A DNA stretch of 58,727 bases from Actinomycetota bacterium (GTDB lineage Bacteria; Actinomycetota; Acidimicrobiia; Acidimicrobiales; Ilumatobacteraceae): the NCBI GenBank assembly GCA_005788815.1, contig SYAZ01000045.1:1-58727 (forward strand), written 5' to 3'. The position numbers and the translations under genes were made by a program. Shown here in pieces: positions 1 to 58,727 of this stretch (position 1 is its first letter; each line of letters begins with the position of its first letter). The notes below the pieces were generated by a model. That model was not told where the DNA came from. It was given only the letters and a program-made list of their open reading frames with translations, and searched no databases.

Positions 1-723
1 GTGTGGGCTATTCGTTCAACATCTAATTTTCACGATGCGATTGTGGAAGCGATTGAACTTGGGGGCGACACCGACACGGTTGCCGCGATCACAGGGGCGA
101 TGGCTGGCGCGTTGTACGGCATTCAGGGGATACCGGTGCGCTGGACAAGTCATGTTCATGGTCGACTCACTGTGCCAAACGGTGAGAAGAAGCACTATCG
201 CACACAAGATTTGTTGAATGTTGCTCGCTGCCTTCTTGGTTTAGGAAATGCACAGATGAATCGAGCCCCCAAGTTTCCAGCCAAAGAAGTTCATGAGGCT
301 GGAGTGCTAGCGGCAAGCCTCGAAGGAGCTGCAGACGTCGACACGTCAGTGGCTGTGGTGTCTTTGTGTTTGGTTGCAGATCGTTTTGTCAACCACTCTC
401 ATCGTCGTTTGGTATTTCTTCGTGACGAGCCCCGCATGTATAACCCGAACTTGCATTATGTGGTTCGCGATGCCGTAGACGCAGTGAATGCATTCTTGCA
501 AGAGGGCAAAAAAGTAGTGGTGCACTGCCACGGTGGACGAAGCCGTACGGCGCTCGTGCTCAAGGCTTGGTACATGGAACACGAAAACAAAACCCATGAT
601 GAGGCCCACGAATGGCTCTCTGACACATGGCCCCACTATGAAACATGGAACGACTCTTTTTGGGATTATCTCGAAAACGAGTGGACCGCGCACTTGGCTG
701 GCAGCCAGAAGGAGAACAAGTGA
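1..723 (+). CDS. ADP-ribosylglycohydrolase C-terminus fused to dual-specificity phosphatase (5' partial)
   Basis: The gene enters from the left edge, so the true start is outside the window; the GTG at base 1 is probably an internal Val. Residues 1-55 match the C-terminal end of the DraG/ADP-ribosylglycohydrolase fold, with the metal-binding GGDTDT motif near residue 21 followed by the AITGAMAGALYG helix. After a linker, residues about 105-235 look like a dual-specificity protein phosphatase with the CX5R signature HCHGGRSR (near residue 175). The family removes ADP-ribose from proteins or small molecules; the phosphatase half would hydrolyse phosphoesters. The substrate is unknown. Its stop codon overlaps the GTG of the next gene, implying translational coupling to the AAA+ ATPase. 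Confidence 0.8.
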   Translation: MWAIRSTSNFHDAIVEAIELGGDTDTVAAITGAMAGALYGIQGIPVRWTSHVHGRLTVPNGEKKHYRTQDLLNVARCLLGLGNAQMNRAPKFPAKEVHEAGVLAASLEGAADVDTSVAVVSLCLVADRFVNHSHRRLVFLRDEPRMYNPNLHYVVRDAVDAVNAFLQEGKKVVVHCHGGRSRTALVLKAWYMEHENKTHDEAHEWLSDTWPHYETWNDSFWDYLENEWTAHLAGSQKENK

Positions 724-2144
724 CAACACTTGTGCAAGAAGAAGATCGTCTTGGGCAACTTTTGTTGCAACTCGCAGATGTCGATGCTGATTTTGTCATT
801 CAGTTAGACCCTGAGACGGGAGGTGAAACTACGGTATGGCCGGTTGATTTTGCTACCTACGGAAATTCTGTTCCGTGCACGGGCACTCTGTATGAACGTT
901 TCAATGGCACGGTGGTCTTGCGCATCGATGCAGAGGTACAGACCGTTGTTGATACTCCAGAAGTACGCCGTTGGGTGACGTCATACACCGGATGGATGCC
1001 ATTCGTGCAGGCACGCATCGATCATGTGAATAGCAAAAATGTAAAGATCATCGCTACGCATTCTTTCTTGGCAAATGAAGTCACTCGTGCTCAGCTCGAA
1101 CAAACACTTGGCTCTCTCGACTATGTAGCGGCCAAATGGGGAGTTGCTCTTACCGAATTAGAGCAGGCCCGCGAATCCACAGAGAATGACACCGCGCAAG
1201 AAGAAGCAGATGATGAAGACATTTTTGCGGTCGATACATCAAAAAATAAGTCTTCAACTCCTGTAGTTGCTCCGTCTGTTGCTGGGCTCGAGGAAGCATT
1301 GAAGAACATCGACGACTTGGTGGGGCTTGCCCCAGTAAAGCGTTTGGTCCATCAGTTTGTCGCTGTGCAGCGCGCGCAGTTAGTGCGTAAAGGCGCAGGA
1401 CTAAAGGTTCTCGCACCGTCTCCCCATTTGGTATTCAAGGGAAATCCTGGCACTGGTAAGACAACAGTGGCACGCCACATTGGACGTTTGTATCGCGAAC
1501 TCGGTCTTTTGTCGCGTGGTCATCTCGTTGAGGTAGATCGCTCCGGCTTGGTTGGTGGCTATATCGGGCAGACCGCTCTTAAAACCAAAGAAGTTCTCGA
1601 CTCTGCCAAAGGTGGAGTGCTGTTTATCGACGAGGCCTATGCACTCAATCGTCCTCACGCAAATGATTATGGCCATGAAGTGATGGAGACAGTTCTCACG
1701 TACATGGAGAACAACCGCGGAGACATTGTGGTGGTAGTGGCGGGTTATCCGTCGGAGATGGACGAATTCTTGACGATGAATCCAGGTATCGCCAGTCGGT
1801 TTGACTACTCGCTTGATTTTCCTGACTTTTCCGATGATGAACTTGTGAAGATCTTTCTTGAGATGGCCGCCGAACACGACTACACCATGGATCAACTTGC
1901 TATTGACGCCCTCAAAGTTGTGTTGTCGGCATGGGAGCGCAAAGACGGCTTCGGCAATGCGCGCGATATTCGTCGTTTATTCCACGGTGTGGTCGCAGCC
2001 CATAGCGAGTGGCTCATTAAGTCAGAACTTAAAGACGGGGCAGAACTCTCTCGTATCCAATCTGTGCATATTCCCTTGGGTGAAGCCGTGGCGGCCCTGA
2101 GCGAGATGGAACAGAACAAGAATCTGGGGCCTGGGTATCTGTAA
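720..2144 (+). CDS. CbbX/SpoVK-like AAA+ ATPase with unique N-terminal domain
   Basis: I place the start at GTG 720: it overlaps the upstream TGA (GTGA) and has an AGAAGGAG ribosome site at 706-713. A longer reading from 645 would run inside the previous gene. The protein is 474 aa. Residues 1-140 form a domain that faintly resembles the YbjN/type III chaperone-like fold (inference); 150-180 is acidic and probably a flexible linker; the AAA+ core carries Walker A GNPGTGKT near residue 241, Walker B VLFIDEA near 300 and an SRFDY arginine-finger segment near 360. This is the CbbX/SpoVK/EccA-type clade of remodelling ATPases. It likely acts on, or with, the upstream ADP-ribosylglycohydrolase-phosphatase. 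No CbbL/CbbS Rubisco genes are in view, so a Rubisco activase role is not supported. Confidence 0.85.
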   Translation: MTTLVQEEDRLGQLLLQLADVDADFVIQLDPETGGETTVWPVDFATYGNSVPCTGTLYERFNGTVVLRIDAEVQTVVDTPEVRRWVTSYTGWMPFVQARIDHVNSKNVKIIATHSFLANEVTRAQLEQTLGSLDYVAAKWGVALTELEQARESTENDTAQEEADDEDIFAVDTSKNKSSTPVVAPSVAGLEEALKNIDDLVGLAPVKRLVHQFVAVQRAQLVRKGAGLKVLAPSPHLVFKGNPGTGKTTVARHIGRLYRELGLLSRGHLVEVDRSGLVGGYIGQTALKTKEVLDSAKGGVLFIDEAYALNRPHANDYGHEVMETVLTYMENNRGDIVVVVAGYPSEMDEFLTMNPGIASRFDYSLDFPDFSDDELVKIFLEMAAEHDYTMDQLAIDALKVVLSAWERKDGFGNARDIRRLFHGVVAAHSEWLIKSELKDGAELSRIQSVHIPLGEAVAALSEMEQNKNLGPGYL

Positions 2145-2192
2145 AGCCCCGGGGGTGCGAAGCCGCTGATTCACAGGTGCTTTCCGCTGAAT

Positions 2193-2198
2193 TAGTCT
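2193..2198 (+). promoter_or_regulatory. -10 hexamer TAGTCT, leaderless
   Basis: TAGTCT lies exactly six bases before ATG 2205, so transcription should begin at or next to the start codon of the carotenoid oxygenase gene. There is no Shine-Dalgarno sequence. Confidence 0.65.
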
Positions 2199-2204
2199 GC
2201 GGGT

Positions 2205-3575
2205 ATGAGCATCATCGACTCCGCATCAGATACGGCATCTCGACCTTGGCATCTTCAAGGCAACTGGGAGCCAATGCAACAAGAAATCCACAGCACCGAG
2301 CTGAGGGTTGTTGGCCAAATTCCTCGCGAACTCGATGGAATGTATGTACGCACTGGTCCGAATCCTGCATCTGGTTCTTCACCACATTGGTTTTTTGGCG
2401 ACGGCATGTTGCATGGCGTGCGATTACGAGATGGCCGTGCCGAGTGGTATCGAAATCGTTACATCGAGACACCAAGTGTTGCCAAGGTTCGCGGAACTGC
2501 ATATGAACGCGGGCCAGAGTTGGGGCGGGGAACGGGTAACACACACGTGGTCCCACATAACGGTTCACTTCTTGCGTTAGAAGAGGGTCATTGGCCCTGG
2601 AAGATCAATAGTTCGCTTGAAACCATGGGTTACGAAAACTATGGCGGTGCACTTACTTGTTCAATGACAGCTCACCCGAAAGTGTGTCCGGACACCGGCG
2701 AGTTGCTGGCATTTAGTTATTTTTCTTTCGAGCCGCCTTATGTTCACTACATCAGAATTGGTGCTGATGGTGAACTAAAGCAGTTAGATCCCATTGATGT
2801 TCCCAATATGGTGATGATGCATGACTTCAACGTCACGCGCAACAACATTGTGTTTATGGACTTGCCTGTGTTGTTTGATCTTGGACAACTGTCAACTGGT
2901 TTTCCTTTTAAGTTTGATCGCAATGCCGGAGCCCGATTGGGTGTGATGCCCCGCAGTGGGCGAGGTTCTGATACACGATGGTTCGACATTGATCCGTGCT
3001 ACGTGTTTCATCCAGTTAACGCATACGACGATGGTGACAGCATCGTTCTGCATGTATCTCGACAAAACGAAGCATTTGGTTCAAGTTCTGATGATTATGC
3101 AGAAGTGGGACGTCTATATCGATGGACCATCAATCCAGTGACTGGAAAAGTGTCAGAAGAAATGGTGGATGATCGCCCCGGAGATTTTGGTCGGGTGAAC
3201 GATGCGTATGTCGGCAAGAAGGCTCAATACGCGTATCTCATGTCGCTTGATGGCGAGGGAGATTCCGAAGAACCTGTATATGGCTCGTCATTATGGAAGT
3301 ACGACCTTCACACTGGTGAGTGTTGGGAACACCACCTCGGAGCAACTACACGTGGCGGTGAACCGGTTTTTGCCGCTCGCGAGAATTCATCTGCCGAAGA
3401 CGATGGCTATGTGATGACAATTGTGCACGACACCCAAACTGGGGTATCACGACTTGTGATTATTGATGCTCAAGATTTTTCTGCCGCACCTGTAGCAGAG
3501 GTGTATCTACCTCAGCGAGTGCCTTATGGCGCACATGGCAATTGGGTGCCAAATGGCGTCATCGCCATGCAATAG
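2205..3575 (+). CDS. Carotenoid cleavage oxygenase (RPE65/lignostilbene dioxygenase family)
   Basis: 456 aa, the normal length for the family. These non-haem iron enzymes cleave a double bond in carotenoids, apocarotenoids or stilbenes using O2. The four iron-binding histidines can be assigned: H157 (TAHPK), H206 (MMHDF), H269 (VFHPVN) and H444 (GAHGNW). The N-terminal motif LDGMYVRTGPNP and the FFGDGML segment are family hallmarks. The start is fixed by the leaderless TAGTCT box. It stands alone, followed 36 bases later by a gene with its own promoter. In an aquatic actinobacterium a role in making retinal for a rhodopsin is possible, but no rhodopsin or carotenoid synthesis gene is in this window, so the substrate stays open. 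Confidence 0.92.
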   Translation: MSIIDSASDTASRPWHLQGNWEPMQQEIHSTELRVVGQIPRELDGMYVRTGPNPASGSSPHWFFGDGMLHGVRLRDGRAEWYRNRYIETPSVAKVRGTAYERGPELGRGTGNTHVVPHNGSLLALEEGHWPWKINSSLETMGYENYGGALTCSMTAHPKVCPDTGELLAFSYFSFEPPYVHYIRIGADGELKQLDPIDVPNMVMMHDFNVTRNNIVFMDLPVLFDLGQLSTGFPFKFDRNAGARLGVMPRSGRGSDTRWFDIDPCYVFHPVNAYDDGDSIVLHVSRQNEAFGSSSDDYAEVGRLYRWTINPVTGKVSEEMVDDRPGDFGRVNDAYVGKKAQYAYLMSLDGEGDSEEPVYGSSLWKYDLHTGECWEHHLGATTRGGEPVFAARENSSAEDDGYVMTIVHDTQTGVSRLVIIDAQDFSAAPVAEVYLPQRVPYGAHGNWVPNGVIAMQ

Positions 3576-3599
3576 CCCACGAGCAAAATCCAGCACGAC

Positions 3600-3605
3600 T
3601 ACTAT
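3600..3605 (+). promoter_or_regulatory. -10 hexamer TACTAT, leaderless
   Basis: TACTAT sits six bases before GTG 3612. It supports GTG as the start of the membrane glycosyltransferase and makes that gene independent of the carotenoid oxygenase promoter. Confidence 0.65.
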
Positions 3606-3611
3606 GTAGAA

Positions 3612-5342
3612 GTGATCTCCCGAATCGCGACCATGATCGCTGATGGCCCCAAGGTAGAGGCGCGGCGACTGCAAGCACTGATTTCGGTGGTGGCTGCTAG
3701 CGCCGTTGGAATCTTCATGCTCACGATCGCGTGGCGCATGAAGGGGCCTACGGTGCATCCAGATGAGTTCGGTTTCTTGCTAAATGGTCAGATATTTCTC
3801 GGCAATCACGAAGCTGTCGTGCCAACAGGAAGCTTCTATCCGGTGGGGTATGGAGTGGTCACGGCAATAGGTTCCGCGTTGTTTGGTGGCATCGATGGTG
3901 CGTATAGGTTTGCTCTCTTTTTCAATCTTGCTTGTGCCGTGGCTGTAGCGGGGCTTATTTATGTCTTGGCGCGTCGCGTTTTTCAATTACCCACTTATGT
4001 AGCGGTAATCGGTTCTTGTTTGGTTTTTGTAGCGCCTGGAACTGTGGTGAGTTCTGCTTATGCATGGCCAGAGACTGCAGCGCGCTTGATGGCGCTGGTG
4101 TGGGTGTTGTTCCTTGCGCGCGTCGCCGTATCAATGAATGTTCGCCTCATGATGGCAATCGGAGTTCTTGTTGGAATCTTGCCCGTATTGCATGGACGAT
4201 TCACCTTGTTTATTCCCATCACATTTTTGCTCTTTGGTTGGTGGTTTATAACGAAGCAGTGCTCGCGAGTGGTGCTGGGAATAAGCGCTGCGCTTGTATT
4301 TGTTGCCTACTTTGTTTCGTACAGTCTCAATACTTTTGTTAAGACGCTCGTATATACAACTTCGTATGACCAAGAGAATCGATTGTTATTGCGTCTCTTC
4401 AAACCAGAGTTGTGGACGGCATTAGTTCGCACTACGGCTGGACAAACCTGGTATCTACTGGCAACGTCAGCTGGTTTGGTGGGCATCGCGCTCATGTTTA
4501 TGGTTGCAAACATTTTTGCTCCCTCAACGCAGGAAAAGTCACGAAACCCACAAACCATCGCCATGATTGCCATCTTGCTTGGCACGGTTTCGATTCTCTT
4601 CACAGGTGGATTGCAGTTGCTGTACGGGCGTCGTGCTGACCATCTGATCTACGGCCGTTACGTGGAAGTAATGGTTCCGGCTTTGTGGTTAGTCGGCATT
4701 GTGGCTTTATATCAGGCGCATCGCTTTGTGAAACGAGTCTGGCCGGTATCTGTTGCAACCTTCATCGGCATCTGTCTTGCGTACCAAATCATTGATGGGA
4801 TGGACCGCGTGAAAGATGGATATCAACGCAACACAATGGTATTTCCAAATATCGTTGGCGTTGATGCGATGAGCAAACTTGTATCGCCTGGTTTTGTCTC
4901 ATTCACAATTGCTTTTGCTGTTGTCTCTGCGGCTCTCTATGTGGTGTATTTGAATCGAGCATCGTGGGCTCTCGCTCTTTTGGCATTGTTGCTCGCTGCA
5001 GGCTCGATTACCTCGGCGCAAGATTCTTTGTTGCCTCGTGGGGACTATCTCGGGGCAGCTGGTTCTTCGCGCGAAGTTGCATTGTTGCCCGGAGTTGAAG
5101 AGATTGGTTTCGATAAGGGTATTTCCAACGATGCGTTGTATTACTTCTTGCGATACAAGTTGCACCCTGTTCGTCTGACTTATTTTGATGCCTCAACACC
5201 TGACGCTGTAATCGACACCTCGTATATGTGCATCTATGGTTGGCGTGAAAAGCCGCCAATTGAGGGATCTTGGGAGATTGTCGCTGAAGAGTCAGGCTTC
5301 CAGCGAGTATTGTTTAGACGAATGGGTTCAACTCACTGTTGA
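3612..5342 (+). CDS. Polytopic GT-C-like membrane glycosyltransferase
   Basis: 576 aa with roughly ten to twelve hydrophobic segments. The first extracytoplasmic loop after transmembrane segment 1 contains HPDEFGF (near residue 51), matching the acidic DE motif that GT-C enzymes such as the GT39 and ArnT families carry in that place. GT-C enzymes transfer a sugar from a polyprenyl-phosphate donor on the outer face of the membrane. It is followed 25 bases later by a dolichyl-phosphate-mannose-synthase-like GT2, the type of enzyme that makes such donors, and then a pyruvyl transferase. Together they suggest assembly of a surface glycan or glycolipid. Family assignment beyond GT-C is not possible by eye. 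Confidence 0.75.
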   Translation: MISRIATMIADGPKVEARRLQALISVVAASAVGIFMLTIAWRMKGPTVHPDEFGFLLNGQIFLGNHEAVVPTGSFYPVGYGVVTAIGSALFGGIDGAYRFALFFNLACAVAVAGLIYVLARRVFQLPTYVAVIGSCLVFVAPGTVVSSAYAWPETAARLMALVWVLFLARVAVSMNVRLMMAIGVLVGILPVLHGRFTLFIPITFLLFGWWFITKQCSRVVLGISAALVFVAYFVSYSLNTFVKTLVYTTSYDQENRLLLRLFKPELWTALVRTTAGQTWYLLATSAGLVGIALMFMVANIFAPSTQEKSRNPQTIAMIAILLGTVSILFTGGLQLLYGRRADHLIYGRYVEVMVPALWLVGIVALYQAHRFVKRVWPVSVATFIGICLAYQIIDGMDRVKDGYQRNTMVFPNIVGVDAMSKLVSPGFVSFTIAFAVVSAALYVVYLNRASWALALLALLLAAGSITSAQDSLLPRGDYLGAAGSSREVALLPGVEEIGFDKGISNDALYYFLRYKLHPVRLTYFDASTPDAVIDTSYMCIYGWREKPPIEGSWEIVAEESGFQRVLFRRMGSTHC

Positions 5343-5367
5343 ACCTCTTGAACACGTAGGAATAAGA

Positions 5368-6267
5368 ATGACAAGCGAGTCTGAATATGACATCAGCGTG
5401 GTGTTGCCCATCTTCAATGAAAAAGGGCATCTAAAGACTGAGATTGAGCGAATTCGGGTAGCGCTTGATGCATCGAAGTATTCCTACGAATTGATTGTGG
5501 TGGACGATGGATCAAACGATGGGTCCGAACAAGAACTGGCAGCTATTCCTAATATTCGGTTGATCACTCACCGCGTGAACCAGGGAAGCGGAGCAGCACG
5601 TCGTACGGGCACGACAGCGGCGCGTGGCAGGGTCGTTGTGTGGACCGACGTTGACATGACATACCCAAATGATCTCATTCCTGAGTTAGTCGACTCCATG
5701 GAAGGCTTTGATCACATTGTCGGTTGGCGTCAAACCGAAGAAGGTACCCACAAGATTCTTCGTACACCCGCCAAGTGGCTGATTCGCAAATTGGCGAGTT
5801 ATTTATCTGAAACTGATATCAAAGATCTCAACTCTGGGCTTCGGGCGTTCCGTCGCGATGTGGCAATGCAATATGTGCATCACCTGCCTAAAGGTTTCTC
5901 CTGTGTCACAACACTTACGATGTCGTTCCTCGGGAATGGTTACTCCGTTGGGTTTTTCCCTATCGAGTATTTCCCCCGTGCCGGACGTTCCAAGTTTCAC
6001 TGGTTAAGCGATACTCGTCGTTATCTCCTCCAAGTAGTTCGTATGACACTTTCATACAACCCGTTGAAGGTTTTCTTGCCTTTGGGCCTATTGCTTCTTG
6101 GAATTGGCACAGTCAAGCTCGGTATCGACTGGGCTGGCCGTGACTTCAAACTCGCTGCAAACACATTGCTGCTGTTTTTTGCTTCACTTCAGGTAATCAC
6201 TGTTGGGTTGTTGGCAGATCTTGTAGTTCGCGCAACAAAGAGTCCTGTCTCTATTCCACCCGTGTGA
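5368..6267 (+). CDS. GT2 polyprenyl-phosphate glycosyltransferase (DPM1/GtrB-like)
   Basis: I use ATG 5368, preceded by AGGA nine bases upstream; a longer frame from 5236 would lie inside the previous gene and lacks family homology there. 299 aa. The N-terminal GT-A fold shows VVLPIFNE, VVDDGSNDGS and the metal-binding TDVDMTYP (DxD type). Residues about 230-295 contain two transmembrane helices, as in GtrB-type enzymes. The predicted reaction is transfer of a sugar from a nucleotide donor to polyprenyl phosphate at the cytoplasmic face, feeding the upstream GT-C enzyme. Confidence 0.87.
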   Translation: MTSESEYDISVVLPIFNEKGHLKTEIERIRVALDASKYSYELIVVDDGSNDGSEQELAAIPNIRLITHRVNQGSGAARRTGTTAARGRVVVWTDVDMTYPNDLIPELVDSMEGFDHIVGWRQTEEGTHKILRTPAKWLIRKLASYLSETDIKDLNSGLRAFRRDVAMQYVHHLPKGFSCVTTLTMSFLGNGYSVGFFPIEYFPRAGRSKFHWLSDTRRYLLQVVRMTLSYNPLKVFLPLGLLLLGIGTVKLGIDWAGRDFKLAANTLLLFFASLQVITVGLLADLVVRATKSPVSIPPV

Positions 6268-6277
6268 TTTTGTAGCC

Positions 6278-7507
6278 ATGTCTGCAAAGAAATTTGTCAT
6301 TGTTGGTGCCGCACTGTCGGCAAACAAGGGCGCAGCTGCCATGGCGGAATCTGTCGTGGAACATCTTCATGAGTATGTGGGGTCGGCTCAATTCACTATT
6401 TTGACCACGTATCCAAAAGATGACGTTGAGAAGACACTCCACATGCGCCAGTCGGTGGTGTTGGGGTTAGAGCCATTGCGTCTTGCTTGTGTCGAGTTTC
6501 CGATTGCTCTACTCGCAGCACTGTCGCGTGCACTTCGTATTCCTCGCGGATGGGTTCGCACCCGTGGCTGCAGAGCCATTCTTGATGCTGATTGCGTCGT
6601 AGATGTTGCTGGCATTTCATTTGTCGATGGTCGTGGTATTCCCATTACGGTCTACAACGCATTGATGACTGCAGTCCCACTTCTGCTGGGAACGCCCACC
6701 GTGAAGGCTGCTCAAGCTATGGGCCCGTTTCGCACGCAACCGAACAGAACGTTGGCAAAGTTGATTCTTCCGCATCTCGGCGCAATTTGTGCCAGGGGTG
6801 CAGGAACCCGTGAACATCTCGACGAATTGAACTTGCAGAACGTTCATGATGTTGCTGATTTAGCATTTACTTTGCCCACTGCCGCAACGCTTCCTCTTTC
6901 TATTGAAGGAAAGATTGCTGATTGTAAAAATGAATACGTATTAGTGATGCCTAGTTCTGTGGTCAAAGGTCTGTACCAGAAGCAGGGCGGCAACTATGTC
7001 GACGCAATGGCTGCACTGATTGAAGAGATTCGCCGTACAACTGGGCGCACCGTTGTGGTGGCGCCACATTCACTTCGTGTTGGCAAGCCGGAAGGCCGCA
7101 TGAACGATGGCCCGGTGTGTAGTGAAATCATTGCGCGTCTACACAGTGACGCCGATGTGATTGGTATTAGTGAGGATTTGTACTCGGCTGAGTTGCGGCG
7201 ACTTGTTGCTGACTCTCGCGTTCTGGTCACATCACGTTTCCATGCGATGATCTCTGGACTTGCAACTGCGACACCAACGATTGTGCTCGGTTGGAGTCAC
7301 AAGTATCGTGAAGTGCTCGATTTGTTTGGCGCAACAGAATACGGATTAGATGCAATGGCCTTGTCAGATACGACACGCGTTGTAGACCTGGTCACCGATG
7401 CCCTGAACCGCCATGATGATTTGTCAGAACAGATCAAACATTCACTTCCTGCAGTTATTCAGCAGTCGGAAGAGAACTTCCGCATCATTGCGTCGGTACT
7501 TCACTAA
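6278..7507 (+). CDS. Polysaccharide pyruvyl transferase family protein
   Basis: 409 aa. The N-terminal Rossmann-like start VIVGAALSANKGAAAMAES, the SRFHAMISG segment in the C-terminal half and the overall length match the PS_pyruv_trans family (CsaB, WcaK, ExoV relatives), which attach pyruvate ketals from PEP to sugars or, in some members, modify other glycan groups. GATTTT stands six bases upstream of ATG 6278, a weaker form of the local -10 pattern. The gene completes the glycan set that starts at 3612. Its 3' end overlaps the convergent flippase-like gene by 23 bases. Confidence 0.85.
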   Translation: MSAKKFVIVGAALSANKGAAAMAESVVEHLHEYVGSAQFTILTTYPKDDVEKTLHMRQSVVLGLEPLRLACVEFPIALLAALSRALRIPRGWVRTRGCRAILDADCVVDVAGISFVDGRGIPITVYNALMTAVPLLLGTPTVKAAQAMGPFRTQPNRTLAKLILPHLGAICARGAGTREHLDELNLQNVHDVADLAFTLPTAATLPLSIEGKIADCKNEYVLVMPSSVVKGLYQKQGGNYVDAMAALIEEIRRTTGRTVVVAPHSLRVGKPEGRMNDGPVCSEIIARLHSDADVIGISEDLYSAELRRLVADSRVLVTSRFHAMISGLATATPTIVLGWSHKYREVLDLFGATEYGLDAMALSDTTRVVDLVTDALNRHDDLSEQIKHSLPAVIQQSEENFRIIASVLH

Positions 7508-8426
7508 CTGTTGGTTTTAGTTTTCTGGCAATTACGTTGAAGACAAGTGCGCCGAGGAAGTCCACGGTCACAAAAATCATTCTGCTAGCAATTGCCAATG
7601 AGAGCGCAGTTGACGTGCCAACGGATGTCGACAAGAGGCCGGTGAAGATTGCTTCGCGCACGCCGAGACCACCGGGTGCCCCGATGACGAGAAAGCCAAT
7701 GAGCCAGGACAAAGAGCTAACAAAGAACATATGAAGAATGCCAATATCAGCCCCAAAGGCGTGGGCCGCAATGGAAGTTGAGAGCGAGATCATGATCCAT
7801 GCAGGCACTTGAACGATGGTCAACGCAATCATGTCTCTCGGTGATGTGAGTTCGTTTGTGCCGGAGGTGACCTTTCGCAGCAAGATCATGAAGCGTTGGC
7901 GCAGTGGTGCCGCGGCGTACACGGAGAGACCAACCAAGAGCGACAAGGCAAGTGCGGCACCAATGATGGGTTGCTCCCACGACATCAGGGACCCAAGGGA
8001 AGCACAGAGCGCAGCTGCGCTGTATGTGGTGAACATGGAAAGCCCGGTAACTGAGTACGCGTCTGCACGGGGGACACCCCCGCGAACGGCCATCTCTGCA
8101 CGCCCGACCACAGCCCAGATTCCGCCTGGTACATACTTTCCCAATTGGCCCGTGTAATACCAAGACACCAATTGGGCGCGCGGCACCTTGTATCCGCGTC
8201 GAAGAAGTAGGCGACCCCACATCCAGCCGAAGTAACTCATTGCCATGAATGCAAAGAGCACACTGCCAACTAACGATGACCATGTGAGTTGAGAGAAGGA
8301 ATCCTTCATCTCGTCTCTATGGGTCCACATTGTGCGAAGCAGGAATGCCATACCAGCGACACCGATGATGAGTCCCACGTATGAAACCAATGTCCTCAGG
8401 GAAAATGACTTCGCAGATTTAGACAC
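7485..8426 (-). CDS. Flippase-like integral membrane protein (LPG synthase transmembrane/UPF0104 family)
   Basis: 313 aa with about eight transmembrane helices. The hallmark GAPGGLGVREA near residue 255 is the signature of the lysylphosphatidylglycerol synthase TM region family, also seen in AglD-type proteins. It lacks the aminoacyl transferase domain of MprF, so it is the membrane-only form, often placed with glycan or lipid-linked sugar genes. Start GTG 8426 follows TACTAT at a six-base spacing. It is convergent with the pyruvyl transferase and overlaps it tail to tail. Confidence 0.85.
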   Translation of the reverse strand: MSKSAKSFSLRTLVSYVGLIIGVAGMAFLLRTMWTHRDEMKDSFSQLTWSSLVGSVLFAFMAMSYFGWMWGRLLLRRGYKVPRAQLVSWYYTGQLGKYVPGGIWAVVGRAEMAVRGGVPRADAYSVTGLSMFTTYSAAALCASLGSLMSWEQPIIGAALALSLLVGLSVYAAAPLRQRFMILLRKVTSGTNELTSPRDMIALTIVQVPAWIMISLSTSIAAHAFGADIGILHMFFVSSLSWLIGFLVIGAPGGLGVREAIFTGLLSTSVGTSTALSLAIASRMIFVTVDFLGALVFNVIARKLKPTVSEVPTQ

Positions 8427-8432
8427 GTATAG

Positions 8433-8438
8433 ATAGTA
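8433..8438 (-). promoter_or_regulatory. -10 hexamer TACTAT, leaderless
   Basis: On the minus strand TACTAT, six bases, then GTG 8426. It is the same hexamer as the one before the GT-C gene at 3600, on the opposite strand. Confidence 0.65.
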
Positions 8439-8447
8439 CGAGATGAA

Positions 8448-9206
8448 CTAACGGCGGTCTTGCAGAAACGGATACTTTGTCCGAACTTCTGCAACGAAAG
8501 CGGGTTCTATCTCTGCATAGAGAATGCTTTCCTCGGATTGGCCTTGCGCAAGCACTGACCCGAGTGGATCGATAACGAGACTGTCGCCTGAATAGTTGAG
8601 GCCGCCGCCGTCTCCCACGCGGTTGCAGCCCACTACATAGGCCTGGTTTTCTATCGCGCGAGCACGCAGGAGGGCCATCCAGTGTTCGCGACGAGCAGTT
8701 GGCCAGTTTGCAGGCACCAAATAGATGTCTGTGTTGTGTGCGCACGCCCAGAATTCATCGGCGAATCGAAGGTCGTAACACACGAACAATGACGCGCGAA
8801 GTCCGTCGATATCGATAGTGACATGTTCTTGTCCGGCGCGAAAGTGTTTGTCTTCTCCGCCATAAGTAAAGGGATGAATCTTTGAATAACGATGCTGTGA
8901 CCCATCGGGAGAAGCAATGACGAAGGTGTTGAAGGGGCGAGGATCGTCTGGTGCAATCTCGGGACAACTGCCACCGATGTACACACCCAATTCTTCGGCC
9001 ATCGTCGACAAAAACGCACTACTTGGTCCACCGACGGGCTCACCAATGTCGTCACGGTCCACCACGAATCCTGTGGAGAACATCTCAGGCAGGACAACGA
9101 GACGTGCCCCGTTGTGCGCCGCTTCATTGATGAGTGGTCGAAGGGCAGTGAAGTTGGCTTGTCTATCTGCCCAGGCGATGTCGTACTGAATGGCCGCGAT
9201 TTTCAT
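8448..9206 (-). CDS. Carbon-nitrogen hydrolase (omega-amidase/YafV-like nitrilase superfamily)
   Basis: 252 aa from ATG 9206, which overlaps the stop of the upstream aminotransferase gene (ATGA). The catalytic Glu-Lys-Cys triad is visible: PEMF (about residue 42), YSKIHPF (about 110) and FVCYDLRF (about 144). These enzymes hydrolyse small amides. The closest functional model is omega-amidase (YafV/Nit2), which clears the alpha-keto acid amides produced when glutamine is the amino donor of an aminotransferase. Being coupled directly to such an aminotransferase supports this reading. Confidence 0.87.
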   Translation of the reverse strand: MKIAAIQYDIAWADRQANFTALRPLINEAAHNGARLVVLPEMFSTGFVVDRDDIGEPVGGPSSAFLSTMAEELGVYIGGSCPEIAPDDPRPFNTFVIASPDGSQHRYSKIHPFTYGGEDKHFRAGQEHVTIDIDGLRASLFVCYDLRFADEFWACAHNTDIYLVPANWPTARREHWMALLRARAIENQAYVVGCNRVGDGGGLNYSGDSLVIDPLGSVLAQGQSEESILYAEIEPAFVAEVRTKYPFLQDRR

Positions 9207-10381
9207 TTCCAATTCACCAGTCGCTCCGACGCTTCATGAATGGTGGACAGTTGTTTGCAAAACGCGAAGCGAACAAGATGTGTTCCTTCTGTGGCATGTG
9301 TTGGATGGTAGAGCACCGAAGCGGGAATAGCCACCACTCCACAAGCATGCGGTAACTGTTGACAGAATTCGAGGCTATTCAGGTGCGGCCACCTATTGCT
9401 GATGTCTGCGGTGATGAAGTATGTGCCTTCTGGTTTGATGGGCACAAAACCTGCAGCGCTGAGAGCGTTTGTGAGCATGTCTCGCTTCTCTTGTAGATCT
9501 GCAGCAAGTGTCGAGAAGTACTCGTCGGGGAGGCGCAGACCCGCAGTAATGGCAACTTGGAAGGGTGTTCCACCAGCAAACGTAAACAGTTGCTTTGCCA
9601 TGCGAACCGCGTTAACAAGGTGTGCCGGGGCACAGGCCCAACCAATCTTCCAACCGGTCACATTGAATGATTTGCCGCCAGAAGAAATAGTGATGGTTCG
9701 TTCGTGCATGCCGGGAAGTGTTGCGATGGGTACATGGACTGCGTTGTCGAACACAAGATGCTCGTACACCTCGTCTGAAATGACAATGAGGTCACGTTCA
9801 ATTGCTTGCCGAGCAATGATGCTCAATTCTTCAGTGGTGAAGACTGTGCCCGTTGGGTTGTGTGGTGAGTTGAGAAGAATTACTCGGGTCTTGCTGGAAA
9901 AGGCCTGTGCAAGTTCTGTTTCATCAAAGGTGTATCTACCATCGGGCTGTGGTCGCAGAGTGACTGGTTTGAGTACTGCACCGCCAAGCGATGTGAGCCC
10001 TGCATAGGTATCAAACAGTGGTTCAAAGACAACAACTTCGTCTCCGTCATTGAGAAGCCCTAGAAGCGATGCGGCAATTGCCTCACTTGCGCCGACAGTA
10101 ATGAGAATTTCAGAGTTGGGGTCGTACTCCAATCCCCAAAATCGTTTTTGATGTACGCTGACTGCTTGTCGTAGGTCGGCAACGCCGATGCCAGGTGGAT
10201 ACTGATTGTTCCCCAGTGCTATTTGTTCTTGCGCGATACGCAGTACCTCGGGTGGGCCGTCGTAATCAGGGAAACCTTGCCCCAGGTTTATGGCGCCGGT
10301 TTGTACCGCGAGTGCTGTCATCTCAGCAAAGATGGAGGCACCGAAGCCTTCCAATCGATGGGCGAGAGGCGAGTTAGTCAC
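9203..10381 (-). CDS. PLP-dependent aminotransferase (YbdL/kynurenine aminotransferase type)
   Basis: 392 aa, class I/II fold. Visible landmarks are INLGQGFPDYDGP, the NNQYPPGIG segment, NSPHNPTG, SDEVYEH and the PLP lysine in SSGGKSFNVTGWKIGW (about residue 235). The NLGQGFPD start is typical of glutamine transaminase K/methionine aminotransferases. With the following omega-amidase it forms the glutamine transaminase-omega-amidase pair, a route that salvages alpha-keto acids such as 2-oxo-4-methylthiobutyrate to methionine. Start GTG 10381 has TACGCT six bases upstream; an ATG two bases before it would stop at once. Confidence 0.9.
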   Translation of the reverse strand: MTNSPLAHRLEGFGASIFAEMTALAVQTGAINLGQGFPDYDGPPEVLRIAQEQIALGNNQYPPGIGVADLRQAVSVHQKRFWGLEYDPNSEILITVGASEAIAASLLGLLNDGDEVVVFEPLFDTYAGLTSLGGAVLKPVTLRPQPDGRYTFDETELAQAFSSKTRVILLNSPHNPTGTVFTTEELSIIARQAIERDLIVISDEVYEHLVFDNAVHVPIATLPGMHERTITISSGGKSFNVTGWKIGWACAPAHLVNAVRMAKQLFTFAGGTPFQVAITAGLRLPDEYFSTLAADLQEKRDMLTNALSAAGFVPIKPEGTYFITADISNRWPHLNSLEFCQQLPHACGVVAIPASVLYHPTHATEGTHLVRFAFCKQLSTIHEASERLVNWK

Positions 10382-10387
10382 ATTTCT

Positions 10388-10393
10388 AGCGTA
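10388..10393 (-). promoter_or_regulatory. -10 hexamer TACGCT, leaderless
   Basis: TACGCT, six bases, GTG 10381 on the minus strand. It drives the aminotransferase-amidase pair. The same hexamer stands before menE at 42009. Confidence 0.65.
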
Positions 10394-10402
10394 TGCGTTG
10401 AG

Positions 10403-11404
10403 CTAAGCGGTCCATCCAGCGAACGCATCGATCATGGCGGTGACATCACCCAGTGGGTACAAGATGGGGCAGGTTGCTCCGTCTTTCATGTATTCGCGTA
10501 CTTTTGCACGTGCGTCATCTGGTGTTCCAGATGCGGTCAACATCTGAACAATCTCATCAGGTACCAATTTGGATGCAGCTTCTACTTGTTCATGTGTGGC
10601 TGGCCATGTGAGCACTTCGCCGACTTTGTCGAGCAAAGATTGCGGCACACCTGAGGCCTTCATAATGTGTGGCTGTTGGCCGAGATACTGAGTCACCATC
10701 AGGCGAGCCATATCGAGTGCAGTTTTGCGATCTTCATGAACACTGCATACAACGAGTTGTGGGCGGTCAATGTTTTCCCACCTGCGACCTGCTTTGTCGG
10801 CACCAATTGCAAGGTGCTCGAGAGCCTTCTTGTTGTAATCAGGTGAGACCAAATAGTTAAGGACTACGCCATCACAAATCTCTCCGGCTAGTTCCATCAT
10901 CTGCATGCCAGTGGCGCCGAGATAGATAGGCACATCTTTCGCACGACGGTCTTGATATACGTAATCAAGTTCCACACCATCAAGGTGTACAAACTCGCCA
11001 TTCATAGTGACGTTCTCATTTGCTAACAATGCTCGAACAGCAGTCACAATCTCGCGCATGGCACGAAGTGGTTTGTTGCGAGTGATGCCAACTTTTGAAG
11101 CAAGTGGATCCCACCAGGCCCCAATGCCAAGTATGACTCTGCCTGGAGCAAGATCGTCGAGAGTAGAAAATGTTGCAGCAAGGCGTGCAGGGTTGCGAGT
11201 CCAGCAATCAACAACGCCGGAACCAATCTTGATCGTGTCTGTGACTGCAGCAAAGGCAGACATTGGCACAATTGCATCGCGTACAAGGCGACTATCGGCT
11301 TGCCAGACAGCTTCGAAGCCTTTTTCTTCTGCGTACTTTGCGTATTGCATGCCTTCAGAGATTGGGTGAGCGTCCTGAAGATAGAGAGCGGCTGGACTGG
11401 TCAT
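10403..11404 (-). CDS. LLM-class F420-dependent oxidoreductase
   Basis: 333 aa bacterial luciferase-like TIM barrel. Features include the N-terminal [43 protein letters not shown] and [11 protein letters not shown] segments typical of F420-dependent actinobacterial members (Mer/Fgd-like clade). It would transfer hydride between F420 and an unidentified substrate. A clear AGGAG ribosome site lies ahead of ATG 11404, unlike most neighbours. It follows the fused molybdopterin dehydrogenase with an 18-base gap in the same direction, so the two are probably one operon. Confidence 0.87.
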
Positions 11405-11422
11405 GAATTCTCCTGGGAATGA

Positions 11423-14020
11423 TTAATCGGCTGTATCGGAATTTTTTGGTTTCATTGGCAAACGTGTTCGCCAGATTCCATCGGCAGCATGAAGCGCAGC
11501 AGCAACTGCTGGTGCAGTAGGAACAAGACCAATCTCGCCAACTCCCTTAATGCCGTACGGGCTCCGCGGCTGAGGGCATTCAACCATGATCACGTCGACT
11601 GGGGGCATGTCCTTCGGGCGAATAATGCCGAGGGAGCGTAATGTCATATTCGTTGGGAAACCGTTTTCATCGCTAGGGAAGTCTTCGGTAAGTGCATAGC
11701 CAAGACCCATGTGAACTGAGCCTTCAATCTGGCCTTCACACATCGTGGGGTTAACAGCTTTGCCCACGTCGTGAACTGCGACAACTTTTTCAATTACTTG
11801 TGTCTCTTTATCCATCACCACGAGTTGTGCTGCATAGCCAAACGCAGAGTGAATGGTGGGGTTCACAACACCTGGTTCGCCAAGATGTTGCGTCCAATCC
11901 ACGACGTATTCACCCATGTAGTCCACCCCAACCTGGCGACCGCCTTCATTGGCCTTCAAACATGCTTCGCGCACACTTGCTGCGGTCATGAGTGTTCCTC
12001 TGCTGCCAGTGGTTTGGCCAAAGCCCAGTTGGCGTGTGGTGTCAACGATGACGCGAATAGTGGCTGAATCAATTCCGAGTTCTTCTACTGCAACCTGAAG
12101 CGCCACAGTGTGAACGCCTTGTCCCATTTCAGTCCAGCCATGACGTACTTCAACAAGTCCGTCAGTGCGGAAGTGAATTACTGCGCGAGTGACTTCTCTG
12201 AATCCATTTCCAAGGCCGGAGTTCTTTAGTCCAAGACCAAGCCCTACTGCTTTGCCTTCACTGACTGCTTTGTCATATGCAGGCTTGATTGTGTCAAGGC
12301 ACTCTTCGGCACCTAGGCAACCATCGTCCATGATCTGGCCTGGTCCCCACACTTCGCCAGGATGAATCACATTTTGTTTGCGAATATCCCAACCAGAAAT
12401 TCCCACCATCTCTGCGAGGCGATCAAGGCAACCTTCCATTGCGAACTGCGCTTGGTTAGCTCCAAAGCCACGGAAAGCACCACACACCGGGTTGTTAGTG
12501 CGCACGGCAACAGAAGAGATGTCTACTGAAGGTGTGTGATACGGCCCCGTGGCATGACCTGCTGCTCGTTCAAGAACTTTCATGCCTACGGATGCGTATG
12601 CACCAGAGTCACCAATCATGCGTGCGCGCACAGCAGTGAGTTTGCCTGAAGCGTCACAACCAACCGTGTACTCCATCCGAATGGGGTGGCGTTTAGCGTG
12701 CATTAGCAAACTCTCTTCGCGAGACAACGTGCACTTCACAGGCTTTTGCATGAGCCACGCGGCCAATGCTGTCTGTCCTTGATTCGACATATCTTCTTTG
12801 CCGCCGAAGGCGCCGCCATTAGAAACCAACTCCACGGTGACAGAGTCGGTAGGCACATTCAAGATGGCACAGATTTGATCGCGGTCGTCCCATACACCTT
12901 GGCCACCGGAGTACACATGCATTGTGCCATCGGTTGCGTTAGGTACTGCGAGTGTTGACTCGGGTTCGAGGAATGCGTGTTCAATTCGTTGCGTATGAAA
13001 AGTTTCAGTCACCACATGGGCGCTATTGGCTAGTGCTGTTGTTGTATCGCCGCGTTGGTATTCGCTACGCGAAAGAACATTCGAATCTGTTCCCCATACA
13101 GCGATCTCTGAACTCTCGACAGCCGCAACAGCATCTACAACGGGCGTAAGAGGGGAATAGGAAACATTGATCAACTCTGCAGCAGCTCGAGCCTGGCGAC
13201 GTGTATCGGCAACCACAATTGCCAGAACGTCTCCTGCGTAAGAAGTGCGCTCACCAACGCCGATGAAGACTGGCCAGTCTTTGTAGATGATTCCGACTTT
13301 GATGTCACCGGGCACATCGTCGGCGGTAAAAATCGCATGTACGCCTGGTGCTGTTAGTGCTGCGCTGGAGTCTATGGACAAAATATCTGCGCGCGTGTGT
13401 TGCGTGAGGTGAAGTGCAGCGTGCAACATGCCAGGGATGCGAATGTCATCTACATATCCGCGGTCACCGAGTGTCAATTCGGCGGCTTCGTATTTACTGC
13501 CGCGAGATCCAACACCTTGTGGCAGCGAGATGTCGACTGGCGTGCCTTTCGCAACCGATTCAATTGCGTCGAGAACTTTGACATAACCGGTGCAGCGGCA
13601 GAGATGAGCGCCGAGGTGACGTGCCATGTCTTCGCGCTTTAGGTCTGCGCCTTTTTTATCAATCTGTGACTTTGCGCGCATAACAATTCCAGGAATGCAA
13701 AAACCACATTGCAGGCCGCCACACGAAGCAAATGCATCGGAGAACTTCTGACGCTCTTCATCGGGAATTCCTTCAAGGGTGACAATGTCCTTGCCTTGCG
13801 CTTTTTCAACGGAGTATTGGCACGAGACTTGAGCTTTGCCATCGATCATGATTGTGCAACAGCCACATTGGCCCGTAGGGGAACAGCCATCTTTGGCAGA
13901 CGTGACGTTAAGTTCATCGCGTAACGCAGCCAACAGGTGCGGGTGGTCGCTGTCGACCGAAACTTCGGCGCCGTTTACGCGAAATGAAATGCGAGTTGCG
14001 GGGGCGGCTAGGTCAGTCAT
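11423..14020 (-). CDS. Fused 2x[2Fe-2S]-molybdopterin hydroxylase (xanthine dehydrogenase/aldehyde oxidoreductase family)
   Basis: 865 aa. Residues 1-75 are a plant-type ferredoxin domain (Cys 46, 52, 55, 67), about 80-160 the second helical [2Fe-2S] domain (LQCGFC and HLCRCTG), about 170-280 the a/b hammerhead, and the rest the molybdopterin domain with GGAFGGKED, FRGFGANQAQ, EMGQGVHT and the catalytic-glutamate segment GVGEIGL near the C terminus. There is no FAD domain, so the layout resembles Desulfovibrio aldehyde oxidoreductase and the fused selenium-type xanthine dehydrogenases. Electrons must leave to a separate acceptor. The substrate is not predictable. A TAAGTT box lies eight bases before ATG 14020. 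Confidence 0.88.
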   Translation of the reverse strand: MTDLAAPATRISFRVNGAEVSVDSDHPHLLAALRDELNVTSAKDGCSPTGQCGCCTIMIDGKAQVSCQYSVEKAQGKDIVTLEGIPDEERQKFSDAFASCGGLQCGFCIPGIVMRAKSQIDKKGADLKREDMARHLGAHLCRCTGYVKVLDAIESVAKGTPVDISLPQGVGSRGSKYEAAELTLGDRGYVDDIRIPGMLHAALHLTQHTRADILSIDSSAALTAPGVHAIFTADDVPGDIKVGIIYKDWPVFIGVGERTSYAGDVLAIVVADTRRQARAAAELINVSYSPLTPVVDAVAAVESSEIAVWGTDSNVLSRSEYQRGDTTTALANSAHVVTETFHTQRIEHAFLEPESTLAVPNATDGTMHVYSGGQGVWDDRDQICAILNVPTDSVTVELVSNGGAFGGKEDMSNQGQTALAAWLMQKPVKCTLSREESLLMHAKRHPIRMEYTVGCDASGKLTAVRARMIGDSGAYASVGMKVLERAAGHATGPYHTPSVDISSVAVRTNNPVCGAFRGFGANQAQFAMEGCLDRLAEMVGISGWDIRKQNVIHPGEVWGPGQIMDDGCLGAEECLDTIKPAYDKAVSEGKAVGLGLGLKNSGLGNGFREVTRAVIHFRTDGLVEVRHGWTEMGQGVHTVALQVAVEELGIDSATIRVIVDTTRQLGFGQTTGSRGTLMTAASVREACLKANEGGRQVGVDYMGEYVVDWTQHLGEPGVVNPTIHSAFGYAAQLVVMDKETQVIEKVVAVHDVGKAVNPTMCEGQIEGSVHMGLGYALTEDFPSDENGFPTNMTLRSLGIIRPKDMPPVDVIMVECPQPRSPYGIKGVGEIGLVPTAPAVAAALHAADGIWRTRLPMKPKNSDTAD

Positions 14021-14097
14021 CAGGGTCTAACTTATACGATTTGTAAAACTAAAAGCCATAAAAATCAAGGGTTCGCGCCTACTGGGCAGTAAGAGAA

Positions 14098-14103
14098 TAG
14101 GGT
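14098..14103 (+). promoter_or_regulatory. -10 hexamer TAGGGT, leaderless
   Basis: TAGGGT, six bases, ATG 14110. It serves the acyltransferase-DUF1295 pair and lies in the 89-base divergent gap with the molybdopterin enzyme. Confidence 0.65.
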
Positions 14104-14109
14104 TCAGCC

Positions 14110-15093
14110 ATGAAATCTGCCTGGGTCCGTCGGCCTGTCATGGGTCTTGCTGTCTTGTTGATGGCCCTTGTTCTCACAGTTCTAAGCCCTGTATGGGTTG
14201 TAGTGACGGTGCTCATTGATGTTGCGCGGCGTCGCTGGCGTTTTCCACTTGCTCGGTTCATCGCCTTTGGGACGTTCTGGGCATGGTTAGAAACATCGGG
14301 GATCGCGATCGCGCTGTTCCTTGTCTTAACGGGCAGGGGACACAGCGTGAAGGCTCACTACAAATTGCAGAAGTGGTGGACACGAAGCATGGTGCAGGCG
14401 CTTGGTTTCACGGTGGGTCTAAAGATCACGGTGGAAGGTGCTCAAGGAATTGGGAACGGCCCGGTGATTGCATTGTGTCGTCATGCAAGTCTGGCGGACT
14501 CCATCATGAGTGCATGGGTAGTCGCAACTCATTGCAGTCTCAACCCGCGCTATGTGTTGAAAAAAGAATTGAAGATGGATCCATGTCTCGACATCTTGGG
14601 ACATCGGCTACCGAACTATTTCGTCGACCGCGGGTCGTTGAACATCTCTGCAGAGTTGCAAGGCATTGAACAAATGGCTTCAGGCTTGGGAATTGGCGAT
14701 GTTGCTGTCATCTTTCCCGAAGGCAGTCGTGCAAGTGAGAAGAAGCGCACTCGCGCATTAGAACGACTGCGTGAGCGGGCTCCTGAACGGGCGGCGCGTC
14801 TAGAAGGTTTGCGTTACTTGATTGCTCCCAAACCTGCCGGGGCATCGGCGCTTCTTAATGCTGTACCTCATGCCAACATTGTGACCATGTGGCATAGCGG
14901 GTTCGATGGCCTGGATACTTTCTCTGGCATCTTGCGTCATCTTGGGAATACAAAGGCACGTGTGCATGTGAAAGTGCAAGAGTACGAACGATCTACTATT
15001 CCTATAGGGGATGCATTCATTGAATGGCTTGACACTCGTTGGGCCGAGATGGATATTGCCGTAGCAAATCAATTACAAATCGAAAAGAGTTAA
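14110..15093 (+). CDS. PlsC-like 1-acylglycerol-3-phosphate acyltransferase
   Basis: 327 aa. Two N-terminal hydrophobic segments (about residues 10-40 and 50-75) anchor the protein. The acyltransferase box HX4D is present as RHASLADS (about residue 125), followed by FVDRGS and the phosphate-binding FPEGSR (about 205). It should acylate lysophosphatidate or a similar lysolipid at the membrane. The protein is longer than minimal PlsC enzymes because of the N-terminal membrane part. The next gene starts three bases after its stop, so they are co-transcribed. Confidence 0.85.
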   Translation: MKSAWVRRPVMGLAVLLMALVLTVLSPVWVVVTVLIDVARRRWRFPLARFIAFGTFWAWLETSGIAIALFLVLTGRGHSVKAHYKLQKWWTRSMVQALGFTVGLKITVEGAQGIGNGPVIALCRHASLADSIMSAWVVATHCSLNPRYVLKKELKMDPCLDILGHRLPNYFVDRGSLNISAELQGIEQMASGLGIGDVAVIFPEGSRASEKKRTRALERLRERAPERAARLEGLRYLIAPKPAGASALLNAVPHANIVTMWHSGFDGLDTFSGILRHLGNTKARVHVKVQEYERSTIPIGDAFIEWLDTRWAEMDIAVANQLQIEKS

Positions 15094-15096
15094 GCA

Positions 15097-15873
15097 ATGA
15101 CCGAAGCAATGTTGGTAGCAGCAATCACGATCTCGTGCGTCATGGTTGCAACATGGTTAGTGAGTCTGGTTCTGAAGAACGCTTCGATTATCGACATTGT
15201 GTGGGGACTCGGTTTTGTAATTACCTCTTGGGTGTTGGCCGTGACTATTGACGGCGATAGCACCCGGCAATTATTGCTTGCGGTAATGGTGGGCCTATGG
15301 GGTTTGCGATTAGGTGGTTATCTTGCCAAGCGCAATATTGGTCATGGTGAGGACTGGCGTTACAAGGCGATGCGCAAGAAGAAAGGTGCACGGTTTGGTT
15401 TGATCAGTTTGGTCACCGTGTTTGGCCTACAAGGTGTCCTGATGTGGATTGTCTCACTCCCCGTGATGTTTGGAAACTCTGACGCAACACCTGGTGTTGG
15501 GCCACTTGCAGTCATCGGGGTCATGGTGTGGGCTGTTGGTTTATCTTTTGAAGCGATTGGCGATTGGCAACTAGTGCAGTTCAAGAAGGATCCGAATAAC
15601 GCCGGAAAAGTAATGCAGACAGGTCTGTGGAGCCTCACTCGTCACCCGAATTACTTTGGCGATGCCTTGTTGTGGTGGGGTATTGGCATCGTGGGTGCAG
15701 AAACCGGCAGTGGTGTTATTGGTTTTATCGGACCAGTCGTCATGACAGTGTTTCTGTTGCGAGTTTCTGGAGTTCCTATGTTGGAACGTTCGCTGATGAA
15801 GCGTCGCGAGGGATATGCAGAGTATGCAGCACGCACCAGTTCCTTTATTCCACGTCCGCCGAAACGAATCTAA
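15097..15873 (+). CDS. DUF1295 membrane protein (steroid 5-alpha-reductase C-terminal-like)
   Basis: 258 aa with about six transmembrane helices. The DIVWGLGF segment near residue 30 and the GLWSLTRHPNYFGDALLWWG motif are typical of DUF1295 and of the broader steroid reductase/isoprenylcysteine methyltransferase fold. The conserved HPNYFG segment binds the cofactor in relatives. It is an integral membrane enzyme of lipid metabolism with unknown substrate. It sits three bases behind the PlsC-like gene and is convergent with the PLP enzyme, nine bases away. Confidence 0.85.
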   Translation: MTEAMLVAAITISCVMVATWLVSLVLKNASIIDIVWGLGFVITSWVLAVTIDGDSTRQLLLAVMVGLWGLRLGGYLAKRNIGHGEDWRYKAMRKKKGARFGLISLVTVFGLQGVLMWIVSLPVMFGNSDATPGVGPLAVIGVMVWAVGLSFEAIGDWQLVQFKKDPNNAGKVMQTGLWSLTRHPNYFGDALLWWGIGIVGAETGSGVIGFIGPVVMTVFLLRVSGVPMLERSLMKRREGYAEYAARTSSFIPRPPKRI

Positions 15874-15882
15874 AGAACGAAC

Positions 15883-17040
15883 TTATAGAGCCGCAAGCGC
15901 CTGATGGATGTCATCAACGAGGTCGTCGGCGTCTTCAAGCCCAATGGAGAATCGCAGTAGACCAGCGGTTACTCCGAGTGATTCAAGTTCATCTGAGGGG
16001 AGTCCTACATGAGTGCTTGTCGCGGGGTGACACACAAGAGTTTCGGGCCCACCAAATGAAGTTGCAATGTGGGCGATACGAAGATTTGAAACAAATGATT
16101 CGCAAACGCTGAAATCGCCATCTAGTTCAATTGCAAACACTGTTCCGCCGTAACGCATTTGTTGGCGCGCAAGATCGTGTTGTGCGTGTGATTCAAGGAA
16201 TGGGTGCTGTACGGAAGCAATCTTTGAGTGGGTCTCGAGAGACCGCGCAATGGTGAGAGCAGACGTGTTTTGGTGTTGCAGACGAACGCCGAGCGTGCGA
16301 AGCCCGCGAAGAGCGTTTAGTGCGTCGTGGGGTGATGGTGATGCGCCGTGCATGACTGAATAAGCCCACACAGCGTCAATGAGATCTTTTTCTCCGGCAA
16401 TGACACCAAGTAGCGCATCGTTGTGTCCGCCAATTCCTTTGGTGGCAGAATGCAAAACAATGTCGACACCGAAGTCGAGTGGACGTTGACCGAGTGGTGT
16501 TGAGAGTGTGGAATCAACAACTGTGAACGGTCCGTTGATTGCGCCAAGCTCTTCAAGGTTGGTGATGGATAGGCGAGGGTTCGACGGGGTCTCTGCAAGA
16601 ACGAGCATGGTGCGACCAGGTTGAACAGCAGCAGCAAATGAGCCTGCAACAGTTGGATCCACAAACGTTGTTTCAATTCCAAGTCGCTTACATGGTCCTA
16701 GCAGGAATGAAAGCGTGGCGCCGTAAATGTTGTTCTGCGCCACGATGTGAGATCCCTGACTGCAGAACGCCAAAATGACAGACGAAATGGCTCCCATGCC
16801 AGAGCCGAACGCAAGCGCGCTTTCAGCGCCCTCAAGAGTTGCTATGGCATCTTCAAATTGAGTGACGGTGGGGTTTGAGAAACGCGAGTAGAACGTCTCG
16901 GAACGAAGCCCCGTTGCACGACGGGTGGCATCGGTGAGGCTTTCCGATTCCCACACGGTGTTTGGCCACAGCGCAGGCGCAAGAGACCGAGATGCGTCTC
17001 TTCCGGCAGTGATTGCTGAGGTTTCGGGCTTATCAGGCAC
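15883..17040 (-). CDS. Cys/Met metabolism PLP enzyme (cystathionine gamma-synthase/lyase family)
   Basis: 385 aa, the normal family length. Landmarks are YSRFSNPTV, the FGSGMGAI helix, the ETPSNPRL segment and the PLP lysine in HSATKGIGGH (about residue 205). Family members perform gamma-replacement or gamma-elimination on homoserine esters, cystathionine or methionine; this cannot be resolved by eye. Start GTG 17040 has TAGCAT six bases upstream. No sulfur-assimilation gene lies adjacent. Confidence 0.88.
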   Translation of the reverse strand: MPDKPETSAITAGRDASRSLAPALWPNTVWESESLTDATRRATGLRSETFYSRFSNPTVTQFEDAIATLEGAESALAFGSGMGAISSVILAFCSQGSHIVAQNNIYGATLSFLLGPCKRLGIETTFVDPTVAGSFAAAVQPGRTMLVLAETPSNPRLSITNLEELGAINGPFTVVDSTLSTPLGQRPLDFGVDIVLHSATKGIGGHNDALLGVIAGEKDLIDAVWAYSVMHGASPSPHDALNALRGLRTLGVRLQHQNTSALTIARSLETHSKIASVQHPFLESHAQHDLARQQMRYGGTVFAIELDGDFSVCESFVSNLRIAHIATSFGGPETLVCHPATSTHVGLPSDELESLGVTAGLLRFSIGLEDADDLVDDIHQALAAL

Positions 17041-17046
17041 GTTGTG

Positions 17047-17052
17047 ATGCTA
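17047..17052 (-). promoter_or_regulatory. -10 hexamer TAGCAT, leaderless
   Basis: TAGCAT, six bases (CACAAC), GTG 17040 on the minus strand, giving a leaderless start to the Cys/Met PLP enzyme. Confidence 0.65.
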
Positions 17053-17116
17053 ACCACGAAAACCCGACTCAAAAGGGGGTATTTTGAGGTTTCTGACTTC
17101 AACTACCTCAGTGGGG

Positions 17117-17122
17117 TACCCT
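17117..17122 (+). promoter_or_regulatory. -10 hexamer TACCCT, near-leaderless
   Basis: TACCCT, seven bases, ATG 17130. It supports the 56-residue ORF as a real gene and probably drives the methyltransferase fusion behind it. Confidence 0.55.
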
Positions 17123-17129
17123 GATAGGC

Positions 17130-17300
17130 ATGTTCTCATACTTAGATGCCGGTACAGGCAGCATGTTGGTCTCAATTCTTGGCGGTGGCCTTGCCGGTAT
17201 CGGAGTCTTCTGGAAGATGATGCGTGCAAAGGTCACGGGCAAGCCAATGCCTATGAGCGACGTTGACGAAGACGACGCAGACGACTCCTCACACAACTGA
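17130..17300 (+). CDS. Small membrane protein with N-terminal YLDAGTGS motif
   Basis: 56 aa. Residues 4-11 read YLDAGTGS, residues 12-32 form one transmembrane helix rich in Gly, then a basic patch (KMMRAKVTGK) and a very acidic C terminus (DVDEDDADD). Small proteins with a Y-L-D-P/A-G-T-G-S start recur in many bacteria next to membrane-glycan or sulfatase-type genes, but I know no assigned function. Support comes from the TACCCT box seven bases upstream, the family-like motif and a three-base gap to the next gene, which implies co-translation with it. Confidence 0.75.
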   Translation: MFSYLDAGTGSMLVSILGGGLAGIGVFWKMMRAKVTGKPMPMSDVDEDDADDSSHN

Positions 17301-17303
17301 CCC

Positions 17304-18704
17304 ATGTCGCAACTACATCAGGATTCAGGTTCTTTTCGTGACCCCTTGAGCAGGGTTTTCGTTGGTAACGGCGAGGTTGTCCGTGCCTTTACTGCCATCG
17401 GCGCAAAAGACATTGAAAAGGTGTGGAAGAAAGCTTCTATTCAGAACGCTTTGGCCTCTGGAGAACTCATCGAGTCGAACCTCGTCTCGCCAGCGTCGGT
17501 AGGGCTGAACGATCCCTGGGTGACGGCAATGACGCACCCTCTCATTCCGTTTATCTCATATCCGTACGAGTGGACATTCAGCATGCTGAAAGATGCTGCC
17601 CAGTTGCAATTGAAACTCACGCGCGAAACCTTGGCAGATGGCATTGGGCTGAAAGACGCCACTCCGTACAACGTGCAGTTCATTGGGTCACGCCCTCAAT
17701 TCATCGATGCCGGATCTTTCGAGAAGCGCCGCAAGGGTGACCCGTGGTACGGATATCGCCAGTTCTGCGAGATGTACCTGTATCCATTGATGATGCAGGG
17801 TTACTTGGGCGTTGGTTTTCAACAGTTCCTGCGCGGTTCAGTCAATGGCATATCGCCAGACACAATGCGCAAACTGCTGCCAGCAAGTATTCGCCGTCCG
17901 CGTAAGGGCCGTTTGACTCATGTTGTGTTGCACGCAGCTGCACAGAATCGCTTTGCCGACAGCGATAAGAACATGAAGAGCGATGCAGCGAATGCTGGCA
18001 TGAATGCTCAAGTTCTCGATGCAACATTGCGCAAACTGCAAGGCATCGTGAAGAAGATCTCTCTTGGCGACAAGAAGTCCACTTGGTCTGAGTATTCAGA
18101 GCGTGGGCACTACATCGAATCAAGTCTTGACGAAAAACAAAAGTTTGTGCGAGATGCTGTGGCATCTGCACCGCGTAAACAAGTGTGGGATATCGGTTGC
18201 AACGATGGTGTGTTTAGTCGCATCGCTGCTGCTCACTCAGATTATGTTGTGGCAATGGATGCTGACCCGCTTGTGGTCGACCGTTTGTACAACACGTTGA
18301 AAGCTGAGAAGAATGAACAAATTCTTCCGTTGTATGTCGACCTCACCGACTCTGGTGGTGGTGTTGGTTGGCGTGGACAAGAACGCCCAGGTGTTTTTGA
18401 TCGCGGTCGTCCTGACATCGTGATGGCGCTTGCAGTTATTCACCACATGGCAATTACTTTCCATGTTCCTCTCGCATCTCAACTCGATATGTTCCGTGAC
18501 CTCACTCCAGAACTCATCATTGAAATGCCGCATGCGGACGACCCAATGGTGCGTAAATTGCTCACAAACAAGCGCGATGGAATCCACGACGATTTCACGC
18601 TCGAGGAGTTTGAACGCCTCTTGAACGAGCGCTTTACCGTGAAGTCAAAGATGCTTCTTTCGAGTGGAACTCGCACGATTTTCCACGTTGTTCGTAAGCC
18701 CTAG
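17304..18704 (+). CDS. Kinase-like domain fused to SAM-dependent methyltransferase
   Basis: 466 aa. Residues about 110-165 contain LKDATPYNVQF followed by FIDAGSF, which mimic the DxxxxN catalytic loop and the metal-binding DFG-like segment of kinase/APH-fold proteins. Residues about 285-466 form a class I methyltransferase with motif I VWDIGCNDGVFSR (near 294), an acidic loop VVAMDADP and a conserved ALAVIHH segment. Proteins of this layout are usually annotated as class I methyltransferases or NoeA-related. The methyl acceptor is unknown. It is preceded by the tiny membrane protein, so the complex may act at the membrane. Confidence 0.8.
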   Translation: MSQLHQDSGSFRDPLSRVFVGNGEVVRAFTAIGAKDIEKVWKKASIQNALASGELIESNLVSPASVGLNDPWVTAMTHPLIPFISYPYEWTFSMLKDAAQLQLKLTRETLADGIGLKDATPYNVQFIGSRPQFIDAGSFEKRRKGDPWYGYRQFCEMYLYPLMMQGYLGVGFQQFLRGSVNGISPDTMRKLLPASIRRPRKGRLTHVVLHAAAQNRFADSDKNMKSDAANAGMNAQVLDATLRKLQGIVKKISLGDKKSTWSEYSERGHYIESSLDEKQKFVRDAVASAPRKQVWDIGCNDGVFSRIAAAHSDYVVAMDADPLVVDRLYNTLKAEKNEQILPLYVDLTDSGGGVGWRGQERPGVFDRGRPDIVMALAVIHHMAITFHVPLASQLDMFRDLTPELIIEMPHADDPMVRKLLTNKRDGIHDDFTLEEFERLLNERFTVKSKMLLSSGTRTIFHVVRKP

Positions 18705-18764
18705 TCCGACGGGAGCGCAAGAGCGCCGATAGCATTACCGAGTCGTGGTGTTCGCACCGCTACT

Positions 18765-18839
18765 GGCGACGTGGCCGAGTGGTTTAGGCAAGGGCCTGCA
18801 AAGCCCTGTACCTGGGTTCGATTCCCAGCGTCGCCTCCA
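18765..18839 (+). tRNA. tRNA-Cys (GCA)
   Basis: Full cloverleaf of 75 bases with encoded CCA. The acceptor stem GGCGACG (18765-18771) pairs with CGTCGCC (18829-18835); discriminator base T, CCA at 18837-18839. The anticodon stem is AGGGC/GCCCT with loop CTGCAAA, anticodon GCA at 18798-18800; the T arm stem is CTGGG/CCCAG with TTCGATT. The gene lies alone between the methyltransferase fusion and convergent trhO. A TAGCAT hexamer at 18730-18735 is a plausible -10 box. Confidence 0.97.
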
Positions 18840-18849
18840 ATATGGAGAC

Positions 18850-18877
18850 TGATTCACGCAAGAATCAATGGTTTTTT
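18850..18877 (+). terminator. Weak hairpin plus T-run after tRNA-Cys
   Basis: TGATTC and GAATCA form a six-base-pair stem around ACGCAA, and five bases later comes TTTTTT. It could end the tRNA transcript. The stem is short and AT-rich, so confidence is modest. Confidence 0.4.
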
Positions 18878-19754
18878 ATGCGCATAGCGGGCACAGCACC
18901 CGCTCTGCCTTTGCCTCACATGTAGGGCACAGCAATAAGCGCACGCGACAGGTGGAGATATCGCAGTTGTGGAAGTGGTTGTCTGGTTCACCGCAGGTCT
19001 GGCATTCACCGATTACTGCCGCGTCTTGAGCAAATTCCATTTTCAGTCGACGATCGAACACGTAGAGCGACCCTTCCCATAGGCCACCGTTGCGAAAGGT
19101 TTCTCCGTATCGAATGATGCCGCCATCAATTTGGTACACCTCTTTGAAGCCGCGTTTCTTCATGATGGCTGACAGCACTTCACAACGAATTCCGCCGGTG
19201 CAATAGGAAATGATTGCCTTGTCTTTGAGGTGGTCGTATTTTCCGCTCTCAATTTCAGATACAAATTCTGGAGTAGTGGCGATGTTTGGCACAACAGCAT
19301 TCTTGAAACGACCGATGCGCGCTTCAAATTCGTTACGTCCGTCGAAGAACACAACATCGTCACCTCGTTGCGCAACCAGTTCATTGACTTCGACGGGGGA
19401 GAGATGTTGACCTCCGCCAATGACGCCGTTCTCGTCAACTTGAATTTCGTCTGGTACGCCGAAAGTAACAATTTCGTCTCGTACGCGAATTTGTAAGCGT
19501 GGAAAATCGTCTGCTCCGCCTTCAGTCCATTTGAAATCGACGTCTTTGAATGGCGCATACTCGCGAGTGAGACGACGGTACATCTTGACGGAATGAATTG
19601 AGCCGCCGACAGTCCCGTTAATGCCATGACGCGAGATGATGATGCGACCCTTGAGGTCGAGTGATTCACATACGTTGCGCTGCCATAGCCGAATCGCTTC
19701 TGGGTCGGCTATGGGGGTGAACTTGTAATACAGGAGAATCTTGTCGTCGTTGAT
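18876..19754 (-). CDS. trhO: tRNA uridine(34) hydroxylase TrhO (rhodanese-fold, UPF0176), probable AUC start
   Basis: TrhO enzymes use O2 to form 5-hydroxyuridine at position 34 of tRNAs. The protein shows the N-terminal domain ([20 protein letters not shown], then HGINGTVGG), the rhodanese domain with the active-site loop [10 protein letters not shown], and a C-terminal Cys-rich tail with CXXC pairs (ECQTCGE, CPTCEAK, CPLC). Homology continues upstream of the first ATG (19583) for about 57 residues, and no ATG, GTG or TTG exists in that stretch before an in-frame stop. The best start is ATC at 19754, six bases behind TAAAAT. From ATC the protein has 292 residues, normal for the family. Confidence 0.85.
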
Positions 19755-19760
19755 GGCTCA

Positions 19761-19766
19761 ATTTTA
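19761..19766 (-). promoter_or_regulatory. -10 hexamer TAAAAT before an ATC start
   Basis: TAAAAT, six bases (TGAGCC), ATC 19754 on the minus strand. The exact spacing found at ATG and GTG starts here marks an ATC codon as first codon of trhO. Confidence 0.55.
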
Positions 19767-19780
19767 CCTGTCATCAGGGT

Positions 19781-20530
19781 TTACAGCCCCAATAGCTCAG
19801 TAATCCCCTCGGGTACGAAGTTGTTCTCTGTTGTAGTTTCTGCTTCAACAAGTTCAACTAGGCGCTGCACTACTTCGGCTGGGTCCATCTGGTTCGTGGT
19901 GACCATTTGTCCGACCATCTTGTGAATCTCTCTAGCGGGTGCATTGACCGCAGAGTCGTCGAACCATTCCCACATGGAGTCGGCCATGCGGTCATTGAAA
20001 CCAGTGTTGTAGGGCGCAGGGTTAATGAGGCAGACGTCAATGCCTTGTGGAGCCAGTTCAGCGCGCATGGCTTTGCCCATTGCTTCTAATGCGTGCTTGG
20101 TCATTGCGTACGGGCCAAATCCGGGAGCTGCAAACTTGCCTGCGATGGAAGACATGATGATGATTCTTCCGGAACCTTGTTTAGCCATTGCCGGTAAAAC
20201 TGCCTGTGTAATCGCCACAGTTCCAAAGACATTTACTTCAAAGACTTTACGAAGACGATCATTTGGCACGTCTGACATCGGCCCGGTCTGGCCGTATCCG
20301 GCGTTGTTGATAAGTACATCAACCTTCCAGTTGGACACACGAGCGATATCGGTGGCATTCGTAATGTCGAGCTTTTCTACTTGCAGCCCAGGCTGTTCGG
20401 CTTGGAGTGCGGATGCCTGTTCGGCTGTCTCAGTAGTGGCGATAACTCTGTGGCCTCGATCAAGCAACGCAATCGCTGCACCCTTGCCAAAACCAGATCC
20501 GGCTCCTGTAATGAGAATGTTTTTTGACAT
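19781..20530 (-). CDS. Short-chain dehydrogenase/reductase
   Basis: 249 aa from ATG 20530, which has AAGGAG eight bases upstream; a further in-frame start at 20554 lies before this ribosome site and is unlikely. Classical SDR: TGAGSGFGKG for NAD(P), INNAG, Ser in SSIAG and the YAMTK catalytic pair. Substrate unknown. It is divergent from the acyl-CoA synthetase at 20623 and lies 26 bases upstream of trhO on the same strand, but trhO has its own promoter-like box. Confidence 0.9.
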   Translation of the reverse strand: MSKNILITGAGSGFGKGAAIALLDRGHRVIATTETAEQASALQAEQPGLQVEKLDITNATDIARVSNWKVDVLINNAGYGQTGPMSDVPNDRLRKVFEVNVFGTVAITQAVLPAMAKQGSGRIIIMSSIAGKFAAPGFGPYAMTKHALEAMGKAMRAELAPQGIDVCLINPAPYNTGFNDRMADSMWEWFDDSAVNAPAREIHKMVGQMVTTNQMDPAEVVQRLVELVEAETTTENNFVPEGITELLGL

Positions 20531-20610
20531 GAATGGTCTCCTTGATTGACCCAAACCTTAGGTGTTCTCAAGGCTCTCTGTTCGGTCGCGTCAGTATGTT
20601 CTGTGTTCAG

Positions 20611-20616
20611 TAGTCT
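20611..20616 (+). promoter_or_regulatory. -10 hexamer TAGTCT, leaderless
   Basis: TAGTCT, six bases (CATGGC), GTG 20623. The ATG inside the six-base spacer is out of frame, so the spacing rule picks the GTG. Confidence 0.65.
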
Positions 20617-20622
20617 CATGGC

Positions 20623-22323
20623 GTGGGGGCACGCGAAGAGATACAGACAGAACTGGTTTCTGCTGGACAAGTCTTTGAATTAGAGACGGTTTCAGTACAT
20701 GGGAATCCGTTGCGAGTATTCAAAAATTCGCCACGAACGTTGGGTGAAGTGTGGCTAACTGCTGCAAAACGTGGAGACATTCCGTATCTCATATTCGACG
20801 ATGTGGTGACCACATTTACCGAGGCCGATAAGCAGGTTCGCTCGTTAGCGGCGTGGTTACAGGCCCAAGGCATTCAACAAGGCGATCGTGTTGCGGTGGG
20901 AATGCGCAACTATCCCGAATGGGTTATTGCTTACTGGGCAACACAATGCATTGGCGCTGTGCTTGTCAGCCTGAACGCGTGGTGGGTGACTGATGAGTTG
21001 AAATATGCGCTCACAGATTCTGGTGCTCGTGCTGTTGTGGTCGACGGTGAACGACAAGATCGTTTGAGTAATGAAGTGCTGCAAGAACTCGAGATTGATA
21101 TTGCTGTGGTGACACGAGGTGAGGATCGACAAAGTTGGACAATGTGGCACGACGTGACCGCAGATGAGAACCCTGAAATTCATGACATTCGTATTGACAC
21201 CGATGACATTGCAACAATTTTGTACACGTCGGGAACAACTGGTTTTCCCAAAGGTGCTGCCGGAACACACCGTAACTACATCACGAACATGTGGAATGGA
21301 TTGTTAGGCGTGGCTGTGGGCGCGCGAATGGCCGGCGTAGTGCCAACGTCTGCGCCCAAGCCTCAAACCGTTGCATTGTCAACGTTCCCGTTCTTTCACA
21401 TCGCAGGCTTGTGTGGAATGAATGCCAATACAAACAATGGCGTGTGCATCATTACTCAATACAAGTGGGATGCAGCTGATGCATTGCGGCTTGTCGAGAA
21501 GTACAAGGTCAACACATTGGGTGGTGTTCCCACCGTTGTGCGTTCGTTCCTAGAACATCCCGACTTTGACAAGTACGACTTATCAAGTATCACTGCGATT
21601 TCACAAGGTGGCGCGCCTGTTCCGCCAGACTCTGTAGCAACGATTGAAAAAGAGTTTGCAGGAAAGGTGGGAGCTGCAAATGGGTATGGCCTCACTGAAA
21701 CAACTGCAGCAGTAATCGGAAATAGTGGAGCTGCGTACTTTGCAAAGAAAGACAGTGTGGGTTTGCCGTTTGTCGGCACTGACATTCGCGTTGTGAATGA
21801 AGACGGCGTAGATCTTCCTGCTGGTTCTATTGGTGAAGTGTGGATCTATGGGCCGAACAATGTGCAGGGCTATTGGAATAAGCCTGAAGAGACAGCTAAA
21901 GCATTTACAGATGGCTGGTTTCATTCGGGTGATGCTGGTTTTGTAGATGAAGACGGCTTTGTGTACATCGTGGACCGCATTAAAGACATGGTGTTACGTG
22001 GCGGTGAAAACGTGTATTGCGTTGAGGTGGAGACAGTTCTGTTTGAGCATGACGCTGTGAAGGACTGCGCAGTTATTGGGTTGCCACACGAGAAACTTGG
22101 AGAAGAAGTGGCGGCGGTCATTGTTCCTGCCGATGGTCGTGGCGCACAAGATGCAGAAGCGTTAGAGGCATTTCTGAAGTCGCGACTTGCCGGTTTTAAG
22201 GTTCCAAGCAAGGTGTTTTGGCAAGCCGATGAACTTCCTCGCAATGCGACGGGAAAGGTGCTGAAAAAGGACCTGCGAGATCGCTACCACTTGATTAGGA
22301 CCGACCCGAAACATCTACGGTAG
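20623..22323 (+). CDS. Acyl-CoA synthetase (AMP-forming)
   Basis: 566 aa adenylate-forming enzyme. Core motifs: the P-loop-like YTSGTTGFPKGA near residue 200, YGLTETTA near 355, the hinge YIVDRIKDM, GGENVYCVEVE and the C-terminal catalytic lysine in PRNATGKVLKKD. It should activate a carboxylic acid to its CoA thioester with ATP. Chain length is not predictable. It is followed after four bases by a second, distinct acyl-CoA synthetase. Confidence 0.9.
   Translation: MGAREEIQTELVSAGQVFELETVSVHGNPLRVFKNSPRTLGEVWLTAAKRGDIPYLIFDDVVTTFTEADKQVRSLAAWLQAQGIQQGDRVAVGMRNYPEWVIAYWATQCIGAVLVSLNAWWVTDELKYALTDSGARAVVVDGERQDRLSNEVLQELEIDIAVVTRGEDRQSWTMWHDVTADENPEIHDIRIDTDDIATILYTSGTTGFPKGAAGTHRNYITNMWNGLLGVAVGARMAGVVPTSAPKPQTVALSTFPFFHIAGLCGMNANTNNGVCIITQYKWDAADALRLVEKYKVNTLGGVPTVVRSFLEHPDFDKYDLSSITAISQGGAPVPPDSVATIEKEFAGKVGAANGYGLTETTAAVIGNSGAAYFAKKDSVGLPFVGTDIRVVNEDGVDLPAGSIGEVWIYGPNNVQGYWNKPEETAKAFTDGWFHSGDAGFVDEDGFVYIVDRIKDMVLRGGENVYCVEVETVLFEHDAVKDCAVIGLPHEKLGEEVAAVIVPADGRGAQDAEALEAFLKSRLAGFKVPSKVFWQADELPRNATGKVLKKDLRDRYHLIRTDPKHLR
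22316..22321 (+). promoter_or_regulatory. -10 hexamer TACGGT, leaderless, inside upstream gene end
   Basis: TACGGT overlaps the last codons of the first acyl-CoA synthetase; six bases later comes ATG 22328. The spacer AGGGAT could also act as a weak ribosome site, so the second gene may be read both from its own promoter and by readthrough. Confidence 0.5.
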
Positions 22324-22327
22324 GGAT

Positions 22328-23860
22328 ATGAAAGTAGACCTCACCATCGTGGATCACCTCCGTCGCGCCGAGCAGGTGTACGGGGACCGGATAGCAGTCA
22401 TCGACGAACCTGACCAGCCTGCGAGCTCCTGGGGTACTTTGACTTACGCAGAGATGGCTCGGCGGGCACGCGCTCAAGCCGCTGGCCTAGACGCCCTGGG
22501 AGTGCCGCAGGGGGCTCGAGTGGCCGTAGTGAGCCACAACAGCGCTCGTTTGCTGACAGCCTTCTTTGGCGTGAGTGGCTATGGCCGTGTGCTCGTTCCC
22601 ATCAACTTCCGTCTGGTGGCCGAAGAGATTTCATACATCATCGAACACTGTGGTGCTGAAGTGTTGCTGGTCGACCCAGAACTTGAGGAGTCGCTTGCGA
22701 CAGTGACTGCCAAGCATAAGTTCGTGATTAGTGCCGAGTCTGACGCCATCTTGTACAAGTACGACACCGAGCCTGTCGCATGGGTGCCAGATGAAGATGC
22801 CACTGCAACCATCAACTACACCAGTGGAACAACAGCGCGTCCTAAGGGTGTGCAACTAACGCATCGCAACTTGTGGATCAACGCTGCAATCTTTGGTTGG
22901 CAGATGAACGTCAACGACCGCGATGTTTACTTGCACACGCTCCCGCAGTTTCATGCAAACGGATGGGGCATGGTGTTCTCAGTAACGGCGATGGGTGGCA
23001 TGCATGTTGTGTTGCGCAAGGTAGATGGTGCAGAAATATTGCGACGTATTGATGCGTACGGTGTGACGCTGCTCTGCGGAGCACCTGCTGTAGCAAACAT
23101 GGTTCTCGACGCAGCTGCAGACTCCGGATTGCCCACATCGCGTGACCAAGTGAGAATGGTCGTTGCTGGAGCACCACCACCAACAAAAACGATTGAGAGA
23201 ATCGAAACTGATCTTGGGTGGGAGTTCGTGCAGATTTATGGCCTAACAGAAACGTCTCCACTTCTTACGATGAATCGCACCCGTGCTGAGTGGGATCATC
23301 TGTCGCCTGCAGATCGTGCAGCAAAACTGGGAGCTGCAGGTGCGCCGTCTCTCGGTGTTGAAATGAAAGTGGATGCAGAGGGCGAAGTGCTTGCACGGGG
23401 CAATGTGGTGATGTCTGGGTACTGGGAACAACCTGAAGAAACCTCAAAGGCAATCGTTGACGGTTGGTTCCATACAGGCGATGGCGGTTCTGAAGGCGAG
23501 AATCATTTCATCACGATTGCTGACCGTAAGAAAGATGTGATCATCTCGGGTGGCGAGAATGTGTCATCTATCGAAGTGGAAGATGCTGTTTTTTCTCATG
23601 CTGACGTTGCTGAAGTAGCTGTGATTGGGATACCCGATGAGAAGTGGGGCGAACTTGTGATGGCGCTTGTGGTGAAGACACCCGGTTCTGTACTCACCGA
23701 AGACGAACTGATTGCGTATGTGAAAACAAAGTTGGCCGGTTACAAGTGCCCGAAGCGAATCGAGTTCAGAAACGAACTTGCCCGCACCACAACTGGCAAA
23801 CTTCAAAAGTTCAAGTTGCGTGCACCATATTGGGAAGGCCGCGAGAAGCAGGTCAACTGA
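22328..23860 (+). CDS. Acyl-CoA synthetase (AMP-forming), second copy type
   Basis: 510 aa. Motifs: NYTSGTTARPKGVQLTHRN near residue 165, YGLTETSP near 300, ITIADRKKDVIISGGENVSSIEVE and the terminal TTTGKLQKFKLR lysine. The GVQLTHRN and DVYLHTLPQFHANGW segments are typical of the medium-chain/cinnamate-type fatty acyl-CoA synthetase group. It is not a duplicate of the upstream gene, since the two differ across most of their length. Both may feed beta-oxidation with the acyl-CoA dehydrogenase and MaoC proteins elsewhere in the window. Confidence 0.9.
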   Translation: MKVDLTIVDHLRRAEQVYGDRIAVIDEPDQPASSWGTLTYAEMARRARAQAAGLDALGVPQGARVAVVSHNSARLLTAFFGVSGYGRVLVPINFRLVAEEISYIIEHCGAEVLLVDPELEESLATVTAKHKFVISAESDAILYKYDTEPVAWVPDEDATATINYTSGTTARPKGVQLTHRNLWINAAIFGWQMNVNDRDVYLHTLPQFHANGWGMVFSVTAMGGMHVVLRKVDGAEILRRIDAYGVTLLCGAPAVANMVLDAAADSGLPTSRDQVRMVVAGAPPPTKTIERIETDLGWEFVQIYGLTETSPLLTMNRTRAEWDHLSPADRAAKLGAAGAPSLGVEMKVDAEGEVLARGNVVMSGYWEQPEETSKAIVDGWFHTGDGGSEGENHFITIADRKKDVIISGGENVSSIEVEDAVFSHADVAEVAVIGIPDEKWGELVMALVVKTPGSVLTEDELIAYVKTKLAGYKCPKRIEFRNELARTTTGKLQKFKLRAPYWEGREKQVN

Positions 23861-23885
23861 TGTTTGTTCCAAGCGGATCTGTCAG

Positions 23886-24497
23886 TTAATCAATAGTTAT
23901 TAAATGACGAAATGTCACGTTGATGCGTGGCTGCAGTACTCGCGTGGTTTTCGCTATTCGGTGAAGCCAGTAGGTCTGACACGCACCCGACATGACAAGC
24001 AAAGATCCGTGGGGTAGCACCACAGAAATCACTTCGCGCGTTTGTTTATGGCGAAAGTCGAATCGGCGTTCTGCTCCCAAACTGACTGAAGCAATCACGG
24101 GGTTAGGGCCGTTGATTGCTTCATCATCTGAATGCCAGCCCATGGCGTCTTGACCTGTTCTGTACAAATTGAGCAGAGCGCCGTTGAATGAGTGGCCAGT
24201 ATGTGTCTCACACGCGGCTCTCAGAGATGCAAGAGGCTCGATCCATGGGTGTGGGGTGCGAGGCACGCCTGAATATGTGTAGGGCAGATTCGCGTTGGCA
24301 TGCCACGTGGACAAGCGAGGTTCAGGTATCTGTCTGCCAAAAAGTTTGATGCTGTGCTCTTCCCATGGGGTCTTGCTGTACAGGTCTGCGAAGAAGTCAT
24401 CCGCCTCGGTTTCAGACAGGAACCCGGGAATTAGTACAGCTGACCCATCTGCAGGTAGTAACTCGCCACCGAAGGGAATGGATTGCTGGTGAGGCAT
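23886..24497 (-). CDS. alkB: AlkB-type 2-oxoglutarate/Fe(II) DNA dealkylase
   Basis: 203 aa from ATG 24497. AlkB proteins remove methyl groups from N1-methyladenine and N3-methylcytosine. The iron triad is H122 and D124 (GWHSDDE) with H179 (YWLHRIAKT); the 2-oxoglutarate arginines are R191 and R197 (PRINVTFRH). LYRTGQDAMGWH and FDFRHK are typical of the ALKBH2/3 group. An upstream GTG at 24629 would overlap the coding start of the divergent gene and add 44 residues without family similarity. A perfect 15-base palindrome lies just before ATG 24497 and suggests regulation there. Confidence 0.85.
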   Translation of the reverse strand: MPHQQSIPFGGELLPADGSAVLIPGFLSETEADDFFADLYSKTPWEEHSIKLFGRQIPEPRLSTWHANANLPYTYSGVPRTPHPWIEPLASLRAACETHTGHSFNGALLNLYRTGQDAMGWHSDDEAINGPNPVIASVSLGAERRFDFRHKQTREVISVVLPHGSLLVMSGACQTYWLHRIAKTTRVLQPRINVTFRHLITID

Positions 24498-24501
24498 CTC
24501 T

Positions 24502-24516
24502 AGATACCAGGTATCT
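24502..24516. promoter_or_regulatory. 15-base palindrome in the alkB upstream region
   Basis: AGATACC-A-GGTATCT is a perfect inverted repeat with a one-base centre. It ends five bases before the alkB ATG at 24497 and lies between alkB and the divergent gene at 24599, an operator-like position. Confidence 0.5.
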
Positions 24517-24598
24517 GGCGTATGAAAGGCCTGGGTGTCAACACGTTCCAACGGTACTAGAAGTAATTGGGCTAGTTCAGTTTGAGGCAAGATAGGGC

Positions 24599-25186
24599 AT
24601 GACTTCACAGCCGTCTCCACTTGGTTCACTTCGCCCTACATCGCCTCGCATTGCGCCGGTGCAACACATAGATGATGAACTCGCCGCCATTTTGGGCATG
24701 GGCATTAATGCGCCCGACGGAACTCCACTCAATATCTTCGGCACGATTGCACATCATCCACGACTATTGAAGCGGTTCATGAATTTTGCCGGGTTGTTCC
24801 TCAACAAAGGATTCCTGCCTGCACGTGAGCGCGAGATTGTGATCTTGCGCGTCGGTTGGAATTGTCAGTCGGTGTACGAATTCGGACAACACACGATCAT
24901 CGGTGAACGTGTTGGTTTATCTCTAGAAGAAGTAACAGCGCTGACACGCGATGTTGAGGCGGGGCAATGGTCGAACAACGACTCGCATCTCATCGCAATG
25001 GCAGACGAATTATGCGCCGATAACTGCGTGAGTGACGCAACATGGCAAGCACTGGCACAAACATGGAACGAAGCAGAACTAGTAGAACTAGTGATGGTCG
25101 CAGGCGTGTACCGCTTGGTGTCAGGGTTCCTTAACACCATGGGTGTGGAGTTAGATGCTGATACTCCTGGCTGGCCAGGGCAGTAA
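24599..25186 (+). CDS. Carboxymuconolactone decarboxylase-like (AhpD-fold) protein
   Basis: 195 aa all-helical CMD-fold protein. LNIFGTIAHHPRLLKRFMNF, LPAREREIVILRVGWNCQSVYEFGQH and the later ELVELVMVAGVYRLVSGFLN match the family. The active region has one Cys followed nine residues later by His (NCQSVYEFGQH), not the CxxC of AhpD peroxidase partners, so a thiol redox role is unlikely. Related proteins occur in aromatic and lipid catabolism clusters in actinobacteria. The stop codon touches the stop of the convergent ABC ATPase gene with no spacer. Confidence 0.8.
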   Translation: MTSQPSPLGSLRPTSPRIAPVQHIDDELAAILGMGINAPDGTPLNIFGTIAHHPRLLKRFMNFAGLFLNKGFLPAREREIVILRVGWNCQSVYEFGQHTIIGERVGLSLEEVTALTRDVEAGQWSNNDSHLIAMADELCADNCVSDATWQALAQTWNEAELVELVMVAGVYRLVSGFLNTMGVELDADTPGWPGQ

Positions 25187-26179
25187 TTAATCCTCGAGAG
25201 GGTGGTGGCAGGCCACAAAGTGACCGACTGCTACTTCACGAAGTTGTGGTTCTTCGTTGACGCACTGTTCTGTTGCAGCTGGGCAACGTGTACGGAAACG
25301 GCATCCCGATGGCGGATCGATGGTCGATGGCGGTTCGCCTTGCATGAGTCCCGCGCTGATCTTGCGATCTGGGTCGGGAATCGGGACTGAACCAACGAGA
25401 GCCTTTGTGTAGTGGTGGCGTGTACGGAGGTACACATCATCTGGTGGGGCCACTTCACACACTTTGCCTAAGTACATCACCATGACTCGTGTGCTCACAG
25501 CCTTCACAACTGCTAGGTCGTGAGAGATAAAGATGAGTGTGAGGCCGTAGCGATCCTTCATGTCTTGCAGAAGGTTCAAAATCTGCGCCTGAACGCTCAC
25601 GTCGAGTGCCGACACTGGTTCGTCACAAATGATCATGGTGGGGTCAAGGGCGAGTGCACGCGCGATGCTGATGCGCTGGCACTGGCCGCCAGAGAACTCG
25701 TACGAACGACGATCGCGAACTACCGCTGGGTCAAGGTTGGCAGCACGAAGAAGTTCATCAATCTTTTCGTTGATTTCCACCTCGTTGCCACGGTTCCAGA
25801 CGCGCAATGGCTCGGCCAATACTTCACTGACGGGAAGACGTGGGTCGAGAGAGGAGATGGGGTCTTGGAAAATCATTTGCATCGCAGGACGCATTTCTCG
25901 CAGGTCGTGCTTGTTCATTGAGGTGAGTTCTTTGGACAAGAAATTCACTGAACCACTGGTGGGCTTCGGCAACTGAAGAATCGCCTTACCAAGTGTGGAT
26001 TTACCGCAACCAGACTCGCCCACGATGGCGAGCGTCTCACCACGGATGAGGTCGAGGCTGATACCAGAGACAGCCTTCACAACTTTGCCACGTCCAAGGT
26101 TGAACTCGACCGTGAGGTCATCAACTACAAGAATGCGGTCGCCATCAGGCCGCATGTGTGCTTTGCCGCTACCAGCCAT
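25187..26179 (-). CDS. Oligopeptide-type ABC transporter ATPase (OppF/DppF)
   Basis: 330 aa from ATG 26179, whose A is the last base of the upstream TAA (TAATG), with GGAGGAG just before it. Walker A GESGCGKST, signature FSGGQCQRISIARAL, Walker B MIICDEPVSALD, and the C-terminal oligopeptide_HPY segment with CRFRTRCPAATEQC, whose cysteines bind a Fe-S cluster in some relatives. It energises the importer encoded by the four upstream genes. It is the last gene of the operon. Confidence 0.92.
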   Translation of the reverse strand: MAGSGKAHMRPDGDRILVVDDLTVEFNLGRGKVVKAVSGISLDLIRGETLAIVGESGCGKSTLGKAILQLPKPTSGSVNFLSKELTSMNKHDLREMRPAMQMIFQDPISSLDPRLPVSEVLAEPLRVWNRGNEVEINEKIDELLRAANLDPAVVRDRRSYEFSGGQCQRISIARALALDPTMIICDEPVSALDVSVQAQILNLLQDMKDRYGLTLIFISHDLAVVKAVSTRVMVMYLGKVCEVAPPDDVYLRTRHHYTKALVGSVPIPDPDRKISAGLMQGEPPSTIDPPSGCRFRTRCPAATEQCVNEEPQLREVAVGHFVACHHPLED

Positions 26180-27153
26180 TACTTTTCTCCTCCGATAGGG
26201 AACCAGCACCGATACAGGTGTCCGTTTCCAGTGTCTTTCAATGGTGGCTTTTCCGCACGGCACTTGTCGGCAACATACGGACAGCGATCAGCGAACGGGC
26301 ACCCAGGCTCGTTCTTTGTTGGGTCAGGAAGACGTCCTTCAATCACGGGAAGGCGAGTGCCAGTCGGTGTGTCAAGACGAGGAATGGACTTTAAGAGAGC
26401 CTCTGTGTACGGCATCTTCATGTTATTGAAGAGTTCCCTTGTGGGGGCCATCTCAACTACGTCACCTGCGTACATCACCGCGATTTTGTCGGTATGGCCG
26501 GCCACTACGCCAAGGTCGTGTGTGACAAGAATCATTGCCATGTTGAACTCTTTACGAAGTTCACTCAGGAGTTCAAGTACTTGAGCTTGCACTGTCACGT
26601 CGAGAGCGGTGGTGGGCTCATCGGCAAATAGAAGTTCAGGCTTGCAAGAAACAGCAATTGCTATCATGATGCGCTGACGCATACCGCCGGAAAGCTGATA
26701 CGGAAATTTGCGCATCATGCCTTCTGGGTCAGCAATACGAACACGTCGAAGAAGTTCAATTGCCTGCTCGTGTGCTTCTTTCTTTGAAAGTTTCAGACGT
26801 ACTGTGAGGCTCTCGGTGAGTTGTGTACCGATGCGGCGAACAGGATTCAATGTGGTCATTGGATCCTGGAAGATCATGGCCATACCGGTACCCCAAAGCT
26901 CGCGCAACTCTTTCTCGGGAAGCTCCGAGATCTCATTGCCCATGTACTTGATAGAGCCTGTACGTGTGGCAGTGCCGGGAAGAAGGCCCATGATGGCCCG
27001 GGACAACACTGTCTTGCCAGAGCCTGATTCGCCTACAACACCGATACTTTCGCCCTGTTCAAGAGTGATGGTTGCATCGTTGACCGCACGGAGGTTTCCG
27101 CGTGGTGTTGCGAACGTAATGGAAAGGCCAGTGACCTCTAAAACATTGCTCAT
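26179..27153 (-). CDS. Oligopeptide-type ABC transporter ATPase (OppD/DppD)
   Basis: 324 aa from ATG 27153, which overlaps the oppC-like stop (ATGA). A longer frame to 27234 runs inside the upstream gene. Walker A GESGSGKTV, signature LSGGMRQRIMIAIAV, Walker B LLFADEPTTALD and the C-terminal CPFADRCPYVADKC cysteine segment are all present. It pairs with the OppF-like subunit to form the ATPase heterodimer of the importer. Confidence 0.92.
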   Translation of the reverse strand: MSNVLEVTGLSITFATPRGNLRAVNDATITLEQGESIGVVGESGSGKTVLSRAIMGLLPGTATRTGSIKYMGNEISELPEKELRELWGTGMAMIFQDPMTTLNPVRRIGTQLTESLTVRLKLSKKEAHEQAIELLRRVRIADPEGMMRKFPYQLSGGMRQRIMIAIAVSCKPELLFADEPTTALDVTVQAQVLELLSELRKEFNMAMILVTHDLGVVAGHTDKIAVMYAGDVVEMAPTRELFNNMKMPYTEALLKSIPRLDTPTGTRLPVIEGRLPDPTKNEPGCPFADRCPYVADKCRAEKPPLKDTGNGHLYRCWFPIGGEK

Positions 27154-28013
27154 ATCTTTGACTCTCTCTTGTCGAGGTTGGCTCTGATGTAGTCGCCAAA
27201 GTAGTTGGTAGAGATAACGGTTAAACCGATACACGCAACGGGGATGTACACCTCATGCGGGGAGTATTCGAGGTTTGCACGACCAATTGCGAGCAATGAA
27301 CCCCAACTTGCGCCACCCGGAATGCCGATGCCAAGGATCGAGAGTGATCCTTCAGCGATCATGACAACTCCAATCGCAAAGAAACCAATTGCCAAGATGG
27401 CAGGTGCCACGTTCGGGACGATGTGGCGCTTAATAATCTCAAAGTTCTTGGTTCCAATAGATTTTGAAGCCAAAACAAATTCACGACTAGACCATTGAAG
27501 AGTTGAGGCGCGGGCGATGCGACCAAGAATCGGAATGATGACGATCGTCAGTGAGATTGTTAAGACAAGCACACGGCGGAAATCTGATGCTGGTTGGTTG
27601 CTGTTTCCGTTTGCAAGAACCGAGATGAGCGCAAGCGACATCACCAAGTTAGGAATGGCGAGAATCATGTTGAATATTGAACTCATCACTTTGTCGTACG
27701 TGCCACGGTAGTAAGCGGCGGAGATTCCCAACAATGATCCGATACCTCCTCCAATAAATACGGAAGTAACCGCCACAAAGGTGGACATGCGAGCGCCATG
27801 CATCGTTGCGGTGAACATGTCCATACCGTCATATGAAGTTCCCAAGATATGACCGGGAACTTTGAATGGCCCGTCGCCTTGAGAGAAGTCAGAGATTGCG
27901 TCCCACTGAACATATGGAAACAGGTCGTATGTGACGGATACAAATACGACCGCAAAAAGCCAGAGTGAAGCCAACTTGAAGCCAATTGGCTTCTTCATAA
28001 ATTTTTTAAACAC
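27150..28013 (-). CDS. Oligopeptide-type ABC transporter permease (OppC/DppC)
   Basis: 287 aa starting at GTG 28013, which overlaps the end of the oppB-like gene by eight bases and has AAAGGAG five bases upstream. One N-terminal helix, then the BPD_transp_1 domain with five helices; the cytoplasmic EAA loop is seen as EFVLASKSIGTKNFEIIKRHIVPN. ATG 27998 is an alternative start five codons downstream without a ribosome site. Confidence 0.88.
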   Translation of the reverse strand: MFKKFMKKPIGFKLASLWLFAVVFVSVTYDLFPYVQWDAISDFSQGDGPFKVPGHILGTSYDGMDMFTATMHGARMSTFVAVTSVFIGGGIGSLLGISAAYYRGTYDKVMSSIFNMILAIPNLVMSLALISVLANGNSNQPASDFRRVLVLTISLTIVIIPILGRIARASTLQWSSREFVLASKSIGTKNFEIIKRHIVPNVAPAILAIGFFAIGVVMIAEGSLSILGIGIPGGASWGSLLAIGRANLEYSPHEVYIPVACIGLTVISTNYFGDYIRANLDKRESKI

Positions 28014-28983
28014 GGCGCTCCTTTGTGCGTGGGTCGACAATATTGGCAATCACATCGACCATCGTGTTGAAGAACACATAGAAGGCAGCAGTGACGGCAA
28101 TAAAGGACATGAGTGAGATGACTTGGCGAGAAGCGATTGCAAACGCAATCTGATATCCCAATCCAGGCAGGTTGAACAAAATCTCGGTGATGATTGTGCC
28201 ACCCACGAGACCACCCATATTGAGAGCAGCTGAGGTGAGCAGGGTGGTGCTTGATGCCCGTAGTACGTGACGCCACAGAACTCGAGACTTCGAGATGCCC
28301 TTTGAGTTGGCCATCATGATGTAGTCGTCTTTCAATGTGGCGATTACATCGGTTCGCAATAGTCGCGTGTAGGAGGCAGTGATTCCCACGGAAAGAGACA
28401 GCACCGGTAACACCATTCCTTTTAGGTGTTCACCAAAATTCTCGGTGGGGCTGACGTATCCAAGAACCGGGAACCAGTCGAAGCGAACTGCCATAAACAA
28501 AACCAAGATGAGCGCAAGAGCGAACGATGGTATCGATGAGAGTGCAAACAACGTTGTCTGGAGGTAACGATCGAATCGTGAACCTTCGCGGTATGCGGAA
28601 ATGAGACCAAGCGGCACGGAGACCAACAAGCCAACAATCTGTACATACAAGATGATGAGAAGTGTTGTTGGCAATGCACGCTTGAGAAGAACGGTGACGC
28701 TAATGGTGTCGTTGTTGCTGTATTGGTTGCCGAAGTTGCCCTGCCACATATCTGTGTACCACTTCCAGAAGAAGCCGAGTACGCCACGATCAAGACCCAT
28801 GTCTTTACGCATCAACTCAACGCGTTCGGGCATTGCATTGGGCACAGCCATGACAGCTGGATCTCCGGGTAGTAGTTGAATGAGTAATGACAACAAAAAC
28901 GTTGCACCACTGACGACTATTAGTGCGATGACTACGCGTTGAAGAATGTATTTAAAAGTTTCCAAGGCCCCCCCTGTGTTCAA
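28006..28983 (-). CDS. Oligopeptide-type ABC transporter permease (OppB/DppB)
   Basis: 325 aa counted from TTG 28983; TTG 28965, directly behind a G-rich AGGGGGGG stretch, is an equally good start. The N-terminal YILQRVVIALIVVSGATFLLS helix, the LPGDPA motif and the EAA loop DYIMMANSKGISKSRVLWRHVLR are typical of DppB/OppB. The gene is separated from the binding-protein gene by a strong hairpin, so its expression is probably lower. Confidence 0.87.
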   Translation of the reverse strand: MNTGGALETFKYILQRVVIALIVVSGATFLLSLLIQLLPGDPAVMAVPNAMPERVELMRKDMGLDRGVLGFFWKWYTDMWQGNFGNQYSNNDTISVTVLLKRALPTTLLIILYVQIVGLLVSVPLGLISAYREGSRFDRYLQTTLFALSSIPSFALALILVLFMAVRFDWFPVLGYVSPTENFGEHLKGMVLPVLSLSVGITASYTRLLRTDVIATLKDDYIMMANSKGISKSRVLWRHVLRASSTTLLTSAALNMGGLVGGTIITEILFNLPGLGYQIAFAIASRQVISLMSFIAVTAAFYVFFNTMVDVIANIVDPRTKERRV

Positions 28984-29002
28984 CTCATGTTACACAAACG
29001 AA

Positions 29003-29032
29003 AAGGGCCACTCCCAATTAGGAGTGGCCCTT
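29003..29032 (-). terminator. 12-bp hairpin between binding-protein and permease genes
   Basis: AAGGGCCACTCC and GGAGTGGCCCTT pair perfectly around a six-base loop. On the minus strand the stem is followed by TTTTCGTTTG, so it can act as a partial intrinsic terminator after the binding-protein gene. It can also stabilise the 3' end of that transcript. On the plus strand TTTTTTT follows eight bases later. Confidence 0.75.
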
Positions 29033-29084
29033 CCGTATGTTTTTTTGCAAAGTGTTTCACCGAGGTGAAGACACATCACTTACA

Positions 29085-30902
29085 TCACTTTGTGAGGTAA
29101 ACGCCTGTCCAGTCGATTCCCCAGTTAGTAACAACACGCTGAGTCTTGCCCGAAGGTCCCTTCAGCTTGCCCACGTTCTTTACCTTCTTGGTGGTGAACA
29201 AGGCGTAGTAACCATGCGCAACTGATGACATCAGGTTCTCACTCTGAAGATATTCAGTTCCTGCTGCGTAAGCCTTCTTTACGGCTGCCCGCTCGGCTTT
29301 AGTTCCACCGTTACCGTCTGCACCGTTTGGCAAAGCCTGTGCTGCGTAAAACAGCTCATCAACTTTGGTGTCGGTGTGGCGGGTCAGGCTCAAGATTGTG
29401 CCAAGCAGCGGCTTGAAATATGCCGTTGAGCCTGTGAAACCAGTTGCAAACGAGTTAGAGACAACGAACGGCAAGTTGAAGCTCACATCGGTTCCTTCCA
29501 TAAGAAGGATGAGGATTGCGTCGTACTGGTTACCTTTAGCAGCGTTAAACGCTTCACCAATGATGACGTATGACTCTTTCTGCACGATGTTCATTGTGAT
29601 TCCAACGGCCTTGAGCTGTTGCGCGATCAACTTAACGTTGGCCAATGAAACTGCACTCATGTCAGCAGGAATGGTGAATGTGAGGTCTGCTTTGCCGGTC
29701 TCTGCCAAGCAAAGTGCCAAAGCGGCTTTTGCCTTCGCCTTGCTGTAAGTCGCAAAACCCTTCTTGCTGTACATCACGCTGGTTGGTCCAACGAGTGACG
29801 GAGCAGGAGTGGCTTCTCCATTAGTACGAATACGTGCCCATGTCACGCGGTCGATGCCGTGAGAGACAGCAGCGCGGCAGTTCTTGTTTGCGAACTGAGG
29901 CTGGATCTTCTGGTTGTACCAGAAAGATGGGTAGTACTCATTCTTCGACTTGTACTCAATAAGGCTCTTGTTGGTACGAATTTGCTTTACGTACTTTCCT
30001 TCGCCAGATGTGAACATCGCTGCGTCGTACTTGCCCTTAACAATTGCGTTCTTACGCTGTTGTGAGTCCTTGATGTTGTCAAATGTGATCGAATTCAAGT
30101 ATGGCAACTGAACACCCTTGGCATCTTTGCGCCAGTAGTTCGGGTTGCGAACAACCTTCAACTTGTCGGCGTCACGCACGTAGTTTGATTCAACCATGAA
30201 TGGTCCGGAACCCACTGGCTTTGCGCCACAAGTACCGGTTCCTGCTCCACCGCTTGCTACTGAACCGCCTGCGCCCTGAATCTGTGCCTTAGCACGGATG
30301 AAGGTACGACCAGATGCATACAAGGTGCCCAAGAAGTCGTTCTGTGAGCGGAACAATTTGAACACAACGGTTCCTGCAGCATCGTCAGCAGTAATGCTGA
30401 GGATGTTTGCGAGGAACGGAACGCCAGTGCCCAAATATGAGGCTCCTACTTGACCAGCTAGAACACCAGCACCACGACCTGCGTCATAGTTGAACTTGAC
30501 AAGCGATGCATCGAGGGTTGTTCCGTCGTGCATCTTGATGCCTGAACGAATCTTGATGGTCCATGTCTTGAGGTCAAGAGTGCCGTCGGCATTCTTTCCC
30601 GCTGATCCAGATTCGGCGAGCACGGGAATCATGTCTCCACCGATTGACTTTTCAAACAATGTTTCGTAAATGGTACGAGCTGCCATCAAAGCCGAGTTGG
30701 CCAAGTTGTCAGGTCCGCACCAGCCGCCGAAGGTGTCGAAGATTGCAACTTTTGCATCTCCGCCGCCGCCAGCTGTCGGACCGGCTGCAACGCTGTTAGC
30801 GCTAGCACCGGTTGTGGCCAGAGCAGAAACGGCAAGCGAAGCAGCAAGAGCTGCTCCGACTTTACGTAACACTCGGGACCGTGTCGTATGACGTTGTGTC
30901 AT
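29085..30902 (-). CDS. ABC transporter substrate-binding protein, family 5
   Basis: 605 aa from ATG 30902. Residues 1-35 are a signal peptide: basic TRSRVLRK, then a hydrophobic stretch ending TTGASA/N. There is no lipobox cysteine, which is unusual for a Gram-positive binding protein. The mature part has the SBP_bac_5 layout (TIYETLFEKS, WTIKIRSGIKMHDGTTLDASLVKFNYD, PVGSGPFMVES, RAAVSHGIDR). It should bind peptides or a similar large solute. It is the first gene of the five-gene importer operon, with a hairpin behind it. A longer frame to 30989 adds residues ahead of the signal peptide and is rejected. Confidence 0.88.
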   Translation of the reverse strand: MTQRHTTRSRVLRKVGAALAASLAVSALATTGASANSVAAGPTAGGGGDAKVAIFDTFGGWCGPDNLANSALMAARTIYETLFEKSIGGDMIPVLAESGSAGKNADGTLDLKTWTIKIRSGIKMHDGTTLDASLVKFNYDAGRGAGVLAGQVGASYLGTGVPFLANILSITADDAAGTVVFKLFRSQNDFLGTLYASGRTFIRAKAQIQGAGGSVASGGAGTGTCGAKPVGSGPFMVESNYVRDADKLKVVRNPNYWRKDAKGVQLPYLNSITFDNIKDSQQRKNAIVKGKYDAAMFTSGEGKYVKQIRTNKSLIEYKSKNEYYPSFWYNQKIQPQFANKNCRAAVSHGIDRVTWARIRTNGEATPAPSLVGPTSVMYSKKGFATYSKAKAKAALALCLAETGKADLTFTIPADMSAVSLANVKLIAQQLKAVGITMNIVQKESYVIIGEAFNAAKGNQYDAILILLMEGTDVSFNLPFVVSNSFATGFTGSTAYFKPLLGTILSLTRHTDTKVDELFYAAQALPNGADGNGGTKAERAAVKKAYAAGTEYLQSENLMSSVAHGYYALFTTKKVKNVGKLKGPSGKTQRVVTNWGIDWTGVYLTK

Positions 30903-31071
30903 TGAGTTACCCCCAAAATTGGCACACCACTGTGATGTGACTAAGGGCACGATAGCAGTAAGAATCGCTGTGACGCCAACCACACGCACCAGAAATAGAT
31001 TGTGCTCGACAATTATTTGACGGGTTATTTTGATGAGCGATTGTCACCAAAATAGGTTGACGCTGGTGCTT
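30903..31071 (-). promoter_or_regulatory. Upstream region of the ABC importer operon
   Basis: A 169-base gap, the longest clearly non-coding minus-strand stretch here, and the likely site of the operon promoter. A TATCGT hexamer (minus strand) stands near the middle. I see no clear riboswitch fold or terminator for the upstream dehydrogenase gene. A GGGGGT run before ATG 30902 is the only candidate ribosome site. Confidence 0.4.
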
Positions 31072-32013
31072 TCAGTTAGTGAAAAAGTGCACTTTGATCG
31101 CGCCGCTGGCTCTGTCGTTGGCGGTGTCAAAGGCTTTTACTGCGTCATCAAGGCAATACCGATGGGTAATAAGGGTGGTAGCGATGTTTGGATTCCGCGC
31201 CAAAACGACTACAGCCTCTTCAAAATCATGGTGTTCGTGGTCATGGGTATAAAAGATGGACGGGATAACGGAGATTTCCTTCAACATCAGGGTGTTCGAA
31301 AGTGCCACCGGCGACCACACCATGCCGAACTCCACAATCGAGCCACGAGGCCTGGTGGCACTGACGCAGGCATCGAAAGACTGCTGGGTGCACACGGCGT
31401 CGAACGAGAAGTCGTAGTTGTTGCCTGGGGTGGAGATTGGGTGAGCCCTTAATGCCTCGGCGGCCTGAGTCTGGTGGGGGTGGCGCGTCACGATGTCTAC
31501 TTCTACGCCGCGATCGACAAGAACAGCAGCTGTGAGAAGCCCGATGGAGCCGGCACCAACCACTATGGCTTTCATGCCAGGTGTAATAGGTATGCGATTG
31601 ATTCCGTGCACAACGACTGCGAGTGGTTCTACGAGTGCAACCACATCTGGGTTCACGTTTGCAGGAACTGCAATCAACCTGGATTTTTCTACACGCACGA
31701 ATTCTGCAAGTCCACCATCAATAGATGTGCCGTGAAGTGACGCAGCCGCCATCTTGCATGTGTGAGGTAGAGCGCGCTTACATTCTGCGCAGTAGCCACA
31801 CTCACCAGTAGGCCTAACTGCAACAAGTTGGCCTGACTCTGTATAACCACCGAACTCGTGACCTAAAACAATTCCTGAGAGCCCAAGACTGATGAGGTGC
31901 AAATCGCTGCCACAAATTCCAGAGGACGTCACGCGAATGAGTTCACCTTCGCCCGAAGGAATATCTCTTTCTACTACTGAGACAGAACCCTGGTGAGACA
32001 CAACTGCGCGCAT
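31072..32013 (-). CDS. Zinc-dependent medium-chain alcohol dehydrogenase
   Basis: 313 aa, somewhat short for the family (usually about 340). Catalytic-zinc ligands are in GICGSDLH and GHEFGG; the structural zinc site has four cysteines in GECGYCAECKRALPHTC; the NAD site is VVGAGSIGLLTA. A His-rich THDHEHHDF segment appears near residue 255. It would oxidise an alcohol or polyol. Start ATG 32013 has TACAGT six bases before it. Confidence 0.88.
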   Translation of the reverse strand: MRAVVSHQGSVSVVERDIPSGEGELIRVTSSGICGSDLHLISLGLSGIVLGHEFGGYTESGQLVAVRPTGECGYCAECKRALPHTCKMAAASLHGTSIDGGLAEFVRVEKSRLIAVPANVNPDVVALVEPLAVVVHGINRIPITPGMKAIVVGAGSIGLLTAAVLVDRGVEVDIVTRHPHQTQAAEALRAHPISTPGNNYDFSFDAVCTQQSFDACVSATRPRGSIVEFGMVWSPVALSNTLMLKEISVIPSIFYTHDHEHHDFEEAVVVLARNPNIATTLITHRYCLDDAVKAFDTANDRASGAIKVHFFTN

Positions 32014-32019
32014 GGGTGA

Positions 32020-32025
32020 ACTGTA
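32020..32025 (-). promoter_or_regulatory. -10 hexamer TACAGT, leaderless
   Basis: TACAGT, six bases (TCACCC), ATG 32013 on the minus strand, ahead of the zinc dehydrogenase. Confidence 0.65.
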
Positions 32026-32047
32026 ACCGTTTCAGGCAGTTTGCCGA

Positions 32048-32800
32048 TTACGGGGTGGTGGTCGGTGGAACTGTTGATGTGCTTGTTGAGGTTGTAGTCG
32101 AAGATGTCGTAGTCGTCGTAGTCGTTGACGCATCCACGACTTGCCTGCCATACGTGCGCAAAGCATTCACAGAAAAACTCGCTCGCGTCTTATAGCCACT
32201 AACGGTGAGGTGGACGCCATCTGCAATAAAACGACTAGAGGCCTTTGGTGTAAAAGATGTGTTCCAGTCCGCGATACGAAGTTGTGGCCATCGTGACTGT
32301 GCTTTTACTAATGCTTTGTTGAATCGCGCGGACCGACTGATCCAATCACGTCTTCCAAGTGCCGAAAACTTTGTATTAACCCAGAGCACCGGAAGATCTC
32401 GGGTCTGTGCCATCACTAAATCAATGACGTATTTCGGATACCAAGACTCGGTGCGAGAAATCATGTCGTTAGTACCGAGTGCAATAACAATTGCCGTGGT
32501 GTCGGCAGTGAGATGCTTGGCAAGAATTGGCGCGGCAAGAGATGCTTTTCGACCTGGCTTGTCGTCGATGAAAACTTTTGGCCATATCGCCAAGCGTTCA
32601 ACGCGTGATTGCAACTTGCCGAAGTAATCCGTACCCACGCTGAGGCTGTCTCCGATAATGAGAAGACGCCCCTGTCCATTGGGCGCGATGGATGCTGTTG
32701 GTGGTGCAGCAAAAGTTACCTGTGGGGCGATGAATGCCGAGACGCAGAGTCCCCCCACCAGCAACTGGCAGATTTTGGTGCGGGAGAGCATGTTGGACAC
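32048..32800 (-). CDS. Secreted SGNH/GDSL hydrolase with Thr-rich tail
   Basis: 250 aa from GTG 32800 (CACAAT six bases before it); ATG 32791 is an alternative three codons in. Residues 1-31 form a signal peptide ending TFA/APP. The SGNH blocks are visible: GDSLS near residue 50, GTND near 120 and the catalytic pair DGVHLT near 205. The last 30 residues are nearly all Thr and Ser with PPTTTP, a cell-wall-spanning or glycosylated tail common in this class. It is an esterase or acetyl-removing enzyme outside the cell. It is divergent from the sulfatase-like membrane protein. Confidence 0.85.
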   Translation of the reverse strand: MSNMLSRTKICQLLVGGLCVSAFIAPQVTFAAPPTASIAPNGQGRLLIIGDSLSVGTDYFGKLQSRVERLAIWPKVFIDDKPGRKASLAAPILAKHLTADTTAIVIALGTNDMISRTESWYPKYVIDLVMAQTRDLPVLWVNTKFSALGRRDWISRSARFNKALVKAQSRWPQLRIADWNTSFTPKASSRFIADGVHLTVSGYKTRASFSVNALRTYGRQVVDASTTTTTTTSSTTTSTSTSTVPPTTTP

Positions 32801-32805
32801 CTTTC

Positions 32806-32812
32806 TATTGTG
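32806..32812. promoter_or_regulatory. Overlapping divergent -10 hexamers
   Basis: TATTGTG contains TATTGT on the plus strand (for the sulfatase-like gene) and CACAAT on the minus strand, six bases before GTG 32800. The two promoters share five bases, so RNA polymerase could serve only one direction at a time. Confidence 0.45.
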
Positions 32813-32825
32813 GCAAGGTTGTCGG

Positions 32826-34868
32826 GTGATTCGTAAGCACTTCCTCACATATTTTGCTCTTTCCACGATTGCGATTGCCCAGCCGATTCTGGACTTGTAT
32901 GGAAAGAACACAACTGTGTTTTCGGCAGCAAAGATGTCAGCACTTGAAGTATGCGTTTTTGTGCTGATGGTGCTCTTGGTTCCGGCGTTGGTGACAACGG
33001 GAATCGATGCCATAAGCAAAGTTTTCGGGCCGCGCGTTAATGAGGCGGTGCGTCTGTGGCAGATCGCAGCGTTTTCGTTTCTAGTGGGTCTCGCGATTGC
33101 TCGAATCGCACAATGGCAGGGCAACTCTGTTCCCATTGCGGTGGGGATGGCCCTCGCCATTGCAGTACCCATCACTTTTGATCGATTTAAATCCGTACGT
33201 GATTGGTCGCGTTGGTTGTCGGCTCTTGGTGTCGCCGTGCTGGCTACTGCGTTGATTCAGTTGCAGCCAGTGATACTCGGAACCTCTGGCCCCACATCGG
33301 ATGCGGTTATTGGCCGGACAGATGTTTCGGTTTTACAAATTGTGTTTGACGAGTTTCCGTTGTATGCACTGCTCGATGCTGATGGAAAGATCAATGCTGA
33401 AAGATTTCCCGGTTTTGCACAACTCGCACAGGAATCAACGTGGTTCAGAAACTCTGTCACGGTGTCCAACTTCACTCATCAGGCTGTTCCAGCAATTTTG
33501 GCCTCACAAGTGCCCACCCCAACTGGGGGACCATTCCTTCAGCAATACCCCAAAAACATTTTTTCTTTGTTCGGTGGCAAAACAGTTGTTGATGGCATAG
33601 AGCCTGTCACGAGTCTGTGTCCGCCGTCTGTGTGCGATTCTCAGGCGGGTTCCTCGTTCGGATTCAATGTGAGTCGGTACGTGAAGTTTGTTCGTGATGC
33701 GGGCTATGTATATGGTCATCGCGTCCTTCCGCCAATTGCGAGAACGAGGATTCCGTCCATTGAAGGTACATGGGGTGGCTTTGGCGCTGTTGCGAACAAG
33801 TTCAAAGAACAATTGGATGCTGGTGCGTTCTCACAAGTTGATGCAATCGCCGCGGGTGTTGATGCGTTGGTGAAGGACCCTTCGTCTCGAGTAGGGGTAG
33901 TGCATGCACTTGTTCCACATGCGCCATGGCGATTGACGCCTGATCACCGTGTCGCCCCGCTGTCTTCCTCTATAACTACGCAGAATCCAGACGATGAGGA
34001 AGTGGTGCGCGACACATACCAAACGTTCCTTATGCAAGTAGGGGTCGCTGATAATGCGATATCAGAGCTGATGGCCACATTGAAGGCCAACGGACGCTGG
34101 GACAACACTCTTCTTGTTGTCACCGCAGACCATGGCATCTCTTTCTTGCCCACCATGCCGCAACGACATACCGATTTCTCAGATATGGGTCAAGCAAACG
34201 ATGTGTATCGAATTCCTACCTTTATTAAGTATCCGAAACAGTCAAGTGGCGAGGAGAGTGATTGCCCGATCTCGAACTTAGATTTGCTTCCAACAATCAT
34301 TGAAGTGACCGAGACGAAAACATCGTGGGAGTTTGCGGGCTTGTCGGTAGCTGGCGAATGCCCAGCTACACGCAAACGCACGGTGGTCTCTGCTACTGGG
34401 GAGACGGCAGAGTTGACAGAGGGCTTTGAGGCTGTCCGTGCTCGTTCGGATTATTACAACTCGATTATTGGACGAGAAGGATCATTACGTCGAGTTGCCG
34501 CCGTCGGTTTGTCTGCATCACTTGTGGGTCAGGTGTTGCCGGCTTCTCCTACATCAACAACAGTCACGAGTTGGTCAGTCACACAGAAGAGCATGTTTGC
34601 AAATGTGTCTACAAAAAAAGGTGCGAGGGTCCCGTCACTGATTACTGGAAGGATTCAATTGTCTCAACCACTTGAAGAAGGTACTGAAGGTGTTGTTGCC
34701 ATAGATGGAATTGCCGCTGGCGTTATTGGTGAACTGTCAGGTGCACGTGATGTGGTGTCATATGCGGCCATCTTGGATTACGGGCTATTGACCGAAGGTG
34801 CACACACCGTGGAATTGTTTGTTCGACTTCCAAATGGTGAACTCGAACGGGTGGGAAAAACTTCTTAG
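32826..34868 (+). CDS. Membrane-anchored sulfatase/alkaline-phosphatase superfamily protein
   Basis: 680 aa from GTG 32826, chosen because it lies behind the TATTGT box; ATG 32790 is upstream of it. Four to five N-terminal helices (to about residue 150) precede an external catalytic domain. Metal-site segments: QIVFDEFP near residue 175, the putative nucleophile Thr in SNFTHQAVPAIL, HALVPHAPW and TADHGISF near 435. The layout resembles LtaS-type phosphoglycerol or phosphoethanolamine transferases. It may decorate a surface polymer. The C-terminal 120 residues form an extra beta-rich domain of unknown role. Confidence 0.8.
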   Translation: MIRKHFLTYFALSTIAIAQPILDLYGKNTTVFSAAKMSALEVCVFVLMVLLVPALVTTGIDAISKVFGPRVNEAVRLWQIAAFSFLVGLAIARIAQWQGNSVPIAVGMALAIAVPITFDRFKSVRDWSRWLSALGVAVLATALIQLQPVILGTSGPTSDAVIGRTDVSVLQIVFDEFPLYALLDADGKINAERFPGFAQLAQESTWFRNSVTVSNFTHQAVPAILASQVPTPTGGPFLQQYPKNIFSLFGGKTVVDGIEPVTSLCPPSVCDSQAGSSFGFNVSRYVKFVRDAGYVYGHRVLPPIARTRIPSIEGTWGGFGAVANKFKEQLDAGAFSQVDAIAAGVDALVKDPSSRVGVVHALVPHAPWRLTPDHRVAPLSSSITTQNPDDEEVVRDTYQTFLMQVGVADNAISELMATLKANGRWDNTLLVVTADHGISFLPTMPQRHTDFSDMGQANDVYRIPTFIKYPKQSSGEESDCPISNLDLLPTIIEVTETKTSWEFAGLSVAGECPATRKRTVVSATGETAELTEGFEAVRARSDYYNSIIGREGSLRRVAAVGLSASLVGQVLPASPTSTTVTSWSVTQKSMFANVSTKKGARVPSLITGRIQLSQPLEEGTEGVVAIDGIAAGVIGELSGARDVVSYAAILDYGLLTEGAHTVELFVRLPNGELERVGKTS

Positions 34869-37132
34869 ATCGTTGTTGACACCCAGGAGTCAGGGTCTTC
34901 AATACTGCGCACAACGCGGGGGACATCGTGAACATCGACCGGTGGGCTAATGAGGTAGCCCTGCGCACGGTGACAGTCAAGTGTTTTTAATGTCTGTAGT
35001 TGGCTCTTGTCTTCGACGCCTTCGGCAACAACGTCGGCACCCATTGCCTCGGCCATTGCAATGATGGTGCGAACGATGTTTTGGGTTGCTTGATCTGTGG
35101 ACACATCGTTCACGAATGCTCTGTCAATTTTGATGCACTGAATAGGGAACTTCTGAAGAAGTGATAATGACGAGTAGCCAGTACCAAAGTCGTCAATCGC
35201 AATTCGTACACCTAAAGCATTGAGGCGTCGCAGCGCACTTAAGGCCTGAGTGGGTTCTGTAATCATGACGCTCTCGGTCACTTCAAGCCAGAGCTGCTCT
35301 GGTGATACGCCAGAAGATTCAAGGGCGTTACTAACGATTGTTACAAACTCTGGATCATGCAATTGACGAGCCGAGACATTAACGCTCATGGTGGTGCTGG
35401 GTGAACACACGCCGGTATCTACCCATGAACGCAATTGTTGTAATGCGTCGTTGATGGCCCATGACCCGAGCGGCACGATGGTGCCAGTTTCTTCTGCAAT
35501 AGGAATGAAGTCGATGGGGGACACTGTTCCAGCGCCTGTGCGGTCCCATCTCATCAGGGCTTCAAATCCGATGACAATTCCGAGATCTATATCAACAATG
35601 GGTTGGTGCACGAGGCGTAGTTCGTTGCGTTCCAGGGCACGGTATAAAGCGGTCTCTACGTCTAATCGCTTTGTCACACTTTCAAGCATGGAGTCATCAA
35701 ATAATGCAATGCAGTTACGCCCCGCTGACTTTGCACGGTACATCGCAGTATCAGCATGTTGCATGAGGTCCTCGGCAGATAAACGCAATGTAGGAACCGC
35801 ATATGCAACTCCGATGCTTGCCGTGACAAACATGTCGCCCCCGTTTCCCTTCATTGGGTCTCGTAGCGCGTCAAGAATGCGTTCTGCGAGCACTACTGAT
35901 TGCGTGGGGCTTTCGGTGGTGCTGTCGAGCACAACAAACTCATCACCGGCAATGCGGGCAACTGTTGCTTGAGGTGAAATAGCGTTAGAGAGTCGGCGTG
36001 CAACTTCAGTGAGTATGGCATCGCCTGTTGAATGCCCGAGGCTGTCGTTGATGCTTTTGAAACGATCAACGTCGATGAATAAAACGGTGGGTCGTTGTGT
36101 CGTCTTCCAAGATGACTGAATTGCCTTCTCGATATGTTCCAGCATGAGGATGCGGTTCGGTAATCCAGTTAATGAATCTGTCAGTGCGTTTCGCACGAGT
36201 GTGTCTTGAGTGGTCGCATTCAATCGGACGGATTGAATTACTCGAAGCATGACCGCTGCTGCGAGCACGATGACAGATACCGTGCGCACCCCGCGGTCGG
36301 TGGAGTCGTGTGGGTCTGTGATAGCTAAAACAATGATGGGTGCAATCAGTGACACAGTCGTTGTCATCAGGCGTGTCATTAATGGTGCTGTCGAACGCGA
36401 GATGGCTCCACTGTCGATATGACGGATGTTCGGATGGAGAAAACTGGCCCCTGCAAGAGCAAACGCAATGAAAAACGAAGCATTGACAGTGGATGCGAAC
36501 AAATAGGCATCGGAACGAACGATGACTGACCGAAGAATAATTCCTGCCAATCCGAGTGACACAGATAATCCCAGGAACGCGACTGGAGCCGATGGCGCGG
36601 TGTTTGAGAAGAGCAATGTTGCGAGCAAGAACAACACAATCATTGCTACGCCTAATGTGGCGCTTTGTATCGCCGTGATGGCGGGTGTGTTGTTTGTGAG
36701 CGCTAACGATGGCTGAATCAGAAAAATCCAGACGAGCACCCACGCACCCAGACCAACGATGATTCCATCTGTCAGCACATTTGCCAATTGACCAATGAGG
36801 CGCCGACGCACAATAAGGAGAAGGCCAACGACCAATCCGGCTTGGCTGGCAAGCAGGAGCAGCTCGACTATGGGGGAAGTGCCGCTAGTTGATTGAGCCT
36901 CTATATGGCGAGATGCGGAAATGACAAGAATGGAGAAAGCCGCCGTTACAGCGACCACAAATGGGGGTTTATGGGCGATGGAACCAATCACGATTGCGCC
37001 AAACGCCCCAACCACGGCAATAAGGGCCGTAGTGCTGGTGGTACTGGCCTGAGTAATGCCGTGAAGGGCGCCGAGTGCGCCAGCTCCAAGGGCTGCCAAC
37101 CATGACACTGCAATGAAGGCTCTACGCAACAT
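34865..37132 (-). CDS. Membrane GGDEF-EAL cyclic-di-GMP protein
   Basis: 755 aa. Nine or so N-terminal helices form a MASE-like sensor region (residues 1-300). The GGDEF domain has RIAGDEFVVLD, with Ala in the first position; AGDEF forms can still be active cyclases. The EAL domain has GFEALMRWD, DDFGTGYSSLSLLQ and KIDRAFV, with intact catalytic acids. The protein can probably both make and break cyclic di-GMP. Its 3' end overlaps the sulfatase-like gene by four bases, tail to tail. It is the only second-messenger enzyme in the window. Confidence 0.9.
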   Translation of the reverse strand: MLRRAFIAVSWLAALGAGALGALHGITQASTTSTTALIAVVGAFGAIVIGSIAHKPPFVVAVTAAFSILVISASRHIEAQSTSGTSPIVELLLLASQAGLVVGLLLIVRRRLIGQLANVLTDGIIVGLGAWVLVWIFLIQPSLALTNNTPAITAIQSATLGVAMIVLFLLATLLFSNTAPSAPVAFLGLSVSLGLAGIILRSVIVRSDAYLFASTVNASFFIAFALAGASFLHPNIRHIDSGAISRSTAPLMTRLMTTTVSLIAPIIVLAITDPHDSTDRGVRTVSVIVLAAAVMLRVIQSVRLNATTQDTLVRNALTDSLTGLPNRILMLEHIEKAIQSSWKTTQRPTVLFIDVDRFKSINDSLGHSTGDAILTEVARRLSNAISPQATVARIAGDEFVVLDSTTESPTQSVVLAERILDALRDPMKGNGGDMFVTASIGVAYAVPTLRLSAEDLMQHADTAMYRAKSAGRNCIALFDDSMLESVTKRLDVETALYRALERNELRLVHQPIVDIDLGIVIGFEALMRWDRTGAGTVSPIDFIPIAEETGTIVPLGSWAINDALQQLRSWVDTGVCSPSTTMSVNVSARQLHDPEFVTIVSNALESSGVSPEQLWLEVTESVMITEPTQALSALRRLNALGVRIAIDDFGTGYSSLSLLQKFPIQCIKIDRAFVNDVSTDQATQNIVRTIIAMAEAMGADVVAEGVEDKSQLQTLKTLDCHRAQGYLISPPVDVHDVPRVVRSIEDPDSWVSTTI

Positions 37133-37249
37133 AAAAACCTGATTTTTTCATGGTGGCACCGCCCAAGAGAACGAGTGTGACGGTACTACGCATCGGACAA
37201 GGAGGGTGGAATCATCAGGATTGGAGTCGGGTGGATAGTCTTTCACCAG

Positions 37250-38239
37250 ATGTCAACTGTTGCCCCCACCGTCACGGTCGTAGTGCCGGGCACCCATCTC
37301 ATGGCTGAACTGCTCGGGCCTCGAGACGAATACTTGCGACGCGTAGAGGAATCTTTTCCCGATGTGGCTGTAGCGGTGAGAGGGAACGAGATCACATGTA
37401 ATGGCCCACGGTCTCATCAAGTGGGTCGCCTGTTTGAGGAGTTGGTGTTACTGCTCCAAAGTGGTGAGCGTCTCGATCAATCTGTCATGGATAGAAGCAT
37501 CGTGATGGTGCGCGCTGAACAGCGGCCTAGTTCTGTCCTTACTGATGACATTTTGAAAGGGGCTAGAGGTCGCATGGTGCGTCCAAAGACCGCTGGTCAA
37601 AAGCGATACGTCGACGCCATTCGCGAGAACACAATTACTTTCGGAATTGGCCCTGCTGGTACTGGCAAGAGTTGGTTGGCAGTCGCGATGGCGGTGCAAG
37701 CGTTACATGCTCGACAAGTGCAGCGCATCGTATTGACTCGTCCTGCGGTGGAAGCTGGCGAACGGTTGGGTTTTCTTCCTGGTGACCTGATGGCAAAGAT
37801 CGACCCATACCTTCGTCCACTGTATGACGCTCTGTATGACATGGTTGATCCTGAAGCGGCAATGAAATTAATTGAACGGCAAACTATTGAAGTAGCTCCT
37901 TTGGCTTTCATGCGTGGCCGCACCTTGAACAACTCATTTATCATTCTTGATGAGGCGCAGAACACCACTCCTGAACAAATGAAAATGTTTCTTACGCGAA
38001 TTGGTTTCGGATCGAAAGTGGTTGTCACCGGAGACGTTTCACAAATAGATGTGCCAGATGGGCGTAGCGGGCTAGTAGGACTAGAAAAGAAACTCGGAAG
38101 CATTGACTCTTTGGGATTTGTTTACCTTGACGGTTCTGATGTTGTGCGGCACCGAATTGTGGCCGACATTGTTGCTGCCTACGAACGAGCAACGGTTGCT
38201 GATGCAAAACGTGCCAGTGCTCGAAAGTCGTCCACATGA
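37250..38239 (+). CDS. phoH: PhoH-like ATPase
   Basis: 329 aa. Walker A GPAGTGKSW (near residue 128) and Walker B FIILDEAQN (near 226) followed by the sensor segment VVTGDVSQID are characteristic. The N-terminal 100 residues contain a small nucleic-acid-binding fold. PhoH proteins are ATPases linked to RNA metabolism; pairing with YbeY is widespread. TAGTCT stands eight bases before ATG 37250, implying a leader of only about two bases. The stop overlaps the ybeY ATG. Confidence 0.92.
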   Translation: MSTVAPTVTVVVPGTHLMAELLGPRDEYLRRVEESFPDVAVAVRGNEITCNGPRSHQVGRLFEELVLLLQSGERLDQSVMDRSIVMVRAEQRPSSVLTDDILKGARGRMVRPKTAGQKRYVDAIRENTITFGIGPAGTGKSWLAVAMAVQALHARQVQRIVLTRPAVEAGERLGFLPGDLMAKIDPYLRPLYDALYDMVDPEAAMKLIERQTIEVAPLAFMRGRTLNNSFIILDEAQNTTPEQMKMFLTRIGFGSKVVVTGDVSQIDVPDGRSGLVGLEKKLGSIDSLGFVYLDGSDVVRHRIVADIVAAYERATVADAKRASARKSST

Positions 38240-38829
38240 GTGACATGAGGCCTCGAATACAGACCCCCAAGCGCACGGGTGGCGATGGAGTCCCGGAAGT
38301 GTTTTGTTCGGACGAACAATCGGGCATTGAAGTTGACTTAGTTCGCTGGCGAACATTGGCAGTGAATGCATTGATGCACTCAGGAGTTCGTGGCGGATGT
38401 GAGCTGTCACTATTTTTTGTTGATGCTGAAACCATGACCGACCTGAACGCTGAACACATGGGCAAAGTTGGCCCCACAGATGTTTTGGCTTTTCCGCTAG
38501 ACGGTGTGGAGGTCACCGAATCGCAAGGACCTGGCGCGTTAACTCGCGGGCCGTCTCGGCCTCACCCTGACCACGACGATATGCCCACATTGTTGGGCGA
38601 CGTGATTGTGTGTCCACTGGTGGCGCAACAGCAGTTTTCAGAACACGCAGGGACAATGGACGACGAGATTGCCCTTCTGGTGGTGCACGGAGTGCTTCAT
38701 GTTTTAGGGTTTGACCATGACACTCCAGAGTCGGCAACCGACATGCGTGCCCGAGAGTTAGACATTTTGACCACCCACTATTGGAGCGGTCCCGCTCCTA
38801 TCAGTTTTAGACAGGAACACAAAGAATGA
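38236..38829 (+). CDS. ybeY: Endoribonuclease YbeY
   Basis: 197 aa metalloprotein needed for 16S rRNA 3'-end maturation and ribosome quality control. The zinc signature HGVLHVLGFDHD (near residue 155) and the upstream GDVIVCP and PTDVLAFPL segments are family hallmarks. Longer than E. coli YbeY because of an insertion around residues 95-115 rich in Pro, His and Asp. It overlaps both phoH (ATGA) and the CorC-like gene (ATGA). Confidence 0.93.
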   Translation: MSDMRPRIQTPKRTGGDGVPEVFCSDEQSGIEVDLVRWRTLAVNALMHSGVRGGCELSLFFVDAETMTDLNAEHMGKVGPTDVLAFPLDGVEVTESQGPGALTRGPSRPHPDHDDMPTLLGDVIVCPLVAQQQFSEHAGTMDDEIALLVVHGVLHVLGFDHDTPESATDMRARELDILTTHYWSGPAPISFRQEHKE

Positions 38830-40109
38830 TTGCAGCAACACCAACCAGTGCCGACTGGTGGATGCTTATAGCGATTGCGTTACTGCTCTGCGTTCTCATA
38901 GTGCTCTCAATTGCCGAGATGGGATTGTCGCGCGTCTCGAAACCAAAGGCTCAAGCTCTTGCCGATTCGGGCAGCAAGGGTGGCCAAGCTCTCCTTGGTC
39001 TGGTCAGTCATCCTGAGCGATGGGTCAATCCATTGCTGTTGTCTGTGAATGTGTGCCAGACAGTGCAAGCCACGTTAACCGGTGTTGTGTCTGGCCGATT
39101 GTTCGGGCCGACGGGTGTTGTTGTTGGTGTGTTATTGAACGTTGTTGTGTTTTTTGTGTTCGCCGAGGCAGTGCCAAAGACATATGCAGTTCAACAGCCT
39201 GACCGTGCAGCGTTGTCTACATCGAAGCTCATTTCGCTACTTGTTGGCTTCTGGCCACTCATGATGATTTCAAAAGCTTTGATTGGCCTGACCAATATCG
39301 TCGTAAAAGGAAAGGGTCTTGAGCAAGGTCCATTCGTTGGTGAACAAGAATTCCTTGGGCTAGTTGAGGCTGCTGCTCAAGAGGAAGTGATTGAGCACGA
39401 AGAACGTGAACTCATCGAGTCCATCATTGAATTCGGTGACACAGTCGTGCGAGAGATCATGCGACCACGGCCCGACATCGTCAGTGTGGACTTCGGCAGC
39501 ACCATTGATGCCGCTATTGACGAGGCGTTTGAGCATGGTGTTAGTCGTATGCCGGTTATGACTGAAGATGAAGACGGAAATCAAGACGTTGTTGGCATTG
39601 CCTATACAAAGGATTTGATGAAGAGGATTCGTGCAGGCGAAGGAGCGCAACCGGTGGACTCATTGATCAGACCTGCTGTTGTGATTCCAGAAAATAAGCC
39701 AGTAGCAAAGTTGATGCGCGAGATGCAGCGCGACCATTTCCATATGGCCATTGTTGCCGACGAATATGGCAGCATTACTGGTCTCGTCACATTGGAAGAT
39801 TGTCTTGAAGAACTTGTCGGCGAAATTGTTGATGAGCACGACGATGAGGATCCGATGGTGCGTCCGCTTCCGAACGGCGAATCTCTCGTCGATGCAGGTA
39901 TGGCAATCTCTGAGTTCAACGATCATTTCGAAACAAAGCTTGACGAAGAGGAATTCGACACTGTGGGCGGATTTCTCTTTGGCATCCTCGAACATGTGCC
40001 TGTCACAGGCGAGTCATTGGAGATAGATGGCTGGCGTTTTGTAGTGGACGAATTAGAGGGAAGACGCATTACGAAAGTGCGTGTGCTACCCGTTGTGGAT
40101 GTCGAGTAG
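38826..40109 (+). CDS. CNNM/CorC-like transporter-associated membrane protein
   Basis: 427 aa. Residues 1-180 form the CNNM (DUF21) membrane domain with four helices; about 200-320 a CBS pair (PRPDIVSVDFG, VVGIAYTKDL, FHMAIVADEYGSITGLVTLEDCLEELVGEI); the last 85 residues are the transporter-associated CorC_HlyC domain. Bacterial members take part in Mg2+/Co2+ efflux. Its position after ybeY is highly conserved in bacteria, often followed by era, which here lies 13 kb away. Confidence 0.92.
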   Translation: MIAATPTSADWWMLIAIALLLCVLIVLSIAEMGLSRVSKPKAQALADSGSKGGQALLGLVSHPERWVNPLLLSVNVCQTVQATLTGVVSGRLFGPTGVVVGVLLNVVVFFVFAEAVPKTYAVQQPDRAALSTSKLISLLVGFWPLMMISKALIGLTNIVVKGKGLEQGPFVGEQEFLGLVEAAAQEEVIEHEERELIESIIEFGDTVVREIMRPRPDIVSVDFGSTIDAAIDEAFEHGVSRMPVMTEDEDGNQDVVGIAYTKDLMKRIRAGEGAQPVDSLIRPAVVIPENKPVAKLMREMQRDHFHMAIVADEYGSITGLVTLEDCLEELVGEIVDEHDDEDPMVRPLPNGESLVDAGMAISEFNDHFETKLDEEEFDTVGGFLFGILEHVPVTGESLEIDGWRFVVDELEGRRITKVRVLPVVDVE

Positions 40110-40131
40110 GTAGTTCTCCATCTCGGGCGAT

Positions 40132-40137
40132 TAGTTT
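40132..40137 (+). promoter_or_regulatory. -10 hexamer TAGTTT, leaderless
   Basis: TAGTTT, six bases (TCCCCT), ATG 40144, separating the SDR gene from the PhoH-YbeY-CorC operon. Confidence 0.65.
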
Positions 40138-40143
40138 TCCCCT

Positions 40144-40893
40144 ATGGAAATTTCACTTAAAGGCAAGGTGGCTCTGGTCACTGGAGCATCGCGCGGTATT
40201 GGTCTAGCTATTGCAAAGACATTTGCAGAATCCGGCGCGAGCGTGATGATGGTGTCACGCAAGATCGATGCTTCTTCTATGGAAGGAATCGACGGAGAAG
40301 TCGCAATCCGTCCCGCAAACGTGGGTGACCCAACTGCCGCTACGGATGTTGTGCGCGAAACTATCGAAAAGTTTGGGAGGCTCGATATTTTGGTGAACAA
40401 TGCAGCGACCAATCCGTACTACGGACCAACACTTGGAGTAGATGACGGGCGTTATGAGAAAACATTTCAGGTGAACTTGAAGGCACCGATCCAGTGGACA
40501 CAGGCCGCGTACGAAGCATCATTCAAAGACAATCCCGGCGTCATCATCAATATCGCATCTGTGGGTGGCTTGCGCACCGACGGTGGTGGCCTCGGCATCT
40601 ACAACCTCACTAAGGCTGCACTCATTCATTACACGCGCCAACTGGCAAGCGAGATAGGGCCGAACCGTGTTGTTGGCATTGCGCCAGGACTCGTGAAGAC
40701 AGATTTTGCAAGTTTCCTGGTTGAAAACTTTGGCGACCAGATTGCAAAGACAGTTCCTGTGCGTCGTTTGGGTGAGCCACAAGACATTGCAAACCTCGCA
40801 ACCTTCTTGGCGTCTGAAGCCGCAAGTTGGATCACGGGTGAGACATACGTGATTGACGGCGGCGCTGGACTCAGCACCTCAAATGCTGGTTAG
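40144..40893 (+). CDS. Short-chain dehydrogenase/reductase (FabG-like)
   Basis: 249 aa. GASRGIGLAIA for NAD(P), VNNAATNPYYGP, catalytic Ser in NIASVGG and YNLTK, and the C-terminal DGGAGL ending typical of FabG-like enzymes (ITGETYVIDGG). It likely reduces or oxidises a 3-hydroxyacyl or similar alcohol. Its stop overlaps the stop of menE on the other strand by four bases. Confidence 0.9.
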   Translation: MEISLKGKVALVTGASRGIGLAIAKTFAESGASVMMVSRKIDASSMEGIDGEVAIRPANVGDPTAATDVVRETIEKFGRLDILVNNAATNPYYGPTLGVDDGRYEKTFQVNLKAPIQWTQAAYEASFKDNPGVIINIASVGGLRTDGGGLGIYNLTKAALIHYTRQLASEIGPNRVVGIAPGLVKTDFASFLVENFGDQIAKTVPVRRLGEPQDIANLATFLASEAASWITGETYVIDGGAGLSTSNAG

Positions 40894-42002
40894 TTAGTAA
40901 TTGAACTCACAAGAATGTTTCGCTGGGGTTTTCCAAGCGACGTTCGAGGAATTTCTGCGACTACATGTACGGCATGGGGTGCGCTGTATGCGGGCATGGT
41001 TTCCTTTACCCATTCACGAACCGCCTCGATAGACAAACTGTCGCCTCGTTCCAAGACCACAAACGCATGAACGGCGTGACCCCATTTGTTGTCAGGCACG
41101 CCTGCAACACACACATCACGAACCTCTGTCATTGCACTGAGACGTGTCTCGACTTGTTCGGGCCACACGTTTTCACCGCCTGTCACTATGAGATCATCTT
41201 CGCGGCCGTCTACATGGAGTGAGCCGTCAGTATCTATGTAGCCGTGGTCGCCCGTGCGGAGCCAACCATTAACAAGGGGAGTCGAGCCGTCGCGGTATGC
41301 ACGCAGCAACATAGGTGCGCGCAAGAAAACAACACCGTCTCGGATGTCGATTTCAACTCCTTCAAGTGGCAGACCGTTGTAAACAACCCCACTGCCAGAC
41401 TCTGTCAGTCCGTATGTCACCACAGCGTTAACTGGCCTGTGAACAGGTGCTTTTGCACCACCAAGAACAATGGTGCGAAACAGTGAAGTATCTACTTGCT
41501 GCATTGCTGTGGAAACCAACGAGACAATGGTTGCGCCTTCAGATGCAGCAGTGTTGTACGCCTCAACCGAGAACGAGGGGGCCGTGAGCAGGCGAGTGCC
41601 CATCACGAGAGATCGCAGAACGACCGACAGGCCTCCAATGTGAGACGGCGGGAGACACGCAAACCAGCAATCATCGCTGGTGATACCCAGCCGAGAACTT
41701 GTCGCTTGGGCACTTGCTTCAATTGCTTGATGCGTGAGGACGACACCCTTGGGGACGCCAGTTGTGCCGCTGGTGGCGATAACTACAGCATCACCATCTG
41801 ACACCCTGTCGCCATGTGTCCTTGTGTCGCCAGTTGCGTCTGTGATCACAGTGGGTTTGATGACGCGAAGAATTTCTTGGCGTGCAGCTGGCGGTAGCCG
41901 TTGATCGAGAGGAAAGACTGCATCACCTGCGTCCCACGCCGTGCGCACGCGATTGACGAAAGCCTCACCCAGGGGTAGATCAAGGCAGACGAGTTCGTTC
42001 AC
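40890..42002 (-). CDS. menE: o-Succinylbenzoate-CoA ligase (MenE)
   Basis: 370 aa adenylate-forming enzyme from GTG 42002, set by TACGCT six bases upstream. An open frame continues to 42164 but crosses the promoter and start of divergent menA. Motifs: IATSGTTGVPKGVVLTH, TYGLTESGSG, WLRTGDHG, VTGGENVWPEQVE and the terminal SLGKPQRN lysine. The short length and the neighbours MenA, MenH, MenD, MenF and MenG identify it as the menaquinone-pathway ligase. It forms o-succinylbenzoyl-CoA for MenB, which is not in the window. Confidence 0.85.
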   Translation of the reverse strand: MNELVCLDLPLGEAFVNRVRTAWDAGDAVFPLDQRLPPAARQEILRVIKPTVITDATGDTRTHGDRVSDGDAVVIATSGTTGVPKGVVLTHQAIEASAQATSSRLGITSDDCWFACLPPSHIGGLSVVLRSLVMGTRLLTAPSFSVEAYNTAASEGATIVSLVSTAMQQVDTSLFRTIVLGGAKAPVHRPVNAVVTYGLTESGSGVVYNGLPLEGVEIDIRDGVVFLRAPMLLRAYRDGSTPLVNGWLRTGDHGYIDTDGSLHVDGREDDLIVTGGENVWPEQVETRLSAMTEVRDVCVAGVPDNKWGHAVHAFVVLERGDSLSIEAVREWVKETMPAYSAPHAVHVVAEIPRTSLGKPQRNILVSSITN

Positions 42003-42008
42003 CCTTTT

Positions 42009-42014
42009 AGCGTA
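42009..42014 (-). promoter_or_regulatory. -10 hexamer TACGCT, leaderless
   Basis: TACGCT, six bases (AAAAGG), GTG 42002 on the minus strand. It decides the menE start. On the other strand GACACT at 42025-42030 stands six bases before menA ATG 42037. Confidence 0.65.
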
Positions 42015-42036
42015 CGACCCATGCGACACTAGATGC

Positions 42037-42936
42037 ATGACGAATGAACCTTCCCATGCACTTGGCTGGAAGAAATGGATACTTGGTGCCCGTCCGCGCA
42101 CTTTGCCGGCCGCTGTAGTGCCTGTTTTTATTGGTATGGCATGCGCCGCATCTAGCGAGACCACGTTTTGGTGGCGCGCAGCATTGGCAGGTGTTGTCAG
42201 CCTTGCTTTGCAAGTGGGTGTGAATTACGCAAATGATTATTCAGATGGCATAAAGGGAACTGATGCAGTTCGTGTGGGGCCGCTGCGGTTAGTGGGATCC
42301 GGTGTAGCAAGTGCGTCCTCGGTTAAACGGGCTGCGCTAATGGCATTTGGGTGTGCTGCTGTCACTGGACTTGCTCTTGCGATTGTCACCAGTTGGTTGT
42401 TGATACTTGTAGGTGTCGTTTCCATCGCGGCGGCATGGACTTATACAGGTGGACCTCGACCATACGGATACGCAGGTCTTGGTGAGGTTTTCGTGTTTGT
42501 CTTTTTCGGTGTTGTAGCAACGCTTGGCACGGAGTATGTGGTGGCCGAACAAATGACATTGATGGGTCTGTTAGCAAGTGTTGTTGCCGGCTGTTTTGCT
42601 TGCTCATTACTTGTGATCAATAACTTGCGTGATATTCCGGGCGACACTGTCGCAGGGAAGCGAACCCTTGCCGTGAAGTTGGGTGACGTGAAGACGCGTT
42701 ACCTATTTACCGCATTGCTCGCGATTGCTGGCGTCGTGATTATCGTGACGTCGTTTAAGGCGGGTCCATCTGCACTACTTGGACTTGTTGGTGTTGTCGC
42801 CGCAAAACCAGCACTTGATGCTGTGGCTCGTGGTGCACAAGGGAAAGACCTCATCAGTGTCCTTGGTGCAGTCGGGAAGGCACAGATGATTATGGGCCTC
42901 ACCTACGCAGCAGGAATTGCTATCGCGCTTCTGTAG
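42037..42936 (+). CDS. menA: 1,4-Dihydroxy-2-naphthoate polyprenyltransferase (MenA)
   Basis: 299 aa UbiA-superfamily membrane prenyltransferase with eight or nine helices. RPRTLPAAVVPVFIG at the N terminus, the first Asp-rich motif NYANDYSDGIKG (near residue 65), LRLVGSG and the second motif DIPGDTVAGKRTLAVKLG (near residue 200) are typical of MenA. It joins DHNA to a polyprenyl diphosphate to give demethylmenaquinone. Start ATG 42037 is used; a longer frame from 41941 overlaps menE. The 3' end overlaps menH by 17 bases. Confidence 0.93.
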   Translation: MTNEPSHALGWKKWILGARPRTLPAAVVPVFIGMACAASSETTFWWRAALAGVVSLALQVGVNYANDYSDGIKGTDAVRVGPLRLVGSGVASASSVKRAALMAFGCAAVTGLALAIVTSWLLILVGVVSIAAAWTYTGGPRPYGYAGLGEVFVFVFFGVVATLGTEYVVAEQMTLMGLLASVVAGCFACSLLVINNLRDIPGDTVAGKRTLAVKLGDVKTRYLFTALLAIAGVVIIVTSFKAGPSALLGLVGVVAAKPALDAVARGAQGKDLISVLGAVGKAQMIMGLTYAAGIAIALL

Positions 42937-43669
42937 TTGCTGTAAAGCGAAGCAACTCCTCGGTAAACCTTTTTGGTTGTTCGAGATGCACCGTGTGTCC
43001 AGCACCTTCTATGGCTACACAAGTTGCGTTGGGAATAATTGTCGCCATTTCCAGAGCGATGGAATGGAACTTTGTGTCTGTCGTTCCGCAGAGCAGTAAC
43101 ACGGGCATAATTAGGTTGTGTAGTTGGTCCCACAAGGGCTCTTGCGTGCCTGTGCCCGCGTAGCGCAGAGAATTAGCCAACCCATTTGCCGTATTACGCA
43201 ATCGGTCTGGTCGTTGATTTGTGGAGGTGTTGAGACCGGCAAAAAGTGGTTGAGACAACCATTCGTCGATGAATGCAGTGACGCCCACTTCTTCAATGTG
43301 ATGAGCAAGAGTGTCGTCACTGTTCTTGCGAGCAAATCTTTCTTCGTCGTTTCGAATGCCTGCTGTACCGCTAACAAGCACAAGTGCAGATACTTTGTGT
43401 GGATGTTGCAGTGCGGTGTGCAAAGCCATACGTGCCCCCATGGAATAACCAACGAGGAATCCGGTTGGCATGATCGCTGCAATGTCGTCGCCAATTTGAG
43501 TGAGCGAACGTTTTCCATCTAGAGACTCGCCGTGACCTGGAGCATCAACCAATGTGCTGGCTAATGGCAAGTGTTCAACTAACTCCAACCAACTGTGTGA
43601 TGTTTGCGTAAAGCCATGAAGAAATGTTGCCGGCGGACCGCTTCCGATGACGTGGGAGGAAAGTGTCAT
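42920..43669 (-). CDS. menH: MenH-like alpha/beta hydrolase (SHCHC synthase)
   Basis: 249 aa. HGFTQTSHSW at the oxyanion site, nucleophile in VGYSMGARMALH (near residue 76) and catalytic His in GAGHTVHLEQP near the end fit MenH, which eliminates pyruvate from SEPHCHC, the MenD product. The pathway context makes this assignment much stronger than sequence alone would. ATG 43669 overlaps the stop of the DsbA-like gene (ATGA), so the two are translated together. Confidence 0.85.
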   Translation of the reverse strand: MTLSSHVIGSGPPATFLHGFTQTSHSWLELVEHLPLASTLVDAPGHGESLDGKRSLTQIGDDIAAIMPTGFLVGYSMGARMALHTALQHPHKVSALVLVSGTAGIRNDEERFARKNSDDTLAHHIEEVGVTAFIDEWLSQPLFAGLNTSTNQRPDRLRNTANGLANSLRYAGTGTQEPLWDQLHNLIMPVLLLCGTTDTKFHSIALEMATIIPNATCVAIEGAGHTVHLEQPKRFTEELLRFTATTEAR

Positions 43670-44313
43670 TTAGAAAGGACACGCTCCATGACGTTGATAA
43701 AAACGTCGATGTCCTGAGCGCCGGGAATGAGAAATTTGTTATCAATAACAAATGACGGAACTGCCGTTATCTCACGTGCGGCTGCGCCTTGGAAATCTTC
43801 CAACACTTCAGAGTTTCCCTCGTCGGTGTCGAGCCACTGTCGAAGTGCGGATGCATCCAGGCCAAGAGATTGCGCACAATCTGCGACCACATCCGCATCG
43901 CCAACATTGCGGCCTTTGGTGAAATAGGCGTTCAGTAAGTTTTCTTTGAATGCCGATTGCGTTTCTGCGCCGTGATGAGACAGCACCCAGTGAAGAGCGC
44001 GGTGGGCCAAAATTGTGTTTGCTCGAACTGCGATATCCATATTGAATTCAATGTTGTCCTGGGCAGCAACATCTGTGACATGGCGCAAAATCTGCTCGGC
44101 TCGCTCGCGACCACCGAATTTCTTGGCGTACGCGTCCACCACTGGGGTGGCTACCCCTGCTGGGGCAGTGGGGTCCAGCTGGAAAGCCTTGTACACCACC
44201 TCTATGGGCTCCGTGACACCTTTCTCGCGCAGGCGGGCAATTGCAGCCTCAAAACGGCGCTTACCTATAAAGCACCATGGGCACACAACGTCGGACCAAA
44301 TTTCCACTCTCAC
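43666..44313 (-). CDS. FrnE-like DsbA family oxidoreductase
   Basis: 215 aa from GTG 44313, with TATCGT seven bases upstream. ATG 44334 would add seven residues and share its bases with the menD start. The redox motif is CPWC (C11, C14) at the end of the first strand, followed by a helical insertion; VPSFVIDNKFLIPGAQ carries the cis-Pro. No signal peptide, so it acts in the cytoplasm like FrnE. It is coupled to menH. A link to menaquinone synthesis is possible but unproven. Confidence 0.85.
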   Translation of the reverse strand: MRVEIWSDVVCPWCFIGKRRFEAAIARLREKGVTEPIEVVYKAFQLDPTAPAGVATPVVDAYAKKFGGRERAEQILRHVTDVAAQDNIEFNMDIAVRANTILAHRALHWVLSHHGAETQSAFKENLLNAYFTKGRNVGDADVVADCAQSLGLDASALRQWLDTDEGNSEVLEDFQGAAAREITAVPSFVIDNKFLIPGAQDIDVFINVMERVLSK

Positions 44314-44332
44314 AGGTGACACGATAGGTGAC
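44314..44332. promoter_or_regulatory. Direct repeat AGGTGAC and overlapping divergent -10 boxes
   Basis: AGGTGAC occurs at 44314-44320 and 44326-44332, flanking ACGAT. The minus-strand -10 TATCGT (44326-44321) precedes GTG 44313 of the DsbA-like gene, while the plus-strand CACGAT (44320-44325) lies seven bases before menD ATG 44333. Both promoters thus occupy the same bases. Confidence 0.45.
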
Positions 44333-46015
44333 ATGAGTTCTATCGGCGACACCGCAGCCACGTTTTGTGCCACCTTGGTGGACGAATGGATTCGACAAGG
44401 GGTTCGCCACGCCATGGTTGCGCCCGGAAGCCGAAGCACGCCACTGGCAGTTGCCCTTGCGCGTCGAAACGAAATTGCGGTGCACATATTCCATGACGAG
44501 CGCAGTGCGTCTTTTGCCGCCATTGGAATAGCTCTGGCGCAGGGTCGCCCTGCGATCTTGCTGTGTACGTCTGGCACTGCCGCCACTCATTTTCATGGCG
44601 CTGTTGTTGAAGCGCATCAGAGCAATGTGCCAATCATTGTGTGTACGGCTGATAGGCCTCCCGAGTTGCGTGATGTAGGCGCTCCTCAAACTATTGATCA
44701 AACAAAACTCTTCGGATCTGCTGTGAGATGGAGTTACGACCCCGGAGTTCCGTCTGATGACGCACGGGGTTCGTGGCGTGCGCTTGCCGCGCGTAGTTAT
44801 GCCGAAAGTCTTGGCGCTCGGCCAGGTCCGGTGCACCTCAACCTCCCATTTAGAGAACCACTGGTTGGAAATGTGCAGGAGTTGCCTGCGGCGCGCGATG
44901 GTGCATGGTCACAAACTTTTCACGCTCAAGGCGTAGACCAATCTGTTATTACAAACATCGCCACGCACGTGACCGACAAGACCGGCATCATTGTTGCCGG
45001 TCGCGGTGCCTCGCGTGACGTTCTGACTCTCGCTAAAGCTTTGAATTGGCCTGTGTTCGCAGACCCACGCAGTGGTTTGAGAGAGTGTGACGAGTCTGTA
45101 GTTCTTGCATTCGATGGAATTGTGCGAGTGTCGCAGTTTGTTTCCACATACAAACCAGAAGTGGTGTTGTGGATCGGCGAACCACCGGCCTCCAAGGTGT
45201 TGGCGCAGTGGGTGTCCAGTCTTAACGCTTTTAAGGTTCATATCTCTAGTACGCCCTCGGTGATAGATCCTGCGCATTCAAATAGTTTGTCTGTGAGCGG
45301 CGATGTCGGATTGATGTGTGAACGACTCATTCCGCTTGTTCGTGCGTGCAGCAAAGAATGGGTACACGGTTGGCAGAAAGCCGAAACTGCGGCGCAAAAA
45401 GCAATTGCCGCTTGGACTACGGAAAACTTCTCCGAACCAACTGTGGCGAGAGTACTGACGTCGTCATTAGCTGTTGGTGGCCAGCTTGTTGTTTCCTCGT
45501 CCATGCCAATTCGAGATGTCGAGTGGTTCGGTTCGGTCACGGGCGGTGTCACTGTGCATTCGAACCGCGGAGCTAACGGCATTGATGGGGTGGTGAGTAC
45601 AGCTGTGGGTGTCGCGCTAGGTTCTGGTTCGCCAACTTCATTGCTTATTGGTGATGTTGCCCTGTTGCACGACGTGAATGGTCTACTAGCACTGAATCGA
45701 CGCGCCGTAGAGGTGTCCATTGTGGTGACGAACAACGATGGCGGATCAATTTTTTCATTCCTGCCGCAAGCAGAACATCTAGACCAGGCCACGTTTGAAC
45801 TGTTGTATGGAACTCCACACGGTGTCTCGTTTGAACATGTGGCAAAAACCTATGGGCTTTCGTACTTCTGCGCAAGTGATGAAGAGTCTTTGCGTTCTGC
45901 TCTCGCTCAATCGGGAACCAAGATTGTAGAAGTGGTGTTAGACCGTTCTGTGAATGTCAGTCAGCACGACGAATTGAACAGCAGCATTGCTGCAGCCGTT
46001 AGTGCTACGGCCTAA
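44333..46015 (+). CDS. menD: SEPHCHC synthase (MenD)
   Basis: 560 aa ThDP-dependent enzyme, the same size as E. coli MenD. It condenses isochorismate with 2-oxoglutarate. GSRSTPLAVALA, FHDERSASFAAIGIALA (ThDP glutamate), LCTSGTAATHFHGAVVEA, TADRPPELRDVGAPQTIDQ and the C-terminal ThDP motif region GDVALLHDVNGL with NNDGGSIFSFLPQ are MenD hallmarks. An open frame reaches back to 44015 but overlaps the divergent gene. Its stop overlaps the convergent menF gene by 11 bases. Confidence 0.95.
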   Translation: MSSIGDTAATFCATLVDEWIRQGVRHAMVAPGSRSTPLAVALARRNEIAVHIFHDERSASFAAIGIALAQGRPAILLCTSGTAATHFHGAVVEAHQSNVPIIVCTADRPPELRDVGAPQTIDQTKLFGSAVRWSYDPGVPSDDARGSWRALAARSYAESLGARPGPVHLNLPFREPLVGNVQELPAARDGAWSQTFHAQGVDQSVITNIATHVTDKTGIIVAGRGASRDVLTLAKALNWPVFADPRSGLRECDESVVLAFDGIVRVSQFVSTYKPEVVLWIGEPPASKVLAQWVSSLNAFKVHISSTPSVIDPAHSNSLSVSGDVGLMCERLIPLVRACSKEWVHGWQKAETAAQKAIAAWTTENFSEPTVARVLTSSLAVGGQLVVSSSMPIRDVEWFGSVTGGVTVHSNRGANGIDGVVSTAVGVALGSGSPTSLLIGDVALLHDVNGLLALNRRAVEVSIVVTNNDGGSIFSFLPQAEHLDQATFELLYGTPHGVSFEHVAKTYGLSYFCASDEESLRSALAQSGTKIVEVVLDRSVNVSQHDELNSSIAAAVSATA

Positions 46016-47231
46016 CGATGGCAGACAGCATCGCTTGAAACTTTGCCTGAGTCTCGGCGAGTTCTGAATAGGGATTGCTGTCTGCAACTATTCCGCCTCC
46101 TGCGAACAAGCGAGCACTCCGACGATCGGATGACAACTCTGCACAGCGAATGGTGACTGCAAAGCATCCGTCGCCGTCTCTGTTCATCCAGCCAACGGCC
46201 CCGCCATAAAAGTTTCGGTCCATCTCTTCGTGTTCAGAGATGAAATCGATTGCATCAGAAGAGGGAAACCCGCCTAATGCGGGCGTTGGGCAGAGTGCTT
46301 GTACGAGAGTAAACACATGTGCCGGAGGGTCATGCAGTGCGCCTTCAATGGCTGTGCCAAGGTGCTGCACGTTTGCCACGGTCACGATGGATGGCTCTGC
46401 CTCCCAGTCAAGATAAGAACAGTGGGGTAGCAACGTGTCGTGCACCATGTCGATGACGACACGATGTTCCAATTGATCTTTCGTGCTTGCAATCAAGGCT
46501 TCGGCTAACGCTGCATCTGTCTCTGCATCACCTGAACGTGGTGCAGTTCCTGCAAGCGGATGACTGCGAACTGTTCGGCCCGTTACCTCGACAAGCAGTT
46601 CTGGTGAAGCACCGATCATGTTGTTAATGCAGTATCGATAGCTGCTCCCAAATAGGGCCCGTAGTCGCAATAGAACTGCATGGGTGTCAATGGGGTCGTC
46701 TGCGTGCACTTCAATGTCTCTAGCAATGACAGCCTTGCGCAACAATCCGGCACGTACAGCATCACGAGCGGCTGTGACGGTATCTAGATAGCGACCAACA
46801 GGCATGACAGGCGACACCCGATATGAGTTGCTGGACGGACGCGGTGGTCGTGAATCATTGCTGCTCTCTAGAAGAGTACGAAGCGATTCATCTGTGAGGT
46901 CGTCTTCAGAATCGCTGACGACAGTCATGGTTGCTGAACCATCGGGGTGCTTTGTCAATGTGAGACCCATCAGGAGAAAAACCGAAGGGGTCTTGGGCAA
47001 AAAAGGAACAAGGCCAAATGCAATCGGTGTTGCCAGATTTGATTCAGTTGGTTGCGAATGACGCGACAAAGTCAATTCGCTTAGTACTGCATGCATGGCG
47101 TCAGAGTTAGTGCGAATAATCTCGTTTCGACCCGCAGAACCGAAGCCGCTTTTTACAAACAGCACTCCATCGCCGCCACACACTGCATTCAGATCGAAAT
47201 CTGTAGAGACTGTGATCGTGCGGTAGATCAT
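46005..47231 (-). CDS. menF: Isochorismate synthase (MenF-type)
   Basis: 408 aa chorismate-utilising enzyme. SPELLVEVTGRTVRSHPLAGTAPR, HRVVIDMVHD, VQHLGTAIEG, LCPTPALGGFP and EEMDRNFYGGAVGW with a final IRCAEL segment define the isochorismate synthase group. It converts chorismate to isochorismate, the substrate of MenD. ATG 47231 overlaps the stop of the methyltransferase gene (ATGA), so it is the second gene of a menG-menF operon. Confidence 0.9.
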   Translation of the reverse strand: MIYRTITVSTDFDLNAVCGGDGVLFVKSGFGSAGRNEIIRTNSDAMHAVLSELTLSRHSQPTESNLATPIAFGLVPFLPKTPSVFLLMGLTLTKHPDGSATMTVVSDSEDDLTDESLRTLLESSNDSRPPRPSSNSYRVSPVMPVGRYLDTVTAARDAVRAGLLRKAVIARDIEVHADDPIDTHAVLLRLRALFGSSYRYCINNMIGASPELLVEVTGRTVRSHPLAGTAPRSGDAETDAALAEALIASTKDQLEHRVVIDMVHDTLLPHCSYLDWEAEPSIVTVANVQHLGTAIEGALHDPPAHVFTLVQALCPTPALGGFPSSDAIDFISEHEEMDRNFYGGAVGWMNRDGDGCFAVTIRCAELSSDRRSARLFAGGGIVADSNPYSELAETQAKFQAMLSAIVRP

Positions 47232-47953
47232 GGGTTTCGAGTGCCCACCATTAACTGTGTGAGTCCACCAGATAGTTGCGTGTGGGTTGCATCTGCAAAG
47301 CCTGCTGTTTGCAACATCTTCAACAACTCGTGTCGTTCAGGCAAGTACGCCACGCTGCGGGGCAAATAGCGGTACGCAGGGCCATCGCTAAGAAGCGCGC
47401 CAATACGCGGAACAACTTTTCCGAAGTAGATCTTGTTTCCGAATCGAATGAGGCGGCTGTGTGGAACACCGACGTCTAGTAACGCGACGCGTCCACCTGG
47501 CTTGATGGTGCGTGCACATTCAGCAAAAAAAGTTGGTAAGTCGACCAGGTTGCGTAAGGCAAACCCACAGATGATGCCATCGACTGAATGGTCGGGTACT
47601 GGAAGTCGAAGAATGTCAGCTTGAGCGCGCGGCGCATTGCTTCTGTCGGCACTTAGCATGCCAAACGACAAATCCATGGCAATGGGTTGTAACTTTTCGC
47701 GACGCAAATCAATACACAAGTCACCGGTACCAGCAGCAAGATCGAGAACAAGTGAGCCTGGAGCGAGTTGAAGGTCTTTCACCGCACGTTTACGCCACCG
47801 AACATCAAGACGAAAAGTCATCACTCGATTGACGAGGTCGTAACGAGGCGCAATGGCGTCGAACATGGACTGCACCATGCGCGCCTTGTCTTCGCCTTCA
47901 GGAAGGGATTGTGTGTCCCACGTTGGCCGAGGGGTGGGGTCTGGAGTGGTCAC
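47228..47953 (-). CDS. menG: Demethylmenaquinone methyltransferase (MenG/UbiE)
   Basis: 241 aa. MFDAIAPRYDLVNRVMTFRLDVRWR at the N terminus and SAM motif LDLAAGTGDLCIDL (near residue 70), followed by GFALRNLVD, are the UbiE/MenG signatures. It carries out the last step of menaquinone synthesis, C-methylation of demethylmenaquinone. Start GTG 47953 has TAGCCT six bases upstream. Confidence 0.93.
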   Translation of the reverse strand: MTTPDPTPRPTWDTQSLPEGEDKARMVQSMFDAIAPRYDLVNRVMTFRLDVRWRKRAVKDLQLAPGSLVLDLAAGTGDLCIDLRREKLQPIAMDLSFGMLSADRSNAPRAQADILRLPVPDHSVDGIICGFALRNLVDLPTFFAECARTIKPGGRVALLDVGVPHSRLIRFGNKIYFGKVVPRIGALLSDGPAYRYLPRSVAYLPERHELLKMLQTAGFADATHTQLSGGLTQLMVGTRNP

Positions 47954-47959
47954 AGGGCA

Positions 47960-47965
47960 AGGCTA
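47960..47965 (-). promoter_or_regulatory. -10 hexamer TAGCCT, leaderless
   Basis: TAGCCT, six bases (TGCCCT), GTG 47953 on the minus strand, for the menG-menF pair. Confidence 0.65.
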
Positions 47966-48060
47966 TTGCTCGGAAACAGTGCAGACAGACTCTTGACTCG
48001 CAGACATTGGTCACGGGGCACAAGAATGAGTAAAACCGCTGTGTCAATTGGAGGCACCCC

Positions 48061-49299
48061 ATGATTGATTTCACCCTTGCACCAGAACACGAAGCAATTC
48101 GTCTCAAAGTTCGCGACTTTATTGACAACGTGATTAAGCCTGCCATGGAACCATTTGGTCATCGCGACGACATGGCGCCTGAGATGCATGCAGAGTACGT
48201 GCGCGAATTGATTGGTCTTCGTAAGAAGGCTGTAGAAGTGGGGCTCTGGTTGCCACACATGCCAAAAGAGTGGGGCGGTATGGGCCTTGGGCACGTTGCT
48301 CTGGCAATGGTGCAAGCAGAAGCAGCAAAGACACGCGTGGGGCCATGGGTGTTCAACTGTCAAGCTCCCGATGAAGGAAACATGCATACCTTGCTTCACT
48401 GGGCAACCGATGAGCAAAAGGAGAAGTACCTCAAGCCATTGGTGAATGGAGTGTCGTCTTCTTGTTTCGCGATGACTGAACCAGAAGTTGCAGGATCTGA
48501 CCCAACATTGATTCGTACACACGGAATCAAAGATGGTGACGAGTGGATCATCAACGGTCACAAATGGTTTATCTCTGGCGCACGCCGCGCCAAGTTTGCG
48601 ATTCTGATTGCCCGCACCGAAATGGATGTGCCTGAAGGATCTCGTGGTGCAAACACTGCTTTCATCATCGATCTCCCAAGCAAGGGCTGGAACGATGTGC
48701 GCGAAGTGGAGACAATGCACGGCGCCACAGGACACTCTGAAATTGTCCTTGAAGACTTACGTGTTCATGACTCACAAATTCTTGGTGGTCGTGGCAACGG
48801 ACACCGTCTTGGTCAGTACCGACTCGGACCAGCGCGTCTTGCGCATTGCATGCGCTGGGTGGCACAAGCAGAGACCGCGCTCGACATGATGGTGGATCGT
48901 TCACTTAATCGTTACTCGCATGGTTCGCTACTTGCAGAAAAGCAAGGAGTTCAGTGGTTAATTGCTGATTCGGCAATGGAGTTGTACCAATGCAAGCTCA
49001 TGATTTTGCATGCTGCTTCAAAGATTGATGCCGGAACTGATTTCCGTCAAGAAGTTTCCATGGCGAAGCACTTTGTGGCCAATAGCTTGAACCGCATTAT
49101 CGACCGTGCGATTCAAGTGCACGGAGCATTGGGGTACTCAACAGACACTCCGCTTGCTGGCATGGCACAAAACGCACGTTGGGCTCGCTTTGCTGATGGT
49201 GCAGACGAAATTCACCAGATGCGTATCGCCGAGATCACCATCAAAGCATTCACAGATACCGGAACCACTCGTACCGCTACGGGTGACTTGCCGATCTAA
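48061..49299 (+). CDS. Acyl-CoA dehydrogenase
   Basis: 412 aa FAD enzyme. N-terminal helical domain, CFAMTEPEVAGSDPTLI (FAD contact), GHKWFISGARRAKFAILIAR beta domain, and the C-terminal QVHGALGYSTDTPLAGMAQNARWARFADGADEIH. The layout is of the larger ACAD10/11-like group common in actinobacteria. It introduces the alpha-beta double bond in an acyl-CoA. ATG 48061 has GGAGG eight bases upstream, so it is a leadered gene. Confidence 0.92.
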   Translation: MIDFTLAPEHEAIRLKVRDFIDNVIKPAMEPFGHRDDMAPEMHAEYVRELIGLRKKAVEVGLWLPHMPKEWGGMGLGHVALAMVQAEAAKTRVGPWVFNCQAPDEGNMHTLLHWATDEQKEKYLKPLVNGVSSSCFAMTEPEVAGSDPTLIRTHGIKDGDEWIINGHKWFISGARRAKFAILIARTEMDVPEGSRGANTAFIIDLPSKGWNDVREVETMHGATGHSEIVLEDLRVHDSQILGGRGNGHRLGQYRLGPARLAHCMRWVAQAETALDMMVDRSLNRYSHGSLLAEKQGVQWLIADSAMELYQCKLMILHAASKIDAGTDFRQEVSMAKHFVANSLNRIIDRAIQVHGALGYSTDTPLAGMAQNARWARFADGADEIHQMRIAEITIKAFTDTGTTRTATGDLPI

Positions 49300-49308
49300 A
49301 TATCTGGA

Positions 49309-50949
49309 TTACCGCGCAGCGTCGAGGGCGGTTTGTTTCGCCCATCGATAATCGGCCTTGCCTGCAGGCGAGCGAACAATGGCTGGTACGAATACAAACG
49401 CTTTCGGCAATTTGTAGCGCGCAATGTGGTGCTCTGCTTCCGTGAGTAACGCTTGCTCGTTTGGCTGAGCACCATCTTTTAGTCGTACTACAGCTACTAC
49501 TTCGTTGCCCCAACGTTCGCTCGGGCGTCCAGCAACAACGCAGTCGTACACATCGGGATGCGCTTTGACAGCAGCTTCCACTTCTTCGGCGAAGATTTTC
49601 TCTCCACCAGAGTTGATGGTGACAGAGTCGCGTCCGTGTACTTCGATCATGTTGTCTGCTGTGAGGCGAGCGCGGTCACCAGGAACTACATAGCGAACTC
49701 CGTTGACAACGGGATATGTCTTTTTGGTCTTTGCCTCGTCGTGCAAATAGCCCAGTGCTAAGCGTCCGCTTTTGGCCAACCATCCAAGGTCGTCGTGGCC
49801 AGCTTCAAGTTCACGAGAGAGGTCTTCAGACAAGATGTGATTTTGAGGCGCTAATGGAAACGCGCCTGTAGTCGAAGATTCACCTGTTGCAACTTGCGAG
49901 AGTTGTCCGCCTGCTTCAGACGAGCCAAGTCCGTCAACAACCATGACGTTTGGTAGGTGAGAGTGGAACTCCACCTTCAGATGCGCAGAGAGCGGAGCGC
50001 CACCCGACAAAATGGAGAGCAGCGATGACAAGTCGTGATTGCTGGCGGCAAGACCATCGAGCAGCGGCCTTGCAAAAGCGTCACCAACAATCAGCAAAAA
50101 GTTTGCACGTTCGGCTTCAATGATTCCCCAGATGTCGTCGGCGTCTAGGCGATCCGGCTGCGACTGAACAATGATGGTGCCACCGGACAACCATGTACGC
50201 ATGGCAATCCAATGTGCGGCGCCATGCATGAATGGCGGACTCGGAACAGCACGCAGCGCGCCCGCTGCTTCTGCAACAAACTCTTCTACTGTTGCAGCGG
50301 TTTTTGACCCACCAAAACATTCGACAACTGCGTCAGCATTTCGCCATAAAACACCCTTTGGCATGCCGGTTGTTCCACCCGTGTACAAGATGTACAAATC
50401 ATCGCCGTGATAGCCCGCGACAGGTTTTGTGCTGGGTGATTGAGTGAGCGCATCTTCGTACCAAATCGCACCATCGAGCAATGGGTTTCCCGAGGAGTCG
50501 GGCACTTGAATGACAACACGCAGATTCGGCAGCATTGGCCGGACTGCTGCAAGCAATGGTGCAAACCGAGAGTGCACGATGCATGCAGAGGCGTTTGAGT
50601 CTGTGAGCAGATACTCAAGTTCTTCTGCCACATATCGATAGTTCACGTTGAACGGCGCAACACGAGCTTTCCAAGAACCGAGCATGGCTTCAAGGTATTC
50701 ATTGCCGTTGTGAAGGTAGATGGCCAGGTGATCTTGGCCAGATTCCCAGTTCAGTAACGAATCACGTTCGGTCTGGCAGCCAAGTCCTTGTGAGGCCAAG
50801 TAGTTAGCTAGTTGGCGAGTGCGCAGTGTGATGTCATTCCATGTGAAACGCTTCTCGCGAAAAATGAGGCACTCCTCATCTGGTCGTGTGGCCGCTATGG
50901 CTTCATGAATTTCGGCGATGCTAAGAACTGCGGGTGGGAAGAGCGACAT
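49309..50949 (-). CDS. Acyl-CoA synthetase (AMP-forming)
   Basis: 546 aa. LYTGGTTGMPKGVLWRN (P-loop, with the variant GGTTG), the GSSEAGG segment, VHGRDSVTINSGGEKIFAEEVE and the terminal PAGKADYRW lysine. The TGGTTGMPKGV form with an SSEAGG motif is typical of actinobacterial FadD-like enzymes linked to sterol or long-chain acid catabolism. It is convergent with the acyl-CoA dehydrogenase, a likely partner in beta-oxidation. ATG 50949 has TATCGT six bases upstream. Confidence 0.9.
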   Translation of the reverse strand: MSLFPPAVLSIAEIHEAIAATRPDEECLIFREKRFTWNDITLRTRQLANYLASQGLGCQTERDSLLNWESGQDHLAIYLHNGNEYLEAMLGSWKARVAPFNVNYRYVAEELEYLLTDSNASACIVHSRFAPLLAAVRPMLPNLRVVIQVPDSSGNPLLDGAIWYEDALTQSPSTKPVAGYHGDDLYILYTGGTTGMPKGVLWRNADAVVECFGGSKTAATVEEFVAEAAGALRAVPSPPFMHGAAHWIAMRTWLSGGTIIVQSQPDRLDADDIWGIIEAERANFLLIVGDAFARPLLDGLAASNHDLSSLLSILSGGAPLSAHLKVEFHSHLPNVMVVDGLGSSEAGGQLSQVATGESSTTGAFPLAPQNHILSEDLSRELEAGHDDLGWLAKSGRLALGYLHDEAKTKKTYPVVNGVRYVVPGDRARLTADNMIEVHGRDSVTINSGGEKIFAEEVEAAVKAHPDVYDCVVAGRPSERWGNEVVAVVRLKDGAQPNEQALLTEAEHHIARYKLPKAFVFVPAIVRSPAGKADYRWAKQTALDAAR

Positions 50950-50955
50950 AGATGA

Positions 50956-50965
50956 ACGATAACCT
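50956..50965. promoter_or_regulatory. Overlapping divergent -10 boxes TATCGT/TAACCT
   Basis: On the minus strand TATCGT (50961-50956) lies six bases before ATG 50949. On the plus strand TAACCT (50960-50965) can drive the F420 enzyme, whose AAGGAGG ribosome site is in the resulting leader. The two boxes share two bases. Confidence 0.55.
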
Positions 50966-50984
50966 CGACATACAAGGAGGGACT

Positions 50985-51959
50985 ATGTCGAACAATTCCC
51001 ACAGCCCGTTATTCGGAGTATTCATTCCACAAGGCTGGAAGATGGAACTTGCTGGCATTGAAGGTGCTCAAGCCCAATGGCAGACATCGGTTGATGTGGC
51101 GGTACTTGCTGAGAAACTTGGGTACGACTCGATTTGGGTATACGACCACTTCCACAATGTTCCTAAGCCTGCTCAAGAAGCAGTGTTTGAATGTTGGACC
51201 ACTATTGCTGCCATTAGTCAGCGCACGAGCCGCATCAGGCTCGGACAGATGGTGGGCTGTAACAGTTATCGCAACCCAGGCCTCTTAGCAAAGATCACTT
51301 CCACAGTCGATGTCATCTCTGGTGGTCGTCTCGACTGGGGTATCGGGGCTGGTTGGTACGAAAGCGAATACAAGGGCTACGGATACGAGTTTGCCAAGCC
51401 ATCTGATCGCATCGGAATGTTGCGCGAGACAGTTGAGATCGTGAAGTCAATGTGGACAAACGCAGAGACAAACTACGACGGCAAGTACTACAAGATGTCT
51501 CGCGCGAATTGTGACCCTAAGCCATTGCAGCAGCCAACTCCTCCCGTGTGGATTGGTGGCGGTGGTGAGCAGTTGACCCTGCGAGTTGTTGCCCAACATG
51601 CTGATGTCTCAAACTTTGGTAGCTCGCTCGAAGAGTTCATAAAAAAGCGCGCAATTCTTCAGGATCATTGCCGCATCATCGGTCGAGACGAAGACACCAT
51701 TCGCAAAACTATTTCTAGCGAAGTATTCATTCGTGAAACTGAAAAAGAAATTATTGAGGCCGGGTCGAAGAATCTTTGGGGTGAACCTGCAGAGTCATGG
51801 CGAGCCAAGGCTCTGGTGGGCACGCCAGAGCAGGTGAGCGAAAAGATCCAGAAGTATTTAGATGCGGATTGCACCGGATTCATTCCGTGGTGTGCTGATT
51901 ACCCGTCAACCGAGACTCTTGAACTATTTGCGACGAAAGTGATTTCCAACTTTCGCTAA
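50985..51959 (+). CDS. LLM-class F420-dependent oxidoreductase (Rv1855c-like)
   Basis: 324 aa. ATG 50985 follows AAGGAGG at normal spacing, so the upstream ATG 50952 is rejected. LFGVFIPQGWKM, GYDSIWVYDHFHN, RIRLGQMVGCNSYRNP, GIGAGWYESEYKGYG and PPVWIGGGGEQLTLR are typical of the F420-dependent Rv1855c-type subgroup. The substrate is unknown. It shares its promoter region with the divergent acyl-CoA synthetase. Confidence 0.9.
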   Translation: MSNNSHSPLFGVFIPQGWKMELAGIEGAQAQWQTSVDVAVLAEKLGYDSIWVYDHFHNVPKPAQEAVFECWTTIAAISQRTSRIRLGQMVGCNSYRNPGLLAKITSTVDVISGGRLDWGIGAGWYESEYKGYGYEFAKPSDRIGMLRETVEIVKSMWTNAETNYDGKYYKMSRANCDPKPLQQPTPPVWIGGGGEQLTLRVVAQHADVSNFGSSLEEFIKKRAILQDHCRIIGRDEDTIRKTISSEVFIRETEKEIIEAGSKNLWGEPAESWRAKALVGTPEQVSEKIQKYLDADCTGFIPWCADYPSTETLELFATKVISNFR

Positions 51960-51966
51960 AAGTTAG

Positions 51967-52428
51967 TTACCCAGCGAAGTACTGGAAGATAACTTCCGCG
52001 ACGCACGACGGCTTTGAAGCACCCTCGCACTCGAAGGTGGCCTCGAGGGTGACGCGTGCGCCGCCTGCTGTGTCTTCAACTGTAAGAAGCTTGAAGCCTG
52101 CACGAATCTGTGATCCGACTTTTACAGGGGCGATGAAACGAACCTTGTTTGCGCCGTAGTTCACGCCCATTGCAATGCCACCAACGGTGAATGCCTGAGG
52201 AAGAAGTACAGGCCCGAGGGACAAAGTGAGATAACCGTGTGCGATAGGGCCGCCAAAAGGACCGGCATTTGCTTTTTCAACATCAATGTGAATCCACTGG
52301 AAGTCTCCGGTGGCTTCTGCAAACTTGTTAACACGCTCCTGCGAGACGTCCATGTACTCGGAGTATCCGAGGTGTTCGCCGATAAGGCCTTTTAGTGCTT
52401 CGATGGATTCAATATGTCGTGGTGCCAT
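51967..52428 (-). CDS. MaoC-like (R)-specific enoyl-CoA hydratase
   Basis: 153 aa single hot-dog domain. The catalytic pair is Asp in FAEATGDFQWIHID and His in the same segment, with GPFGGPIAHGYLTLSL downstream, the MaoC hydratase-2 motif. It hydrates enoyl-CoA to (R)-3-hydroxyacyl-CoA. TGACACACT lies six bases before ATG 52428, the same sequence as before the next gene. It may extend the beta-oxidation set of the region. Confidence 0.9.
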   Translation of the reverse strand: MAPRHIESIEALKGLIGEHLGYSEYMDVSQERVNKFAEATGDFQWIHIDVEKANAGPFGGPIAHGYLTLSLGPVLLPQAFTVGGIAMGVNYGANKVRFIAPVKVGSQIRAGFKLLTVEDTAGGARVTLEATFECEGASKPSCVAEVIFQYFAG

Positions 52429-52462
52429 GTACTTAGTGTGTCACAGGGCGAGGTGCCAAGGA

Positions 52463-52903
52463 TTAACGGAGCCATCTTTTGACATATTGCTGGGTCATGG
52501 AGTGAAGCAGGAGAGCCACCAAAGCCGCGTCGAAAAGAAATCCAATGGTGTCGCCCCCTGTGAGGACCCAGCTCGTATCGCCGTAGTTGGTTTGAAGGGT
52601 AATTAATTGACGAGCGACAAAGGGAGAGAAGGATGCGGCTACAGCAAGAACCCATCCAAGACGTTTACCGTTGGCCATCAGGTATGCGCCAGCGATGTAT
52701 GCAACCACCATGCAGAGGGCAAACAGCAGGTTTAAGCCACCCAGTAGCCGTAAAAAGCCGATTTCTCCAGATCTGTCGAGCAATGCGATGACTGCGAAAG
52801 CCCCATCGATGTAGAGAAGGAACATCGCGATGGCAAGCGTTTGAGGGTGCATGCGGTCGAACCACTTTTTCGGATCCAAGTTTTTGAATGCATAAGAAAA
52901 CAT
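52463..52903 (-). CDS. Small four-helix membrane protein, unknown
   Basis: 146 aa with four predicted helices (about 25-45, 55-78, 82-100, 115-135). A polar N terminus FKNLDPKKWFDRMHPQTL precedes helix 1. I do not recognise a family; some actinobacterial proteins of this type are annotated only as hypothetical membrane proteins. TGACACACT with a six-base spacer precedes ATG 52903, mirroring the maoC-like gene downstream, so the two may be co-regulated though each has its own box. Confidence 0.7.
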   Translation of the reverse strand: MFSYAFKNLDPKKWFDRMHPQTLAIAMFLLYIDGAFAVIALLDRSGEIGFLRLLGGLNLLFALCMVVAYIAGAYLMANGKRLGWVLAVAASFSPFVARQLITLQTNYGDTSWVLTGGDTIGFLFDAALVALLLHSMTQQYVKRWLR

Positions 52904-52984
52904 GTCTTCAGTGTGTCAGGTGCGATGGGTGTTTGTGAAGGACCATTCTGTTTTTACAGTCAGCAAAAGAGTGAAGATTCATTA

Positions 52985-53006
52985 TTTTGCACACTGCAGT
53001 GCAAAA
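52985..53006. promoter_or_regulatory. Inverted repeat upstream of era
   Basis: TTTTGCAC and GTGCAAAA form a perfect eight-base inverted repeat around ACTGCA. It ends five bases before the era -10 box TACATT, covering the expected -35 region, so it could be an operator. Confidence 0.45.
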
Positions 53007-53011
53007 GTCAC

Positions 53012-53017
53012 TACATT
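53012..53017 (+). promoter_or_regulatory. -10 hexamer TACATT, leaderless
   Basis: TACATT, six bases (GTTGTT), GTG 53024. It decides the era start against a longer open frame. Confidence 0.65.
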
Positions 53018-53023
53018 GTTGTT

Positions 53024-53863
53024 GTGCGCAGTGGATTCGTGACCTTTGTAGGTCGACCAAATGTTGGGAAGTCAACATTGGTGAACGCAATTTGTGGAGT
53101 CAAGATCTCCATCGTCTCCAACAAGCCGCAAACAACGCGCACTCGAATTCGCGGCGTGTACCACGGTGGCGAAACTCAGATCGTTTTCGTCGACACTCCT
53201 GGTCTTCACAAGCCGGTCACACCACTCGGTGAACGAGTCAACGCAACCGCCCTCGACAGTGTGAAAGATGTCGACATCGTGTGTCTCATCATTGACGCAT
53301 GTAAACCTTTCGGCAAAGGCGATCAGTGGGTTGCGGATCGTATTGATATTAAGAATGCATTTGTCATCGTGAATAAATCCGATAAAGCAACGCGTGAGCA
53401 ATTGATGTCGCAATTACAGGCTGTTTCTGCTCTTGAAGCAGCTGAATATTTCCCAGTGTCAGCGCGAACCAGCGAAGGGGTTCCCGAACTTCTCGCTGCA
53501 CTCGCTGCACGTATGCCGGAGGGGCCTGAGTATTACCCAGCCGACATGGTGACCGACACTGATGATTCTCAATGGGTGGCTGAACTCGTGCGCGAACAAT
53601 TACTTGCAGTGTTGAAAGATGAGTTGCCGTATTCAGTTGCTACCAAAGTGACCGAGTGGGAATGGCCGCGAGTGCGTTGCGAGATTTATGTTGAGCGCGA
53701 AAGCCAAAAAGGAATGGTCATCGGCAAAGGTGGTGAGCTCCTCAAGCAAGTGGGGATACAGGTTCGTGCTCAGATGCCCGAAGGTGCCTTCATAGAGCTG
53801 CATGTGGTGGTCGACAAGGACTGGCAACAGAATCTGGACCGCCTGGAGCGACTCGGTTATTAA
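53024..53863 (+). CDS. era: GTPase Era
   Basis: 279 aa from GTG 53024. G1 GRPNVGKST (residues 10-18), G3 DTPGLH, G4 NKSD, G5 SART and a C-terminal KH domain with GMVIGKGGELLKQVG. Era binds the 3' end of 16S rRNA and guides 30S assembly, working with YbeY, which is 13 kb away here. The frame stays open upstream to 52841, but no homology to Era is seen there. The stop overlaps the convergent helicase by four bases. Confidence 0.93.
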   Translation: MRSGFVTFVGRPNVGKSTLVNAICGVKISIVSNKPQTTRTRIRGVYHGGETQIVFVDTPGLHKPVTPLGERVNATALDSVKDVDIVCLIIDACKPFGKGDQWVADRIDIKNAFVIVNKSDKATREQLMSQLQAVSALEAAEYFPVSARTSEGVPELLAALAARMPEGPEYYPADMVTDTDDSQWVAELVREQLLAVLKDELPYSVATKVTEWEWPRVRCEIYVERESQKGMVIGKGGELLKQVGIQVRAQMPEGAFIELHVVVDKDWQQNLDRLERLGY

Positions 53864-55761
53864 TCCGCGGGGGCGTCGGTGATGTCCTGCAGAAACTTTT
53901 CGATTTCTTCACGGTTTCGGGTGCGCGTCATAGGGGGAAGAGCGCTGATAAGCGTGCGCCAGTAGCCAGCGACAGCGAGTCGGCGATCGAGAACTGCCAC
54001 TACGCCCTTGTCGTTAGCAGTTCGAATAAGGCGACCAGCAGCCTGGGCCAAGGAAGTTGCTGCAATCGGTAAGTCGATTTGTCCAAACGCAACGTCTTTT
54101 CCGACAGCCTCGCGACGGGCTTCGAGCAACGGGTCGTCCGGGCGGGGGAACGGCAGCTTGTCGAGCACAACAAGCGACAAAGTGCGCCCTGGAAGGTCGA
54201 CGCCCTGGAAAAATGATTGAGAGGCAAAGATGCATGAGTTCTCGTCCTCTAGGAACATCTGGATGAGTCGTTGACGTGGATAATCAGATGGGCTCAAGAT
54301 GGGGTACGGAAGGCGCAAACGAAGTTCTTCGGTGGCTTGGTTGAGTGCTTTGTTGCTTGTGAACAGAGCCAATGTGCGCCCGCCAGCAGCGCGAATAAGT
54401 GTTTCCAGTTCGTCGTGTACAAATGCTGTGAAATTAGGAGAATTACGATCGGGGAAATCGGGTGAGCAATACAGTCGCGAGTTCTTTTCGTAATCGAACG
54501 GACTTTCTACGCTGATGACTTCAGTGCCTTCAAGGGGTAGGCCGACTCGGGCAGGCAACGAATTGGGGATAGTGGCGCTAGTGAGCACTGCTGCAACATT
54601 TCCCCACACGGACCCCGACAAAACATCACCCACATGTAATGGACTAATGCGTAATTGTGGTCGCTCTGTGCTTCCCTCTACGTACGCCACGTACCCCTCG
54701 TACTTGCCAAGTGCAAGGTCGAGTGCTTCTGCAAGACGATTGGCTTGGGTTTGAGCGCGCAGGTTCTTTTGGTTAGTGGCTTCGTTGTCTGTCTTAATGC
54801 CCCGCATTTGTCCGATGAGGCCACCAATTTCGATACGAGCGATGGAGAGTGGCTCGGTGATGCTGGTGGGCATGGGGGTGGAGAGACGGTTGCCATGAAA
54901 AGGTGTGAGCGCCGCAGAGAAACGAGTACCGGCTTGTTCCATCTTTGAAGTGATTGTGGGATCGGCAATAACTTTCCTGATTGCAGATGCAAGGGAAGAG
55001 AATCGGCCAGCACTGAGAGCAACTCCCACTGTGTCGCTCATGATGGCTTCAAGTTGGTGGGCTTCGTCGAAGATGACTACTTCGTGCGGCGGCAACAAAG
55101 CGCCGCCACTCGCAATGTGTAACCCATAAATGTGAAGGTTTACAACAACCACGTCTGCTTCTGCGCCACGTTCACGCGCTTTCTCGGCGAAACATTCATT
55201 GCCGACTGGGCAATTCTTTCGCCCTGGACATTCGTCGCTGCCAACGGAAGTAGCACTGCGAGCACGGTCGCTAGGAAGGTGATCTAGTTCTTCAAAATCT
55301 CCGGTAGTAGTGGTGCGCGACCAAGCGATGATGGAGTCAACTTCTTTTTTATAGGACCCAGAAAGTTCTTCGAACTCAAGTTGTGCAGATTTATCTGACA
55401 GTTCATTAACGCGTTGTTTGCACACGTAATTACTGCGACCCTTAATGACGGCCCAAGTGAAATCGATACCCAGATGTTGTGCGAGAAGAGGTAAGTCATT
55501 GCGATGCAATTGGTCTTGCAGTGTTTTTGTAGCCGTAGCTACGACGGTCTTTTTGCCATTGAGTAACGCGGGGACTAGATATCCAAGAGATTTACCGGTA
55601 CCAGTGCCTGCTTGCACGATGATGGAGCGCCCCGAGGCCAAACTTTCCGCAATGGCTGCAGACATATCAATTTGTCCTTGGCGTTCTTCGGCGCCGCTGA
55701 AAGAACTAGTGACTTTGCGTAAAGTTTCGACGGCTGCACGTGCAGCTAATGAACCACTCAT
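53860..55761 (-). CDS. DinG/XPD-like Fe-S superfamily 2 helicase
   Basis: 633 aa. Walker A QAGTGTGKSLGYL (near residue 51), DEAH in VIFDEAHQL (near 230), four cysteines suited to a [4Fe-4S] cluster (YVCKQ, DECPGRKNCPVGNEC, residues about 113-205) and helicase motifs V-VI in SFFQGVDLPG and QAAGRLIRT. DinG-like helicases unwind R-loops and forked DNA. ATG 55761 overlaps the uppS stop (ATGA), so it is translated after uppS. Confidence 0.9.
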   Translation of the reverse strand: MSGSLAARAAVETLRKVTSSFSGAEERQGQIDMSAAIAESLASGRSIIVQAGTGTGKSLGYLVPALLNGKKTVVATATKTLQDQLHRNDLPLLAQHLGIDFTWAVIKGRSNYVCKQRVNELSDKSAQLEFEELSGSYKKEVDSIIAWSRTTTTGDFEELDHLPSDRARSATSVGSDECPGRKNCPVGNECFAEKARERGAEADVVVVNLHIYGLHIASGGALLPPHEVVIFDEAHQLEAIMSDTVGVALSAGRFSSLASAIRKVIADPTITSKMEQAGTRFSAALTPFHGNRLSTPMPTSITEPLSIARIEIGGLIGQMRGIKTDNEATNQKNLRAQTQANRLAEALDLALGKYEGYVAYVEGSTERPQLRISPLHVGDVLSGSVWGNVAAVLTSATIPNSLPARVGLPLEGTEVISVESPFDYEKNSRLYCSPDFPDRNSPNFTAFVHDELETLIRAAGGRTLALFTSNKALNQATEELRLRLPYPILSPSDYPRQRLIQMFLEDENSCIFASQSFFQGVDLPGRTLSLVVLDKLPFPRPDDPLLEARREAVGKDVAFGQIDLPIAATSLAQAAGRLIRTANDKGVVAVLDRRLAVAGYWRTLISALPPMTRTRNREEIEKFLQDITDAPAD

Positions 55762-56444
55762 GCGTTGGCATGCTCTTCATAAGACGCCAAAGCCTTAGCG
55801 AATTCATTGGCATCGAAGTCGGGCCAGGTGCGCTCGGTGAAGTAGATGTGTGAGCCTGTGATCTGCCACAAAAGAAAATTTGAAATACGCGTTTCACCCG
55901 ATGTGCGAACAAGCAGATCTACTTGAGGCATCTGCGGGTCGTACAGATTGGCTTCAATTGCTTGCGGTGTAACTGGGCCGTTGGTCATGGCGCGCTTGGC
56001 CGCACGCACTAGTTCGGCTCTGCTTCCGTAGTCGAACGCGACTGTGACATTGAGGCCGGTATTGCCTTGCGTGTCGGCAATTGCTTTCTTGATGGCCTTT
56101 TGCACATAGACAGGAGTCCGTGCGCCAGATTCGGAGAATGGACGGCCAATCCACTTGGTGCGTGCATTGTTGGAATTCATCTCGTCGGTACGAGAGAAAA
56201 GTTTGCGGTGCAGCGACAAGATGTGGCGCACTTCGGTACGAGGTCGCACCCAGTTCTCTGTAGAGAACCCAAAGACGGTTAACCAGCCAATGGATCGGCG
56301 CGCTGCTTGACGAACTACTTCGGCCAATGCTTCTTCACCTGCTGTGTGGCCGTCGGTACGGGGAAGGCCCTTGCGACGGGCCCAACGGCCATTGCCGTCC
56401 ATGATGCATGCCATGTGCAGAGGAGGCGCTGGTGAGGTTTTCAT
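55758..56444 (-). CDS. uppS: Catalytic cis-prenyltransferase UppS lacking the C-terminal RxG motif
   Basis: 228 aa. The substrate site MDGNGRWA (D16), FGFSTENW, and RTSGETRISNFLLWQ near residue 188 are intact, so the protein should make a long-chain polyprenyl diphosphate (the carrier lipid of wall synthesis). Two canonical C-terminal elements are missing. The Glu of the AYAEL segment is His here (ITGSHIYF), and the protein ends SYEEHANA where homodimeric enzymes have RRFGG. The lost features occur instead in the divergent neighbour at 56523. TAGGGT lies nine bases before ATG 56444. Catalytic identity is firm; sufficiency alone is doubtful. Confidence 0.9.
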   Translation of the reverse strand: MKTSPAPPLHMACIMDGNGRWARRKGLPRTDGHTAGEEALAEVVRQAARRSIGWLTVFGFSTENWVRPRTEVRHILSLHRKLFSRTDEMNSNNARTKWIGRPFSESGARTPVYVQKAIKKAIADTQGNTGLNVTVAFDYGSRAELVRAAKRAMTNGPVTPQAIEANLYDPQMPQVDLLVRTSGETRISNFLLWQITGSHIYFTERTWPDFDANEFAKALASYEEHANA

Positions 56445-56522
56445 GGCAGTAGCACCCTAGTAACTCGTTGTGTCGTGTGAGGTGCAACAGGCTCAAGTGG
56501 CGTGGCGTGAGAGACTAGGAGC

Positions 56523-57143
56523 GTGCCGAATACTGCTGACTTTGTCGAAAATGGTCTGTCTCATGTAGTGGTATCTGGCGGCACACCGGGGCAGTGGCTG
56601 AACATGACCATCGCCGAATGGCAGAGACGATTGTGTTCGTTGTCTGACGGCGCTGCCGCTGGAGGAGCTCACTGGGTCACCTTGCTTCCTCATCATGGTG
56701 AAGATTTCGCCACCGTTGAAAGAGTCAAGTTCAGAGAATTACTCGAGTCGACGGGAAAAATAGTGGTGATCGAAGTGGGTCACGGTGAACGGTACGTGTG
56801 GCATCGCGATAACGGAGTCAATGTGATTGTCGACTGCATGGCAAGTGGGCATGAAAGATTTGCCGCCAATGTAGAGGCCTTGCGCATGCGTGGAGTTTCG
56901 CCCGACGACATGTCCGAAGAACTGTTGTCACAAGAACTGTTGCAGCCAGCAGAGCAAGAAGCCGATTTAGTTGTCGTGATGGGGCCACCACATCGAATGC
57001 CTGAATCAATGGTGTGGGAGCTTGCCTATAGCGAACTTGTTTTTATTGACATTGCTTGGTCCGATTTGAACTCCAGTCATTTGGAGTTGGCAATCGATGA
57101 TTTCAATCGTCGCCACCGACGTTTTGGTGGACTTGACTCGTGA
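56523..57143 (+). CDS. Non-catalytic UppS-like protein resembling NgBR/Nus1
   Basis: 206 aa from GTG 56523; GAGACT lies six bases upstream. The C-terminal third aligns with cis-prenyltransferases: DLVVVMGPPHRM, then VWELAYSELVFIDIAW with Glu 171 in the Mg-binding place, and a final RRHRRFGG with the RxG motif (R200, G202). The N-terminal catalytic motif is gone: VVVSGGTPGQWL replaces IMDGNGRWA, and the RTSGE segment is replaced by VMGPP. The same pattern (DLVLxFGP, TEI, RxG at the end) marks eukaryotic NgBR/Nus1, the non-catalytic partner of DHDDS/Rer2. It is divergent from uppS and coupled to recO (GTGA). The subunit role is inference. Confidence 0.75.
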   Translation: MPNTADFVENGLSHVVVSGGTPGQWLNMTIAEWQRRLCSLSDGAAAGGAHWVTLLPHHGEDFATVERVKFRELLESTGKIVVIEVGHGERYVWHRDNGVNVIVDCMASGHERFAANVEALRMRGVSPDDMSEELLSQELLQPAEQEADLVVVMGPPHRMPESMVWELAYSELVFIDIAWSDLNSSHLELAIDDFNRRHRRFGGLDS

Positions 57144-57859
57144 GCACGTATAGAGACAATGCGGTAGTGCTTGGCTCATACAAGTTCGGTGAAGCAGATC
57201 GCGTTGTTGTGTTATTGACGGAAAAGTATGGCAAGGTACGTGCCGTTGCTCGTGGTGTGCGCAAAACAAAATCTTCTATCGGTGCACGGTTAGAACCCAT
57301 GAGTCATGTCGACATTGCATTGCGTAGTGGCCGTGACCTCGACACTGTTGCTGAGGTGAAATTGGTGCACACGCACTCCGCATTGCGCATGGACTTCGAT
57401 CGCATGAACCAGGGGTTGTCGATGTTGGAAGCCGTCAACAAATTGACACCAGACCGAGAACCAGTACCGCATTTGTATGCGGTACTGTCGCGTGCATTGC
57501 ATGCATTGAATGAGCGCGGGTCTCCACTGATGCTCGGGGCTTTTTATTGGCGACTGCTAGCGATAGAAGGCCATGGACCTCAGTTAGATGTTTGTGTTCG
57601 TTGTGGCGAGGAAGGCTCTATCGCCACGTTTGACGTTCAGGAAGGCGGAGTTCATTGCAGCGCGTGTCGCTCGGGGGTTCCCATCTCGGCTGCTGGGCTT
57701 TCGTTATTGCGAATGATTTTGGGTGGCCAAATGAGTGAAGCACTGAACATGGAAGAAAATTCTGCCGTGACCGAGGTGAGCCAATTGGCAATGGAAGCTA
57801 TGGAGAGTCATCTCGAGCGAAAGCTACGAAGTCTCGGTGTGTTCGACCGCCACTTGTAG
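57140..57859 (+). CDS. recO: DNA repair protein RecO
   Basis: 239 aa. N-terminal OB fold (YRDNAVVLGSYKFGEADRVVVLLT), central helical part and a zinc site with four cysteines (CVRCGEE and CSACRSG, near residues 153 and 174). RecO loads RecA with RecR at gaps. GTG 57140 overlaps the stop of the UppS-like gene (GTGA), so expression is coupled to it. Confidence 0.92.
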   Translation: MSTYRDNAVVLGSYKFGEADRVVVLLTEKYGKVRAVARGVRKTKSSIGARLEPMSHVDIALRSGRDLDTVAEVKLVHTHSALRMDFDRMNQGLSMLEAVNKLTPDREPVPHLYAVLSRALHALNERGSPLMLGAFYWRLLAIEGHGPQLDVCVRCGEEGSIATFDVQEGGVHCSACRSGVPISAAGLSLLRMILGGQMSEALNMEENSAVTEVSQLAMEAMESHLERKLRSLGVFDRHL

Positions 57860-57870
57860 GCTAGATACCT

Positions 57871-58727
57871 ATGCCCGCTAAAGACCTTGAACAGATTGTC
57901 AATCTGTGTAAACGCAGGGGGTTTGTATACCCCAGTGCTGAAATCTACGGAGGTTTCCGTTCCTCATATGACTACGGCCCATTGGGCTCATTGATGTTGC
58001 GCAACGTGAAGGATGCGTGGGTGCGAACCATGGTGCAGCAACGAGACGACGTTGTGCTGATTGACGCAGCCATCCTTGGGCCTCCACAAATCTTTGAAGC
58101 CTCTGGTCACTTGGCGAACTTCTCTGATCCGCTTGTGGATTGCACGGTGTGTAAACGACGTTTCCGTGAAGACCACATTGAGACGCGCGATTGCCCTCAA
58201 GGCATGAAGGGTTGTCAATTTACTGAAGCACGCGCTTTCAACTTGATGTTTAAGACCACAGCTGGCCCAGTAGAGGCTGCGGGTGCAGATGTGTATTTAC
58301 GGCCAGAGACCGCACAAGGCATGTTTGTGAACTTCTCGAACGTATTGCAAACAAGCCGCAAAAAACCACCATTTGGTATTGCGCAAGTGGGCAAAAGTTT
58401 CCGCAACGAAATCACACCAGGAAACTTCATTTTCCGTACTCGCGAATTCGAGCAGATGGAACTTGAATTTTTTGTTCCACCAGCCGAAGGCCCGAAGTGG
58501 TACGAGTACTGGTGTCAAGCACGTATGGACTGGTACGTGGAACTTGGCATTCCACGCGAGATGTTGCGCATAAGGGCTCACGATGCCGATGAGCTCTCGC
58601 ATTATTCAGCCGGAACCAGCGATGTTGAATTTATGTTCCCGTGGGGATGGGGAGAACTAGAAGGAATTGCACAACGCACCGACTTCGACCTCACCCAGCA
58701 CTCAAATGCATCAGGCCAAAAGTTGGA
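57871..58727 (+). CDS. glyS: Glycyl-tRNA synthetase, alpha2 type (3' partial)
   Basis: 285 codons are present before the right edge. LEQIVNLCKRRGFVYPSAEIYGG, the zinc-type CTVCKRRFRED and CPQGMKGC segment, and class II motif 2 FRNEITPGNFIFRTREFEQME with RPETAQGMFVNF are all diagnostic of the single-chain, dimeric GlyRS. TAGGCT overlaps the recO stop and lies eight bases before ATG 57871. It charges tRNA-Gly. Confidence 0.95.
   Translation, partial: MPAKDLEQIVNLCKRRGFVYPSAEIYGGFRSSYDYGPLGSLMLRNVKDAWVRTMVQQRDDVVLIDAAILGPPQIFEASGHLANFSDPLVDCTVCKRRFREDHIETRDCPQGMKGCQFTEARAFNLMFKTTAGPVEAAGADVYLRPETAQGMFVNFSNVLQTSRKKPPFGIAQVGKSFRNEITPGNFIFRTREFEQMELEFFVPPAEGPKWYEYWCQARMDWYVELGIPREMLRIRAHDADELSHYSAGTSDVEFMFPWGWGELEGIAQRTDFDLTQHSNASGQKL

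Follow-up and report, generated by a model that had tools for sequence, protein, structure and literature searches.

An apparently split synthase for the cell-wall lipid carrier in a family of aquatic Actinomycetota

Can the enzyme that makes the lipid carrier for cell-wall building be divided, in bacteria, between two different proteins, each retaining the half of the active site that the other has lost? Such an arrangement is known in humans, yeast, plants and one archaeon, but was not found described for bacteria in the papers searched here. The question is raised by a pair of adjacent genes in an Actinomycetota bacterium (GenBank assembly GCA_005788815.1, contig SYAZ01000045.1, positions 1 to 58,727; this whole stretch of 58,727 nucleotides is referred to as the window). 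An earlier note, made from the sequence alone, had pointed out that a UppS-like protein (here termed A) keeps the catalytic motifs but lacks the C-terminal RxG and has His in place of the Mg-binding Glu, while a divergent neighbor (B) lacks the catalytic motifs but keeps that Glu (E171) and a C-terminal RRFGG, and had proposed a heteromeric cis-prenyltransferase resembling DHDDS/NgBR, with complex formation as inference. We find that the observation is correct and that it is a stable trait of the bacterial family to which the window belongs, and our analysis supports the interpretation, with the qualification that the likeness to DHDDS/NgBR holds for the working principle and not for descent or full anatomy.

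Both reading frames are open. A lies at 55758-56444 on the minus strand (228 aa, ATG start) and B at 56523-57143 on the plus strand (206 aa, GTG start), and the two start codons are separated by a 78-bp divergent intergenic region (56445-56522). A carries DGNGRWA and RTSGE, reads GSHIYFT where E. coli UppS reads YAELYFT, and ends SYEEHANA, while B has neither DGN nor RTSGE, reads WELAYSELVF, with Y169 and E171 in the YSEL segment, and ends NRRHRRFGGLDS. Both match PF01255, A with 223.5 bits over model positions 1-214 of 219, and B with 52.8 bits over positions 125-219. On the same strand as A lies a dinG-type helicase gene (53860-55761, minus; Pfam gives helicase domains), a conserved neighbor that marks the ancestral locus. 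B overlaps by four bases the recO gene that follows it (57140-57859, plus), and a glyS-type gene, which was not included in the domain scan, runs off the end of the window (57871-58727, plus).

To see whether this division extends beyond a single locus, residue counts were made over 62 complete A and 62 complete B sequences, numbered according to E. coli UppS. The residues D26, N28, R30, H43, R194 and R200 are kept in 62 of 62 A, whereas D26, N28, R30, H43 and R194 are kept in 0 of 62 B; R200 is kept in 33 of 62 B. Conversely, Y211 is kept in 0 A and 62 B, E213 in 4 A (rows L089, L094, L119 and L122) and 62 B, and RRFGG is present in 62 of 62 B. An RxG is lacking from the last 14 residues of 61 of 62 A; the exception (row L102, genome G294) ends ARSRQGS, a tripeptide not aligned with RRFGG, such that an aligned RxG is lacking in 62 of 62. 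By contrast, in 28 of 28 one-gene relatives the C-terminal motif (pattern R[RL]x[GS]) and the catalytic Asp occur in one chain (D26 28 of 28, G244 28 of 28). The split of Tyr211 to B, as well as the extension of the pattern through the family, are additions to what the note had described. Five truncated A rows (L068, L069, L070, L073, L124) and four partial B rows (L071, L072 and two pieces of L106) were left out of these sets, L069 being counted as A and not as a one-gene UppS. The loci comprised 34 regions from a first collection and 40 from a second, all of which entered the sequence comparisons, and two further regions that were used only for gene order. The partition is more than chance: of 69 columns at least 95% conserved in the 28 one-gene UppS, B keeps 8 of the 14 that A lost and 6 of the 48 that A kept (Fisher p 0.0014; seven columns that A keeps at intermediate frequency were excluded from the test), while five conserved columns are lost by both.

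The proposal would have been weakened by a second full-length UppS with RxG elsewhere in the genome, a test the note had set in advance. None was found in the window genome, although this is a 68% complete assembly in 112 contigs, and none in three single-contig, 99% complete genomes of the family (G061, G170 and G307). These three have A and B and no further PF01255 gene, yet they carry 2-3 PF00953 (MraY/WecA type) and 2 PF00348 genes each. Of 121 genomes of the family, 110 have two or more PF01255 matches; for part of the 110 the second match is known by number only, and both genes were read in one locus in 62 cases. The other 11 are four with one full-length match (model 1-219), in which profile searches found neither A nor B (one of them, G373, is only 72% complete), four incomplete MAGs with none, two with B only, and one with A and a B interrupted by a stop. 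Of the two B-only genomes, G197 has B starting at the contig edge, and the partial hit in G300 was not read. The note had also named, as a finding that would count against it, close relatives keeping A without its partner. Among the loci read there were none, the one apparent case (G364) having an intact A and B in place but interrupted by a stop. Its remaining criterion, full activity of A alone, was not assayed. B is also present where A lies elsewhere, on another contig in G289 and about 10 kb away in G365; G352 also looked like an unlinked pair, but its A ends within about 10 bases of a contig end and it says nothing about linkage. In samples of the order and of the phylum, strong B hits fall only in this family.

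Which of the two genes, then, is the old one? In 23 of 28 one-gene loci uppS is on the strand of recO and upstream of it, and dinG, where seen (8 loci), is on the other strand, the ancestral order being uppS-recO-glyS. In 62 of 62 loci read that carry both genes these lie head to head, with B on the strand of recO (61 of 61) and A on that of dinG (57 of 57), placing B in the ancestral uppS slot and A as the inverted extra gene. Sampled A and B rows each form one clade in a tree using every third complete A and B row plus named extras. However, B sits on a branch of 4.8 changes per column, and its ancestry therefore rests more on synteny than on the tree. A falls outside the other UppS of the order with modest support (92 in this tree, and 86-87 in a second tree using every fourth A plus extras, where three rows of family f81 fall further out; both were inferred by a quick method), which does not discriminate between a duplicate and an old acquisition. 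A foreign donor of A was considered, but none stands out: in the phylum sample the A profile scored best outside the family at 247.6 bits (family f73), against 368.7 or more for A itself, and one-gene UppS of the order reach 249.9 bits with a locally built profile of the same alignment.

We suggest, with high confidence, that A and B form an obligate heteromeric undecaprenyl (or similar medium-chain) diphosphate synthase. In this view, A binds FPP and catalyzes cis-addition of IPP in its own pocket (the D26, R30, H43, R194 and R200 set), while B, which has no working pocket, pairs with A through the usual cis-prenyltransferase dimer face and sends its C-terminal RRFGG tail, with the Glu of its YSEL segment, into the active site of A. 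In ordinary homodimeric UppS each subunit does this for the other; here the two jobs would be divided, leaving one active site per A-B pair. The pair would have arisen once, early in the family, when an inverted second uppS gene came to lie next to the old one, after which the old copy (B, still in front of recO) lost catalysis and the other (A) lost the parts that act across the dimer face. The residue partition, the co-occurrence, the synteny and the absence of another PF01255 gene from three single-contig genomes are demonstrated by the analysis, whereas the physical pairing, the activity, the product length and the action of the Glu across the interface are inferred. Neither complex formation nor a requirement of activity for both subunits was measured, and chain length, including whether it exceeds C70, was not assayed, although the PF00953 genes suggest the bacterial cell-wall carrier. 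A role in trans for Tyr211 and Glu213 follows from the partition only, E213 not being named in the literature text consulted; human DHDDS lacks and NgBR keeps the Glu at this position, and the note had further pointed to a DLVxxxGP and (Y/T)xE(L/I) pattern shared by B and NgBR. Structure prediction was made for single chains and not for the pair, and the models are weak (mean pLDDT 69 for B and 59 for A). Also counting against this reading are the terminal RxG tripeptide of A in row L102, E213 being kept in 4 of 62 A, R200 being kept in 33 of 62 B, the five conserved columns lost by both, the lack of the canonical RxG in yeast Nus1 (PMC7573591), and the intact A with an interrupted B in G364. 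A Foldseek search with the B model gave 74 PDB chains at E 0.001 or better, of which the 50 listed are all cis-prenyltransferases (probability 1.00) with low TM scores (0.38-0.46 by query length), rmsd near 10 and no NUS1 chain among them, which confirms the fold family only. It is likely that this is a heteromeric undecaprenyl diphosphate synthase evolved independently of the eukaryotic and archaeal ones within one actinobacterial family, in which the copy left in the uppS-recO slot became the non-catalytic helper while the inverted extra copy took over catalysis, turning an essential homodimer into an asymmetric enzyme.

Other scenarios fare less well. That A is by itself the active UppS, a homodimer that has dropped RxG, with B a decaying relic or a protein with an unrelated role, is very unlikely, although the mycobacterial short-chain Z-prenyl synthase chains in the PDB (2vfw and 2vg1) end before the RxG position in the alignment to B, such that a cis-prenyltransferase without RxG may exist as a homodimer. 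Human DHDDS alone also has weak homodimer activity (PMC7573591), and one MAG has a stop in B. However, B is intact in 62 complete copies from many genera, and of its 26 invariant columns over 31 members, 19 lie in residues 139-194 of the first row of the alignment, the part with the YSEL segment and the tail; a relic would not be expected to keep Y211, E213 and RRFGG in 62 of 62. In the three single-contig genomes A is the only full-length enzyme, so it can hardly be only a short-chain side enzyme. Slightly less likely still is a complex in which B is chiefly a regulator or membrane adaptor of A and the RRFGG tail is not catalytically required: B of the window has no room for an N-terminal membrane segment, and the best conserved part of B comprises those residues that are missing from A. 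An assembly, frameshift or annotation error splitting or truncating one normal gene, which the incomplete state of the window genome might suggest, is refuted by the same arrangement in three single-contig genomes and in dozens of others, by both frames being open and conserved as proteins, and by the divergent orientation of the genes, which are not two pieces of one frame.

A review places homodimeric cis-prenyltransferases in bacteria and plants, and heteromeric ones in fungi, animals and plants (PMC7839719). A bacterial split enzyme would show that the split arises repeatedly and that it need not go with membrane anchoring, and would provide a small, apparently soluble system in which to test what the helper subunit does. 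It also provides a natural test of which residues work in cis and which in trans, as evolution has separated them column by column.

Hetero-oligomeric synthases of two unlike subunits are also found among the trans-prenyltransferases, a different enzyme family (HexA/HexB, HepS/HepT and plant GPPS LSU/SSU); in HexA/HexB and plant GPPS one subunit is catalytic and the other sets product length or regulates (PMC7839719). Among the homodimeric bacterial UppS (E. coli, Micrococcus luteus, Thermobifida fusca), A is clearly a member of the family by sequence (best PDB match 7cpn, E 1.5e-48) and B matches its C-terminal part, but neither alone carries the full active-site set. In Methanosarcina mazei, MM_0618/MM_1083 is a prokaryotic, archaeal heteromeric cis-prenyltransferase for a glycosyl carrier lipid, with C45-50 products (Emi et al. 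2019, as cited in PMC8131916); its sequences were not compared here. For human DHDDS/NgBR (NUS1) and yeast Rer2/Nus1 dehydrodolichyl diphosphate synthase, there are likewise two cis-prenyltransferase homologs, one catalytic and one non-catalytic. In the human enzyme the NgBR C-terminus with RxG crosses into the DHDDS active site, and the complex has about 400-fold higher kcat than DHDDS alone (PMC7573591); the non-catalytic protein resembles other enzymes only at its C-terminus (PMC7839719). The B profile matches human NUS1 over profile positions 28-180 or 30-180 (E 7e-4 to 5e-3), while most UppS matches cover only the C-terminal half (1f75 is an exception), yet the match is weaker than that to E. 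coli UppS (3.5e-19), and kinship to NUS1 beyond the shared C-terminal motif is neither established nor dismissed by it. The anatomy differs: B of the window has 13 residues before its first predicted strand, which begins at residue 14, and no membrane anchor (other B proteins were not checked for this), and A has 207-218 residues from the catalytic Asp to the end in 62 of 62, with no C-terminal extension after the catalytic domain. The context is that of the bacterial cell wall, and the locus and the sequence matches tie both genes to bacterial UppS.

The window is a contig of a 1.53 Mb genome assembly that is 68% complete and in 112 contigs, and relatives found by sequence come from records titled Actinobacteria, Actinomycetota or Acidimicrobiaceae MAGs. 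Three further public MAG records (loci L033, L036 and L039) are titled Bifidobacterium breve and carry this locus at 57-63% protein identity to the window, and here the species label looks wrong. Between a dinG-type helicase and recO, gene A (55758-56444, minus strand) and gene B (56523-57143, plus strand) are divergently oriented with 78 bp between their start codons. While A matches PF01255 over model positions 1-214 of 219 at 223.5 bits, B matches only positions 125-219 at 52.8 bits. A has DGNGRWA and RTSGE but ends SYEEHANA, and B has neither motif but keeps WELAYSELVF and RRFGG. The observation of the earlier note, that the features lost by one protein are present in the other, is right.

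This pattern runs through the family. For this comparison, 62 complete A, 62 complete B and 28 one-gene UppS sequences (24 from other families of the order and 4 from this family) were aligned, with E. coli UppS used for numbering. In the complete sets, D26, N28, R30, H43 and R194 are kept in 62 of 62 A and 0 of 62 B, and R200 in 62 of 62 A and 33 of 62 B. Conversely, Y211 is kept in 0 of 62 A and 62 of 62 B, and R239, R241, R242, F243 and G244 are kept in 62 of 62 B, with no A having a glycine in the G244 column. E213 is kept in 62 of 62 B and in 4 of 62 A (L089, L094, L119 and L122); these four A proteins lack Y211 and RxG, perhaps reflecting an intermediate state of the split. One A of 62 (locus L102, genome G294) ends ARSRQGS, an RxG tripeptide at the terminus that does not align with RRFGG. 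Of 69 columns at least 95% conserved in the one-gene enzymes, 31 are kept by A and lost by B, 8 are lost by A and kept by B (G61, E174, Y211, E213, R239, R241, R242 and G244), 6 are kept by both, 5 are lost by both, and the rest are intermediate in one or both; the association gives a Fisher p of 0.0014.

Of 121 genomes of the family, 110 have two or more PF01255 matches, although for part of these the second match is known by number only. Seven genomes have one match: four with a full-length match over 1-219 (G287, G295, G325 and G373), two with B only (G197, where B starts at a contig edge, and G300, whose partial B hit was not read), and G364, where Pfam saw only A. A further four genomes, 77-81% complete, have none. 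Profile searches were run in 13 genomes, including all seven with a single match. They show only the ordinary enzyme in the four full-length cases, and in G364 (93% complete) B is in place on contig C8 (1956-2426, locus L125) with one stop inside while A is intact; sequencing error was not distinguished from real decay in this genome. B is also present where A lies on another contig (G289) or about 10 kb away (G365), and one assembly (G006, contigs C79 and C178, loci L044 and L070) holds two non-identical A genes, perhaps from two strains binned together. Three single-contig, 99% complete genomes (G061, G170 and G307) have A and B and no further PF01255 match. These three carry 2 or 3 PF00953 genes and 2 PF00348 genes each; PF00953 holds MraY/WecA-type enzymes, which use the lipid carrier, yet there is no complete one-chain enzyme to make it.

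With the B profile, all 9 genomes of this family in the order sample score E 1.2e-34 or better, whereas the best of the other 239 is 6.8e-28 and covers only the C-terminal part. In a phylum sample, 9 of 246 genomes pass 1e-30, all in this family, and in a first neighbour survey 24 of 24 genomes from other families of the order have a single full-length match. As far as sampled, then, the split is a trait of one family; bacteria outside the phylum were not surveyed for it. By sequence profile, B matches E. coli UppS best (E 3.5e-19, C-terminal part) and human NUS1 over profile positions 28-180 or 30-180 at E 7e-4 to 5e-3. AlphaFold2 models built with eight sequences each gave a mean pLDDT of 69 and pTM of 0.70 for B, and a pLDDT of 59 and pTM of 0.66 for A; the heterodimer was not modelled. 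Foldseek places the B model among cis-prenyltransferases with probability 1.00 but with poor superposition.

Gene order gives an indication of how the pair arose. In 23 of the 28 one-gene loci uppS stands upstream of recO on the same strand (about 1.4 kb away in one, L019), and dinG, where visible in 8 loci, points the other way. The other 5 loci (L103 and L107 from genus g172 of the family, L108 in G373, L025 in G038 and L026 in G053) hold a divergent one-gene UppS type with RTSSE (four) or RTSAE (L026) in place of RTSGE and a C-terminal RR[MKR]G, and no recO, dinG or glyS was detected in the stretches read. In G295 and G325 (genus g172) this type is the only PF01255 gene found, and A and B are absent, as if it had replaced the split pair. 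In all 62 loci that hold both genes they are head to head, with B on recO's strand (61 of 61 where seen) and A on dinG's strand (57 of 57 where seen). The sampled A rows and B rows are each one clade, but the trees do not distinguish whether A is a duplicate or an old transfer. The simplest history is that B is the old uppS and A the added inverted gene: the helper would be the original and the catalyst the newcomer.

The interpretation put forward in the earlier note, a bacterial heteromeric cis-prenyltransferase working in the manner of DHDDS/NgBR, is well supported as a prediction. Heteromeric cis-prenyltransferases have been described for fungi, animals and plants (PMC7839719) and for the archaeon M. 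mazei (PMC8131916), while bacterial cPTs are said to function as homodimers (PMC5110245). No title or abstract reporting a bacterial heteromeric enzyme was found in our searches of the open-licence literature, which were not exhaustive. In human cis-prenyltransferase the NgBR C-terminus with RxG crosses the dimer face into the DHDDS active site, and kcat is about 400-fold higher than for DHDDS alone (PMC7573591). In M. mazei MM_0014, a homodimer, the C-terminus of one subunit covers the cavity opening of the other (PMC8131916). While the distribution of residues between A and B is read directly from the alignments, that Y211 and E213 belong to the set acting across the interface is inferred from the partition itself. 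The partition matches the division of labour seen in these enzymes, in that A keeps what lines its own pocket and B keeps what reaches across, and we therefore infer one working site per A-B pair.
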